In this document: positions 1-64,000 of the stretch, piece by piece
How the letters are laid out: each line of letters starts with the position of its first letter
Numbering within the stretch: position 1 is the first letter of the stretch
Origin: Ischnura elegans
Taxonomy: Eukaryota; Arthropoda; Insecta; Odonata; Coenagrionidae
Assembly (NCBI RefSeq): GCF_921293095.1
Contig: NC_060254.1
Location: forward strand, 6,820,001 to 6,884,000
DNA length: 64,000 bases
Reading direction: 5' to 3'
Notes under the pieces: generated by a model
What the model was told of the DNA's origin: nothing
Seen by the model: the letters and a program-made list of their open reading frames with translations, nothing else
The model's database searches: none
Program-made: the position numbers and the translations under genes

Positions 1-1275
1 AACTTTACAGCAAGCAGTGGCTGTTGGCTTTGGCAAATCAGAGAAGGCATAACATTTGCAACAAAAGAGTATCAGGTGAATCGAAGAGTGCCGATACTGA
101 CCCGTCCAAAGATAAAATACGTTCCATTATCAATGAATACATAATTCATAGTTGACCCAAATTTTCACAGCATATTAAACGGCTTTGTATTGGAGAGCGT
201 TACTGGAAAATTCTCAGGCTTCAAAAGGAGAGTCGCTGGTCCTGGATGAAAAATCAGAGAGGCGAAGGTGTCGGCTCTTCTATGCACTAATGCAGATGGT
301 GGTCGTAAGTTAAAAACAGAAATCATAGGATAGTATAAACATCCTCATGCTCTAAAAAATTCAACTGATGGTCTTTATGTTATTTACCAATACTCGGCAA
401 ATGCATGGTTCACCTCTGCAATAACTGCAGACTAGTTTCTCAATCACTTCATTACCCAGGTTAGAAAATATCATCGTGAAGTCCTTGGGATTCCTAAGGA
501 CAAAATAATAGCTCTTGTAATTTTGGAAAAAAGCCCCCTCCCACAGAGATGTTAACCTTTTATGCAGCGGAGATAGTAAGATTAAGCATGTAGCTATGCC
601 TTTAAACACTACTTTGTTGTCTCAACCGATGGATCAAGGGGTAATTGTCACCTTCAAGAGGCTATACATATAGGTATGAGTTTTCAAATGATATTCTGGT
701 AGTTTAGGAGACAGGAGAAGATGAAGTTGAAGATGCCAGAGGAGAGAGGACATTTAAAAAAATACATTACTTAAAGGCCAAATACTTTAACTGGGTTGAA
801 GCGTGGAAGGATTCAAAACAATCTACCATTGGCAATGTATGGCATAAGATTGTGAGTGGAGATAAGGTAGACTTTGATTTTTTAAGTTTTGAAACTGACA
901 ATTACCTCTTTCCTTTGCAGTCTATTGTAAGGATAGCTACTTCGATTAAAGATATTGAGGGCTTGCTTTCTGTAGACGAAAAAGATCTCAGTTGCTGGGA
1001 ATTGATAGCAGAATAGATTGCCGATTTTGTTTCTATTAAAGACTGCATTTCTTCTGAATATGATGGTGAGTCTCCTGAAAAGTCAATGAAACTCTAAAAG
1101 GTTCGTGGAAGTCTGGATACTATAAAAGACTACTTTGACCTGTAGCAGCAGGATACAGACATTCAAGAATACATATTAAGGGGAAAACTCAAAGTTTGAG
1201 AGAAATGGTAACTGGAAAGGAATTCAAAAAGTCATCTCAAAGTAAAATTTATAATTTCTTCTCGCCAGTCACTTC
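1..1275 (+). pseudogene. Tigger/jerky-type DDE transposase relic
   Basis: Decayed pogo/Tigger (CENP-B/jerky-like) transposase, entering from the left edge. Fragments in several frames keep the family order: a helix-turn-helix end near 1-110 (FTASSGCWLWQ, then GHNICNKRVSGESK), the DDE core near 283-330 (NADGGRKLKTEIIG), a piece near 385-470 (SANAWFTSAITAD), and LSQPMDQGVIVTFKRLY near 618-667, which is the signature of this family. A FFSP-like C-terminal motif lies near 1250. There are many stops and frameshifts, so it cannot be active. The terminal inverted repeat is not visible, because the left end is outside the window. It belongs to the same superfamily as the element at 9241-11979 but is a different copy. 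Confidence 0.85.
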
Positions 1276-1290
1276 ACTCCAAGAAAAATC

Positions 1291-1610
1291 AACCTACAGT
1301 CTGGCCGCCGAGAGTTGTCCAATGACAGGCAGAAGGGGTAGGGGGCACGGTTGCCTGGTAAGAAAGGGAAACGCCCACTTCACATGTAAACAAAAGGGTT
1401 CCGTGAAGAAAGGAGCCAGAAGGGACGACGAGCGTGGAGGGTCCAAAGGAAGAATCTTTTGTTTCAATGGTGACTCAGGCCTGTTTCAGTGCTTCACATG
1501 CATGTGACAACATTGCATGACTACATGAGGGTGTGAGGTACGTTTGGGGGACAGTGATCGGCTGCAAACTGTGCTGGCACAGGGTTCTCCTTTAGAACTC
1601 TCGTCGGCTG
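1291..1610 (+). repeat. Interspersed repeat, copy 1
   Basis: About 300 bases that match the reverse complement of 10540-10912 over most of their length (shared blocks include TGTCCRATGACAGGCAGAAG and AAGAAAGGGAAAC). It lies just after the Tigger relic here and inside a Tigger element in the second copy, so it may be Tigger-family internal sequence or an element that uses such sites. No coding capacity is convincing. Confidence 0.7.
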
Positions 1611-2194
1611 GTAGTACATTCCATAAAACAGACGCCATGTAATTCTCAATTTAGTTCATGTTAGCCATTAAAATATTCAAATCACACAAGTGATAGTTAT
1701 TTAATCACTGCTTACTTTATTTTCATTCCTCCTACTGCACGTACTTCACTTTGACAATTCAGGAATTTCATTTCATGTTTTTAACGTATGATGGCCATAC
1801 ATGTATTTATGCACAATCCTCCAGTGGGTCACCGAAACTGAAACGTCCGTGAATCAGATACTTCTCAGCAAGTGAAGGCGATAGACTGCCATTTCACTCG
1901 CAAGCGGCTCAAGAGAGAAGCAAGCAGGAGAAATGAGTGCGCTAAGCCACGAAGCACTGCCATGTCTATTACCTGCATGGTGACGAGGCTATTATAGCAC
2001 TACCCCTGAACAATGAACTTCAGCTAAATTTTGCACTTCCACTAGCATGCACTGCCCAGTAAGCCCATTATTTTTAACAAAAATTAAAAATACCGGCATG
2101 AATGTATTTCCGTTGTTTTCGTGGACTGTGGTGTATCCCTATAGTGTGTCAGTTCTTCAGTGATTTGTTCTAACCAAGCTATTTATTTTATTGG
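1611..2194. other. No recognised feature
   Basis: AT-rich sequence without a supportable open frame, RNA or repeat end. Confidence 0.5.
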
Positions 2195-2420
2195 AAATAA
2201 AGAAATAAAACTTTGTAAGGTTCACTATTATTTTAACATGGGCACTGCCCGAGTTTTGTAACGTGGTTACATCTTCAGGTGACTAATCTTACTTGCATTT
2301 TATATTTATACATTCATATGACAGTGAGGACATGAAAGGGAAAGGACTGGTTGAGAGGGCGGGGGTGGGGGTTAAGCACGGAATGGAAGGGAGGGGAAGG
2401 GGCAGCCTTGATTTGGGATG
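2195..2420 (-). mobile_element. Penelope-like element tail, degraded
   Basis: The same sequence recurs at 8075-8500 (same strand) and, more distantly, at 18208-18730 (plus strand). Read on the minus strand it has a C-rich segment, a small hammerhead-like fold (2243-2281), then a 3' end with TTTATTTCC-like sequence. This arrangement, a short hammerhead motif before an AT-rich end, is known from Penelope-like retroelements. No reverse transcriptase or GIY-YIG coding sequence remains, so the class is an inference from the tail alone. Confidence 0.55.
2243..2281 (-). ncRNA. Decayed hammerhead ribozyme motif
   Basis: On the minus strand: stem I CAC/GTG, core CTGAAGA, stem II GTAAC-CAC-GTTAC, but AAAA instead of GAAA and GCA instead of the cleavage triplet GTC. 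The stems fit a hammerhead and the core is broken, so it should not cleave. Confidence 0.5.
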
Positions 2421-2429
2421 AGGGTATTT

Positions 2430-3076
2430 ATTTTATTACAAGTGCATTGCCTATTGTGTGTTTTCATTTTCACATGTTAACCAAATACTATTTGCAAACA
2501 ACCACTAATTTAACAGACAGTAGTACATAAGAGTACCCACTGTGATAAACAGGTAACTTGTGGCTGCAATGCATAATATTTGGTAAAATTCATTAATGAA
2601 TGAAAGGTTGATTAAACACAACCAATTATCCTACAGTGATTAACTAAAAATAAGGTAGCCTCAGACACAGTTTTAATCATGTGGGAGAAGCAGGATGTGG
2701 AGGGAATCAAGACGCTGTCAAACTGAAGAAAAAATTAGGGTTGGGTACATTGCAGCTGGGACTGTGTTGAGGGTGCACAAGAAACACGACAAACTAAGAC
2801 CATGCCTCTCACATGATATACACTCCTCAATTTTAGTTTGCCTTCAGTTTGATACCTGCAACGAATTGCTCAAGGTGCATGAAAATCCCATTCAACACAT
2901 CACAGTATCTCCAATCAAACCTTTTACTAGTCATCATGGGCTACACAAATCGAATGATACAATGAGACAAACACAACAACATAGGCATGAATTAAGAAAA
3001 AATTAAATTTTATCAAAATAATATAGGTCACCTGAACCCAATCTTTGTACTGAAATTATTGAACTAAAACACTCAC
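2430..3076. other. Presumed CSN2 intron 3
   Basis: Lies downstream of the third CSN2 exon. I see no further CSN2 exon and no element end here. The AT-rich sequence is consistent with intron. Confidence 0.5.
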
Positions 3077-3973
3077 ATTTTTTGATGTTGATATGTAATC
3101 CAGGATGGAATTTATGGACTTCTCACTGTGGTTACGCGTTACAGCACTTTTAATGTACGTTAACAATTGCTTGTATCGCTCCATCATCTCTTTATAGTTA
3201 CCCTGAAATATTTGTAAATACATGTAACGTATGACATAATGGTAATAAAATAACTACATATGCCATTACAACGAGGAAATGAGATGATAGCTAAATAACG
3301 ATAACTAGAACTACTTACTAATCTGAAATTTATTTTGATCATTTGTTTAAGGGCCTTGAAACCCCATTCTCCTTTCTCGCCTCCTTCCAAATCCAATACT
3401 TTGTGGAAAGATGCAAGAGCTGCTTTCGGGTCATCTTCTTTTAGGGCTTTAGAATTATAGTACTGGTTTTCTAAATCAACGTCAGGTTCCGAGTTACTAT
3501 CTTCCGAATACTCCTGAAGGAATAAATACTTACTTCAGCCAAGTATCAAAGAATAAATGACAGCATTCTCCAGTTACATGCGCCCGAATGACTGTTAAGT
3601 CTCACTCGCGGCATGTAAACAAATGACCTAATCTTGATAGCATAATTCAGTACAAAATAAATCATGAGAGAAAAAGTTAAAGCGAGCTCGGCTTACACAT
3701 TAAACATGCGAAAGATTGGTGAAGTAATTCAACTTCTTTGACGACCATAAACGGTCAAAATTGGTTCCAAATACACGCCAAACAAAAAGCCTCGCAACAA
3801 CTTAAGTAATAAATATGGCTCAAGAGAACCGTATTTCTTCCCTTAAATTTGATAGTATACAACTACGACTGAGAGGAGTACTATACCACATTGTTTCATG
3901 TTCATACGCATGAACTCACCAATCCATAATCTTCCTCTTCTTCGCACATAAAATCGTCCTCCACGTCCGACAT
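3077..3973 (-). CDS. CSN2: COP9 signalosome subunit 2 (exons 1-3, partial)
   Basis: CSN2 (Alien/TRIP15) is a PCI-domain subunit of the COP9 signalosome, which removes NEDD8 from cullins in nucleus and cytoplasm. Three exons join in frame: exon 1 at 3920-3973 (18 codons from the ATG at 3971-3973, reading [18 protein letters not shown]), exon 2 at 3319-3513 (65 codons) and exon 3 at 3077-3202 (42 codons). All borders are GT/AG and phase 0 (donors GTGAGT, GTAAGT, GTGAGT). The protein has the acidic CSN2 N-terminus, then [36 protein letters not shown] and [15 protein letters not shown], all typical of CSN2. The remaining TPR-like and PCI parts (about 320 residues) must lie beyond the left edge; none is seen in 1-3076, which is filled with transposon relics. 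No stop or frameshift occurs, and intact splice sites argue for a live gene rather than a retrocopy. Confidence 0.95.
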
Positions 3974-5590
3974 TTTGGATATTTGTTGATAGTTGACTGC
4001 CGAACTGCCGGCAACGCCGGCTACGGGCGCATGTAACTAGAGAAGAATAACGAAATTGATAAATCACAATCAATCACATTGAACTCTGCTAGTATTTAAT
4101 ACTGCAATGTACTGCAAGGAAGTGGGCCAGGGAACTACAGCGATACTTGTAATGCTTGAAGCACATCAAAGCGAAGGTGGCAGCGTGTCGGCTACAAGGA
4201 ATATTGGAGCTTCTTTTTATTGGTTTGTATTCCTTTATGTTATGGAGGACATGCAACCAAAGACCTCTAAAATTATACTTGAAGACGAAATGACTGAACC
4301 CAAATGCTTACGTCCTCGAGGAAATCTTTTCATTTTTGCAAGTGCCTTTAAGTATTCGTTATTTGCGCTTTCTCTTGGTCAATAGCCTTTGCGGTGGAAC
4401 GTCGAGCGCGCTCATACATAGTAAACGCTGCACACTAGTGACCCTAAGTAACCTCTGGTAGGGCCACACATTACAGATGGATGGAAGGAAGAGATCCAGA
4501 CGAAAAGCAGTTCACGTTAGGGTGTCGCGTCAAAGAAACTGAGGGAATGGCCGTGGGAAACTGTCTCTTTCCTGGAGGCATGGAGCAGAATCCAATGACC
4601 CTCGGTAACTCATTCAACAAGAGCTATCTCAATTTTTTTTTGTAATGAGAAACACCAGCGAAAGTTTTAGCCAAGCATTAAAATATTTACCCCAAGCAAG
4701 GTTTGATGACCAATACTGGATTTTTTAATTCACATAACTAGGAGTAACTGATGGTGAGGCACTTCGCTGCCTTAGGAAGGCCATACTGTCCTGCACAGCG
4801 CGCAGAAAAAGAGTACTTGCCCACATCAATGACGCAGGTTTCGTCCTCTTGCGGATAGAGCTACAAGCTTTCAAACTTGAGTTGCATTGAATGTGAAACC
4901 AAGTTTTCACACGATGCAAAGGAACTCACCTTGAGACAAGTATACGGTCACTCAGATGTTGGGAGTTATCTTATTCACTCTAATTATCTTATTCTAATGT
5001 TATTATCAGTAGTTAAAATTATATATTTCAAGCTACATGAGTGCATTCAAGGGGCATGTCACCTCGTTTTACTTTGAGCAACGTTTGATCAAACTTGGTT
5101 GGATGATAGTGATTGGTGTCGAATAATCTCTGTAAATAGAGATGTAATTAATATAATGTGACATTACTTTTCTTTATATTGATGTCCACAGTATTACATT
5201 CTTTACATATATTAACTTTTTAAACATGTCATAGTCACTTTCAATTTATCCCCATGGCCAGCAAGAGCGACTACGTTTTCCTCTGCACTTCAACTTAAGG
5301 TGTTGCGCATGCCCTCTGTGCCTTGTAAGGGCCAGTTTGACTTACTCGTACCACCACTAAAATCTTATAAATAAAATCCCCATCACAATTCTCTCCAACC
5401 TCCCAAGGCAATATTCCCAGCTATGTGGTCTCACTCTGATAAGTAGTCTGGCATTTCTTCAAAACTACTGAGATATATCGGCATCACAATGCACATTCAT
5501 GGAAGGAACAAAAGTTGGAATTTCCATCTGAAAGAGGATTCCAAAGTTACTCCCATAATAATCATCTGTACATGGCCGAGAAAAATGGTG
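3974..5590. other. CSN2 upstream region, no gene seen
   Basis: Starts with the CSN2 5' leader and presumed promoter (a CG-containing patch at about 4000-4035, GCCGGCAACGCCGGC). Short open frames at 4107-4385 and 4877-5077 have no recognisable family, codon pattern or splice support, so I do not call them genes. Confidence 0.4.
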
Positions 5591-5593
5591 TTG

Positions 5594-5945
5594 TGAAATT
5601 TTAACCCTAAATATAGGTGATGCGAGTGGGAGCCAAAATTACCAATGATGTTTTGGTCAAAAATGCACCATTTTTTAATTTGAGAAACTTTGAGCCAAGC
5701 ACTTCCATTGGCGTTGAGTTTGCCCTGTTGGCAAATGCCTAGAATTCATCAAGGTCTCCAGCAGGAAAAGCATTTGAAGTCATGGGTTGTCTAGATACCA
5801 TCCAGCAACAGGACAAACTTGTGGCCAATTAGAGCAATTGGATCAAAGTTTCTGTAGTTACAAAAATTTGGTGCATTTTGAACCGAAACATCATCAGTAA
5901 TTTTGGTTCTCACTAGCAGGGTTGAAATTTTAGGCAAAATTTTTT
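5594..5945. repeat. Long inverted repeat (about 150-bp arms)
   Basis: The left arm (about 5594-5742) and right arm (about 5790-5945) are imperfect reverse complements. Matching blocks include AACCAAAATTACYRATGATG, AAAATGCACCA, GAAACTTTGA and TTTGYCCTGTTG. The spacer is under 50 bases. It could be a fold-back element or two small inverted element copies. No target duplication was found. Confidence 0.7.
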
Positions 5946-6530
5946 TCCACTGCATATAATGTCTTGAACACATGATTACTTAATCGCAGTGTTCAATGCT
6001 CTACATAATTTGAATTTCCCTATTTCTTTGTCTTTAAAAAAATGTCCACATACAGCAATATTGCCAATGTGTAGTTGCCCAATAACAAGCAAATACTTGA
6101 AATATAATGGGAGTCAGATGTATAAAATATAAGAGAATCAGATACTTAAAATATGACAGAATCAAATGCATAAATACCTATACCAAAAACAAGTTCATAA
6201 AAATAAGGAGAAAGGGAAAAATGTATAGGAAATAAGTATCTGAGGCATTTTGCAGTCAGTGGAAGACTGGTGAAGAGTGCTGGTGGTTTTGAAAATTTTG
6301 CAGTCATCAGCAAATAACAGCCTGTGAGTTTAGGAGGTGGGAATTAGGGAGTCTAAGTTATCAAATGTATAAATTAAATAAATATGGCCCTAGATCACTG
6401 CCTTGGGGAACTCCTGATGTCACAGGAGACCAACGAGATGAGATGCCAGGAAGAATAATGCACTGATTTCTATTACTAAGGAAGCTAAACAAGAGGCTGA
6501 AAAATTCACCATGGATATTAAACCTATGAC

Positions 6531-6791
6531 CAGTGGCGCCGACTCCATGGGGCCTGAGGGGGCCCGAGCCCCCTCAAAAATTGGTTATGAGTGTGACGAA
6601 AAAATATGCCAGGCTTGTTGATTTTCCCCGAAGTGTCCAGATATCAGGATTCGAGTTATCAGGGTTCTAATGCTGATCATATGACTCTTCTAAAATGCTT
6701 AAAAAACTGAAAACTCACTACTTATAAACTTTCCTGGGGCAAGATCCCTGTTTTGGGCCCCCCCAATATTTTTTGTAAGTCGGCACCCCTG
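6531..6791. mobile_element. hAT-type MITE with perfect 8-bp target duplication
   Basis: A 261-bp element with termini CAGTGGCGCCGACT and, at the other end, AGTCGGCACCCCTG, flanked on both sides by CCTATGAC (6523-6530 and 6792-6799). Terminal CAGTGGCG-like repeats and 8-bp duplications are hallmarks of hAT. It sits inside the LINE reading frame, which continues when the element and one duplication are skipped. No coding capacity. Confidence 0.85.
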
Positions 6792-7033
6792 CCTATGACT
6801 GAGTTTATGAAGGAGGAGGCTATGATTGGGGCAATTGAAAGTTTTTGAGAAGTCAAGAAATACAGTTCTAAGTTGGGATTTCTTGGATATTGAGTCAACA
6901 GCATGGTGTTGTATAGATTGGTTAAGCATGATCACCGTGGGAGAAAGCCTTGATGGCTGGTGGATAAAAGCAAGGGGACATGAAACAATAAAGCCTGTTT
7001 GGAATGATTCTATCACAAAGGGATGAGAGAATA

Positions 7034-7684
7034 GGGTGGTTTCCTATTTTTTTTATGGCCTTAACCAAAAGATTATTACTCCTGGAGTATGTATTTCACG
7101 CTTTTAAATTTTTAAATGAAGATATCTATTTGTCGCAATTAATTGAAAATTGAAAATTTTCAAGTGCACGAAAGTGCGGCGGCTAAGTATGAATGCTGGG
7201 AAGAGCCTGCGTGATGTCATTCTGGTTTCAGATGCCACTGTGTGAGGCCACCTTAGTGCAAGGCTATTAGTGCCGCTGTGATGCAGGTAACGGGAGTACC
7301 TTGCTAGCATGTAAAACTTGGCTTAAATAAGGATTATTAATACCGTATCAAACGAAGGAAACTTTCCGATTGTAGGCAATTTTAATAGGTGATTATTAAG
7401 AAATGTTTCCCTGAGCTCTGTGCCTCATGCATGCATTGGTAATCTCAGACAATGTAAAACTCCTGACTACTCGTAAGGCATCTGGGCCCCTGTGATGTCA
7501 CATGGAGTGGCATTGCATGGGTGCCAATCTGGCCTTTTGAAATGATGTTAAAATTGACCATTAACATTTGTCTAAACTGGGGATTATAAAACCAAATATG
7601 TAATTTGTATGTAATGAATGCACTATTGGTGGGTAACGAGTCGCAGTCAATGCCTTTCGTTTTCTTTGATGAAGGGAACTACCC
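7034..7684. mobile_element. Non-autonomous TIR element with TA duplication
   Basis: A 651-bp element inside the LINE relic. Left end GGGTGGTTTCCT, right end (reverse complement) GGGTAGTTCCCT, flanked by TA at 7032-7033 and 7685-7686. TA duplication suggests the Tc1/mariner group. A partial copy of its right end occurs at 48648-48780 in inverse orientation. No transposase frame is recognisable. Confidence 0.7.
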
Positions 7685-8074
7685 TATTGGAAGTAGAGTG
7701 ATGAGACGGTTATTGGAGACATTGCTTTTCGACCCAGATTTAGATTCGGAATGACATTAGCAAATTTAAACTGTGGTGGGAAAAAAATCGAGAGAAAAGA
7801 AGTCAGTTAAATATTATGGATGAGGGTAGTACGAGGTAGTGAGCACTGCAGTTTCCTATGAGGATAGGGTTGAGGAGACTGTTGGGACCAGGGTAACGAT
7901 GGGATGGGGGAAATCTTGCAAGGATATGAGTAGACTGCCTGATGATTGGTTTGTATTTGGGATAGGCGGTGATTGGTGTTTGGAATAAGTGCTTTAGTAA
8001 GAGTGAGTAAGAGAGTAACTGGATGGAGGATTAAATCATTCAGAAAAGAAATAGATTAGAATCTTGGAAGTAAG

Positions 8075-8500
8075 GAAATAAAACTTTGTAAGGTTCATTG
8101 TTATTTAATTATGGGCACGACCCGGGTTTCGTAACTTGGTTACATCGTCAGGTGACTGATCTTGAATGCATCATACATTTATACACAAAGTACACAAGTG
8201 ACAGTGAGGACATCTATCGGAAAGGAAAAGGACTGGTTGAAAGGGCGGGGGTGAGGGTTAAACACGGAATGGAAAGGGGAGAAGGGGGGGGGGGTGAGGG
8301 GGAAAGGGGCAGCCTTGATTTGGGACGAGGGTTTTTCCTGTGACGATAGGTATCTGACCAGCCAGGGGAGGGTGGGGTTAAAGTGGGTGAGTGGACGAGA
8401 GCTAAAGAAGGAGGCGGTGTTGGGGAAGAAAGAGAGGATTAGCCGAGTACATTGAGTTTTCTTTCTTCTTTTTGAAGCAGTTGTGATGCTCACTCACTCT
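8075..8500 (-). mobile_element. Penelope-like element tail, best-preserved copy
   Basis: Minus-strand homologue of 2195-2420: a C-rich stretch (the run of G at 8281-8310 on the plus strand), hammerhead-like motif at 8116-8154, then an AT-rich 3' end reading TTTTATTTCC. It is inserted in the LINE relic. Upstream codons (about 8440-8500) do not give a recognisable C-terminus. Assignment to Penelope-like elements rests on this tail architecture; no GIY-YIG or RT domain is present. Confidence 0.55.
8116..8154 (-). ncRNA. Hammerhead ribozyme motif with intact core
   Basis: Minus strand, 39 nt. Stem I CAC/GTG; core CTGACGA (CUGANGA); stem II GTAAC-CAA-GTTAC; GAAA; very short stem III within CCCGGG; then TC at the cleavage site followed by GTG. 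All invariant core positions of a minimal type I hammerhead are present, with the very short stem III known for Penelope-like elements, which usually need dimer formation for activity. Activity itself is not shown. Confidence 0.7.
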
Positions 8501-9240
8501 GATCTTAACACTGTCCCAAACGACGAATGTCCCAAAAAATGAAGGTCAACAGTTTATTCACGAATGTCCCAAAAAATGAAGATTTTGTGAGATCATTGCA
8601 TGAAATGGCATCCAGAATGCGAGGCTGATTGCAATGACGATTGACAAAGGACCAGAAAATCTTGGGATTGGACATAATGAATAAGGAATAGTTTCGTACA
8701 CATTCTTCATAATATGTATTAACATATTAAATGTTGGAGTAACGGCACAGTTCAGAAAAGGAGTGCCGAGTGTGAGCATTGAGACATGGCTTAAAAAGCA
8801 TGGTTTTTGTATTTTAAGATGTGGATTGTTTTGGAGTAATGGGAAAGTTTTCCTATTGGGGTTGGTGAGCGGGTCAAAGTCCTCTGTCCACGGACCATAA
8901 TATATCTCATTATTTCTCTAAATCTGTTTCTGCCAAATATCGGTGGCCCCCATTTCGTTGACCATAGTTCTTCAAGTTCTATGGTTCTGGCACCAAGAGC
9001 AACTCTGATGTTAAGGAGAGCTATGCAGGTATCAAGTTCATTGAGGGTAGACTTCAATCATCATTTTCCAGTTTTTGTCTTTTTGCCTCAGCAACTGTGC
9101 ATTTCTGAATGTATTTAGGGGTTAGATGGAAGATGGAACTTTCTAGTCCCAATCTCACCCAATAAAGACATATTATTATTATAAACATTCCTTCATTGAA
9201 AAGTTGCTGCCAAGCACTGCTATGGCTATCCTTACATATA

Positions 9241-11979
9241 CAGTGGAAGCCCGGTTTAGTGAGTTCGGCATTTTACGAGAATCGCATTTTAGCGAGTAAT
9301 AGTCATTGTACAGCCAAACGACCTATGTTTTACATGTAAAATAATTCGGATGTAGCGAGGTCAAAAATTTCCTTTCACAGTGTACGCTTGGTATTACGGC
9401 AGATATTTCTTGAGGGTGATGCACCATTGAGCAAGCATTAGCTATTATGTTTTGCATTATCTGTTTATTAAACTAAAAATACTAGATGTGTGTCTGATCT
9501 ATTACACCTAAAGCCAGTTATCTCCAAGCATTTTTGTGATTTACAGCCTTGAGTACACTCCGAGTGCTCCCATTTTACGTTCTTCTTTTGTTACGCCCAG
9601 CGATCAATGGGAGGGGAAAGGGAAAAGATGACAGCAAGAGAGGGAGTTAGTTCCCCCTCGTCTTCTTTGGCTGGCTTTGTCAATACAATATTACAATAGG
9701 CTTCGTCTTAAGCGCAGGAACTTACATTATAGTTAAATCCCCTCCATTTTTTCCCATGTCAAGTAAGGAAGCGCATTGTCGTCGTTAGATCAGCGCCCTT
9801 ACATTGCCTTTTGACTTTTGAAAAGCTAGAGCAACGTTACCTGCCGTTGCATGCTATCCAGCGATGTACATTTAGGTATTTCATTTGTGCACAGGAATGT
9901 AGTTTGATCAAGACATCATCAGCAATTGCCATGTAGGAAAATCACAGTTATTGCCATGATGGTAAAATAAAAATCAACCATAGGTTAGCAAACGAGGAAC
10001 CGCTGAGTAATCAACTAAAAAAATTTGTAAAAGCATAATTACTGTGCTGATAGCAGAAATCCTCTGCTTAGTGACCAATCATAGTGAATCTTCATTATTT
10101 CTTCTTCATACTCTCCAAAATTCTGCATGATTCAAAATTTTAACATCATATCAGCAAAACTGTGACGCACTTCCGTGCAATCCCTTAAATTTGTTTAAAC
10201 GAATGGCTTAACTTATATTTCGGTTACCCTCAAGGGCTATGTACTATGCGAGCCCAATTTATAAATTGCCATTTCCAACACCAGATCCGTTGAATCTCTT
10301 GGCAATGATTAAAAGCTCCTATATGCTGACTCTTATGTCAAAAATAATATTCCGCTCCAAATTTTGCGATGCAGCACATGCGTCCTCGCTAATCCATTCC
10401 CATGCGGTGCTTTTTTCATAGGTTTGTAAAACGCCCACGGTTATTTTTTTTCGGAGGAACTGAAGATTTTGTACATTAAGTAAAATATTTATATCATCGC
10501 AATATCTCTCCAGAAAACCCTCCGACTTGAGTCCGTCCGTCGAGAGAGAGTTGTACGATGTTGACAGCCAAAAAGGAGGGGTGGAGAGCCCTCCGCTAGC
10601 ACGGATTGCAGCCCTGTCACTGCCCTGCACCAAAATGCACCTCACACCCTCACCGAGTCATACAACGTTGTCACAGGCATATGAGGCGTAGAAACAAGCC
10701 TGAAAAACCAACACAATCCCTTTCTCTGAATCATCAAAACAAGGGATTGGTCCGTCAAGGTCGTCGTCCCTTCTAGCTCCTTTCTTCACAGAAGCATTTT
10801 GTTAACATGTAACGTGGGTGTTTCCCTTTCTTATCAGGCAACCTTACCCCCTACCCCAAACTAGGCCCTTCTGCCTGTCATCGGACAATTCTCGTTGGCC
10901 GGACTGTATAGAGGGGTGAACTCAATGCCCTCGATCCTTTGAGCACGATCCAAGGCAGAGGGCTGACGGAGCCTCAGCATTCAGCAGAAGAAAGCGATTG
11001 AAAAACTTCTACCATCCCGTCGACTGGATGCACCCAATCACACGACAACGGAGAGTTAGGGTGTGGGTAAGGGGTTGCGTTTACTCACTTGGAGGGACAG
11101 AGTGTACTCAATCTCAGGGGCGTAGTAGTGTCAGGTGATTTGCACCAGTGCATTATGTCCGGGAAACGTAAATATTTGGGCCGTAATACCAAAATTAAAA
11201 TTATAAATGAGTGCGAAAGTAGCTGGACTTTAAAGACTGATATCAGGAGGCGGTTTGGTGTCTCGTCAATTATGTTGTTCACAATATTTAAGAAAGATAA
11301 AATCGTGCAGCAGTGAATGAACTAGGAACACCTACCTAGCAGCCAAAAATATTTGCAGCAGGGTGTACATCCATAAATGGAATCTGCACTATTCAAGTGG
11401 TTTTGTCAACAAAGGTCTGCAGGATTGTCCATAAACGGTGCATTGTTAAAGACTACATTTGACTACATTTCCAATGGGGAGAATTATCTTGGCAAGAAAT
11501 ATCTTTGACCACCAAATCATGCTGTGTTTCGGTGAACCTCACGGCCAATTTTCCCTACCGACTGACGTACTGGATAAACATTGGAAAACTCGACAAAACT
11601 GATATTGTCGACATGATGTATTCGCAAAACTTCCACCGCTTACCAAACATATTGATTCAGACTAGTTATGCTGTTTTTACAGCTTTCTTTGGCGATCAAA
11701 AAATATAAGAATGGAATAAAATCACCGAAACTGGGGGAATTAATATTCTATAAAATTGAAAATCCCCCTTTCCTTCTTTAAATATATTGATGCTCAACTA
11801 AATATTGCCTAAAAATGACTCTTAAGCTGTTTAACTTTGTTAAATACCGCAGAAATAGAATAAAAACTATAAATATGAACGATTATGAGACTTTGGTGGG
11901 TTTATTCAACACCTTTGGATACAATGAGTGCTTGGTTTTGTGAGTAATTATGAGCACTCGTTAAACTGGGCTTCTACTG
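9241..11979 (+). mobile_element. Tigger/pogo element, complete ends, internally deleted
   Basis: A 2739-bp element. Left end CAGTGGAAGCCCGGTTTAG; right end, reverse complement, CAGTAGAAGCCCAGTTTAA; flanked by TA (9239-9240, 11980-11981). These termini and the TA duplication define Tc1/mariner-Tigger. A transposase N-terminus is visible at 11158-11316 (MSGKRKYLGRNTKIKIINEC, the CENP-B-type helix-turn-helix), followed after a frameshift near 11380-11450 by ALFKWFCQQRSAG. The DDE catalytic part is absent, so it is non-autonomous. It contains an inverse copy of the repeat at 1291-1610. Confidence 0.85.
10540..10912 (-). repeat. Interspersed repeat, copy 2
   Basis: Reverse-complement homologue of 1291-1610, lying inside the Tigger element. 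Homology is interrupted by small indels. No end structure or target duplication could be fixed. Confidence 0.7.
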
Positions 11980-13186
11980 TAAATCGCTTGGGGAAGAGAT
12001 GAAGAGGCTGTGTTTTGATGAGTATTAGTGGGTTCATCATCAGAAGAATGCACACTCAATGCTTCCACGTGCCCACAACCTTGTCTACGACACCCATGAT
12101 CACGTCCAGCAAGATGTCATGGTACACGTCCTTGGATGCCTGTTCCTCTTTCTCGTGCCGTGGATGTAACTAAAATTCTATGCCAGGCTTATAACTATGA
12201 ACCCCATTAGCATTCGGTGCATGCTGCCTGAGAATGTGCTCTAGCCCTCGTTCTGGATTAGGTGCTGCAACTAAATCAAACCGACTATGAGCCACTTTTG
12301 ACTTGTAAATAAAATTATTAAAGATGAGTAAATGATTACGTGCTCTGAGAGTCAGCTTCTTGATCACTGGAAACATCTTCACCTTCTGATGAAATTAGGT
12401 CACCATGATATGGAACGAAGTCTTCATTGCTCTCACTTATATCTGAGTTTGTTTCCTCTTCAGATGTGTCCTCCGGTAAAACAGTCAGCATTTGAATGAT
12501 CTTGTCCGGGGTTAACTCTCGTGTACAAAGCGACATTGCTGGAGTGGTTGCCGTTTGAATTTAAATGCAATATTTGTAAGTAATATTTTTGGCTGCTATT
12601 CTTTAAGTTTACTCGCAAGAGGTCCCTCACCGATTTGAGAATGAATCTTATGAGCTGCACGTTGGAGTCAGGCGATGCTGCATTTGCAGCATTTAATAAC
12701 CACTTTTTGCACCGCTACAGTGTGACGGCATTTACTGCTACATTATATAAATTAAAAGTAACATTCAAAGAATCCGTATGAGAATGAGCATAGTCAAAAT
12801 TTTATAAACAGCAATGAAAATGATGACCAGAGAATAGTCAGCACTGCCATGAACAACTTTCTATGAGGGGTAAGAGTCTCATTTTCTAGACTGAATAGCT
12901 GCCTTGTTTTAGCTTTTACTTTTTCAAATGTACTGCCCCATAAAACACAGGCAGGGTAGAGTGCTATGAAGGTGAAATCATCGAGCAGTAAACTCAAAGT
13001 TGAAAGGTGTGCAATCGCTCTTACTGACTCAAGAAAGACAAATGAACGTAAATTCTGCTCCTGGTGCATTGGACTCGGGAAAATTAAGTATGTGTCCTGT
13101 AAAATTTGAATTAAAGGTTCAATAATAAGAAAAATAAATTTTGTAAAGATACCTCAAGAAAATTGAAAATTATGCAAATTTGTTTA

Positions 13187-13660
13187 TTATGCACATTTGT
13201 TAGTGGGTAGATGAACTTCACACCAAACTATTTTACAATCTGTGTCGAGGTCTTTTCGAGGGGAAGGGTGAGCTGATGGCAAAGAGCACACCACCACCTC
13301 TGTGTAGTTGATCCCGACGGAACTCTGAGTGGGAGAAGGATGACTCACAATTACTATCAGCAAGATTAAGACAGGGCTCACAATTGCAATAATAGGTATC
13401 CAACTGAGAGAATTCTTGTGCATGAGAATCAGGGATAGATAATTTCTTTTCTATAGTTCTCACATTTTGGTAGTACTTGTGCACTTGGGAAGCACTGGGA
13501 AGGCCAGAGTTAAGGTTTAAGTCTCCTGAGGGAATCACTAGCAGCAGCACCACAACTGCACACCGAGAGTAAGGCGTCGAGGCAGCAAGAGAGTGGCCGA
13601 GGCTTGGGCACCCGAGTGACGGAGGTCACAGGGAGAGAAACCACTCGCGGCAAAAGTTGA
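13187..13660 (-). pseudogene. LINE endonuclease N-terminal relic
   Basis: Minus-strand frames show the start of a Jockey/CR1-type ORF2 endonuclease: PSGDLNLNSG then KYYQNVRTIEKK near 13440-13540, RGGGVLFA near 13270-13300, and KIVWCEVHL near 13210-13240. Frameshifts separate them. The piece abuts the piggyBac-like relic A. It could be the front part of the LINE at 6230-8780, with the relic inserted between; this is inference from order and strand. Confidence 0.75.
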
Positions 13661-14950
13661 AAAGGAAAAACTTCTGTAGCCAAACATCTCTATTGGTAAT
13701 GAATCCTAGAAAGGCTGTGATAGGTCAGCACATGCAACAGTAGAGGCACACACAACAATGTTCATGGGGAGTGCAAAACTCAAGGCACAAATGCAAAAAA
13801 AAGCATAGGAGAGGGAGCTTTCTCACTGTAGCCATCTTGATGACATCCACTACGATAGTCAAATTCATTAATCCTTAAGGATTTGCTTGGGATATTTATT
13901 ACCTTACATTTCATTTATCTCACCTTGGATGAAATTTAAACTTATAATATGATGATTTATAATGCTTGCTTAGGCAAGATATTTATTCCATTCATGGTAA
14001 CATAAATGCACTGTCAAAATATATTTCAGTTATCAGCACGCAATTAGCCCACTTGCTGGGTGCCCACAATCTGGGAATGAAATGCTGCAGAATTAGAAAA
14101 CAGGGAGAAGATAGGAAATGTCCGGTATCTTTCTTTGAAATGCGGGAATAAGAAGCTATGTAATTGGCACCATTTACGTATGGGGGAAAAAAGTATCCCA
14201 ACAAAATATGTGCTGCCACCGTTGCTTTGCAGGAGAATGGATTCCCTCTTTGCAGTCATAATACAGCATTTATCTGGATATATATGCCCCCCTTTTTTTC
14301 CAAAAATGCCCACGGTAAACGTAAATGGGAGACTATATTCAAACACATTTTAAAAATTTTTCCTGAAACTGAAGCCTCAAAATTAAGGGGCGGGACTATA
14401 TTCAGAGGGGGACTATATTTGGAGAATTATAGTAATCGTTGGAATGAATCGAGGGAAATTCAAATATGGTCTTTCAGCAACCAAGGTTGAGACGGTGAAC
14501 TTGCCTGCCTTGAACGTGTTTCGTACTGTGTTCTCGAAAATGTTGGCACATTCGACGCCGGTGGCGGATGTTTCTACTGCACAGGCTAAGCTGCAACCAC
14601 TCAGTTTATTCATGGTGTCGCTGTACCGGCGTGTTGAGCAGTTTAGTGTTGAGGTTATAAGAACTGTGACAGTGAGGGATGCGAATAAGTTGTCAATTAA
14701 CTTTTATCGTCCTTGCAGTCTCTAAGGGGACCAAGTAATGTTTTCATTTATGGCTTTGCGGTCCCCTCTGAGACACACTTAGTTTAAAATTGGCTTATAA
14801 TGAGTTCCATCGCTCGAGAGCTCACTGGAGAGGTGCTTATATTTTAAACCTCGGCCATTTAAATGCCCCGCCATGCAGTCATACATCTGTGATTTAAAGC
14901 CGTCCTTTAATGGTTGAAGTAGCAATTTAAGCTACATTGCAGATAACGGA
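13661..14950. other. No supported gene; possible LINE leader
   Basis: 13661-13860 may be the 5' untranslated part of the neighbouring LINE (the minus strand starts near GTCATCAAGATGGC). Overlapping open frames at 14044-14725 on both strands, such as the 93-codon plus frame at 14444-14725, match no family I know. An 8-bp stem (AGGGGACC/GGTCCCCT) is at 14726-14768. Confidence 0.35.
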
Positions 14951-14959
14951 ATATATTTT

Positions 14960-15640
14960 GAACAGTTGGAAGACTAAGATATTAATTTGCAGCAAAAGAG
15001 AGGAGGCTAAAACAAACATCAACCTAGGAAAGCATAAGCTTGAAGAGGTGAACGAGTTCTCTTACCTGGGAAGCCGAATTACCAGCGATGGACGGAGCAA
15101 GAAAGAAATACACTGTAGAATAGCGCAGGCGAAGAGGGCTTTCTACAAAAAGAAGAATCTTCTTACAGCTGAAAATACCAGCATAGAAGTAAAGAAACAA
15201 TTCATCAGATGCTACATATGGAGTATGTTTCTCTATGGAAGCGAGGCTTGGACGTTGACAGTAGCAGAGAAGTCAAGAGTGGAAGCATTCGAAATGTGGT
15301 GCTACCGAAGAATGATGAAGATAAAATGGATTGATCGTGTGAGTAACCAGGAAGTGCTATGGAGAGTAGGAGAAAAGAGAAGCCTCCTAAAAACATTAAG
15401 CAGAAGAAGGGACAACTTAGTTGGCCACATTTTGAGGCACAATGGTCTGATGAAGACAATCGTTGAAGGACAAGTGGAAGGGAAAAAGGGCAAGGGACGG
15501 CCCCGAATGAGTTATATAGGACAGGTTATAAAGGATGTAAAAGAGAATAAATATGTAGCTATGAAGAGATTAGGGGATAGGAGAGAGAAATGGAGAGCTG
15601 CGTCAAACCAATCTTAGGATTGTTGACTAATGATGATGAT
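14960..15640 (+). mobile_element. RTE/BovB-like LINE, 5'-truncated 3' end
   Basis: An uninterrupted frame to the stop at 15615-15617 encodes the C-terminal part of an RTE-like reverse transcriptase: FSYLGSRITSDGRSKKEI, FLYGSEAWTL, EAFEMWCYRRMMKIKW and GHILRHNGLMKTIVEG. This thumb region is typical of RTE-group elements. It ends in TGATGATGAT, matching the simple-repeat tails of RTE. The fingers and palm (YxDD) and endonuclease are missing. The intact frame suggests a fairly recent insertion. Confidence 0.85.
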
Positions 15641-15798
15641 TTTGAACAGACTCAAAAGTTACAAGAAATTAATGCATGATGTCGTAATGAGTTGGGGGAG
15701 TTTCAGAATTGATCCTGATGCTATGCAGAATGTAAACTGTGGTCCAAGCATATTTTGTGCGGGCCTTCAAAATCAACATTGACCACTACTGTTTTCAG

Positions 15799-17289
15799 TG
15801 AACGCCTGCTCAGTACTGAACAGGCGTTTTGAGAGGCTGATGGCCGTCAATGTACCGATAAAGGAGGCAGTTGAGCTATGCTGCTATTCCGCCCACGTGA
15901 ATTTGCGTATTAGGAGGGAGAAAGCAAAGCATTAACCCCTAAATGCGAGACGGCAGGAGTGTGTGGTGGCAATACCGGCCGGGGATGCAATAATTGGGAG
16001 CCCCGTGCCGCTTCCAAAGCCAGCCAGCGGCGTTATTTCGGAGCTGATGCAGGAATTGCGGAATGCGGGTAAGTGAAATATAATCGGCAAAATTAAACGT
16101 AGATCATTTACAAATTTTTTCCTATTCCATTTATGTTTTCATTATTCTATCCTATTTTAGGAAGTGACGCGCAGAAAGGGGATATCTGCCTAAAACGTGC
16201 AGCCTTATTCCATGGTGGTGGAGAGGAAAAAGTAAGAATCATGTCATTTATGGGGTCTGGGTGAAGTGCTCAATTCTGTTGCAAATCTGGTGGAATTATC
16301 GTGTAACCTTGTCAGAGGCATTGTCATTGTGATGATCATGTGCTGTCTGCCTTGCTATCCTTCTCCTTAGCGAGCGAGGTAGATATTATGACCCCACTGT
16401 GGTTAGTCTAGTTAGATACCTATTTTCCATATTGCGAAGGTTTTTATTCTCCCCACGTAACACGATCATGGCAGCAAGTCATTGTCTTGGACCTCCCTTT
16501 TTAAGGCATATTGTCGTATTTAGTGCCTTAAAATGAATTTACTCAATTACTCATGCCTATCTTTCAGGTTGTTCTGTACTCAGGCTACAAAGTAAACATC
16601 GGAAGAAATGCGAAGGCGAGAATCGTGCACTCCGCAGTGGGGAATCCCGCTAAAATGCAGCGGCAGTTGCTGCTGGAATTGAAAGGGAGGGAGCATATAA
16701 TGAGCCACTCGGCCGCCGGCCAGAGGTTTGGGGCAGAGAAAGGTGGACTCCCGGCCACGGACAAGGAACGACACCTCCAGTGCCGTGGAACGTGAGGACT
16801 TCCTATTTTTCAGCCATATGAGGTTGCCACTTATTCAATTGTTAAATGTTAATTAGGTATTATTTCCCAATCATAAAGATGCATGCGATTTTGTTTGTGG
16901 TGTTTACGCAACTCTACTTTATTTCACAGTGTTTGTGAAGTTCAAATGTCCGGGGGTGCCTATTCCGGCGGTGGCTTCCACGTTAAACAAATTGGCTGGA
17001 AACCTGAGAATGTATGCTCAGCGGAGGGAGGGAAAGAAGTATATAGCTACCCCCGAAAATCGACAAAGTAATTTATATTTCAAGAAGAATTATTACTCAT
17101 TACGTTATACATTGTAAGAAGTACAGTTCATTCAAAATGACTGGTAATAGAAGGGATTAAGGTCTTGCTTGCCGCAAGCCAAAGTCCGTTTTATCCAAAT
17201 TTGAAATTAATTGGGTGTTTTGTTATTTAAGTTCTGATGCAGCCACCATTAAGGTAGCCGACATCCCTGTGGACGTGCGGAGGATATGA
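15799..17289 (+). CDS. Candidate multi-exon gene with BEN-like segment
   Basis: Four blocks bounded by good splice signals read as one chain. 15799-16068 (after TTTTCAG, donor GTAAGT); 16161-16231 (after ATTTTAG, donor GTAAGA); 16568-16791 (after CTTTCAG, donor GTGAGG); 16930-17071 (after TTTCACAG). Phases agree between blocks 1-2 and 2-3. A possible last piece is 17238-17289. Block 3 (VNIGRNAKARIVHSAV, then QLLLELKGREHIMSHSAAGQ) resembles a BEN DNA-binding domain in pattern; this is a weak, visual match. Block 1 contains an in-frame TAA at about 15933, and two frames compete in block 4, so it may be decayed, mis-modelled or a host-like exon set carried by an element. An AATAAA follows at 17400. 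No function is claimed. Confidence 0.35.
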
Positions 17290-17399
17290 GAGGGGTTGGA
17301 GGAGGAGGACTGCGAGAATGCTTAGTAAATTGTATAAAATGTGTAAATTGTGACTACTTGTATCGTATTATGTTTTCAGTGTTTACTTTGGTATTTCCG

Positions 17400-17405
17400 A
17401 ATAAA
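17400..17405 (+). promoter_or_regulatory. Possible poly(A) signal of the BEN-like gene
   Basis: AATAAA about 110 bases after the last candidate exon, followed by a T/G-rich stretch (TGTGTAACGAGAGTATGTTATTTT). Plausible 3' end if the gene is real. Confidence 0.3.
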
Positions 17406-17637
17406 TGTGTAACGAGAGTATGTTATTTTATTGTAATGCAATACTTGCGTTAAGTTAATGCAGTCAAGTTACTCCCTTATCGTTAAGGCGTGATTGTTTT
17501 GCCGAGTGTAATTATAGATTGAAGGCAGACATTCTATATGAAAGTTGGGTGAGTACTGCTTAGTTCATCTGTGAATTTTACAAGTGTAAGCAACTCGACA
17601 GCGGATCGTAGGTGGTGAGAATCTAGTCGTTGTAAAC

Positions 17638-17765
17638 TAGATTCAACTCGGTAAGAAGGTGAAAATCAGATTCAAAGTAGTTAACATGGGGAAACGAGAT
17701 TCAAATCTGTTGAACGGTGGAAATCAGATTAAAATCTGTTGAACGGTGGAAACCAGATTCAAACC
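17638..17765. repeat. 29-bp minisatellite
   Basis: Four full and one partial unit of about 29 bases, consensus CAGATTCAAATCTGTTGAAC plus GGTGGAAAC. The last two full units differ at only a few positions; the first two are more diverged. Related half-units occur near 17850-17910. Confidence 0.8.
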
Positions 17766-17877
17766 CCCCGTGGAGGAAATGAGTGGGAAAACAGCCGCCA
17801 TATTGGACCTTTCCAACTGCTTTCCAGCTGTTTCAATTTTCAAAATGATTCAAATCAGTGCGTCAAACCTGTTGGAA

Positions 17878-18312
17878 ATCAGTTTCAAATCTGATGGAAA
17901 TCAGTTTTTCTTTGCTGGGGTACTGCAGGCAATATTTCTACCAAAAAAAGCAAGCTAAAATCAAAACCTGGAGAAACACCAAGTGGCTGCCTGATGTAAT
18001 GTAACGTATTGGTCGATCATGCATTCTTCAATAACAAGTTATTTCAACTGTTTTACTGGGAAAAAAATGGAGTTTTTTTTACAGAGCTTTCCTGCTTATT
18101 TGCGTCTTTAGTGAAATTATTTTCATTCACTTCTTGTGGTTGTTCATTTAAATTTGCCATTAATTCAAATAATAAGAGTTCATCCTTAGAACCGGGTAAT
18201 TGAGAACATAATTCACAGTGTCCGGCGATATATGGTGGAAATGTTTAATGTTCATGATGATATAGAACGGTGAACGGCTCCTCTCCTGATTTCCATCAGA
18301 TTTGAAACTGAT
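17878..18312. repeat. Perfect 27-bp inverted repeat pair
   Basis: 17878-17904 and 18286-18312 are exact reverse complements (core CAGTTTCAAATCTGATGGAA), 381 bases apart. The sequence is related to the adjacent minisatellite unit. It may mark the ends of a small rearranged segment. Confidence 0.75.
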
Positions 18313-18730
18313 GATATAGCCCGCATAATCTTTGTAACGACGAAGTGTATTTTACCCAATCGCCTCTTTTATCCCTGAAAATTCCTGCCCGCTCTTAGAT
18401 GTTTTTAATCTCTGACCTTCGCCAACACCCGCTCCTCTCCTGGTTGTCATGACTTCTCTTCCTTCCTCACCGATTCACTAATTTACGTAATCCCTATTCC
18501 CAACCCCTCCTCCAAAGACCTTCCTTATTGCGCTCCTTTAGTCAAACTGTCCCCCCCCCCTCCCTTGCTAGCCTTTCCACCCCACCTTTCCCCCGCTGGA
18601 CGGTATATATAGACCTTGGGAAGCCAAAATGGGTACCTTGATAATGACACTACGTGTCGAAACCGGGTCGGTAGTTCGTTAATAAAAAAGTGTGTGGAAA
18701 TTAACCATTTTATTTTATTTTATCATCATG
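18208..18730 (+). mobile_element. Penelope-like tail insertion with 17-bp target duplication
   Basis: Flanked by the direct repeat ACCGGGTAATTGAGAAC at 18191-18207 and 18731-18747 (one mismatch). Inside, a C-rich block (18360-18600), a hammerhead-like motif (18634-18673) and an AT-rich 3' end match the layout of 8075-8500 on the opposite strand. It is therefore a 5'-truncated retroelement copy. No coding domain remains. Confidence 0.6.
18634..18673 (+). ncRNA. Hammerhead-like motif, core altered
   Basis: Stem I TACC/GGTA, stem II GACAC-TAC-GTGTC, GAAA, short stem III within CCGGG, TC cleavage site. The core reads TTGATAA where CUGANGA is needed, so two invariant positions are changed and self-cleavage is unlikely. 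Confidence 0.55.
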
Positions 18731-18749
18731 AACGGGTAATTGAGAACCA

Positions 18750-20140
18750 AGTACCGATGGGGGAGAACCGGACCGTTACCGAGAACCGAAAAAATTTAAG
18801 AACCGACGCATCCTTAATTTTATTACGCGTTTTCCCTTTTTGATTGTTTTTTTTTTAAGAATCAGTTGTTCTTAGTGCTTTGTTATATCACGCATGCCAA
18901 TGTCTTCCAAGTAATTATACATAAGTGGTTTTACTGTCAATAATAGTACTTGAACGCACCAGATGAATACTCTGTGACAGTTGTAAATATGGGTAAACAA
19001 ATGCTTCTTATTAGGCTAAAAACACCTCATAACTATATGCATGCATCATATTCATCCCATAAACATATATCGTGTGGGTCTGCTGTTGACTATTTCAGCA
19101 AAAGTAATTATTATTATATGTGTAGCTGCCAAATACAGTGATCAAGAGTGTAGCCCTTAGCGGTTTGGAAACTTTGACGCTGAGCTGTAACTATATAGCA
19201 TATAAAATCCATACATAAAAACTTCCATAGAAGGCATTCAAAATTAGTTTTAGGGGAGAATGGAAGGATTGAGATGGGCAGAGGATGAATGCAAGGAAGA
19301 AGAGATGTTTAGAACTTCCGACACATGGTGCCGCGTATCATGCAAGAAGGGAGGGAATGAAAGGGCAACTCTCCCTCTGAATTGTAGCTCAATTTTGCAA
19401 ATGGTTTCTTGAATGATCCACAAAATATGCTCCATGTAAACATGTATTCACTGGTAGAATATTTTATTAATAATCAAACACACTCTCTTATTTACTACAC
19501 TGGGATAAGTAAATTATGTTACTCCATGACCATCATGTGTAGTGAACCCACAGCTGGAATACCTCGTAGATGTTAGTGGAATTATTTTTTGTTAAATAAA
19601 ACATCAATTAATTTCAGTGTATGGATATTTTTTTGTAGTAACAGGACCCCACTTCTTTCATCTCTTATCCTGTTCTTTTCTATGGGGTTAGTGTTTCGCA
19701 CTTACCTATTTGTGTTATCAATAAATGGTTGGGTTGAATTTCAGGTTTTTCCATCGTGATATACCTTTCTTTCTTCACCTTGAAATGGTGTGACAATGGC
19801 TTCCTGTCATATTCTATACTGCTATGAATTCCTCTTTTATTTATCCTTGCCACTCTTGACATTTATCAGAAATGCATAATATGCACAGCTGTTTGATCAT
19901 TGGTCACTCAAAGCTGCCGTACCAGCAGTGAGAGAAAAAAATTGTTGGTTTTTCTTTTTTTTTTAGAATGTTTGTTATTATTTCTGTTTTTTCTTCACCT
20001 GTATTAACATGTTTTAGAGTTTCCAAAAAATCTTGATATTTTGGAAAATAGTATGACAAATGAACTTAAGAATATCCATTTAAAAAATTTATAAATTAAA
20101 TTGGTGAAAATTCCAATGCTATAATTTTTTTTATACATTG
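18750..20140. other. No recognised gene
   Basis: AT-rich. Short frames on both strands (for example 19250-19435 minus) have no family resemblance or splice context. Confidence 0.45.
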
Positions 20141-20144
20141 CTAT

Positions 20145-20190
20145 CATCTTGTGTGAACCTCTCTTGATCAAGAGAGGTTCATACAAGATG
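20145..20190. repeat. 46-bp near-perfect palindrome
   Basis: Two 23-base arms without spacer, centred on TTGATCAA, with one mismatch. Core TGAACCTCTCTTGATC and its complement. The right arm runs into the copia-like frame at 20170. Confidence 0.9.
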
Positions 20191-20500
20191 TCCTTGAGAG
20201 GTTTAAGATGACCAATCGTAAATCTGTGAGTACACCATTAGGAACAAATATTTATTCTGAATTGTATGGTACTAATGGTGAAAGATCGGTGGATGTGCTG
20301 TATCAGTATTTAATAGCATGCATATGGTTGTCTGCTGTACCTTTTCACTAATACCCGACTGGGTATGGTTCATGTAACTAGTGTTTTAAGTCAATTTAAC
20401 AGCAACTACGCAGATATGCACTGGAGCTATGCGAAGAGAGTATTGAAGTATCTCAATGGTACAATGACGTATGGCCTAAGGTAGGTACTGCAAGAGTGGT
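20170..20500 (+). pseudogene. Ty1/copia reverse transcriptase fragment
   Basis: Frames show DVLERFKMTNRKSVSTPLGT near 20188-20245 and HWSYAKRVLKYLNGTMTYGL near 20418-20478, with NTRLG between. These match the end of the copia RT and the conserved block before RNase H (the TRPD and HW..AKRiLRYLkGT region). A frameshift lies near 20300. No LTRs are seen; the fragment is cut at the palindrome on the left and by a LINE end on the right. Confidence 0.8.
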
Positions 20501-20503
20501 CAA

Positions 20504-20851
20504 AATAATAATAATAATTTTTATTGTTCCTAGAGATCACACATGTACCGGTGACATTGGAAGTCGTCAAAATAAAAAGTAATAGTTACAAATAAATGAA
20601 GTGATATAATATTTACAATTTTTACAGTTTAACGGAAAAGTTACAATTTTTGTGGCTGATGGGCAAATATTACTCAAGAGCCCAACATAAAATCCTTCAG
20701 ACTATAGTATGTAGTTGTTTTCCATTAAATATTTCTTCAAAGCATTCTTGAATGGTGTAGGTGGAAGACGTTTGATATCATATGGTAATTTGTTGTATAT
20801 TTTTGATAGGGAGAAGAAGGGTCATTTTTGGCAGAAAGTGCTAGGGTAGTC
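20504..20851 (-). mobile_element. LINE 3' end, left copy (minus)
   Basis: Minus-strand C-terminus (IYNKLPYDIKRLPPTPFKNA), 3' untranslated part and AATAATAAT-type tail. It is one of two head-to-head copies of the same LINE family; the other is at 20887-21212. Confidence 0.8.
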
Positions 20852-20886
20852 TTTGAGGTGAACGTCATTGGTGGTTCTGGTTGCAT

Positions 20887-21212
20887 GACTACCCCAGCAC
20901 TTTCTGCCGAAAAGGAACCTTATTCTCATAAACAAAAATCTACAACAAACTACCTCATAATATCAAATGTCTTCAACTTGCACCATTTAAGAATGCTCTG
21001 AAGAAATATTTACTGAGCAACAATTACTATAGCCTGAAGGATTTCATGTTGGACACTGATTAATTATTGTTCTTACGCTACTAAAACTTGTAACTATGTG
21101 TTCCTTTACCTCATTTATCGTAACTATTATCATTAGTTTTATTTTTTGATGACTTCCATTGACACCTGTGCATGTGATCTCTAGGAACAATAAAAAATTA
21201 TTATTATTGGTA
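20887..21212 (+). mobile_element. LINE 3' end, right copy (plus)
   Basis: Encodes the C-terminus TKIYNKLPHNIKCLQLAPFK (a frameshift just before), stop near 21061, then 3' sequence ending ATTATTATTATT. With the left copy it forms a long inverted repeat with about 35 bases between. Confidence 0.8.
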
Positions 21213-21260
21213 TTATCATTAGTGAGACACAGAGCAAATGTGACATTGGCAAATGTGCAT

Positions 21261-23797
21261 TAGGCCGGCCCTTATTTTTCATAATTGCGAAAAGTTATGT
21301 TTTCCTGGTCTCAAAATGATCCAAATGAGGTTTATATTCACGTTTTAAAATGTGGTTACTTTAAAATAACGGCAACCCGTGCCCCAAGGGCCCTAAGTAC
21401 TAAGGACCCTTAATTGAGTTTTTTGGGGTCGAAAAAGTGCTATTCCTATGTAAAACGTAAAAGTAAAGCCCTTTAGGGCCAATTTTCTGTTTGTTTTGAC
21501 CTATCTCTAAGCGTTTAGGGGATATCGTCCGTCTTAATGCAGTCCCCCCCAGGGCGCCTCCCCGCACCGCGGTGCCACTGAGGTACGGCCCGCACCACTT
21601 ACTACAGACTTCCCCTCAACCCCCTCCCCTCCCTCGGCAAGACTTTGCTCCTGATGACAATATTTACATGCTAGTGGTACAGTATTGGATAGGTTGTCCT
21701 CTTGTGTAATGATTAATGTTGTTAAAGCCTATAATGTCAATTTTAACCCTTCAACGCCGTCCTTTGCACTGGGTACCGACCCCTTAAATCTTAATTTTTT
21801 GCCGCCTTACGGCCGCGAACCATTCCAGCAGGCTTTGTTCCAAAGTCCTCCTTATGTAAAAAATATTATAAGCATGCGATACAATTGTGTCGATGAATTA
21901 TAAAGGAATGAAGGGAATCAGCAGGGCTTCCAGTGCTCCAGCAGTAGATAGAAATATTCAAGGAAGAAGAAACGGGGTAGTCAGTTCACGGATGCAGATC
22001 ACTATGGAGAGATAGTTCTTGTGTATAGCGTACAAAGGTTAGAAGGTGCTAAGTTTTTTAGGATGTAAGGAGAAAAGTGGTGAAATAAATACTTTATCAT
22101 GAACTTGACGTTCATTTTAAGAATAGACCAACAAGGAAAGACATGTAAACAAGAATAAATCCATGCATTGAACTGGTTGGAAAAAAAGTGAAGAAATACT
22201 CAGCTCAAATTTACCTACAGTGAGAGAAGTACTGTGTGTTTTCTTTATCACCTAATGGGTTCGAAATTTGTAAGACTTAGTGCGAGAAAAACCGTGAGAA
22301 ATGCGTCTCATACATGGTACAAAACTAGAATTCCTGTTATTACGGAAAATAAGGCGATTGAAAAGTGAGAAAATGACGCAAAGAATGGATGAACGTGCAA
22401 CGACATAAAGAGAGCACGAACTACAGTAGAGATGAAGAGAAGAGAATCTTTCGTAACAAAACTTGATGATACGTTTAAAATTTCAAGGAGCGGTACCATT
22501 GAATTTATGACGCACGAGGAGGAAAGTGCAGTTAATCTCACGGATAAATGTGCTTGGGCTGAAGAAATTAAGTTCTTACGCACATAAAGAGGAGAACGAA
22601 ATGCAGTTATTGGTTGAATAGATTTCAATATATTCAAGAAGGAAGGAAAAGATGTGGTTATCCGCACCATGTGCTGCATTAGCTTCCAACAGTGACCCGC
22701 AGTTCATAAAAAGACTTGTTAATTACGAAAGTGTTAGCCTGGATATAGCGAAAGCAGCACAAAAGAGGTTTTCAAACCACTTGTGGTACATGAGTGAGGA
22801 GTTGGTAGGCCTGTCATTTTTTGACGGCTCCATTTCTAGGCGTGAAAAGAAAAACGTGATACGCCGTATGTGGTCATGTAAAGGAAAATATGATCCACCG
22901 AAGAAGGCATTCTATAAACATAAAGACATGGCTAAGGTATCTATACCAAATTTTGTCACTACTAATTCGAGAAAGCTATTTAATGCATTGTAAAGATGCA
23001 TTGCATTTTATAATGCGCACATTCGAGAATGGGATGAACATACAACAACGATTTGCAAATTATTCGGGGTCATCAAGTGGGAAATGATAGCGCAGCGAGA
23101 GGGGTGAAACTGATTCAAGATTTTTAGGCAGTCACGTTGAGGGAAAAGGGCTTTCAAAATTTATTACTAAGTGTGACTTTTCATCGCAATACAACCCTTA
23201 CGTGCGGAAAGGCACATTAATTGCCAAACATGGGATGTCAGTGAAAAATTAGAAATACAATGAAAATGTATTTTATTTTGGATAATGTACCGAAATTCAT
23301 CGACAGAGTGAAAATAAATTGGTCTCTTGGATTGGAAGTATTGTTATGGCAATTAAATTCTTTCTAAGGTAAGCACATTTCTTCAGAGGCTAGATCTTGC
23401 CAGTGTGAGCAAAGTCTTTGCCGAGGGCGTGGAGGGGGTTGAGGGGAAGTCTGTAGTAAGTGGTGCGGGCCGTACCTCAGCGGCGCCGCGGTGCGGGGAG
23501 GCGCCCTGGGGGGGACTGCATTAAGACGGACGATATCCCCTAAACGCTTAGAGATAGGTCAAAACAAACAGAAAATTGGCCTCAAAGAACTTTACTTTTA
23601 CGTTTTACATAGGAATAGCACTTTTTCGACCCCAAAAAACTCAATTAAGGGTCCTTAGTACTTAGGGCCCTTGGGGCACGGGTTGCCGTTATTTTAAAGT
23701 AACCACATTTTAACACGTGAATATAAACCTCATTTGGATCATTTTGAGACCAGGAAAACATAACTTTTCGCAATTATGAAAAATAAGGGCTGGCCTA
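21261..23797. mobile_element. hAT-like element with about 392-bp inverted termini
   Basis: A 2537-bp element starting TAGGCCGGCCCTTATTTTTC and ending with the complement of TAGGCCAGCCCTTATTTTTC, flanked by perfect 8-bp duplications ATGTGCAT (21253-21260 and 23798-23805). The inverted ends (21261 to about 21652, and about 23406 to 23797) are almost identical apart from scattered changes, so the copy is young. The 8-bp duplication suggests hAT, but hAT ends are normally short; termini this long are unusual. The interior carries a protein relic (22400-23130). Confidence 0.85.
22400..23130 (+). pseudogene. Relic of an element-borne protein of unknown function
   Basis: Collinear fragments: KRRESFVTKLDDTF (near 22434-22475), the open frame 22652-22993 with KRFSNHLWYMSEELVGLSFF, and GNDSAARGVKLIQDF (near 23080-23124). 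I recall a repeat-associated arthropod/cnidarian family without an established function that shows these blocks in this order (FVTKLDDLF, SNHLWYLSEELV, NDxAERGVxLIQ). The match is from memory and needs a search. Stops (for example TAG after LIQDF) show it is broken. Confidence 0.5.
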
Positions 23798-23809
23798 ATG
23801 TGCATACTC

Positions 23810-24300
23810 GACACATCTATAATTATTGAAGGTAAATAAGTATCCAGTTCCAAATCGCTTTACAAGTGTCTTACCCAGGAGAAGATTGAGGGTAATCTGA
23901 GGATTGCTGAGGCCCAGGAAAGAATGAAAAGCCATTCTGGCCTCCTGTCCCCAGAATGATTGAAAGGCTTATTTACCTGCACAAAACTTAGCTGAAGAAA
24001 TAGGTATAATAATGGGGTTTAGATGGAAAACCTGCCAAGGTAAGATTACTGATGGGAAATACTGGGTTTGACTACGCAGATGTTACCACCCAGTGAAAAC
24101 TTGTTTGCCCCTGAATGTGCAGAAGTGGAGCGATCAGTGGATGGGAAGAGTGAGTGCCTTTTGAGGGAGAATTGTGGGTGGGCGGCTAGTCGGATTCATG
24201 CTCACCCATGAATTTCATGTAATCTTACCAGTGCGGACGTCTAATCCAACAGCTGTAACCGAGGTTTAACCAACGAAATTGGATGTTTGAAGTATTCTAA
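23810..24300. other. No recognised feature
   Basis: Unique-looking sequence between the hAT-like element and a MITE; no supported frame or repeat. Confidence 0.4.
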
Positions 24301-24309
24301 TGTGTATCT

Positions 24310-24569
24310 CATCGGCGTACCCAGCGAGGGGCAGCTGTTCCCCCCCCCCCCCCCCTAGAAGCAGAAAAGGTCTTTAAGAAAACTCAGTAGTCAATTGGAA
24401 TAAAAGTATTCAACAAATTGTCTTTAAACCCACGAAAAATGATATGTATTAGTATAAGATATGTAACTAAAATAAAACTATTGTTCAAGGAAATGATCTC
24501 ATAAACTGATGTCACAACTTGGCTTGGCCTCCACCCCCCCCCAGTTATGATCCTGCGGGTACGCCCTTC
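24310..24569. mobile_element. hAT-type MITE, GGCGTACCC family, copy 1
   Basis: Starts CATCGGCGTACCCAG and ends with the complement of GAAGGGCGTACCC, flanked by GTGTATCT at 24302-24309 and 24570-24577. The body (a C run, then CTTTAAGAAAACTCAGTAG and AGATATGTAACTAAAATAAA) matches 44091-44358. A third, inversely oriented copy is at 30468-30718. Confidence 0.85.
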
Positions 24570-24712
24570 GTGTATCTAGTTTAAGAATTCAATGAATGAG
24601 GAAAGCAAAGTAAATAAGCAGCCAATACCTGCAGCGACGGTGGAGTTTTCCAGTCGTCTCATTATATTATTGATGTAATATTATCGTGCAAGCAGTTTGA
24701 AAAAATATGATG

Positions 24713-24763
24713 GTATATTTTCGAGTAATTATGCGTTTATGATTGTATATTTTCGAGTAATTA
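24713..24763. repeat. Short tandem duplication
   Basis: GTATATTTTCGAGTAATTA occurs twice with a 32-base period (24713-24731, 24745-24763). Confidence 0.8.
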
Positions 24764-25250
24764 GTATTTATGAAAACGCTTTGTTTGCGAGGGTTACTTA
24801 CTTAATTTGGTTTAAATGTAAACATCATTTATATGTTGGAATTAACACCACACTCAATCGTAATGCTTTTTTCAATCCGAAAATAATCCAAACTGAATTA
24901 CTATGAATTTAAAATACAAAAATAGTTTGTGGAAAATTGATGAAAACATGGAATGAATATCTTTGATAGACTTTCCGAGATTGAATGTTAATAACAAAAT
25001 TTCAATGAGCTACCGAGCCGATGTAATGCCAAATTCGAAAGCCACCAAAGCTTAGAAGGACATCTATCGACTAAACTTTTTGACACGGTCGAACAAATGC
25101 CAACCGTTATCGTTCTTAATCCTCAACATCGATAATCGTGGAACTACAGGGGGTTGGTAAGGATTCCTTCCTTAATTACATTGTCTGTTTTTTTTCTCTG
25201 CTGAAGTTTTGGATAATTATTGGAAACTGTGATAATTTTAGCTCTGTGAT

Positions 25251-25706
25251 ATGGCCGCTTTACCGAGGAGAATCATTAAAGAAACGCAGCGTTTGATGCA
25301 GGAACCTGTTCCTGGCATTAGCGCGGTTCCAGATGAGAGTAATGCACGGTACTTCCATGTGATTGTCACCGGCCCTGAAGATTCTCCTTTTGAAGGGGGA
25401 CTGTTCAAACTGGAGTTGTTCTTGCCGGAAGATTATCCAATGTCAGCCCCAAAGGTCCGTTTCATTACCAAAATATACCATCCAAATATTGATAGACTCG
25501 GGAGAATTTGTCTAGACATTTTAAAAGATAAGTGGAGTCCAGCTCTTCAAATTAGAACGGTGCTACTTTCGATCCAAGCCCTCCTCAGTGCACCGAATCC
25601 AGATGATCCTTTGGCGAATGATGTTGCTGAATTGTGGAAGGTAAACGAGGCGGAGGCCATTCGAAATGCACGGGAGTGGACCAGGAGATACGCTATGGAC
25701 AACTGA
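25251..25706 (+). CDS. UBE2N: Ubiquitin-conjugating enzyme E2 N (Ubc13, bendless)
   Basis: Ubc13 is the E2 that, with a Uev1/Mms2 partner, builds K63-linked ubiquitin chains in DNA-damage tolerance and immune (IMD/TRAF-type) signalling; fly Bendless is the same protein. The 151-codon frame is complete and intact, as long as insect Bendless. The UBC fold shows HPN at residues 77-79, catalytic Cys87 in [15 protein letters not shown], Met64 in the E3 contact region, and [15 protein letters not shown]. It starts [15 protein letters not shown] and ends RRYAMDN. The coding region has no intron. An intronless copy could be an old retrogene, but no poly(A) tract or flanking duplication is evident, the sequence is unbroken, and a long AT-rich 3' region follows, so I take it as the functional gene. 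ATG context is GATATGG; the next in-frame ATG (residue 16) would remove conserved residues. Confidence 0.95.
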
Positions 25707-26972
25707 AAATAAACTGCTCAAGAAATTCCTAATATGTGAACGTGAAAGGAATGTGTCCAGTATCGTGTTTATTTCCAACACCAGATATGTTTAGCTGGTT
25801 TGGATTGTTTGAAGAAGGCTTTGAGATGTGGACTGAGTGATTGACCATTCATATATTCTCCTTCAGCTATGTCTTGTATCACCGAGTGCAGTAAGTTTTA
25901 ATGCTGTAACTTTTTTAAGCAAAAGGTAATGTCTGCAAATACGCATTTTAGTTGAAAATGCAATTGTATCTGTTAAGAAATACTTTTAGAATAGGTGTGA
26001 AATGTCGCCTTCCAGAAAATGTTTATAGAGTGTACTTCGTTATTTTCATTCTATTATGAAAGACCCATGTTATAATGCGCATGTTGTTTTGGAAATTCTA
26101 AGCCTAAGTTCTTATGGAGTACATGGAATAAGTTTGTTAGGTTTATTTCAAGCTGAAAAATAAGTGTAACGTCTCATCCCTGATGACATGATGTGGCCGT
26201 TTAAGTTTCTGTAGTTAACTATGAAAGCTTAACTTTAAATGTTACTTACAATTTTACCTCTTAGTGGCTAGTTGGTATGTCATTATCCTTTCTCGTCATT
26301 CTGCTTTATGGCTTGTTTTATAAAACTTAATATAATCACGTGCGTCGTGGCTGGTTGTGCACTTATCCATTTCCGTAAATTTAGTCCCAGAAGTTTTATC
26401 CTCACCAACAAATTCGTTGCTGGCATTTGCCTTGTATTTATCGCTGGAAGTAATAAACATGTTCAATAATGTTTGCTGAGCTTATTTCTGCCTCCGGCGG
26501 AGCCGTGTTTGGGCTTGTCAAAGAACCATTAATTACCTCCTCTAAACCGTTCATGGTAACATCGTTTGTTTGGCGTTAATGTCTCTTTGTATAAAAATTA
26601 GCTTGCTGGAAGAGCGGTGGAAAAGGGTTTTGAGGGAGGCATGCCATGTAGTTGTCGCGTATTATTTTTTGTGCCTTATCTCTAGGAATTTTCCATGTAT
26701 ATGATTTCGAATGTTTAATTATTGTGGTTCTTTAGTGGCTTATATTTTGTGCAAATATCCGGAAATCAAAAGTTATTATATTTTCCTAGCGATCGAAAGT
26801 ATCAGCCTCACCGTAGAGGACGGGTGTATGATTTGTGTCACATAAATTCCGACTCGTGGCCGTTGCTGATACTCTGTGTTATCAATATATAATTACTATG
26901 CAAGAATCATGATGTGAACGATTTTTGTGAACATGTAAAAGTTGTGAGTAAATTCGCATTTGCAGGTGAACT

Positions 26973-26978
26973 AATAAA
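26973..26978 (+). promoter_or_regulatory. Possible UBE2N poly(A) signal
   Basis: AATAAA about 1.27 kb after the UBE2N stop, followed by T/G-rich sequence. A second AATAAA after pyrimidine-rich sequence is at 29754-29759. Which is used cannot be told from sequence. Confidence 0.35.
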
Positions 26979-28399
26979 TATGTTTACTGATAGAGAACGT
27001 GTATTATTTTATGACCTTCGTTCATTATTTTAGTAAACACCCTCGCCAATGTTATGAATAAGGTTGGAATGTGAGTTTGACTTGCGAATTTAGTTAGGGG
27101 TGTGACAGGGAATGTGAATGATGTAACACAGGGCTTGGTAAATCCTCGGTCGCGGTGGGAGCTCTAATTCAATTTTTGGAATTGGCTAAATCGTCGAGGT
27201 GAGATTACTTTAGCGTTTTACGTTTGGCAGTGTTTTCTCCCGAATTGGTGTTGGTGCCCCCTTGTTTATTGAATTATTTATTGCTCGTAAATCCCCTTGA
27301 TGTGATCCGCGGCGATCCATTTCGAGAGAATTCGCAGTTATTTTCCTTAATCATTGTCTAATTGTGTAACCTGTCGATAAGATGTGTGTATTTTACGCGA
27401 TAGTTTGTTATTATTATACATCCATCATAAAATATTTGCGTTTTTCATTAAATCCTTATGTAATGCAACCGCCTGAATTCAATCATAAAGGGAATGAGTG
27501 GATTAGATAATTAAAGTGAAGACTCTCTGCATGGCAAAATACTCCGTTTATTTGTGCTTGTGTAATAGCTCACGAAATCGTTATAATTCGCGACTACAGT
27601 GTTAATTTTCCTCTCTTTATTATACAATTGAGTTTGGGTAATATTAATTGAAGCCTTAAGTTCTAAGCGGTGTTCATATTTTGCTCTGATTTCAACGATC
27701 CTTTAATAGTGTCAACTGATTAAATATGCTAGCATTTGCATTATGCTGACATCCTCTGTATCAAAATTATCCTCATCATTCATGGGTATATTTGATGGTA
27801 ATATATTTTGGGGTACTGCATTATTTGAGTTGCACACCTCTTGCTGTATATAGATATAACTTAAGCAGAATATGATTATGAGATCCTCAGAGGAAAGTAT
27901 ATATCGAGAGAAAAATTGTTACGTATTATTGGAATTGCTTATGAAAAATGAAGATAATATCCCTGAAATCCATTTTTATCATTATTTTTTTTAAACCCCT
28001 GAAATGCAACCAGCTAATTTTGCTGAAATGAAAAAGTGAGGTGATGATTATAATTCTTTTACAAAATTATTCATCTATGCCTTTAGTTTAATCCTAAATA
28101 CATATGCTTTAAGCAAGAGTCAATGTCATCTTCATGGTTGATCCAAGTGTATGATAGTGATGATTTCATATTGGATTTAAAGAACCATGTTAGGCTATCG
28201 AACTTTTGTATGTCTAAGAATGTTCAAAGAAAATGTAATGTCTCCTAGAGTTTATTTTGGCACCATCAGCGTTGCATTGCTTTAATTAGGGCTGTGGAAG
28301 AGAATGAAGAATTAGGATGGGATGGGGAAGTGGGTGTTGATCTCACTGTAGACGGCCCTGGTTGCTTTCGTAGCAGCGAGGGTATTACCCTATCCCGGA

Positions 28400-28870
28400 G
28401 GCATCGACGGGCTCCTATCATGGCGGTGCCTCTCATCCTTTTTCCTTCCCATTCCACTCCCCTCCCAGGAAGTGCGGGGGTGTATCAGTAGTATTACTGG
28501 TTCCTGGCTCCGGTGTGTTGTCACTTGAAAGAACAATCTTCTAAGAACCTCCCTTGGGATCTCATTCTTGTGGAAGGCAGGGATTCTACATTGAGTTCAT
28601 AGGATTGTTCTTCCTCTTAGAGTAATCTTTCATTTCTGTAGGCACATTAAATCTGGTTTTGTTTGTGGTAGGTCGTGTCACCTTAGTGATTCTCTCATCC
28701 CACCCTTCCACTCCTCCCCTATTGCGGCGATGCCTCTTTTCCTTTCCTATCCACCCCCCTCCTAAGGTGACCGGGCAAATAAATCTTCAGAACTTGGTTC
28801 CTGGTCCTCATAGTTGTAACCTCAAGGGGCCGTGTGGTGATCAGTAGTGCATTGGAAATTGAGTCACATA
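28400..28870. repeat. Diverged direct duplication
   Basis: About 28405-28560 and 28720-28860 share blocks (ATTGCGGCGATGCCTCTTTT versus ATGGCGGTGCCTCTCATCCT, then CCAYYCCMCTCCC and TTGGTTCCTGG). Period about 320 bases, strongly diverged. Confidence 0.45.
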
Positions 28871-29929
28871 CATTTTATGAAAGAGATAGAGGAGAATTAA
28901 TTAAAGTATGGATGAAACCAATGATGCACTTCTCTTGTGCTCTTGACTTCTTTGATTCAAGTGCAACTTATTGACTTATACTTTTACTTTCTGATCCTCC
29001 ATCTCAGACCTTTTTTCTTCTAATCTTTCTATTATTTTTTTTTGCACCTTTTCCAATCCCTTGAGTACCTATCCCACGAACCCTTTCCATACTTTTCTAT
29101 GAAAATTAGGTTATGTCTTGCACCGTTATGCTTTTCACCAGCAGAGACTGCTACTGGATTTGGCATGGTACCTACCTGACCATTACCTTCCCTGAAGGGA
29201 TTGTCCTCAATCCCCTCCAGAGTTATAAGGTATACTTTCTAGGTGCTGGGCTTAAAATGCCTGTGGCCACCAAAGACACATGCACATTTCGTAACGTTAA
29301 CTTCTCTCTCTGTCTCGCTACTCGCCCTCCCCCTTCAGCAAACCCCACTGCACAGTCTCTCTCATTTAAGGCCCTCCCTCTTGCTTTGCTGCAAAGATAT
29401 TTTTAACTGGGTGTAGTTGCACAAAGTTATCGCAGTTGACACAAATGATAATTTTTGTTGTCATTGTATTATGTTCCACTTCATGCCCTTATATCATTGA
29501 TTATTTTAGCAACTTGTGATGCCCCTCGACATGCAAGTTCATTCCGGTGGGGTATTGAGGAGCTAATGGGAAGTGAACTTTGATGCTCCAATCGCAATAT
29601 GATGGCAAAGATGATGACAAATACATGATACATAATCTGCCCACTTATTTACCTTCTGATTTTTGGCTTCTTCCACTTCACCTTTGTCCTTGTCCATTTT
29701 GTGCTGTTTTTCCTATTTCTTTCTTTCTTTCCCCTACTGTCATAACAGTTGCCAATAAAGTATAAACACGAATAAAAGTATGTCATTTTATTACTTTTCC
29801 TAATTTTATGAAAGGAAAATATGTACCAGACAATTTTCTTTCACCAGCGACTCTGGGTTCAAAAAATTTTTCTCATTCCTCCTTAAACCGCTGACCGGAC
29901 AAAATGACGGCTATATATTTAGGCTCTGA

Positions 29930-32345
29930 ACATGTCATCGCTGATTGCATAAGTTTTTTGATTTTTCCGTGGAATCTTTGAGACATTTATTTTCCTCGTT
30001 CTAGAACCTATAATGCAAATTTTACAGGTAATACAATTTTCCCTTGTCCAACGTAACAGTGGCAGAATTCACGTTTATTTGTCTTGGCAAAGTAAGAGCA
30101 AATCAAAGAGACATCCTAGCAACCTTGAGCACTCCTTGCAACTTTGAGTTTACCACTCTATGATTTCACCTTTGTAGCATTCAACACTGCCTATTTTTTA
30201 TAAGGTAGTACATTTGAATGAGCACACGCTAAAACTAGGCACTACTTAGTCCGGAAAATGACACTTTTCCATCTCATACAAAGTTATTCATAGCAGTGCT
30301 GACTACTCTTTGGTCATAATTTTCATTGTTGTTGATAAAATTTAGGTATACGCTCATTCTCATAAGGATTCTTTGAACGTTACTTTTTATTTATTCAATG
30401 TATCAGTAAATGCCATCATTATATAATAGCGCACCAAGTGTTTATTCAATGATGGAAATGCGGCATTCAAGGGCGTACCCAGGATCAAAACTAGAGGGGG
30501 CAAGCCGCGGTCGTTCAAGATATAACACAGATAAGGTTAAGAAACCAAAATTTCAAGAAAATTATAGCCACCTTAAATTACATATTTTATACTAATGTCA
30601 CTTTTCTTGGATTAAAAGAATATTTTTTCAAAAATTTTATTTTGAACTAAATTTACTTAAGCTTCCTTAGGGGGGGCAGCTGCTGATAAAATTTAGGGTA
30701 CGGTTGGGTACGCCCATGGCGGCATTGACTGGCTACAAACGTGCTGCTGCTCATGAGCTTCATTCCCAACCCGGCGAGGGCCCTCTTCCTAGGAAATTTC
30801 ACGAATAGCAGCCAGAGCTATCGTTAACTACTATAATATTTAATTGAAACTGCATTCACTCCATTAATGTTCGTTGATGAGAGTTAACAGGATCATTCAA
30901 AGGCTGAAAGATTTGCCGAAGGATGCACAGGAAGAGGATACAGTGGACATGCAGAAGTGTTGACTGTGCATTCTTCCGGTGATGAACCCACTAATGCTCA
31001 TCATCGCTCTTCATCTTTCCACTGACTTCAGGTATGGTACAACTCAGGTTTATGCCTCAGAGAGATGCTTTCATATTTGGCAATAAATTGATAGGAGAGG
31101 ATTGGTGAGTGAACTGTGCAAGTTGTTTCCTCCCATAATGGAGGCAGCAATTCGTAGCAAAATTTACTGAAGGCATCCCAAGGCCCATCTTCTTATGCCC
31201 TACAATTTGTCTGTAAGGAATGCCACAGCAGTGCTTGGAAATTACTTTTTGATGAAAGAATGTTAAAACATATTCAGAAATGCACAGTTGCTGAGGTATA
31301 AGGACAACTGGAAAATGATAATTGGAGTCTAACCTTAATAGTTCTCCTTAATGTTGGAGGTTCTCTCTGTGTCAGAACCGTAGAGCTTAATGAACACTGG
31401 TCAGCGAAATGGGGACCACCGATATTTGGTGATACTATGGGCAGAAACAGATTTCGAGAAATTATGAGGCTCAACATGAAATTCACAAGAGCTCGTCATT
31501 TGAAATCCAAGAGGTCAACCTTAATATCAGAGATATGGAGTAGTTACATTGAAAATAGTAAATTGTTACGAATTTGGGGCATATCTTACTGTTGATGGAC
31601 AGTTATTTCCATCAAAAGCAATAATAGGTTCATTCAATACATGGATTGTAAACTGGATAAGTTTTGGCATAAATATTTTGGCTTCTTGCAGATTTTGAGT
31701 ACAAATATGTTTGTAATAGTTTCCCATACCTTGGTAAAGATGATACATGTCCTAATGATATTTCTCTGTCAGAGCATGTGGTAATAATGCTGGCTGAGCT
31801 GTTCTGGAAAATGAAACGGAACTTTACCACATATTTATTTCACATCCGTCAAACTAGCCCAAAGATTAAAGGAGGCAGGCACAACTCTTGTTGGGACAGT
31901 AAACAGAATACTACGAAAAATACCCCAAATTGCCAAAAATTCACATTTTTAGCTGTATGACACCAAACTTCTTAAGAAGGATGATATGACTTTAACAATA
32001 TTTCTGGAAAAAGTTTAAAAAAAATGTATTGGTCCGGAGTACTCTACACCCTTCCATTGACATTTTGCCAGCAGAGATGAAACTCTCCAAGTCAGTTAAG
32101 TTTTACAACACAACAAAATGTGGCGTTGATGTAGAGGTCTCTGCAGCATGAAAATACTCCAAAAGATCTGCCAGAAGGCGTAGGCCATTGCATATTTTCA
32201 AAAATATTCTAGAGCTATGCAGCATAAGTGCGTGGATTCTCTTTAAAGAAGTTACAAAAGAGAGGATTTCAAGAAGAAACTTCCTACTAAAGCTTGCAAA
32301 TGAGCTCAGATCTGATTACATGACATTTCGTCTAAGTACCCAGGT
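29930..32345 (+). pseudogene. piggyBac-like (PGBD) transposase relic B
   Basis: Second copy of the family at 8790-13190. 29950-30900: 5' non-coding part matching relic A, interrupted by a MITE. 31380-31490: HWSAKWGPPIFGDTMGRNRF, REIMRLNMKFTRARH. 31585-31700: DGQLFPSKA and KLDKF, the core containing the first catalytic Asp region. 31750-31850: FPYLGKDDTCPNDISLSEHV. 32190-32325: the C-terminal SAWILFKEVTKERISRRNF. The pieces are in order but with many frameshifts and stops, so it is inactive. TTAA sites at 29885 and 33006 are possible ends, but the flanking sequences do not make a clear inverted repeat. Confidence 0.85.
30468..30718. mobile_element. hAT-type MITE, GGCGTACCC family, copy 2
   Basis: Starts CAAGGGCGTACCCAGGATC and ends with the complement of CATGGGCGTACCCAACC, flanked by GCGGCATT at 30460-30467 and 30719-30726. 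The same target sequence exists without the insert in relic A (AATGCAGCATCGCC, minus strand near 12690), so the insertion site is directly visible by comparison. Orientation is opposite to 24310-24569. Confidence 0.9.
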
Positions 32346-32349
32346 AAGT

Positions 32350-34030
32350 GCATATAATGGTTATTGGGGTACACAATCTTGAAAATGTTGTCCAAAATAG
32401 ATAGTGCTCACCAGAACCATTCAAGACAATATAATAGCAGTAGATTTATTCCTGTAGGGTTACACAGTAACATAGAAATGACTGAATACAAAATAATAGG
32501 ACACAAGTTGCGTGTACCCCATTGCATCGAAAATGCCTTTCACATTAACAAAAAGTATGAATTGATAATAAGGAGCACAAATAAAGTCCAATCACTGTAG
32601 TGAATAGAAACGGTCATTTGATTATATTCAATTTAATGTGGTTTATTAAGTTTCAACTCAGTTGGGTTGTACCCTTTCCCCCTCCTTAGTTTTTACTTTT
32701 ACTTACCTTAGCTTTAACTTTTTCCACCCTAATGCAAGTTTTTCTGTCACATTCTTGGATAGAGAACTGACAGGCCAGTTGGTTTACGTAATCCAATCCT
32801 TGCTCAGTATATTTGTAGATTGTTTGATTTACGTAAATTATGAAAATTACAAGAAATTGAAGCAGAAGTTTGGATTATTCGTGCTACCTCTCCCCATTAT
32901 TATCCCATTAGGATGATCGGGAGTGTGCTATTGTACGCATGTATAGATTTCACAAATATTTATACATATATTTCTAAGGGTGACATGAGTGCTAAAACCA
33001 TTCGGGGTTAATAATAATTGACATTAAAACTTAAAATCCATATCATCATGTACAGCTACTTGGGAAAAGGTGCCTTGTCATAAGGTAAAAAATAATTTAA
33101 AAAACTTACATCAATCCAAATAAAAGTTGTGTAGAAGTTATAAAGTTTTAACCCATTAATTCAACTACATGTATTTTAGCTGTTTTGACTATGAAGACTA
33201 TCTTTTGAGACCTCACCTTGTGTAGGCCACTTGAGCAGTTGAGCTTCATGACATGTAGCATGCACAGGTCTTTGAGATAGTTTGAAATGATGTACTGCAT
33301 AAAATATGAAAAGCATTTATTACAACAAAAAACACAGCAAAAGTAAAAATGTGAATTGGTGGATGATTATTGTGAGAGAAATGACACATGCAAGAGTCAA
33401 TGCCGTGCTGAGCCATGGTCTCTATCCCATCCAACGAAGGAGCACCCTCTCTCTCACGCAAAGGCCGTGGGTAATGGCAGTTCACTTACCAAATGAATCA
33501 CGCTCCTTCACCACCAACTGCTCCCTCACTATACAAAGAAAAATGTGCACACAAAAAAAAAATTACAAAAGAAAAAATAATATCATTGTGGACATAGAGA
33601 ACGATTTCGTCATCTAACTCAATGAAGAAATTTTTAACTTCGCAAAAAACAATTCTGCCTCATCACATACAGCTGTAACAGAGAATTTTGTACACCTATA
33701 TTAAGAAAGCTTAAAATATAATTCCACCATCATTATAAATCCATGGCATGCTAATACTAATTTGGACATGTTCTGTAACGGCCCAACCCATCATGATCAC
33801 AACACTAGGAAATAAAATTTATTGGATATCCTCATGCTCAAACTAAAAATTCTGGAGAACTCACCATACCTTGTGGGCATAATCAATAGTTTCAAGTGTT
33901 ACTAAAGTTTTAATATGAAGTTAGTTATGCATTAAAGTTAAGTATTTATTAAGTATATAATTTCACCAAAAGATGAAATTGCTTCATGTAAAATAAGTCA
34001 GTAAATTTCACATATTTAATTTCATAAAAG
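32350..34030. other. No recognised gene
   Basis: AT-rich; frames at 32662-32916 and 33306-33617 show no family resemblance. The first part may still be the 3' end of piggyBac-like relic B. Confidence 0.4.
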
Positions 34031-34042
34031 CGGTTTTTTCAC

Positions 34043-34892
34043 AATGTTCCTCGGACTTAAAATCTCCACCAACCTTGATTGGGCACCTCACGTACAGGTC
34101 GTACTCAAAAAAATCTCCGTGGGTATATTTATGATTAGAAGGTTGTATCCGATTGTATCGGTGGATACTTTAAAAATGGTATACTACGCTAAAATCCATT
34201 CTCATATTTCTTATGGCATTCTGTTTTGGGGAAACTCACCTGTGGCTAAAATAGCCTTTTCAGCCCAAAAACAAGCTGTGTACCATGTCCCTTTTTGCAC
34301 TCCTGGTAAAATCTTCTTTGCTAAATCTAAAATCCTCACCCTCCCTTCTTTGTATATCCTTACATGCGCCTGCTTTGTTAAAGCAAACCCTTCCCATTTT
34401 CTTCAAAATTCTACCTACCATGATCACCTCACCCGTTCTAGAAATAACATCCATTCAAACCAGTCAGCTCTCTCTGCCTAAAAGGTCCCTACTACTCTGC
34501 CTCGTTCCTTTACAATAAAATTCCCGAAGAAATAAAATATAGCAAATCACTTTCCGAATTTAAAAAGAGACTATATATCCTCCTAGCTGAAAAATGCTAT
34601 TACAGTACTAATGAATATCTGGAGGATGCATTATAAAGGAAATTTTCTAGATGGCAACTTGAATGCCTATATATTTCCATGCTTTCTGTTAGTATTTTAT
34701 AACCTTCTCGGCTCTGTTTCTAATGTTTGTATATATCAGAGTGAAATGATTATCTTGAGAATTCCCAAGAACCTGGCAATTTTCAAACATGTATTCATGT
34801 ATGTATGTAATTAGTTGTAAATCTCATATTGACTTTAGCCTTGCTGATGTGTAATTTGCCAATGGTGAAATAAATTTATTATTATTATTATT
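34043..34892 (+). mobile_element. LINE 3' end (Jockey/CR1-like), 5'-truncated
   Basis: The frame 34044-34481 encodes the C-terminal part of an RT: FLGLKISTNLDWAPHVQ, then KISVGIFMIRRLYPIVSVDT and HSHISYGILFWGNS. After a frameshift near 34475 the end KIPEEIKYSKSLSEFKKRLY follows, with stop near 34634. The 3' tail is AATAAATTTATTATTATTAT. The RT catalytic part is lacking. Confidence 0.85.
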
Positions 34893-35284
34893 ATTTACCC
34901 GAGTTGAACACGACTAATTACTCCGTCTGTTTCCTGTGTACTCGCTCACGTCGCAGGAAAATTGCCTCGCACTGGAATTCGGAGATTCGGTCATCGATAG
35001 CGCCAGCAAGTGACTCACTCCACAATGACTGCGCGGGTTCTCAGGAAAACAACAGATAGGGCCTTGCATTAAGTCGGTTGCTGATAATAGTTGCTTCAAG
35101 CAGACACTTGCCTTTTTTTAAAGTGACATACATATGTTATGCTGAATGTACTGTTCCCTAGTATTTCCTCCAATTTGTTGCCTGCTCCAGCTTCATTGCA
35201 GCAGTGTTAAGAGGCTTCTGGACCTAAATATATATGTACTTTATTCTGAAGTATACGTATTTTAGATTCTTTAATTTTCATTCA

Positions 35285-35365
35285 TTTAATCGATTGTAAT
35301 ATGTAACCCCCTGCCAAACACCCTAGAGGCTGCTTGCAGGGTATTATGTAGATGTAGATCCCCTA
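35285..35365 (+). mobile_element. LINE tail fragment with TGTAGAT repeat
   Basis: CCCCCTGCCAAACACCCTAG then GCTTGCAGGGTATTATGTAG, ending in TGTAGATGTAGAT. The same tail, on the minus strand, ends the LINE at 58673-60895. It lies just beyond the SNUPN stop codon, so it may form part of the SNUPN 3' untranslated region. Confidence 0.7.
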
Positions 35366-35416
35366 TGGAAAAATAAAACGTCTTTTACATGAATGTCATT
35401 AAGTAGTATGTATGTA

Positions 35417-38400
35417 TTACCATTCCGTGGGAGAGTTTCCTCGAGCCATGGGTTCTATTTCCTCTGGATCACTGGCATCAACCTTCATCTCTTCTCCTGC
35501 AAGAGCAGCTTCATCATCCACTTCCATCGAAATCCTCTTCTTACGCCTCTCTTTACTCTTCAGAATATTCTCGGCTATATATTTCTCCATTGACTCGTAA
35601 TTCTCAGGTTGCTCTTGTAAATAGACATCAGGTATCTAAGATCAGAGAGAGTGAAATCTAATGTCAATAATTAACATTTATAAATTAAAATATATCAGAT
35701 AAATTGCAATATATAATAATTGACAGTGCGTACAGTCAACAGTGTCATACATTTAAATCAAGAAATGAGAGAGAGAATGCTCTGTAATGCGTAAATGATG
35801 AATTGCAAGGAAACTCATGTTTATTCTTCCGTATTACTGTGAAAAAAAACCCATCAACTATGGCCTCCAGCTCTATTTTGTGGAATTTCACCATGGTGGG
35901 ACTCTGATGAGTTGCATTCTTGACATCGACTGACTAAACACTAAACCAGTTCTTCATATTGTTGCAGCCACAACTTCCAGCAATCTCTTTTTCTCAGTCA
36001 AAGCCTTCCTCTCTTGCACGTATGAGGTGTACGCCATTTCCATCGCCAATGCTACTACAAACAAAGTTCACAGTTGTCCTCTCTTTGTCTAGTGCCAAGA
36101 ATTCTCCCTACCATCTGCATTCGCTCGCTCTGCATTTGCATCGCTCAATATGCAGCTGGGCTAAATTGAACTGCCCTCAGTTGAACCCAAACAAAACCCA
36201 AGCTATAATTTTTGGTAATAAAAGACTTCTAAACACAATTGCTTATGACAGCCTCCCAAATTTAAGTGTCGCTTCCACCACTGCGCCGGTTACCAAGACT
36301 GTAAGATATCTTGGACTCACGCTCACCTGCAATCTATCATGGGATCAGCATGTGCTTGAAATATGTAATAAAGGGAATAAGGCTCTTTATTTATTGAAAC
36401 TACAAAAGAAAAACCTCCCTATTTCCACGAGAATTATGCTAGTCACATGTGTTATCTTCCCCATTATTGATTATTGTATACTGGTCTATAATGACTTACC
36501 TAGTGTATTTGAAATGTGTCTGCAACAGTTAATTAACTCCTGTATTAGATTTATATTTGATTTACGTAGAGATGAACTTTTGTCCAAATTCTACACTGAT
36601 CTGAATTGGTTACCTCTTCACAGCCGAAGGGATTATATCCTGGGATATTTTCTGTTCTCCTTATTCCAAAAACAGACTCCTGCATACCTGTACGAATTAT
36701 TCATCTCCCGCAAAAAAGTTACTGGAATTTCCACCCGCCGTGTTTCTGACCTTCAAATTCCCCAAGCCCGCACCAATATACATTTCAAATCTTTTCATCC
36801 AACTGCGTCTAGATTCTGGAACTCTCTTCCGCCAAATATAAAGTCGTCACAATCACTTCAGTCGTTTAAAAGAAGGCTGTACTCGTATTTGAAGTCTGGG
36901 GCTTAATTCAGTCTCCTAAACTCATTAGAGTTATTATCTTAAAGTTGTGTATGTTAACAAAACTTTCTACATAAATATGCATATGTATGTGTGTGTTCAT
37001 TACTGTCTACGTTAAAACTTATATTTCTGTGTTATTAGTATTGAATATTTTACATCTTTTGTATAAATATCTACTACTTGTCAAAATGCCTTTATTAAGA
37101 TTTAGAACATTTCCTGTATTTTCCCTTTTTTCTTGCTCTCATAGGTTTTACCTAGAGCATAATAAAAATATTATATTCCATTCTACCATAATATTTCATA
37201 TGAAGTTTTCATGCTCGAGTAAATGTCCCATGAGCTTTCCTTTTCTTGTTTTAAACGTTTCCAATAGTTCACCTTCTGCATGGACTTTGTGAGAAATTTG
37301 CTCACTAGTTTTTGCTAGTTGAGTTCTTGTAACCCTCCTCCTCCAAAATCACATTTCTGAAGATACAATCAATCTTTTGCCATTTCACTCTTCCTTGGGG
37401 CCTCACTCACATCCATAGGGTGTCAGGGCACACTCCATAAAAAACTGCTGAGGAATTTCTTCGAAGCCTCAATACTAATGAGTAATGATGCTATGTATTC
37501 ATTGGGAGACTTTAATTTCAAAACTGGCTGATATGATAAAAATTGAGTGGAACATTACTATAGTTTTGTCACTCTTGTCATGACAAAATCTTGTTACTTT
37601 CAGAGACATCGTAATAATAATAAGATACATATTCCTAACATTAACAGAGACCATGGCTAACCAATCAGCAACGTGTGGAAGAGAGAGTGCTGACCATTCA
37701 GCCCTCATCAGAAGGACAGCCAGAGCTGCGCTATGGCAAACAATCAAGGGTTATCACCTTTGACCTGAAGACGAAAGTGGAATGGCTTTTGAAACTGTTT
37801 TCACTCACAAAGAACAAACGTGGACATTCTTTCCATCTGTTCCCTTTACCATAGCTTTCAGACATAAGATTTACATTATTCTTGCATCTAACCAATCTTC
37901 AGAAGTGCATCCTGGTATCATTTGGCGTGTTCACCAATGCTCCATGCAAAGACAGTGCCGTTTTGTTAGCGCAAGTACCACAGCTGGTGAATGAGAGAAT
38001 GATGGCTCAGGCGGATGATGAAACACATGCTCCTCAATGGATGCGTGCGCAACACAAAATATTATTTCACATTCGACAATAGAATCTATGGCCAAAATGA
38101 GGGACTGGCATCGTGTCCTCCTCAGTCACTTCTTCTGGCTAATTCACGCAGGGATAATTTCAAATGACTGGGAATTAATTTGTGAATTTTTTATTTACAG
38201 AAGACCAGTGCCTAGGTAGGGAGGTAGAATACTGATTTAGTTCCAGGTTAAATGAATAAAAGATAAGTAGCTGCTAGAGCATGTTCCCCAAACACTATTT
38301 CTGGTAAATTCACAGGTTAAACTAATATTAAATATAATGTAGCACTACACCCAGTCATACATATTTATGCCAAAGGATCTCATTTATGCTTTTCTTAAAA

Positions 38401-41400
38401 ACATGTAATAACATTTCATCCGAGGATTTAGCCTTCATTTTCCTTGAGTGAAAATTTTACAAATTGCCTCGGTGCTATTTCAGCATGGAAAGGATCACAC
38501 GTCACTCCAAAATCTTCCTCATTCACCCATAATGTGAAAAAGTAAAAAAATGCAAGAAGTCACCGTTCACTTTTCATGAGTTAGGGATGTCATAAGAGTT
38601 CCACTCCATGAAGTTGTTCAGGGAGAATCGCTCATTGAGTGGGGGGAATGCTCACAAGCAAAAATGAACCCTGCATTGTATGGGAGTAGGGGAGGCGCAG
38701 AGACCAGCACGGCAGGATTTGGTGACATCATCAACTTAACTGCAAAAGGGTTAAGATCATTCATATGCACTACAAATATCTCAGGAGGTAATGTGAGTAT
38801 TGAAAAATGAAAAAAAATATGGATCTCTATTGCAACTGAAAGTAAAATAACATAGGTGAAAGCCCGTTAATTATATGTAACTATGGTTCTGAGTATTGGA
38901 GTTCCAGGATCAAGATCTGGTGGATCAGCCCATCCGTACATTTGCACTCACCTTCTTCACTCTTCTAAAGCTCCAAGAAGGATGAGAAAGTGCACAGTGC
39001 ATGAGAAAGTCTACAGTGGAAGTAAACTAGCCCAAGTATTTCCCTTGATTTTTATGACGAAAGTGAACCAGTGGCGTAGCCAGGATTTTGAAATGGAGGG
39101 GAAGAGTTTAGCGGAGATTTAAGGGCCCTTCCAGGGTGTATGGAAAACAAAAAGGGGATTCTCTTTTGAAGGCTCAACGGGGGGCTTTCAACCCAGCAAA
39201 CCCCTCTGTCACTGATCACATCGCCTGCATTTGAAAAGTCTGCATAAAGAGACACTTTCCCAAGGTATGTCACAAACCCACAATTTGTGATATCAAAGTG
39301 AATTTTTCGGGTGAAAGACACTGGGAAGTTGTGAATTCTATGTGAAATTCGGTGGGGAACTGTGAATATTTGCTGTACAATCAAAAAACACAGCAAATAC
39401 ATAATGGTATGCGACTGTAGCAAAGTGCTTCAGCCTATATTTCTCAAAGAGTGCTGTTGACTGGCTTAGATCTTACCTCAGCGGTCGCACTCAAGCAGTG
39501 GTGGTCAGTAGTAACCTACAGTCAAACTGGATCCCTAATCCCGTGGGGATGGTACAAGGCTCAGTTCTTAGCCCACTTCTTTTTTCTCTCTTTATAAACG
39601 ACCTCCCTGATGTCCTCATGCATTGTGACTACCACCTTTACGCCGACGATTTTCAAATTTATCGTCATTCATCGCCGTCCAATATCATTAATTCAATAGC
39701 ACTTATCAATGAGGACATCGAGAGAATTAACAGTTGGGCGCAGGCCAATCATTTGGTTCTCAATGACAAGAAAACAACAGCAATAATTATAGGGAGCAAT
39801 TATTTCTTTTCCCAATTAGACCATGAAAATCTACCAAAAATAAGACTTGGTAGCCACAATATACCTTATGAGGAAACGGTAAAAAACCTTGGAGTCATAT
39901 TCGATCGAACCCTTAGCTGGAAGCCTCAAACAAATTATGCGAGGCGTAAATTTTTGGGATCACTGCATCAACTTGTCAGAGCCAGAGAAATACTTACACC
40001 CGACATACGAATTTCATTAGTTAAAACACTAGTCTTCCCCCACTTGGATTATTGTACAGCCTTATTCACTAACCAAGACGACGCAAACAATAACAGACTC
40101 CAATTGGCCATGAATTCGGCAGTAAGATTTATTTACGATTTAAAAAAATGGGACCATATTAGTAATTATTACAACCGCCTTAACTGGCTTAAGTATAAAG
40201 AGCGTCGCACCCTTCACATAATAACTCTAGCCTTTAGTGTCTTAACGACCGGTTACCCGCCATACTTGTACGAGAAATTCGTTAGAAAATCTGAGGTTCA
40301 TAATATACCTACCCGTAATCATAACATTGACCTCCATATTCCAAAACATCACACGCCTCATATGAACAAATCATTCATAGTAACCGCCTCACGAATATGG
40401 AACTCTCTCCCAGCCCAAATAAGAAGCAGTACAAACATCAATAGGTTTAAACACAGCACATATGGGTTTCTGAAGAATGCCTCCTTATCCCCAAGTTAAA
40501 TCTCTTTTGTTTATATTCACTTTCTTATGTTCATATTTCTTGTTTATATTCACTTTTTTATGTTCATATCTCTTGTTCGTATTTCTTTTGTTTGTCACCT
40601 TAAATTTTGTAATTAGTGTGTTATATCTGAGTGCGATTATTTATTTTTTGTCGAAAATATTGTATTGTTTTTTTTTTCATGCACTAGACGATATGCACTG
40701 TTCACATTTGTCTGTATATGTATATATATTTATTTACTTTTTTTCTTTTATTTATCTATCTCAATGTGAAATGTAGAAAGCTGTACTTATATTTTCTCAT
40801 GGGCCCCAGTGCCTACGAAAATAAACGATATTATTATTATTATTATATTGACATGGGTTTAAAAACTTACCCACTGAAAATAAAAACAATTAAAAGGTGT
40901 ACAAAATTAGACTAAGAGAAGATTTGACCTCACAACCATCCAACCTCTTAACTTTTCACAACCAACTCACTCATCTAATGAATAAGAACAGCAAACAAAT
41001 ACTGTAATAGTGTGCTATTTCTGAGCGCATGCATTGAAACATTGAATGTACACCTAAATTAATGAACAAAGAGCACAAGTATACTACTTCATAACCATGA
41101 AAGAGGCTATTGTAATTAGTTTATTTCATAAGGCTGACAATGCACAAAGTCAGCTCCACTACCATTAAGTCATGCTGAATAAGTGGTACTTGTTCTGCTA
41201 CAACAGAAGAGTGAGACTGATTAAAGGCACCCCCCTTCACTGCAAATAATTACAAGACTACTACTGACAGAAATATAGTTTGAGATCGCAACAAATTTTG
41301 AAACAGAATATGTTTGGCAGGGATTTAACACACCTTGCACTAACAGCTCCATGGCAATTATTTCACAATAAAATTAACATCAAGCACACTTGGTGCATAG

Positions 41401-44400
41401 TTTTATTCATCATTGTGCAATATTTTAGTGCAGCAGAAGAGTTTTCGAACAGTAGAATACTTGGAGAGCAAGAAAGGCACTGTACACCTACCTCAACTCC
41501 AAGAGCTTCTGGCAGCATAAAAGGCTTCAGCCAAGTGACTAGAGGCGTAGTTTTACCGGAGTGGTAGTGCCCATTTTTATGATAGAATAAGATGCCATCC
41601 AGAGTTGAAGTCTGAGAGGCCCATGGAGAGAGGATGCCGATTTCACTGGCCAAATCAGACGGACTGTAGGGGGAGCTGGGAAGTACTTGAAGTTGAATTT
41701 CCTTCTGTGCAGTTTCTGGCATAAGTGGCATTTCCTCAAACTTGTTCTTCAGCCAGAAAAAACGAAATTCTGCCTGAAAATAAGCAGTTAATAGTCCAGT
41801 CATTACTTTTAAGCAGAGTAAAATTAAATGACACACTGCCTCAATATTACCCTGAAGGGAATCATAAGGCAATATTAAGAGATGTTGGTTAGGTTTTCAA
41901 CAGTATTGCAATCCACAATTTTTCCTCAACATTCTCTAGCAAACTATACTCTGTTCATTTTATCTCTGCGGGTGAGCTGGTGTGGCCAAAGCGAGTGGAG
42001 ATGAGGGGAGGGAAAGTCTCTCGACACGTGACTTTCCCTTGGCCAATCAGCAAACAGCTGGCGTGGCCAGCGACGGCTCGTGAGTCAAATGCTGGGAGGG
42101 GCACACTCCACCAGGGGGACAAAAAGTTTTGAAAATTTTGTATATTTTAGATAGTTTTTAAGGCATTCTAGAGACCATTATGACTCACTAATACACAAAA
42201 CAATCACTAACACTAAAACACTAGCTCGATTAACTCAACTACAACTAGGCCTATTTACCTTAAAACAATTTACACATAATAAGTCGACTGGTCACCAAAA
42301 CAAGGTATTCTGCAACACTGCAACACCAAGATTATACGGCCGCCGGCTGGCCCCGCGATGTCAACTCACTAGATAAGTCATTCTGCGCATGCTCGCGCGG
42401 CGTCCCAAGACTTCCATAAGGCACAAGCTTAGACGCGTCAAAGCACCAGCAGCCTCCACCACAACCACTCTTTGTATAACTGCATGTTAATATGGATTGG
42501 GACGTTCTGGTCAGTGCCCCGTGGCCACAAATGTGAACTTCTCGCACTATTTTTGAGTGTTTTCCTACATTTTCGATGTTTGCGATTGAAAAAACACTGA
42601 TTAATTAGATGCATAACACTTTGGTTAATTGAATGGGTATTTCATTTTTTTCCTTTTTCAAATCTTTGGGGGGGGAGGGGGTGCCCGAGAGTCCTCATGG
42701 GCAAGCCGCCATTGGGCGTGGCCTCAGTGAGTCGCTCTCAGACCTCTGCCGAGTGAACATCGTGAATCCGCTCTCGGAGCAGCATTGCCAAACCTCACGC
42801 ATTCTCCCTGTATGTGACTAAGAGTGCCAACCACCCACGGTGCCTCATTCAGCACGGTAGCTGACAATGTCATGGGCTTTCGTGAAAGGATTATCCCCAA
42901 TGCCATCCAAATGAGCAGGTATATTGTCTCGGTGCCGGGGCCAAAATAATAGTGGCCACCCCATGGCTCGCACGTTTTAAGTGACAAAGTGGGGAGGCTA
43001 TGTGCATTTGGCAACGTTATGTTCACTCCTCTCTCTCCCTCTCTCGGAACTACCCCTCCCCAATCAGCGAAGCCATCCGAGAGTTTGCACAAAAGCTCAC
43101 CCGCAAACATAAAGTGAACAGACTATAATTGAAGATGCATCTTAAAAGCTATGCCCAACATTCGAAAACCCCAATGCAATGCTCACAATGAAAACCTCTG
43201 GGATTGCCAAGAGAAATTTCTTCATAGGTTTCTAAGACCTGTAATGAAATCCTCACTTCATCAACTGTTGCAGAACATCCCCCAATCCTGTTGAAAACAT
43301 CTCCATAGCATCAAAAAAATAAATATTTCATTATAAATTTGCACAGAGAATTTGAAATGGGGTTCTCTATGGTTTCTCAAGGTTTAGAAAAACTCTTCAA
43401 ATCTCCTTGTACCTCTGGGAATCCTCTAGAAAACCCCATTGTGAGGCAATTTGTTCACCTAAGGAGGTCCAATTAAGATTTACAAAACCTCTTCCATCTA
43501 CAAATACAAGATTTCAGAAACCTCAACTGATATCCTCATTTTCATCAGAATATTGAAATGATTCAAAGGGAATGAAACGTAGCAGATGAACAAAACAGGA
43601 AGAAAAAGAAGATAGATAAGGCAACAGGAGAGCTTGTGAGACCAACGTCAAGATTGTAAGTACTCTTTCGCTGCTCTGAAGGTACCTAGTATGTTAGAAT
43701 GGCAGGCTGCTGCGAATGTACCTTTTCTTTGAGCCTTACATGTGCTCAGTGCTTTCGCAGTGCATGTGACGGTATGTTTGCGGAGAGTGTGCAGCAGTGA
43801 AAGGGTTGATCACTGATTGTGATACTCAATAAATTGAAACATGTACCTACCCTCATTTCATCATTATATGGGAAACGTGATATATTTTCCATGCAAAACA
43901 AATATTTGTTACAGAGTGATCACTTTTTGATGCCACTCCATTCCTAATTAGGATGGATGTTGCTTTAATTAATGGTGGTGACAAGAAGGTAAATTGGCAG
44001 TTCGCTCCCTCCCCCCAGTTGCTGAGTTGTTGGCTTCATTGCTGTAAACTTATTAAATTGAATATGCCAATTTTCGATTTGATTTCCTTACATGGGCATA
44101 CCCAGCGAGAGGCAGGGGGGTGGCAGCTGCCCCCTCTAAAAGCGAAAATCGCAAAAGTCTTTAAGCAAAATCAGTACTGAATTGAAACAAAAGCATTCAA
44201 CAAATTTTCTTTGAACCCACGAAAAATGAAACATATTAGTACATACAAGATATGTAACTAAAATAAAACTATTTGTCACAACTTGGTTTGCCCCCTCCCC
44301 CCTAGACCATGGCTTGCCCCCCCCCCCCCCCCCAGTTATGATCCTGGGTATGCCCTTGTTTCTTTATATTCAATAGAAAATCCAAAAATTCAATTAAAAT

Positions 44401-47400
44401 TCCCAAATATCCAATTGGAAATCTCAAAAATACCATGATGCTGTTATTCATATGTTTACGTGCACATGGTTGACTGAATTGTGGTTAAGTTGTTGCTTGT
44501 GGAGAAAATATTTATAAATATCGGTATTATTTAATCTATGCTTAATCCCCTTAATCCGCTGAGTTAGGTCATTTGTGTGTCTTATCAGTGATATAGTGAA
44601 AATCTTGATGTGATTGTTGTGCCTTAGCGTGTTCTTTTAGTATTTTATCGCTTGCCTTCAGTTTTTTGAGCGATTATACTGTTATTTGTATTTAACATGT
44701 AAGCATATGTATTTAACTTAATTATGCATGCGTGCGTTACGTCACTGACGAAACTATATGTACAGGCATTGTCGGAATAGTGTGTATCACGCAGGTTTGT
44801 TTGTTTGAAGTGTAATCCCCGTGTTCTTGTATAAATATGAGTCACATGTTTCTGTTGTGAAACACACATAATATGTTGGCTTAATGCACAACCAGAATTA
44901 TATTTATTGGTATTTTAAAGAAGTCTTTCTTAGATAAAGACATGTGAGATATTTGTTGATAAAGTTGTTATCGCTAATCACAGCAGAACTTTTGCTTTTC
45001 GATAGCTCTTCAATGTTGTTGGAAATCTAGAAAGTTGTTGCTCTCATGGTACAATTGTTTATTTATTCATTTATTTTTGTTTACCCAACAATCAACATCA
45101 ATAACAGGAAAAACCATAAATGTACCCAGTATTACTACAGTTTAAAGAAAAATTAAAAGTTCAGAAACCATTATTTACAGCAGGCCTTCATACATAGTCG
45201 ATATACTTTGACCTTGGTCCAAATATGTCCAGTTCCCTGGAATGTCTATTATACCTCTCGCACATTCTGCTTAGAGGTGAATTTTCACCATACTTGGTGT
45301 TAACTCCCTTTATCTGAAACAGTCTATTATTCCTGCAACACACTTTGGGAACATAAAAGTCTATCATCTCTAACATTTGGGAGTCACTCGCACAACTCAC
45401 AATTTTATGTAAATACATGAGATCATTCATGTGCCTCCTATTTTCAAGTCTCTCTAAGTCATACATTAGTGACAATTTATTGGATGGTACATGGTTATCC
45501 ATCACAGGATAAATCCCATATTCTTCCACATATAAAGCTCTCAAAAAACGTTTTTGAACCTTCTCAATAGCTTCAATATATCTCTTACTGTATGGAGACC
45601 ACTCTACACTGCAGTACTCCAACCTGCTCCTGACAAGAGCTATGTACTGAACTATCATGGGTTTTATATTTTTAAAGCACTTTGTTGACCTTAGTTGTTC
45701 TGATAATCATGACAAAACTGTACAGCTTTTTGATAACTATTCAGGATTGCTAGAAGTGATGGAAGATGTGGAAATAATACGTTAATCTGGGCTTGATTGC
45801 ATTGGATTTATTAAAAAACCAATATTTGCTTAGTTATTTCTATTTAGAACAAATAAGAGCAGCTAATTTTCAAACTGAAAATGCAGCACTAAGTCACTTT
45901 TCCTAGTACATACATACATCTTCATCTTTATAGCTTTATCTTGTCACGAGTAGGTACATCATAATGAGCATGATGACTTATTCTGAATGAGTGACAGTGT
46001 TGAATGAGCTATCGAGTAACAAAATATTTATGGGTGTAAACACAGCAGGTTGATACCTGTCTACACATTGCTACAAGTCAGCTCGAGTGCCAAAGCATAC
46101 TATGAGTCTCGAGATTGTCAGGCTAGAGGGAGCTCAACAATCGAGAGGCAACTGCGTGCTCATAAAATTGTTACTTATAATATTTACTGAGGTTTTCCCA
46201 ACCTCAATAATTTTTATTTCATCATATTAGGCCATATTTTAGGCTTGATACATGTTGTGCTTAATTTAATTAAGTTTTTGGACACAACATTTTACTGCTT
46301 CTTGCAGAAAATAAACCAAATGCGGTATTTTCCATGATCCCACATGTAAGACTGAGTGAGAATGAGAGCAAACCACTTCCCCACCCCCATGCCCTAAATG
46401 CCTCATGCAGTCACTAGGTGCTCCCTCATGCTCTGAAATTAAGTGTTTAGCCATGTACTGTTTTGCCCTGAGTTATATCATTAGTATGATGGAGTGGTGT
46501 GAGAAAACTTGGTTAGCAGGGAACCCTCTTCTGTGAGCACACTTCCTTTATGGCTAGCAATCTTCATTTGTACTTGTTTTCAGGGCAAAGAAAAAGATTA
46601 AATCAAAATGAAAGGATACATGATCCAAACCAGTTGACATTAAGAGCAGATTCATCACATGAATGAATCAAAAAAATTAGTAATGCCTGTGATAAGAAGT
46701 CAAGTCATCGGAAAACTGAAATTGTTCCAATTGTTTCAGTTAAATTGATGTTATTTTATTCTCCTTAGTTAAAATATGTCTGGATGAAATGAATAATACC
46801 TTTTCAAACTTCAGCAAGAATATATATACATATATTATATATATATATATTGTTTGCGGACAAGTTGATTTTGGACAATTTACACCAACTTCCAGTAGGG
46901 CATCATCAACTCAACTGCATTTCATCAATATCACAGATTTTTTTCCCGGGCTATGTAAATCACAGAGAATTTAAGTTTTAATACATATATATAGCAATTT
47001 TAATCACAAAATTTGACATACTTTGATTAAGAAAGGCTTTTAACATGATTTTTTATAACAATTTGAAATTGTTAGACATGATAATATTTTATACAACAAC
47101 CACGTAGGTAATTTTCCCCCACCCCCCTTACCTCTCCCAAACAACCTCTCACATAAGTTCACCCTGGTTGCTCATACTGAACACAAAAAAACTACATCAT
47201 CAAAATGAGCGTCGCCCTCCATTTCCCCATTATCCCTCACCCTCTACATCAACTCCCCCTTCCATCATTCTACTCATCAAATGACAAAAGGACACTAAGT
47301 TCCCAAAACCTGTGTTAGCTAATAATAAATTAAGGGCTGAGTGTATGATTGTGATTCATTATGAGAATTAAAAACTTACACAAAACAATGCCTGAAACGA

Positions 47401-49661
47401 TTTATCTATGGTGAAAGTATTAACAGGCTGCAAAAAGCTTATGACAAAACAGTTACAGCAGAAACAGAAGTATCTGAGGGAAATTCTAGTCAATATGGAA
47501 AGATTATGGCTAGGCATATCCCGAAAAAAATATATATACAAAGAAAACCTAAGTAAGGTAAGGTGGGGTAAGTGCAACCCAAAAATAGCTTATAACAAAA
47601 TAACTAACTTTGGAAAAATTTCCAGGCTCGCTAAAAACATGAGATTCAATACATAATATATCTGTGAATCACTGTAAAAGATAATTAGATTTAAATTCCT
47701 CTCTCTGTAAAGTGGTCACTTTTATATATATTTTCTTATAAACTCATCAAGGGAGTGCACTTTCCCTGTACATGGGGCAAGTGCGTCCCATGGCTGATTT
47801 GCAATATTATTACAGGGAACATGGGGTGAGTGCGATTCGCCCAGAAATTCAGCTTTACATTGCTTTTTAAAGTACCAAATTACGTTTAACCATTCTTGAG
47901 AAATCAACTTTTACCTTAGGTTATGTAAGTATATAGATATTTTTTGGCATTTTTTGTTAATTATGAAATAATATGGAAATTTAGTCAAATTAGTTTTATT
48001 TATGATAATAACAGTATTTAAATTTTACACCTTAATTTACATGAGTACTAAAAACAGCTAATGTGCATAAGAGCTGAATATAAAATAATAAAAATAGTAT
48101 AAATCTTAATTCCTCGTTAAAACTATTGCGGGTACTAGTCATGTTAAATAAAAACTTTTGGGCTAATACACCACGTAAATTTTTGGGTGGACCCAATGTT
48201 TCCCGACCGTTGCTGGATGCTTTGTCAAAGGAATCTGATGAGGTGGGAATTTAAATTCAAATAAATAGGTATCCGTGTCAGGTACCCGGGTCAGGGCCCT
48301 CCCTACACCCTCGGACACCAATACAGCTACATACATAAATTTAAATTCCCACTTCATCAGATTCCCTTGGAAGAGCGACCAGCATCGGTCGGGAAATGTT
48401 GGGGCCACCCAAAACTAGATGCGGCAACATAGCCCAAAACTTTTTATTTAACAGTATAAATCTTGCATATGACAACATATCAGAATACAAACTAGCCCTA
48501 TTGGAAATATTCAATGCCGTTAAAAGGAAAAGTGACAACTTTCAATTGAATATATGGAAATTCGATTGCATATGAGAAAATTCAATTGAATTTCCATACA
48601 TTCAAATGAAATTTGTCACTTTAAAATTGAATGGAATAGGGTAGTTTCCTTCATCGAAGAAAACAAAAGGCATTTATTGTGATTCGTTACCCACCATTAG
48701 TGTATTCATAATATACAAATTATTTGGTTTTAGAAATCCCAGATTACCTATTGATTGGTAAATCCCAATAATTAAGAGATGCATCTTACCTCACACTCAT
48801 TAAAAGATTGTCCTTTCCAAAATATCACGTCCAGAATATAGCAAATTGATTTTGATTCACTCCATATGCAGTCTAGAATTGTAGGTCCATATCTGTACTC
48901 TCCCTTGAAGCCAGACGGCAAGGAAGACTGGAATTTTCTCAAGAAACTACCCCATTTAGAGAAAATCTTCGTGATACCCTAGAGAGGAACATCAACAGGT
49001 GAATTCTGGGAAAAAATAATTGGTGCATTGATAGAGCGTAAAATCAGGCATACCTTTTGAGCGATAAGGACACATCTTTTTCCCACAGGGGACGGAACAA
49101 AACACCAGGAGTCCTGCAGGTCTTCAGGAGTTTCAGTCATCCATTCAGAATGCATCAAAATTTTCCTTATTCCAACTCTTTTTCCTCTCTCGCACTTATG
49201 AAGGAAATAAAGTAAATGGCAAAAAACCATGATTACATATAATCTTTTTAATAAACTGTCATCCTATCACAAAAACATTATTTAGGTAGATATTACCGGT
49301 GCACTCTCCGTTTCCATATTTTCAACCATAGATTCGGTTTCCTCATTGAAATCCAAACTTCTGTTGAGATCAAAAATGTCATTTCTTCTCCTAAAATGAT
49401 TCAATATAAATGAATGGGAATGGCTTTTTTAAAAAGAATCATTCGCCCTTCAATACAAGAAACGTTTGAGAAAACTGAGATAGATTAATTTATTTTAACA
49501 CTAATAATAAAAAATTACTTCTTTTGGGATTCCAACGTTCTCCTTCGTCTCTCTTCTTGACTGAGGACATTTCTCTTTTTGTACATTTCGCGGTAACAGG
49601 AATGCGAGCTCCGTTCGCCCGATTCTTCGCTGCGGTCGCACACACGACCGCACGAATCCAT
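35417..49661 (-). CDS. SNUPN: Snurportin-1, complete six-exon gene
   Basis: Snurportin-1 binds the trimethylguanosine cap of spliceosomal U snRNPs and links them to importin-beta for nuclear import. Exons (minus strand): 1, 49519-49661 (ATG at 49659-49661); 2, 49297-49390; 3, 49054-49194; 4, 48790-48978; 5, 41492-41773; 6, 35417-35635 (stop TAA). They join in frame to 355 codons; human snurportin has 360. Exon 1 holds the importin-beta-binding region ([16 protein letters not shown]). Exons 3-5 form the cap-binding domain: [101 protein letters not shown]. Exon 6 ends with a charged tail ([12 protein letters not shown]). Donors are GTAATT, GTAATA, GTATGC, GTAAGA, GTAGGT. Intron 4 (7.0 kb) and intron 5 (5.9 kb) are packed with transposons; introns 1-3 are 75-130 bases. 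No stops or frameshifts occur. Confidence 0.95.
35950..36906 (+). mobile_element. LINE relic in SNUPN intron 5 (antisense to gene)
   Basis: The 315-codon frame encodes the C-terminal half of a Jockey/CR1-like ORF2: [83 protein letters not shown]. Before it (35950-36110) the palm region is scrambled and no FADD/YADD box remains, although the later frame is open. It is related to 39424-40850. Confidence 0.85.
36910..39060. other. SNUPN intron 5 interior, nothing recognised
   Basis: AT-rich intronic DNA. Frames at 36987-37292, 37499-37747 and 37782-38082 lack any recognisable domain. Confidence 0.45.
39069..39215. mobile_element. hAT-type MITE remnant, left end
   Basis: Begins CAGTGGCGTAGCCAGGATTTT, the usual CAGTGGCG terminus. 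A possible right end (CTCTGTCACTG near 39218) has no matching 8-bp duplication, so the element is probably truncated. Confidence 0.5.
39424..40850 (+). mobile_element. Young 5'-truncated LINE in SNUPN intron 5
   Basis: An open frame from about 39430 to the stop at 40497-40499 covers RT palm to C-terminus: [36 protein letters not shown], the catalytic YADD box in [10 protein letters not shown] (near 39638-39667), [33 protein letters not shown] and [14 protein letters not shown]. No stop or frameshift in over 350 codons, so insertion is recent. The 3' end is GCCTACGAAAATAAACGATA followed by ATT repeats. Jockey/CR1-type by RT motifs. Transcribed opposite to SNUPN. Confidence 0.9.
41951..43121. 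mobile_element. TIR element with 8-bp target duplication in SNUPN intron 4
   Basis: Left end CTGTTCATTTTATCTCTGCG plus GGTGAGCT; right end, complement, CTGTTCACTTTATGTTTGCG plus GGTGAGCT (28 bp, three mismatches). Flanks ACTATACT (41943-41950) and ACTATAAT (43122-43129) form an 8-bp duplication with one mismatch. Length 1171 bp, with a CG-rich middle (about 42330-42560). No transposase frame. Probably a non-autonomous hAT-group element. It lies 177 bases upstream of SNUPN exon 5. Confidence 0.75.
43130..44080. other. SNUPN intron 4, nothing recognised
   Basis: Intronic sequence without element ends or plausible coding frames. Confidence 0.45.
44091..44358. mobile_element. hAT-type MITE, GGCGTACCC family, copy 3
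   Basis: Starts CATGGGCATACCCAGCGAG, ends with the complement of CAAGGGCATACCCAGGATC, flanked by TTTCCTTA (44083-44090) and TTTCTTTA (44359-44366), one mismatch. Body colinear with 24310-24569. A poly-C run occurs near the right end (44310-44334). Within SNUPN intron 4. Confidence 0.85.
45062..45660 (-). mobile_element. 5'-truncated LINE in SNUPN intron 4
   Basis: An uninterrupted 156-codon frame (45188-45658) encodes a LINE C-terminus: [54 protein letters not shown] and [14 protein letters not shown]. The 3' part ends in AATAAATGAATAAATAAAC-type sequence at about 45062. RT catalytic boxes are missing. Same orientation as SNUPN; different family from the two LINEs in intron 5. Confidence 0.85.
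46800..46852. repeat. AT dinucleotide microsatellite
   Basis: Mostly AT/TA repeats with short interruptions (ACATATATTATATATATATA). Confidence 0.85.
48144..48452. repeat. Fold-back element with about 115-bp arms
   Basis: Starts GTTAAATAAAAACTTTTGGG and ends with the complement of GTTAAATAAAAAGTTTTGGG. Arms match through GTGGGAATTTAAAT, with about 85 bases between. It resembles a palindromic MITE. No clear target duplication. In SNUPN intron 4, about 340 bases from exon 4. Confidence 0.8.
48648..48780. mobile_element. End fragment of the TA-flanked element family
   Basis: GGGTAGTTTCCTTCATCGAA and the next 90 bases match the reverse complement of 7590-7684, the right end of the element at 7034-7684. 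Homology fades within a few tens of bases of the SNUPN exon 4 donor (48784-48789). Confidence 0.7.
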
Positions 49662-50040
49662 GATGAGAATTAATAGTTTTGAAAAAGATGTGCCAGTTCA
49701 ACTGAAAACTCCTATCACCGCCTTCTAAGTCACATTCCGGTACACTGTTTATGTTTCACTTCTCATCGCATAACTTGAAGTGCCACCATCAGCTGTACCG
49801 GAATAAATGAAGTGTGTCGAAGCGCCCGCAACCACCGCAACTTCCAGCTCCTTGCAAAATGGCGCACAAATTGAATTCGTCGTAGCCCACTAGTGTTGGT
49901 AAGTAATGAATTAAAAGTAATAGGATTGCTATTAATGATTAATTGTTACTGAATATCATTTTTATTTGTAATTCACTCCTTATACGATGAAAGAGGAATC
50001 GTTACTCGCTAATAATCGACGATTAATTTACTGATTTCAC
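49662..50040. other. SNUPN upstream region
   Basis: Presumed promoter and 5' leader of SNUPN. CG-containing patches at 49735-49890 are the only notable composition; no TATA box is evident. Confidence 0.4.
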
Positions 50041-50051
50041 AGATTCACTAA

Positions 50052-50247
50052 GGGCCCCCGCGCACTGGCAACTTTTACGAAGCAACTATTTAGTTGCTTT
50101 GAGGAAGTCCCTATGGAACACACAGCAGTTGCGGCAACTAAAAAGTTGCCCGTGCGCGGGGCCACAGTCAATTTCGTGTGTTTCATTTGAACATCCACAG
50201 AGCAACTAAATAGTTGCTTTGTAAAAGTTGCCAGTGCGTGGGGGCCC
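50052..50247. mobile_element. PIF/Harbinger-like MITE
   Basis: A 196-bp element, termini GGGCCCCCGCGCACTGGCAA and (complement) GGGCCCCCACGCACTGGCAA, with inverted arms of about 48 bases including AAGCAACTATTTAGTTGCT. Flanked by TAA on both sides (50049-50051, 50248-50250). A 3-bp TAA duplication and G-rich ends fit PIF/Harbinger. No coding sequence. Confidence 0.8.
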
Positions 50248-50259
50248 TAAGTTCTAATT

Positions 50260-51240
50260 AGAGTCCTTGCGAGCACCATTATTTCCTATGTTCAGCCACT
50301 CATACGTAGTAGCCAGCTAATTACGGGTACAAAGTATGGCATCCATTGAGCTGTTACAACAGTGATAATTGTATGTATTGCAAGTGATTAATTGCGCAAT
50401 TTACGTAACTCAATTATTCCACCCTTTTACTGGAGTATTCGACAGTTCCCAGGTGGTTTCTGGAGTACACAATCGTACAATAAGTAATTGTTATTGAAAT
50501 TGTAATTTTGTGATTACTTTTTTAAAATCAGTAATTTATTGCACTCGTAATTGATTACTTTTTTAAACTAGAAATCAGCCCAATTATTTTTCCTTAGTAC
50601 CTTTTACCAATACTGTAACCCACCTAAATTCTTAGATTTCACGGTTTTAGATAAATATTGCGGGTATTTCTGAAAAAAAACAACAGATAAATACGAATAA
50701 ATTTTGCGTTTATAGAACAAAACAATAGTTTTGCATAAATCGTCCTCTCCATTGATTACTTTTTCGCAGTAGCGGATCCATGATTGTGACGGGGGGAGAG
50801 GGTGGGTAATCAATACAAAAAGGATAGTATATACAAGGTATTAGTAAAGAAATTTTTGCTACTCCGACCTCAGCATTGGTTTACAGTCGGATTCAAAAGT
50901 ATTGCAACAAATGGAGCAGCGCCACTTTCGCCGCAGTTTTGAAATCGAGTTTCGGTATTTTCTATTACACCAGTGGGAGGGAAATTTGAACAACATTCCC
51001 ACTTCCCGCAATATTTTTATAACAACATCATTAAAGGGTAATGTATGTGGAATATGTGCAATGTTTAATACCACATAAATTGTGCAGCTCATGCTAGATA
51101 ATAAATCTACGCCCAGAATGTCACTTTACTTCCTCTCGTAAGTTGGCCGATCCGTCGAAGTATATTTTTCGATCAGCGATAGCGAACAAAACATACACAT
51201 GAAATAACCGCCGCAATATCACAGGAAATAATGCCACTGA
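50260..51240. other. No recognised gene
   Basis: AT-rich. A hAT-like terminus (CAGTAGCGGATCCATGATTG at 50767) has no partner end that I can find. Confidence 0.4.
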
Positions 51241-51260
51241 GTGTTAAAATTCAGTTTCAT

Positions 51261-51290
51261 TTAGCGACACTAGAATTCTAGTGTCGCTAA
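51261..51290. repeat. Perfect 30-bp palindrome
   Basis: Two 15-base arms, no spacer, centred on GAATTC: TTAGCGACACTAGAA and its exact complement. Confidence 0.95.
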
Positions 51291-51891
51291 GGTTGTCGCG
51301 AAAAGGAATGAACCAGTCTTAAGACTCGTGACAAGGTCGTAATGAATCCCCTTCGGAATCAACGAATGAGATGGAGTATTGGTTAAGAAGAATAATTACT
51401 GCGGCAGTAAGCCGAAGTCGGTACTTCGAGCCTCTCTGCAATAATTTTTTTTCAGTTACATGGTTTGACAGTAACAATTTTTTAAATCCACTTTAACACA
51501 TATTAACTTAGTTACACACTGCTGTCGTTATAAAATTTTTAATAGTGAAAATTCTCGTTTTGCTTTCAGCAAATATCATTATTCGTTTTTATCGAAATAT
51601 CAATGCATCAATAATGTGGAAAATATTTCAGTCAGGTAAACTGCTTCATCAAGTCCTTTTTCGTTGGAATTCACTGGAATTGCCAATTACATTTCGCTGA
51701 CAAAGGGGACCACATACCTTGCTCCGCCTTTTTCAGTGCCATATTTTTCATGGCATTCGGAATGGCGAACACATCTCGGAAAAGATAGTGGTTCCATTGA
51801 ATGGGCCTTAGTTTGGCAGTAATTAATTAATTTTCGACCGGTATTCGAACAAGCGTTTTATCTTCCCAAAATAAGGCGGCTCCCAATAGTT

Positions 51892-51960
51892 GGGTTGTTT
51901 GGTGTATACGTGAGCGTCTTCAGATGGTACCGCGGCAGCCAGGGTTCGAGTCTTCGCCAC
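51892..51960 (+). pseudogene. tRNA-like segment, left arm
   Basis: TTTGGTGTATACGTGAGCG (A-box-like) and AGGGTTCGAGTC (B-box-like) in the left arm, homologous to 52700-52766. The stems do not fold as a good cloverleaf. Confidence 0.35.
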
Positions 51961-52245
51961 GCAAGTATATTTTGTAGTCTCCATTTTGATCATGCAGCGA
52001 CAAGTATTTCACTAATTTTAATTTTAGCAAACATAGGCGTGAGACATTATTTTTATCATTATAACGGCGATTAGGTATTCCAGCAATGTCATTACGGGCG
52101 CAGAGATATGACGACTAGTAAGGGTAAGTGTGCGCTAAAATGTTAATTTTTTGTATTACTTATTATGATAAACTGCCAAATTAAAAATGAAAATCTTTTC
52201 TTGCGAAAGCACGTGCCAATAAGCTTAGGTTTTCCCGGCGTATCA

Positions 52246-52361
52246 GTTGCAGAAAAGTTTCTCGGGTTTTCCACCGGTTGATGTCGTCCATGTCTCCCAA
52301 TGAGACGAGGGGGACATGGACGACATCAACCGGTGGAAAACCCGAGAAACTTTTCTGCAAC
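52246..52361. repeat. Near-perfect 116-bp hairpin
   Basis: Two 53-base arms with a 10-base loop (AATGAGACGA) and only one non-Watson-Crick position (T opposite G). Arm starts GTTGCAGAAAAGTTTCTCGG. The flanks carry TGCCAATAAG on both sides (52214-52223 and 52363-52372). It sits in the spacer of the inverted element. Confidence 0.95.
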
Positions 52362-52699
52362 ATGCCAATAAGGCCCGCGGGAGCAGCAGTGTGAGTGCAG
52401 ATGTATTAAATAAGAACACAAAACAGATATAAATTGCCATATTTCTCTAACGCTTATAATTCACATTACTGCAATGTTTACTTCGAGAACCTACATACAA
52501 AAAGAGCCATTCCCAAAACATTAGTTCAATTAACAAACACAAGTATAACCTTCATATCACCGCGTATAAATGGCTCAGTTAAAATACCTAATCGCCGTTA
52601 TGATGATAAAAAATTTCTCACGCCCATGTTTGCTGCAATTAAAATTAGTGAAATACGTGTCGCCGCATTATCAACATGAAGACTACAAAATGTATTACC

Positions 52700-52766
52700 G
52701 TGACGAACCCTCGAACCCTTGCCTCCCGGGTGAAAGCTGAAGACGCTCACCTCTAGACCAACAAAC
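52700..52766 (-). pseudogene. tRNA-Glu-like segment, right arm
   Basis: The minus strand reads TTGGTCTAGAGGTGAGCG (A box), GCTTTCACC (anticodon-loop-like, UUC) and AAGGGTTCGAGGG (B box). This resembles tRNA-Glu(UUC), but the T and anticodon stems do not pair well, so it is a tRNA-derived relic rather than a gene. Confidence 0.45.
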
Positions 52767-52984
52767 CCATCTGTATGGAGCAGTCTTCATTTGGGAAGAT
52801 ACAACGCTTGTTAAAAATACAGCTCGAAATTGATTAATTACAGCCAAACTAAGGCCGATTCAATGGAACCACTATCAGTTCAGAGATGTGTTCACCATCC
52901 CGAATGCCATAAAAAATACGGCACTGAAAAAGGCGGAGAAAGGTACGTGGTCTCCCCTAGTGAGTACCTTACCAGACAAAGCCA

Positions 52985-54640
52985 TACAGAGCATTCTAAA
53001 GGAGGATGAGCAGTCGTCCACCAACACCTAACGTCAAGTAGGGCAACCTACAGGGATACCTCCTCATAAGTTATTCTCGCCGTGGAGGTAAAAGCCTCAA
53101 ATCTATCAGATTTTTGCCTCTGGGGCGTCATTTTTGCTCTGAAGAGGACATTTTCGAAGCCGGCTATTAGTGTCGTATGATATATCAGGAGGTATCTTCG
53201 TAAATGACATCATTAGAATTTGTTTACGTTCTTCCTTCATCTTTCGTGATTGTTGATGACCTTTGAACGGCTGACTTATCGTCTCTCCCGTGAACGTCTG
53301 GCTAGTCGTAATAGAACCCCTCCGGTTATCGTCTTTTCGCTGAGAGGCATATAGAGCATTGTGATGGAGGATGAGTAGTCGTCCACCAACACCCTACGTC
53401 AAGTAGGGCAACTTACAGGGGTACCTCCTTATAAGTTATTCTCGCCGTGGACGTAAAAGATTCAAATCTATCAGATTTACCTCTGAGGCGTCATTTATTC
53501 ACCTCTGAGGCGTCATTTATTCTTTGAAGAGGGCATTTTCTAAGCCAGCTCTTAGTGTCGTATGATATATCAGGAGGCATATTCGTGAATGGTGTCATTA
53601 GAATTTGTTTACGTTCTTCCTGCCTCTTTCGTGATTGTTGACTGCCCTTTGAACGGCTGACTTATCGTCTCTCCCATGGACAGATGGCTAGTCGTAATGC
53701 AACCCCTCCGCTTTTATCCTCTTTTCGCAGAGTACCTCGCATGACAGTGGCATATAGAGGATTAAGAAGAAGGGCGAGTAGTAGCTCAAGTCAAGTAGAA
53801 CTGCGAGATTGTGAAGTAGGGTGAGTAGTCGTCCACTAACAGGTCAAGTCCATTAGGGCAACTTACAGGGATACCTTATAAGTTATTCTCGTCGTGGAGG
53901 GAAAAGCCTCGAATTTCGCCGTTACTTGCTTTTGATATGGCAGATCTTACTCCAAGATGGACATTATCGAGTCCAGCTATTAGTTTCGTATGATATATCA
54001 GGTGGTATGGTCGTAAATGTTGTCATTAGAATTTGTTTACGTTATTGCGTCGACCTATGCAGCTTTTGTCTGTCGACTGACGACTTTAACGGCTGGCTTC
54101 TCGTAATGTATCCCTCATGCCTTGCCTCCCTCTGCTGGATACTACACCAGCCAAAGATTATCACAGCATTTTAGAGTAGGATGAGTGGTCGAACGCAAGC
54201 AACAACAAGCTGAAATCAAGCGGGGCAATATACAGGGATACCTCCTTCAGTGGCGGATACAGATGGGGGGCGCAGGGGGCGCGCGCCCCCCCCTTGCGGG
54301 TCCGCTTGTATTGCCGAACATTGCAAAACCACAATTGTAACATTTTTATATCATAAGATGGCATTGTCTTTTACATGTTTATAATCACTTTAAATAAAAT
54401 TTTCATATACTTTGCCTGCGACTTGATCATCTTTTATTATCTACGATAAAAGTAAAGACAACTCAAGATATGTTGCGCCCCCCTTGAGTTTTTTCTGTAT
54501 CCGCCACTGACCTCCTTACACGTTATTCTTGTTATGGAGGTACAAGCCTCAAATCTCACAGAATTTTTTCCATTGGACCCAAAATATCCTCTAAATATGG
54601 CATCCTCTGAGAGTCGTATTATGAAGTATTCTTCTAAATG
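52985..54640. repeat. Tandem array of four diverged units of about 350-450 bp
   Basis: Units start at about 52992, 53351, 53817 and 54165. Each begins GATGAGTAGTCGTCC or similar, followed by GGGCAACTTACAGGG, TAAGTTATTCTCGCCGTGGA, GTCGTATGATATATCAGG and CATTAGAATTTGTTTACGTT. The spacing between units 1 and 2 is about 359 bases. Unit 4 is shortened and interrupted by a MITE (54248-54509). No coding sense. Confidence 0.85.
54248..54509. mobile_element. hAT-type MITE, CAGTGGCGGATAC family, copy 1
   Basis: A 262-bp element, ends CAGTGGCGGATACAGA and (complement) CAGTGGCGGATACAGAAAAA, flanked by perfect duplications ACCTCCTT (54240-54247, 54510-54517). Inserted in unit 4 of the tandem array. A G/C-rich block lies near each end. 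Confidence 0.9.
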
Positions 54641-54659
54641 GTAATGTTGCCTCTGCTGC

Positions 54660-55250
54660 ATGGAATTATTACACTATCCTTGATCCTATCATTTAAAAAT
54701 TGAGTACATGGGTGTTAATTTTGGTAAAAAATTCTGTTGTCGTTTTTTTATTTGCATTAAATAGCAGTTGAAGATTAAATTTGAAAGTATTTTCACAGCA
54801 GTGAATCAATGAAGTAACTACTTTTTGTGTTTGTGGAGGGTGAATTATGTTTTGAATTACTGCTATTTCAACGCAATTTACTTTCCTACTAGCTGAATTT
54901 AAGGTGTTAAGATTCCTCTGCTCTCCTCTGCTGTCTGCATTGGTGTATACTTACCTTTTAAATGGAGAAAATAAAAAAATCTAACTGATATCTTCAGGCC
55001 TAAATTTTTAAGGATAAACATTTTAAGGTTCAATAATATATTTAAAATAGCACCAAGGACCGTGAATATATAAAAAACACCATACCGTTGACAAACTACC
55101 AAACATAGGGTAATTTAAAAAAATATATTAGTGAACATCACAACATTTTTTTGTTACAGGGTCCACCCTACACTGTAGGGCCTACAGCCTTCAGGGTCAA
55201 ATGTGATCACGGGGGAGAAATGGAGCCGAGGCGCAGTTTCGTATGGATTA
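54660..55250. other. No recognised feature
   Basis: AT-rich sequence; a short minus frame at 54899-55102 has no recognisable family. Confidence 0.4.
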
Positions 55251-55263
55251 AAGCAGAGAGAAG

Positions 55264-56260
55264 TAGTGATGGGTCGGTCATGAACGATCGAATCATGTGA
55301 CCAGGGTCATCTCCGAGATTGATCGGTGAACGGAATCATTTAGATGACCGAGAGGGTCATTTCCTCACGTCGTTCGTTCGTGACCGTGGACGTTCTCCAT
55401 CAGTCGCGATCGTCGGTCATTCATGATTGTTCTAGACGCAGGTCATTCGTGATCGTGGTCGTTCTCCGTCAATCGCTAGCCTTTAGGTCATTCGTGATTG
55501 TTCATTGCATAGGTCGTTCTCAAACACAGTCCAATCGCTATCATTCTTCGAAGATGTCGCGGTTGATGATCGTCACTCGCGACCTGAATTGACCGTTTTT
55601 GACTGCTCTTTCACTCGTGGTGATGAATGGCATGGTATTGCAATCACTTTTAAGGGCAATGTTCGTAATAATTGTAAAGTTTTCTATAATCGACATTTCA
55701 GGGTACCTATGGCCTTCATATCTCAGGAATATGCCGAAAATCTTGAAAGAGCCCATTTATCTCTCATGCCTTTCAATCAGTTCCATTATTTATATTGCCT
55801 TTCCATAATAAAATATTGATCACTAACCCCATGCCCCACGAATGATTGGAAATTATCATTGATTCTGTATCTTGAAAAACAATAAAAGGAGTGTAATAAA
55901 CAACATTTAAGGCACATTCTGTATTTGCAAATGTTTTGGAAGTAATTAAGATAAAAATTAACTAGTTTCTGGTTTTAACAAATGAAAAAACTTTATAGAT
56001 TAATGATAATAATAACAACTCATCTCTCGTTTAACAATCTACATAGATATTGCCCTTAAGTAGAGAGCGATCAGCGGGTCATGATTGACAACAGAGTAGT
56101 GATTGCCCCCTCGGTCGTGATTGCCCACTCGGTCGTGATTGCCGTCCACTTTCCACAATCATGACCCATTCAATCATGACCTCCCGTTCATGACAGAGTC
56201 ACTCAAATGAATGGTCACCGTGATTGGGATCACGAGAATGACCGACTAAGTCCATCACTA
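55264..56260. mobile_element. hAT-like element, TAGTGATGG ends
   Basis: A 997-bp element starting TAGTGATGGGTCGGTCAT and ending with the complement of TAGTGATGGACTTAGTCGG, flanked by perfect duplications GAGAGAAG (55256-55263, 56261-56268). Both subterminal regions contain repeated GGTCATTCGTGAT/GGTCGTGATTG motifs, probably transposase-binding repeats. The open frames inside (55344-55592, 55505-55819) overlap these motifs and encode nothing recognisable, so it is taken as non-autonomous. Confidence 0.85.
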
Positions 56261-56269
56261 GAGAGAAGG

Positions 56270-57390
56270 TTGTAGCTTCAACTCGAGTCGCTTCGCGCGG
56301 GTCCTCAAAGGATTTACGCCCCCTAAATTTCCGGGTCTGGCTTCGCCGTCTAATTTTTTTGGTGTTCGAACACGTTTTATTTGAGTAATTGAAATACTTT
56401 CACATTCACCCTGCTAAAACACGAGATCGATCACGCGAGAAATCAAATTTGCTATAAGAAAATCGATATCAATTGTTCAAACGAAAAATGTAATGAATTG
56501 GAAAATGCTTTAATTAAATATCGTATAATTCGCAAATGTCGAAGGCCGCAACATAAACATGATCACCCAACAAATTGATGTAGTAGCAGCATCGGGTCTT
56601 CCATGATCATCCGCCAAGGACAATAATGCGAATGGGTAAGCGAAGTTGAGGGGTTAGCGGAAATGCACGCAGCAGGGATGAAATATATTGTCGTTGCTGA
56701 TTGACCATGCAATCGGCCGCCACGAGGGAGCACAGCCACCCCCTGCCGCTTCAGCGAGAGCGACAGGATTTGAAATTACGTTTTCAACGGTTTTTGTAAC
56801 GCCGTGGAGGAGATACCTACAGTTTGCGTTGCCTCTATTGGAGGTGGAAGGGGGTGTTGGAGCTGGAGGAGAAGGATACATCTGTTGGAATGGGGACGTG
56901 AGAAAGTTCCCTTAGTTATCAGGTTACATGAGAGCAACAGGAAGTAGAAATATTTCCTCCGACCCCTTCTCATGTTTCCATTTTCAGGAGGCTGACTGCT
57001 TGGATGAATCACCTAGTAGGCTCTAAAATGATAAATTATCGCAGTTAATGCTGTAACTCAAGAAAAATATACAAAACTGATTACCCGCGTCCATTTTGAA
57101 CGTGATTTATAATCTATGGTACAAATGAACTGCTTAGATGAGGCACCACTCTGTTCCGATGAAGCTGCTGCCACTTTGAGCACATTTTAATCGGTTTTCA
57201 AAAATGTCTGTGGAGAGGAGATGAGTATAGGGCGATTCATTCTTTCCCATTGATATCATTACCTATTGTACGTGATAGCGATTAATATCACTGAATAGTT
57301 ATGAATGTGGTAGATCATATTATCAAGAAAATGAATTTGGGTGAACAGGCTTAGTTTCAGATCATTTCTTCGTGACACTCGGATCAATGT
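56270..57390. other. No supported gene
   Basis: Overlapping frames on both strands at 56654-57012 are low-complexity (Gly/Pro-rich) with no domain. Nothing else recognised. Confidence 0.4.
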
Positions 57391-57393
57391 AAC

Positions 57394-57619
57394 CGTCAGC
57401 GATGCGAGAGACGACTTTTGTAAGTACTTTTGTCGTAATTAAAAATAATCAAGTCACATGCAAAGTTTTATTCAAACTGATTATACACACATACAAGACA
57501 ATGCCATTTTATGATATAATGGTGTTACAATGGTGGTTCTTCCATGTTAGGCAATGCGGGCGGCCCCGCAAGATGCTGCACCCCCTGCACCCTCGGTAAT
57601 ATATATGTATCCGCCACTG
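57394..57619. mobile_element. hAT-type MITE, CAGTGGCGGATAC family, copy 2
   Basis: Inverse copy of 54248-54509. Shared blocks are AGACAATGCCATYTTATGAT and AATCAAGTC; the right end is GTATCCGCCACTG. The left end is degraded and no duplication is detectable. Confidence 0.75.
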
Positions 57620-57624
57620 GGACG

Positions 57625-58660
57625 TCATGAATGTCGCTTCCGTGGCCGATCAAAATATTCCCAGACGTATTATTACAGCGACTCATTGCCTCTTTCGTCT
57701 TTGGCTGGCTATGTTTTCAATAGTTCATTCATGCCTGCATTATTTAATGCATAAAATATTTTCTGGTCTTTGTAATCCATTACAGCTGAAGACTTTTTGT
57801 ACACTAAATTGCATTAAAAATTCTGGCATTTTCCATTGACGTGAAATCTCGAATACGACGCAGTTACTCCCGAAATCCATCCATGACAACACCACTCGCT
57901 GCGGATACGTAATAGTTTAAGATTGGTAAGATTTTAAATGTTTCAAGGAAGTCATATAAGCATGAAGTGAAGAGATGCATGTGTACAGGAAATTCTTACG
58001 ATAGGGCTGAAAACATTTGCTTGAGGGTAGAAATGAATACTTTATTCCAGACGGCACAGAACCCTCCGTATCTAATTCGTATGTAGACAGTATCCATTGA
58101 CTACGGGGATACTGTGCCGCTCCGTCGCTTTTCGTCAATGGATAATAACCATTCACGGCCTGTTGACGAAGCGCGTACGAAAGGATACGAAGCGCGCAGG
58201 AACACAGACCTCAGGCTAATCTCAATCGATTAGGTCGAAAATTAGATATATCGTAACTGGCACGATCGAAAAATGTATCGAACGCAACACAATCGATAGC
58301 TACCGACCGTAGCGAGAACGTTATGAATTGTAAGTTTTCAATATGTAAATAATACTATATCATGAATTCTAATTAACATGAAAAACTCACGACCAACAAA
58401 AACTTTGTCTGTCGTGGATCGTGGTCGTGGAAGGATCTGTGCATCAACTATACGTAGTGTACCACACACGTGCAATGCATTCAAATAACATCCGGCCGAC
58501 TTTGTGTTTACCTTTTGAGACTCAACTCGTGTGGAAAACAGACTTGGGCGGAAGCTTAATGATTCGGTATTCACGTGTTGTTGATAACCAATAGCCAATA
58601 ATAACAGCTCATCGAGTTGTTCTTTGAATAAGACACGTGGGAAGAACTTAAAGTGACTTG
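57625..58660. other. No recognised gene
   Basis: Contains ATTCCAGACGGCACAG (58043-58058), which recurs in inverse orientation near 61997-62012 with some flanking similarity, suggesting a shared old repeat. Frame 58338-58676 (minus) is unrecognised. Confidence 0.4.
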
Positions 58661-58672
58661 ATGGCAGTATGT

Positions 58673-60895
58673 ACATCTACATCTACACAACACCCCGCAA
58701 GCCGCCTAAAAGGCGTGTGGCAGGGGGTATTAGGACACCAGCCGTTTACAACTATAAAAAAAGAAGTGCTCTAACGAGGTTGGGACTAGCGTTTATTAAA
58801 GTCCTTTATGGTTCGGGGGAAAAACGAATTCCCATATCTATCCGTTCGGCAAAACATCTCTATTAATTTATCGCTTCTATCGGACCTGGAGATATAGTGT
58901 GGCTCTAATAATATGTTCTCTGTGTCTCTCTTAAAGATATCATTCCGAGTCTCCAACGGCTCCCAGCCTAATTCACTTAACATCTGGGTAACACTGTCTG
59001 TACGCCCGTAGCAGTTTTTGACGAAACGCGCAGCCTTCCTTTGTATTTTATTCATTTCGCGGATTAAGTCTTTCTGCACCGGATCCCATACGCTCGATGC
59101 ATATTCAAGGTGCGGTCGGACGAGAGCGAAATAGCACATTTCTTTTACTCTGCCATCCGAAAATCTTCCCATAATACGCTTGACGAATCCTAATTTCTTC
59201 AGGGCTATGCCGCAAATATTCTTTATGTGTGTTCCCCACGTGAGGTTCGAGGTTATCGTAACTCCCAGGTACTTCACTTCGTCTGTTGCCTTTATGTTAA
59301 TACCATCCACTGCATAAACATGGTTAGAATTGGACGAATTCCGCAAGAAATGTACCGCCATGCATTTGCTCAGATTAAGTTCGACTCCCCACTCTTGGCT
59401 CCACAAATGTACGCTGTTTAAGTCAGATGATAGAATTTCATAGTCAGAGTGATCAATAATTTCGCGGTAGATGACAGCGTCGTCAGCAAATAAACGTATT
59501 TTACTACTAATGCGGGGGCAGAGATCATTAATGTATATTATGAACAACTGGGGGCCGATTACGCTTCCTTGTGGAACACCTGATGTAACTTTTACAACAT
59601 CAGAGCTAATTCCGTCAAGAACTACTTTTTCTTTACGATCTCTGAGAAAGTCGCGTATCCAGTTTACAACTGTCTCGTTTAATCCGCATGACTGCAATTT
59701 GTATAAAAGTTTGTTGTGAGGTACAGTGTCGAAAGCTTTCTTAAAATCTAGAAATAGTGCGTCAACTTGTCTTTTTGATTCACCAGATTTCAAAACGTCG
59801 TGAAGAAAGAGCGCGAGCTGAGTTTCGCATGATATATACCTTTTCGGAATCCGTGCTGACAGTCATGGAGGAAGTTACGTCTGTCCAAGAAAGTCATGAT
59901 ATTGCTAACGATGATATGCTCGAGTATCTTGCCTATAATCGATGTTAATGAAATCGGACGGTAGTTCCCTGGGTCATGTATGTTTCCCTTTTTGAATATG
60001 GGTGTAACGCTTGCAATTTTCCAGTCTGGCGGTAACTTCCCTTCGGAGAGTGACTTCTTGAATATGATCTCTAAGTAAGGTGCGATCTGTGGAGCTAAAT
60101 CCTTGAGGACACGCGCGGGTATTCCCTTCGGACCCGGAGATTTACTATTCTTAATCGATTGTAGTTTAGTTATCCCATCACGTTGTATAGATATTTCTTC
60201 CATCGATTCGTCAGAATGTGGGATGTCTAAATTGAATTGAGAATCGTTAGTAGTGTATACACTTTCGAAGTGGGAATTTAAAGTGTTAGCTTTGTCAATA
60301 ATTTCGGTGACAAGTTTACCATCTTTATCAAATAACGAATCTACGGTGGAATGTTTTCCCTGAAGCTCTCTCGCGTACGACCAAAAGGATTTCGGATTTT
60401 CTTCGAGTAATTCACCGAGAACTTTTTTCTTAAACTTTCGCATTGCAGTTCGCATTGATTTCTTGGTTATTGAGCGTTGTGCAGCGTAAATTTCTCTAGC
60501 TTCAAGTTCCTTCGATTTATTACGTGACGTAATGGACTTTCTGTACAAATTGTATAGTTTTCTCTGTTTCCTAAATTCTCTTCTGACATCGTTGTTGTAC
60601 CAGCGAGGTTCCTTATTATCACATTTCAGTTTTTGCGGAAAATGTTCGTTGATTCGTTGGCGCAGAATTTCTAAGAAACGTGTCCATATTACATCTGTGC
60701 TTTGGTCCTTTGATGTAACAACGAATTTTTTGAAGGAGTCATTAAACATCTCGCCAAATTTAGTGAAGTTACATTTATCAAATAGGTAAATATTGCGTTT
60801 TGGTTTTACGGCTGACACTACATCAATTTTTAGCGTTGCAAGGATTAAAAACTTCTGCCACAATGTCTATCTTCTTGACGACAGGTAACAGTGAA
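58673..60895 (-). mobile_element. LINE, 5'-truncated, RT domain with one frameshift
   Basis: Two overlapping minus-strand frames (60863-59790 and 59793-58786) together give linker, full RT and C-terminus. The first has NPKSFWSYARELQGKHS, SKSPGPKGIPARVLKDLAPQ, PPDWKIASVTPIFKKGN, NYRPISLTSIIGKILE and CQHGFRKG. The second has [40 protein letters not shown], the FADD box in RLFADDAVIY, KYLGVTITSNLTW, and HLEYASSVWDP. They are joined by one shift in a TATATA run near 59835. The endonuclease is missing. The tail has CCCTGCCACACGCC and TGTAGATGTAGATG, as at 35285-35365. Jockey/CR1-type by motifs. Confidence 0.9.
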
Positions 60896-60899
60896 GCAA

Positions 60900-61450
60900 T
60901 GGTACCTTACTCCAATTAGGGCACCTTCAATTCAACAAGAATTTTCTCCCAGTCTTCTCGTTCAAGGCCACAGATTATTTTCTGATATCACAAACTGTGA
61001 TGTGAAGCTCACACACCTAAAATTAAAAAATAATAAAATACCATGCCACTTACTAGGTCACATCATTTCCAATTTTTGGTATTTTTGCATGAGAAATCAA
61101 ATTACTAAGCTCGTAAATATAGTAAATAATTGTATACCTGAATATTTTTTTATTATGAACTATAGCATAAGATTATTTGAAATGATGAAAGCCGACGTAT
61201 AACACACGATAGGGCAAGCTAAGAAACAATATTCGATTCTATTAACTTGGCTGCTTATTCCTAGTTTCTACTTTAACCACACGTTTACCGAATGAATTAA
61301 TACAACAAAGACGACTAAAATGCAAGAATTTTCAAATGAATTGCTGCTACAATATTTTGAATCACCATTTTCAGTACCGAAGTAATGCATCAACATCCCG
61401 AAGTCACTTTTAACTTAAAATTACATCCAAATAATTACGGCGAGAAAGAG
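60900..61450. other. No recognised gene
   Basis: AT-rich; the frame 60891-61202 is not supported by any family resemblance. Confidence 0.4.
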
Positions 61451-61457
61451 TATATAC

Positions 61458-61603
61458 CTTACAGATTTTCGTAGGGGTGAAATGTTTTCTTCTTATCGCC
61501 CAAATGCACTTCTTCTTCAACTCAGGATCTTTTGGAAAGCTAAAAACTTGAACCATGTCCCGGAGTTTCCATTACATCCCGACAATACACACACGAAAGG
61601 CAT
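61458..61603 (-). pseudogene. THAP-domain exon with a frameshift
   Basis: The minus strand starts ATG (61601-61603) MPFVCVLSGCNGN, giving the CxxxxC start of a THAP zinc finger. In another frame follow VFSFPKDPELKKKCIWAIRR and FTPTKICK, the THAP middle part, then a donor GTATAT. The conserved Trp is Cys here. One frameshift lies between the halves. THAP domains occur in host regulators and in P-element-type transposases. The downstream exon with the last Cys/His pair was not found. Confidence 0.55.
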
Positions 61604-61609
61604 TTTTAA

Positions 61610-62330
61610 CAAAAATACCTCACAAACACTTTTCTGAAGCCCAGTGAATGAAATTAAAGAATAAGGGAAACTTCACCATTACCAGACACTCTATTTTTCA
61701 CCAACTTAACCACAAAAACCCCTGAAATGTGGTGAGACGTAACGTAAACAGCGCGATCATCAAAGGCTTGTGCCAGCTTGTGCAGGCATGTGATCGGGCT
61801 GGATCGGGTAGTCCCAGACCGAATACAGTTTTATCGATGAGATACAATTTTATCGATGCATATGAATTTGCCAGTCCTCTTGCATCTTTTTTCGTCATTA
61901 AAGGAAATAAAGAAACAAAACCTTTTTAGTAACTTCCTAAGAGCGATTTTTGTATCTTGATGGTCAACCCTCGTATTCGGATACGAAAAATTCCTGTGCC
62001 GTCTGGAATGGGGGGTAATGTGAGTTTGAATGTATTTATTCATAAACACATTTCATAATTGAAATCAAATAAATCATTTCCACCTTTTTTCGTCTGTTTT
62101 GAAAATGTGCCCATATTTTTTCATGGTAAAATTAGCTAAGATAGATAAATATTGACTTTATTGTTATTATAAATACCCTTTTTATAAAGATTTTCAGAAT
62201 GTTTCATCAGCCTCGGTGAGATGGAGAAGTTTTTCCTTTTAATGTACCATAATTAGTGTGACTTCATGGAAGTATAAATAATGATAAAATTGTACTCCTT
62301 TAACAGTCCTTTTGACAAATAGTCATGCAT
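61610..62330. other. No recognised gene
   Basis: AT-rich sequence with short unsupported frames on both strands. Includes the inverse partner of the 58043-58058 repeat. Confidence 0.4.
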
Positions 62331-62673
62331 TACAAGGGGGCGAAGGATAAGTGATCCTAGGGGAGGCTAGCGGGCCATCGGAATTGCTGACTGCCAAGAC
62401 CGTCATGCGTGGTGTAGAGCCACATCCTCCGCGAGGTGCCCCTGGTTTTCGCAGAACATGACGGATCTAGACCTGGCTGGTCGATAAACTGCTCCCTTCA
62501 CTACGGTGGGCCCCTGCGCCAAGGTGACCACGGTAGGTGGGGCGGAGGGTGAGAAGTCTCTAGCAGGGGCGACTCCGGAAACCAGGCGACCTGCGGTTTT
62601 ATTTAGCCTTACTCATACAAGCGGGGCTCTGTATGGGTGGACCTTTGATTCCCTAGCTACTCGTGGGATTTAT

Positions 62674-63869
62674 ATGGATACAAAATCAAAATCTAAAAAT
62701 TCATCGGAGGCTGCCGCAAGGCGGTCTCTGCCTTTATCTGGGCAGGAGGAGAAGGCCCTGTTGATGAGCCCCTGTGGGGATCGAGATGGGAGCAACTCAA
62801 CCACCCTGACAACGGGGGGCCCTTCGGGGATCCCCACCAAAGCTGGCCCTACTTCCAACCCCTTTGGGGAGGAGGAGGGCTTATTATCAGACTCCTCGGA
62901 GTCGACACTTAAAGAGGCACCCCATACTCCCATGGCAGTGGAGTCCGACCCTGGTCACTCCACTTTAGGGAGTGTGGCCTCTGATATGAGGAGGCTCTTC
63001 ACCGAGAGCAAGAACACCGCTAAGAGGGATAAGAGGTTGCGGAAGAGGGAGAGGCGAAGGGCTGCTAAGGCTGCCGTGGGATCTGCGCACCCCCTGCGAA
63101 AGGGTGTACTGCTGGGGACAATGTACCCAGCAGGGGCCCCGAGCGGGGTGCGGTTGGTGCGGAGACCCCGAAGGCCGCGGCAAAACGGAGCCGAACCCCT
63201 GGCGACACTCCTTCAGGCGAGGTGAGAGAAAACAAGAGGGTTAAACCCTCATATGCTGAGGTCACCAAGGACCTAGAGAGGATGTCCATCCTTCCTCACA
63301 ACTACCCGACAGGGGTGGTGACGGAGGAATGGATGTCGGAGATTGAGAGGCGGCTGGAAAAACTCTGGGACGCTGTCCCAGAGGGCCAGGAGCTCCCGAT
63401 CTTCATGGGCACCAGACTTATCAACGGTGCCATGGAGGTTGCCTGCTGCAACGGCCATTCGGCGTCGTGGCTGGTGACCGCCACGGAACAGATGGGACCT
63501 GTAGAAGGGACCATCTGTGAATGTGTTGAGGCGGACACCCTCATAAAGAGGAGGAGACATATGGTCTGGGTCCCGGGACACAGCAAGCCAGAGGTCAAGC
63601 CTCTACAAGAGAGACTTAAACGTGTCAATACTGGGCTTAACATCAGCCTTTGGAGAACATACGACAGGCAGGTGTTGGCAAAGGGCACCCGATTCATTTT
63701 GGGTGTCGATGAGCCATCTGCCGACATTATATCTGGGCCCAACTTCCAAAAGCATATCGGCCTCAGCAAAGTCGAGGTTGCTTTCTTGGGAACTGCAGGG
63801 GGGACGGATAAACCGAAACCCCCTGATGAAGAAGCTGCCTCAACCAGCAAGGAGGGAGTGAAGACGTAG
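62674..63869 (+). pseudogene. LINE ORF1, one frameshift
   Basis: The first frame (to the stop at 63223-63225) has a Lys/Arg-rich segment (RDKRLRKRERRRAAK); the second (from about 63130, ending at 63867-63869) has TPKAAAKRSRTPGDTPSGEV, then KPSYAEVTKDLERM, EGTICECVEADTL and GLNISLWRTYDRQ. The order of a basic linker, SYAEV and a DUF4780-like C-terminal domain (CNGHSASWLV) is known from LINE ORF1 proteins, which bind element RNA. A shift between frames is needed around 63100-63160. I favour the start ATG at 62674 (MDTKSKSKNSSEAAARRSL); the ATG at 62506 would add a leader-like extension. Confidence 0.75.
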
Positions 63870-63871
63870 CC

Positions 63872-64000
63872 ATGGCAGGCATCCCTATGCTCCAGGCCAA
63901 TCTCCAGCACTCCAAGACCGCCTCAGGGGTCCTGCGAAGGATCCTTTATGAAGGTAAGGTCAAAGTTGCTCTGATCCAAGAAGCATGGGTTTTCCAAGGG
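63872..64000 (+). CDS. LINE ORF2, endonuclease N-terminus (cut by window edge)
   Basis: Starts MAGIPMLQANLQHSKTASGV, followed by VKVALIQEAWVFQG. LQANLQHSK and ALIQE are the first motifs (Asn and catalytic Glu) of the apurinic-type endonuclease of non-LTR elements. It begins two bases after the ORF1 stop. Open to the end of the window. Confidence 0.85.
   Translation, partial: MAGIPMLQANLQHSKTASGVLRRILYEGKVKVALIQEAWVFQG

What the first reader, a model, noticed from the sequence alone, without database searches (positions are those of the whole stretch)
21261..23797. hAT-like element with about 392-bp inverted termini and an unfamiliar protein relic
A perfect 8-bp duplication (ATGTGCAT) and nearly identical inverted ends of about 392 bp, far longer than usual hAT ends (normally tens of bases at most). 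The interior shows conserved blocks of a repeat-borne protein family that I only know as uncharacterised. This may be an undescribed DNA transposon group.
Basis: partly seen in the sequence, partly recalled or inferred. Interest (0 to 1): 0.75.

Follow-up and report, generated by a model that had tools for sequence, protein, structure and literature searches.

The report
Long-ended hAT-like jumping gene family
The window holds a dead, internally deleted copy of a cut-and-paste DNA transposon; intact relatives in the same genome encode an unclassified transposase that looks like a distant cousin of the hAT enzymes and has unusually long, matching ends.

Summary
In detail: a 2,537-bp element at 21261-23797 with ~390-bp inverted ends (97% alike) and a perfect 8-bp duplication ATGTGCAT. 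It is one of at least 33 full-length copies in this 1.72-Gb genome. It is a non-autonomous derivative: one 1,477-bp internal deletion removed most of the catalytic core of a transposase gene. The same genome holds a 4.03-kb autonomous relative (~412-bp ends; four near-identical places, at most three independent loci) encoding an intact 775-aa, four-exon protein. That protein belongs to a diverse family with no meaningful Pfam or PDB match. Invariant D, D, CxxH, RW and E residues lie in hAT order; D-D and D-E spacings are hAT-like. Profile comparison favours hAT over P and MULE, significantly only around D2 and CxxH. Duplications follow the hAT target rule nTnnnnAn (here nTGTACAn). A mariner-like repeat shows the empty site. 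The hAT dimerisation and BED domains were not found, and three sister lineages have 9-bp duplications, so I call it hAT-like, not a proven hAT. The two ends of each copy are kept alike by end-to-end homogenisation. Whether Repbase or Dfam already name it could not be tested.

The parts
21253..21260 (.). left target-site duplication ATGTGCAT
21261..21650 (+). left terminal inverted repeat (~390 bp), begins TAGGCCGGCCCT
22107..22649 (+). relic of transposase exon 1, broken by stops and frameshifts; 22225-22650 matches residues 44-187 and 22107-22445 matches residues 5-118 weakly
22649..22650 (+). deletion junction: the 1,477 bp at L029 2950-4426 are absent (end of exon 1, exons 2 and 3, start of exon 4)
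22650..23196 (+). relic of transposase exon 4 (113-aa open piece 22652-22990); the block with the presumed catalytic E reads A instead of E
23408..23797 (+). right terminal inverted repeat (~390 bp), ends AGGGCTGGCCTA
23798..23805 (.). right target-site duplication ATGTGCAT

Best explanation
The window element is a non-autonomous, internally deleted copy of a cut-and-paste DNA transposon. An intact 4.03-kb relative in the same genome encodes a 775-aa DDE transposase that is distantly related to hAT transposases but outside the Pfam hAT models. Inferred mechanism: this transposase, acting in trans, pairs the two ends (the outermost 20 bases of the window copy equal those of the autonomous copy on the left and differ at one base on the right), cuts the element out and joins it to staggered cuts at nTGTACAn, giving 8-bp duplications. 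The long ends are a secondary elaboration: the two arms of a copy are kept alike by copying one onto the other, probably during gap repair after excision. Shown: structure, copies, TSDs, empty site, deletion, intact ORF, arm homogenisation. Inferred: catalysis, use of the 2.5-kb copies as substrates, repair as the route of homogenisation, relation to hAT.
For: 33 full-length copies. TSDs: 14 of 17 deleted copies perfect (13, L023), L022 and L024 with one mismatch, L025 with two; T2 and A7 in 15 of 15 TSDs counted (13 plus two autonomous). Autonomous L029: ~412-bp arms, 775 aa; the frame is open to the same stop in L030, L050 and L036, with D, D, C, H, R, W, E all kept. The element differs from L029 by a single large deletion of 1,477 bp. 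Empty site: 16 of 42 matches run in one piece (76-87% identity) across the joined L029 flanks. Invariant D327, D392, C421, H424, R532, W533, E724 in four lineages. Spacing D-D 65 and D-E 332; in the nine of 11 own-genome hATs with every landmark found, D-D is 65-67 and D-E 323-334 in seven, 376-379 in two. hhalign of 5 family rows to 11 own-genome hAT rows: score 38.0, E 0.0014, D1, D2 and CxxH in register; best of 249 column shuffles 25.4. Arms: own-pair distance 0.025 vs 0.061 between copies, 0 of 20,000 re-pairings as low.
Against: No Pfam hAT hit in any of four lineages, though own-genome hATs score to 1.7e-21. hhalign probability is only 17.5%. Single family rows give E 0.007-0.14, p40 off register, and the three-row hAT subset L069-L071 gives E 0.12. 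The C-terminal half does not match hAT (E 0.29) and the better half matches over 65 columns around D2 and CxxH only; with 7 rows the match is 72 columns, score 36.8. C-to-W is 112 residues against 57-68 in hAT. Sister lineages L046, L047, L063 show 9-bp TSDs. Diverged copy L031 has AGGTGCAT, without T2. No structure was computed and no activity shown.
Confidence: 0.72

Rival explanations
1. It belongs to the P superfamily, like Galileo, which also has long inverted ends and a palindromic target.
For: Galileo: P superfamily, TIRs up to 1.2 kb, TSD consensus GTAGTAC (passages of PMC2775673). hhalign to own-genome P-like proteins scores 29.0 (E 0.019), just above the best of 150 shuffles (28.4); D2 and a CxxH-like motif align.
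Against: No TNP-like or THAP Pfam hit in four lineages, while own-genome P-like matches score to 4e-48. D1 is out of register if P's D1 is the D of MFDEM (recalled). Galileo TSDs are 7 bp. The P profile had only 4 rows (2 identical, 1 partial), so this test is weak.
Confidence: 0.1
2. It is a Mutator-like element (MULE): long ends, 8- to 10-bp TSDs.
For: Long TIRs; 9-bp TSDs in three sister lineages; a CxxH motif also stands in the own-genome MULEs (CLWH, CSWH, read by eye).
Against: hhalign to own-genome MULEs 15.8, not above 58 of 100 shuffles; no MULE Pfam hit. Only 3 MULE rows.
Confidence: 0.04
3. It is a separate superfamily of DDE transposons, sister to hAT rather than inside it.
For: No recognised transposase domain; no PDB match with a profile; 8- or 9-bp TSDs; only the stretch around D2 and CxxH matches hAT clearly.
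Against: 8-bp TSD, nTnnnnAn and D-D and D-E spacings agree with hAT; superfamily rank needs a structure-based tree.
Confidence: 0.3
4. The 2.5-kb copies are moved by one of the many standard hAT transposases of this genome, and the 775-aa protein is a passenger.
For: 150 own-genome matches to the hAT dimerisation domain (150 of 1,723 candidates scored), many in long open frames.
Against: The 775-aa protein lies within an element whose outermost 20 bases equal those of deleted copies; its family lies in TIR elements of three other lineages, L040, L046, L047/L063; the deleted copies correspond to it minus one segment.
Confidence: 0.07
5. The family is already named in Repbase or Dfam, perhaps filed under hAT.
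For: The protein family resembles uncharacterised repeat proteins that I recall from several animal genomes (recalled, not tested).
Against: Eight answered paper searches, one of them with the TIR letters, listed no paper that I recognised as describing it; most listed papers were seen only as titles and abstract starts.
Confidence: 0.45

Closest known systems
hAT superfamily (Hermes, hATx-6)
   Same: 8-bp TSD with nTnnnnAn (Hermes, passage seen); D, D, CxxH, RW, E in the same order; D-D and D-E spacing; D2 and CxxH region aligns
   Different: No BED or hATC domain by Pfam, both of which hATx-6 has (passage); ends 390-412 bp against 17 bp in Hermes; C-terminal half without significant match
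P superfamily, Galileo
   Same: Long TIRs, palindromic target, CxxH-like motif
   Different: 7-bp TSD; own-genome P-like proteins match a TNP-like domain, this one does not
Mutator-like and Foldback elements (e.g. Tetris)
   Same: Long TIRs and 8- to 10-bp TSDs (Tetris passages)
   Different: No profile match to MULE; no direct repeats inside the TIRs listed
Ac/Ds-type deletion derivatives
   Same: Internal deletion of an autonomous element, amplified as a non-autonomous family (Ac/Ds: start of an abstract)
   Different: Autonomous partner not of a recognised hAT type

Membership tests
hAT | 8-bp TSD | tested here: met
   14 of 17 deleted copies perfect, L029 and L030, sister L040-L043 4 of 4 readable. 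Three deeper sister lineages show 9 bp
hAT | target rule nTnnnnAn | tested here: met
   T2 and A7 in 15 of 15 TSDs and 4 of 4 of the sister family; exception L031 AGGTGCAT
hAT | hAT dimerisation domain (PF05699) | tested here: not met
   hmmscan of 4 lineages at E up to 1: no hit to it, only five unrelated weak ones; own-genome hATs hit to 1.7e-21
hAT | N-terminal BED zinc finger | tested here: not met
   no Pfam BED hit; not every hAT has one (recalled)
hAT | DDE residues with CxxH and RW in hAT order and spacing | tested here: inconclusive
   order and D-D, D-E spacing agree; C-to-W 112 against 57-68 does not; catalytic roles not tested
hAT | sequence homology of the catalytic domain | tested here: inconclusive
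   E 0.00025 over 65 columns around D2 and CxxH; C-terminal half E 0.29
hAT | short TIRs beginning YARNG (recalled) | tested here: not met
   TIR 390-412 bp beginning TAGGC; sister lineages begin TAGGG
hAT | fold: RNase H split by a helical insertion (recalled) | not testable with these tools
   the stated rule of structure prediction names window proteins and loci of other fetch tools; not sent
P superfamily | THAP and TNP-like domains | tested here: not met
   no such hit in 4 lineages; control for TNP-like_GBD
MULE | MULE transposase domain | tested here: not met
   no such hit in 4 lineages, control; hhalign within shuffles

The most novel reading that the evidence does not exclude
A superfamily of eukaryotic DDE cut-and-paste transposons, sister to hAT and not covered by Pfam, with 8- or 9-bp duplications and TAGG termini, in which long ends are found in several lineages and the two ends evolve in concert; in one lineage (L046) the copied end has grown into the transposase gene.
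Probability: 0.3. Interest if true: 0.7.

Novelty: new variant of a known kind. Interest (0 to 1): 0.5.

Why it matters
It attaches an intact and, judging by its near-identical copies, recently active transposase and exact ends to a repeat-borne protein family that no Pfam model covers. It offers a case for asking how transposons come to carry long ends: arms of one copy differ by 2.5%, arms of different copies by 6.1%, and private changes are shared by both arms. Sister lineages span short, 180-, 412- and about 476-bp ends, so the origin of long TIRs can be studied within one family. If the protein is hAT-related, it extends the hAT clade beyond its dimerisation domain.

Tried and rejected
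Relatives outside the genome: four collection scans, three of viral contigs and one of genome contigs, confirmed none. PDB by sequence and profile: two chance-level hits for exon 4 (E 2), nothing. IS3EU rejected: 6-bp TSD, TA..TA termini (passages of PMC10045372). Zisupton (8-bp TSD, passages) was considered; no KDZ hit among the Pfam results of four lineages. MULE: no match. The 2.54-kb element as an autonomous element: rejected, most of its catalytic core is deleted. The window's own empty site: 0 of 40 matches run across the joined flanks. Four independent autonomous insertions: rejected, L030 and L050 are identical over 5,001 bases with the same flanks. hATx-6 as this family: rejected, it has BED and hATC domains. 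Structure prediction was not tried: its stated rule does not list loci from whole-genome search. Rows and copies dropped: the hhalign family profile had 5 rows (7); tblastn pieces of L045, L061, L062, L064 were not used; arm statistics used 16 unique full copies of 24 locus rows; TSDs were read in 17.

Full report
Observation. The element runs exactly from 21261 to 23797, flanked by ATGTGCAT on both sides. Its arms are about 390 bp and 97% alike. The interior is about 1.76 kb and holds broken coding sequence. In the own genome (1.72 Gb, 110 contigs, unnamed) 33 of 122 matches, the window copy included, cover positions 1-2537 at 90-100% identity; only 40 of 1,490 candidates were scored, so this is a lower bound.

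Autonomous relative. A protein search with the 113-aa open relic (150 of 973 candidates scored) found, besides many relics, four places with a 282-aa open frame. L029 (contig C2) is a 4.03-kb element with arms of about 412 bp (98.8-99.0% alike in L029, 99.3-99.5% in L030) and TSD ATGCCCAC. Its gene joins over three GT-AG introns to 775 aa. L030 and L050 have the same protein and L036 differs at 5 residues; in all three the only stop is the last codon and the landmark residues are kept (the stop counted is that one). L030 (C14) and L050 (C16) are identical over 5,001 bases including flanks, so there are at most three independent loci. Only four places match the exon-2 query at 100%; the next best match is 41% identical.

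Origin of the window copy. Against L029 it aligns as two blocks (79% and 81%) with one large gap: L029 2950-4426 (1,477 bp) is absent, and the junction is at window 22649/22650. The lost segment holds both catalytic D residues, CxxH and RW; the remaining E block reads NDSAARG, with A in place of E. The copy is therefore dead and non-autonomous, comparable to Ds derived from Ac.

Insertion. Of 17 deleted copies whose two ends lie in the fetched loci, 14 have perfect 8-bp TSDs (13; L023), L022 and L024 have one mismatch and L025 two. Over 15 TSDs (13 plus two autonomous) counted in both orientations the pattern is nTGTACAn with T2 and A7 invariant. A diverged 4.4-kb copy, L031, has AGGTGCAT, without T2. 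Joining the L029 flanks gives a query that 16 of 42 own-genome matches cross in one aligned piece at 76-87% identity, so the empty site is seen in relatives of the repeat it entered (40 of 442 candidates scored); the right flank reads like a mariner transposase to me (letters printed; recalled, no family search). For the window copy no match crosses the join (0 of 40).

The protein family. Own-genome relatives at 27-43% identity over the matched stretch include L040-L044 (3.52 kb, ends TAGGGTGTCCC, short TIRs, 8-bp TSDs in 4 of 4 readable copies), L046 (ends TAGGGTGGCCC, about 476 bp of matching arms) and L047 and L063 (about 180-bp arms). L047 and L063 show 9-bp TSDs, and so does L046, where a run of C makes the reading less sure (one copy each). 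Relics were also met in L037, L038, L045 and L064. Four lineages aligned give invariant D327, D392, C421, H424, R532, W533 and E724. Pfam at E up to 1: no hit for the L029 protein and five unrelated weak hits among the other three; NCBIfam: two unrelated weak hits for the L029 protein; PDB profile: none at E up to 10.

Which superfamily. Spacings are D-D 65 and D-E 332. In nine of 11 own-genome hATs with every landmark found, D-D is 65-67, and D-E is 323-334 in seven and 376-379 in two; D-to-C is 19-21 in seven and 77-81 in two (29 here), and C-to-W is 57-68 (112 here). hhalign of five family rows with 11 hAT rows gives score 38.0, E 0.0014, probability 17.5%, with D1, D2 and CxxH in register; 249 column shuffles reach 25.4 (one further shuffle failed), and the reversed hAT alignment gives 17.1. 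Single family rows give E 0.007-0.14, with p40 off register; the seven-row hAT subset gives E 0.0028 and the three-row subset L069-L071 E 0.12. With seven family rows the score is 36.8 over 72 columns. Split in halves, the first gives E 0.00025 over 65 columns around D2 and CxxH and the second E 0.29. P-like proteins score 29.0 (best of 150 shuffles 28.4) and MULEs 15.8 (58 of 100 shuffles as high or higher). The P and MULE profiles were shallow (4 and 3 rows), so the ranking is suggestive only. I conclude that it works like a hAT and is probably a distant relative, but two hallmark domains were tested and not met, so I do not file it as a hAT.

Ends in concert. In 16 full copies the two arms of a copy differ on average by 0.025, arms of different copies by 0.061; 0 of 20,000 random re-pairings reach the observed mean. 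Left-left, right-right and left-right distances between copies are about equal (medians 0.063, 0.058, 0.061), so there is no side-specific history; 38 private variants are shared by both arms and 100 sit in one arm only; for 23 of 32 arms the nearest other arm is its own partner. Copying between arms, at least in the source lineages, explains this; the private-change rate in the interior (0.019 per site) is compatible with little copying after insertion. In L046 the right arm contains an inverted copy of about 45 transposase codons including the E block (arm, codons), as if an end had been copied inward. How the copying happens is inference; repair of excision gaps is my preferred route.

Literature. 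Seen as passages: PMC10045372, PMC12730594, PMC2775673, PMC4079207, PMC10368747; PMC8721813 part 1 of 4 and passages, which show that hATx-6 is a standard hAT with BED and hATC domains and so not this family. Other papers were seen only as search listings. I recognised no description of the family in the eight answered searches, which cover open-licence papers only.

Noticed in passing
window 51705-52079 and 52583-52956: Another pair of inverted arms, 378 columns at 84%, possibly a second long-TIR or foldback element
   Followed up: no
window 52980-54043: Imperfect direct repeats of about 240-390 bases at 79-84%
   Followed up: no
window 35959-36906, 39498-40499, 58786-60863: Open frames that read like LINE reverse-transcriptase parts (by eye, no family search)
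   Followed up: no
L046 47-600 and 3298-3774: The right arm of a sister element carries an inverted copy of the 3' end of its own transposase gene
   Followed up: partly
L030 and L050: Contigs C14 and C16 share 5,001 identical bases, a recent segmental duplication or an assembly duplicate
   Followed up: partly
L025 109-2689: A deleted copy whose flanks (GTGTACAG, CTGTACAT) share the target core but differ at both edges, as if recombined between two insertions
   Followed up: no
L064 784-1373 and 2653-3244: Inverted repeats of about 600 bases at 86.5% in a locus with a relic of the same transposase family
   Followed up: no
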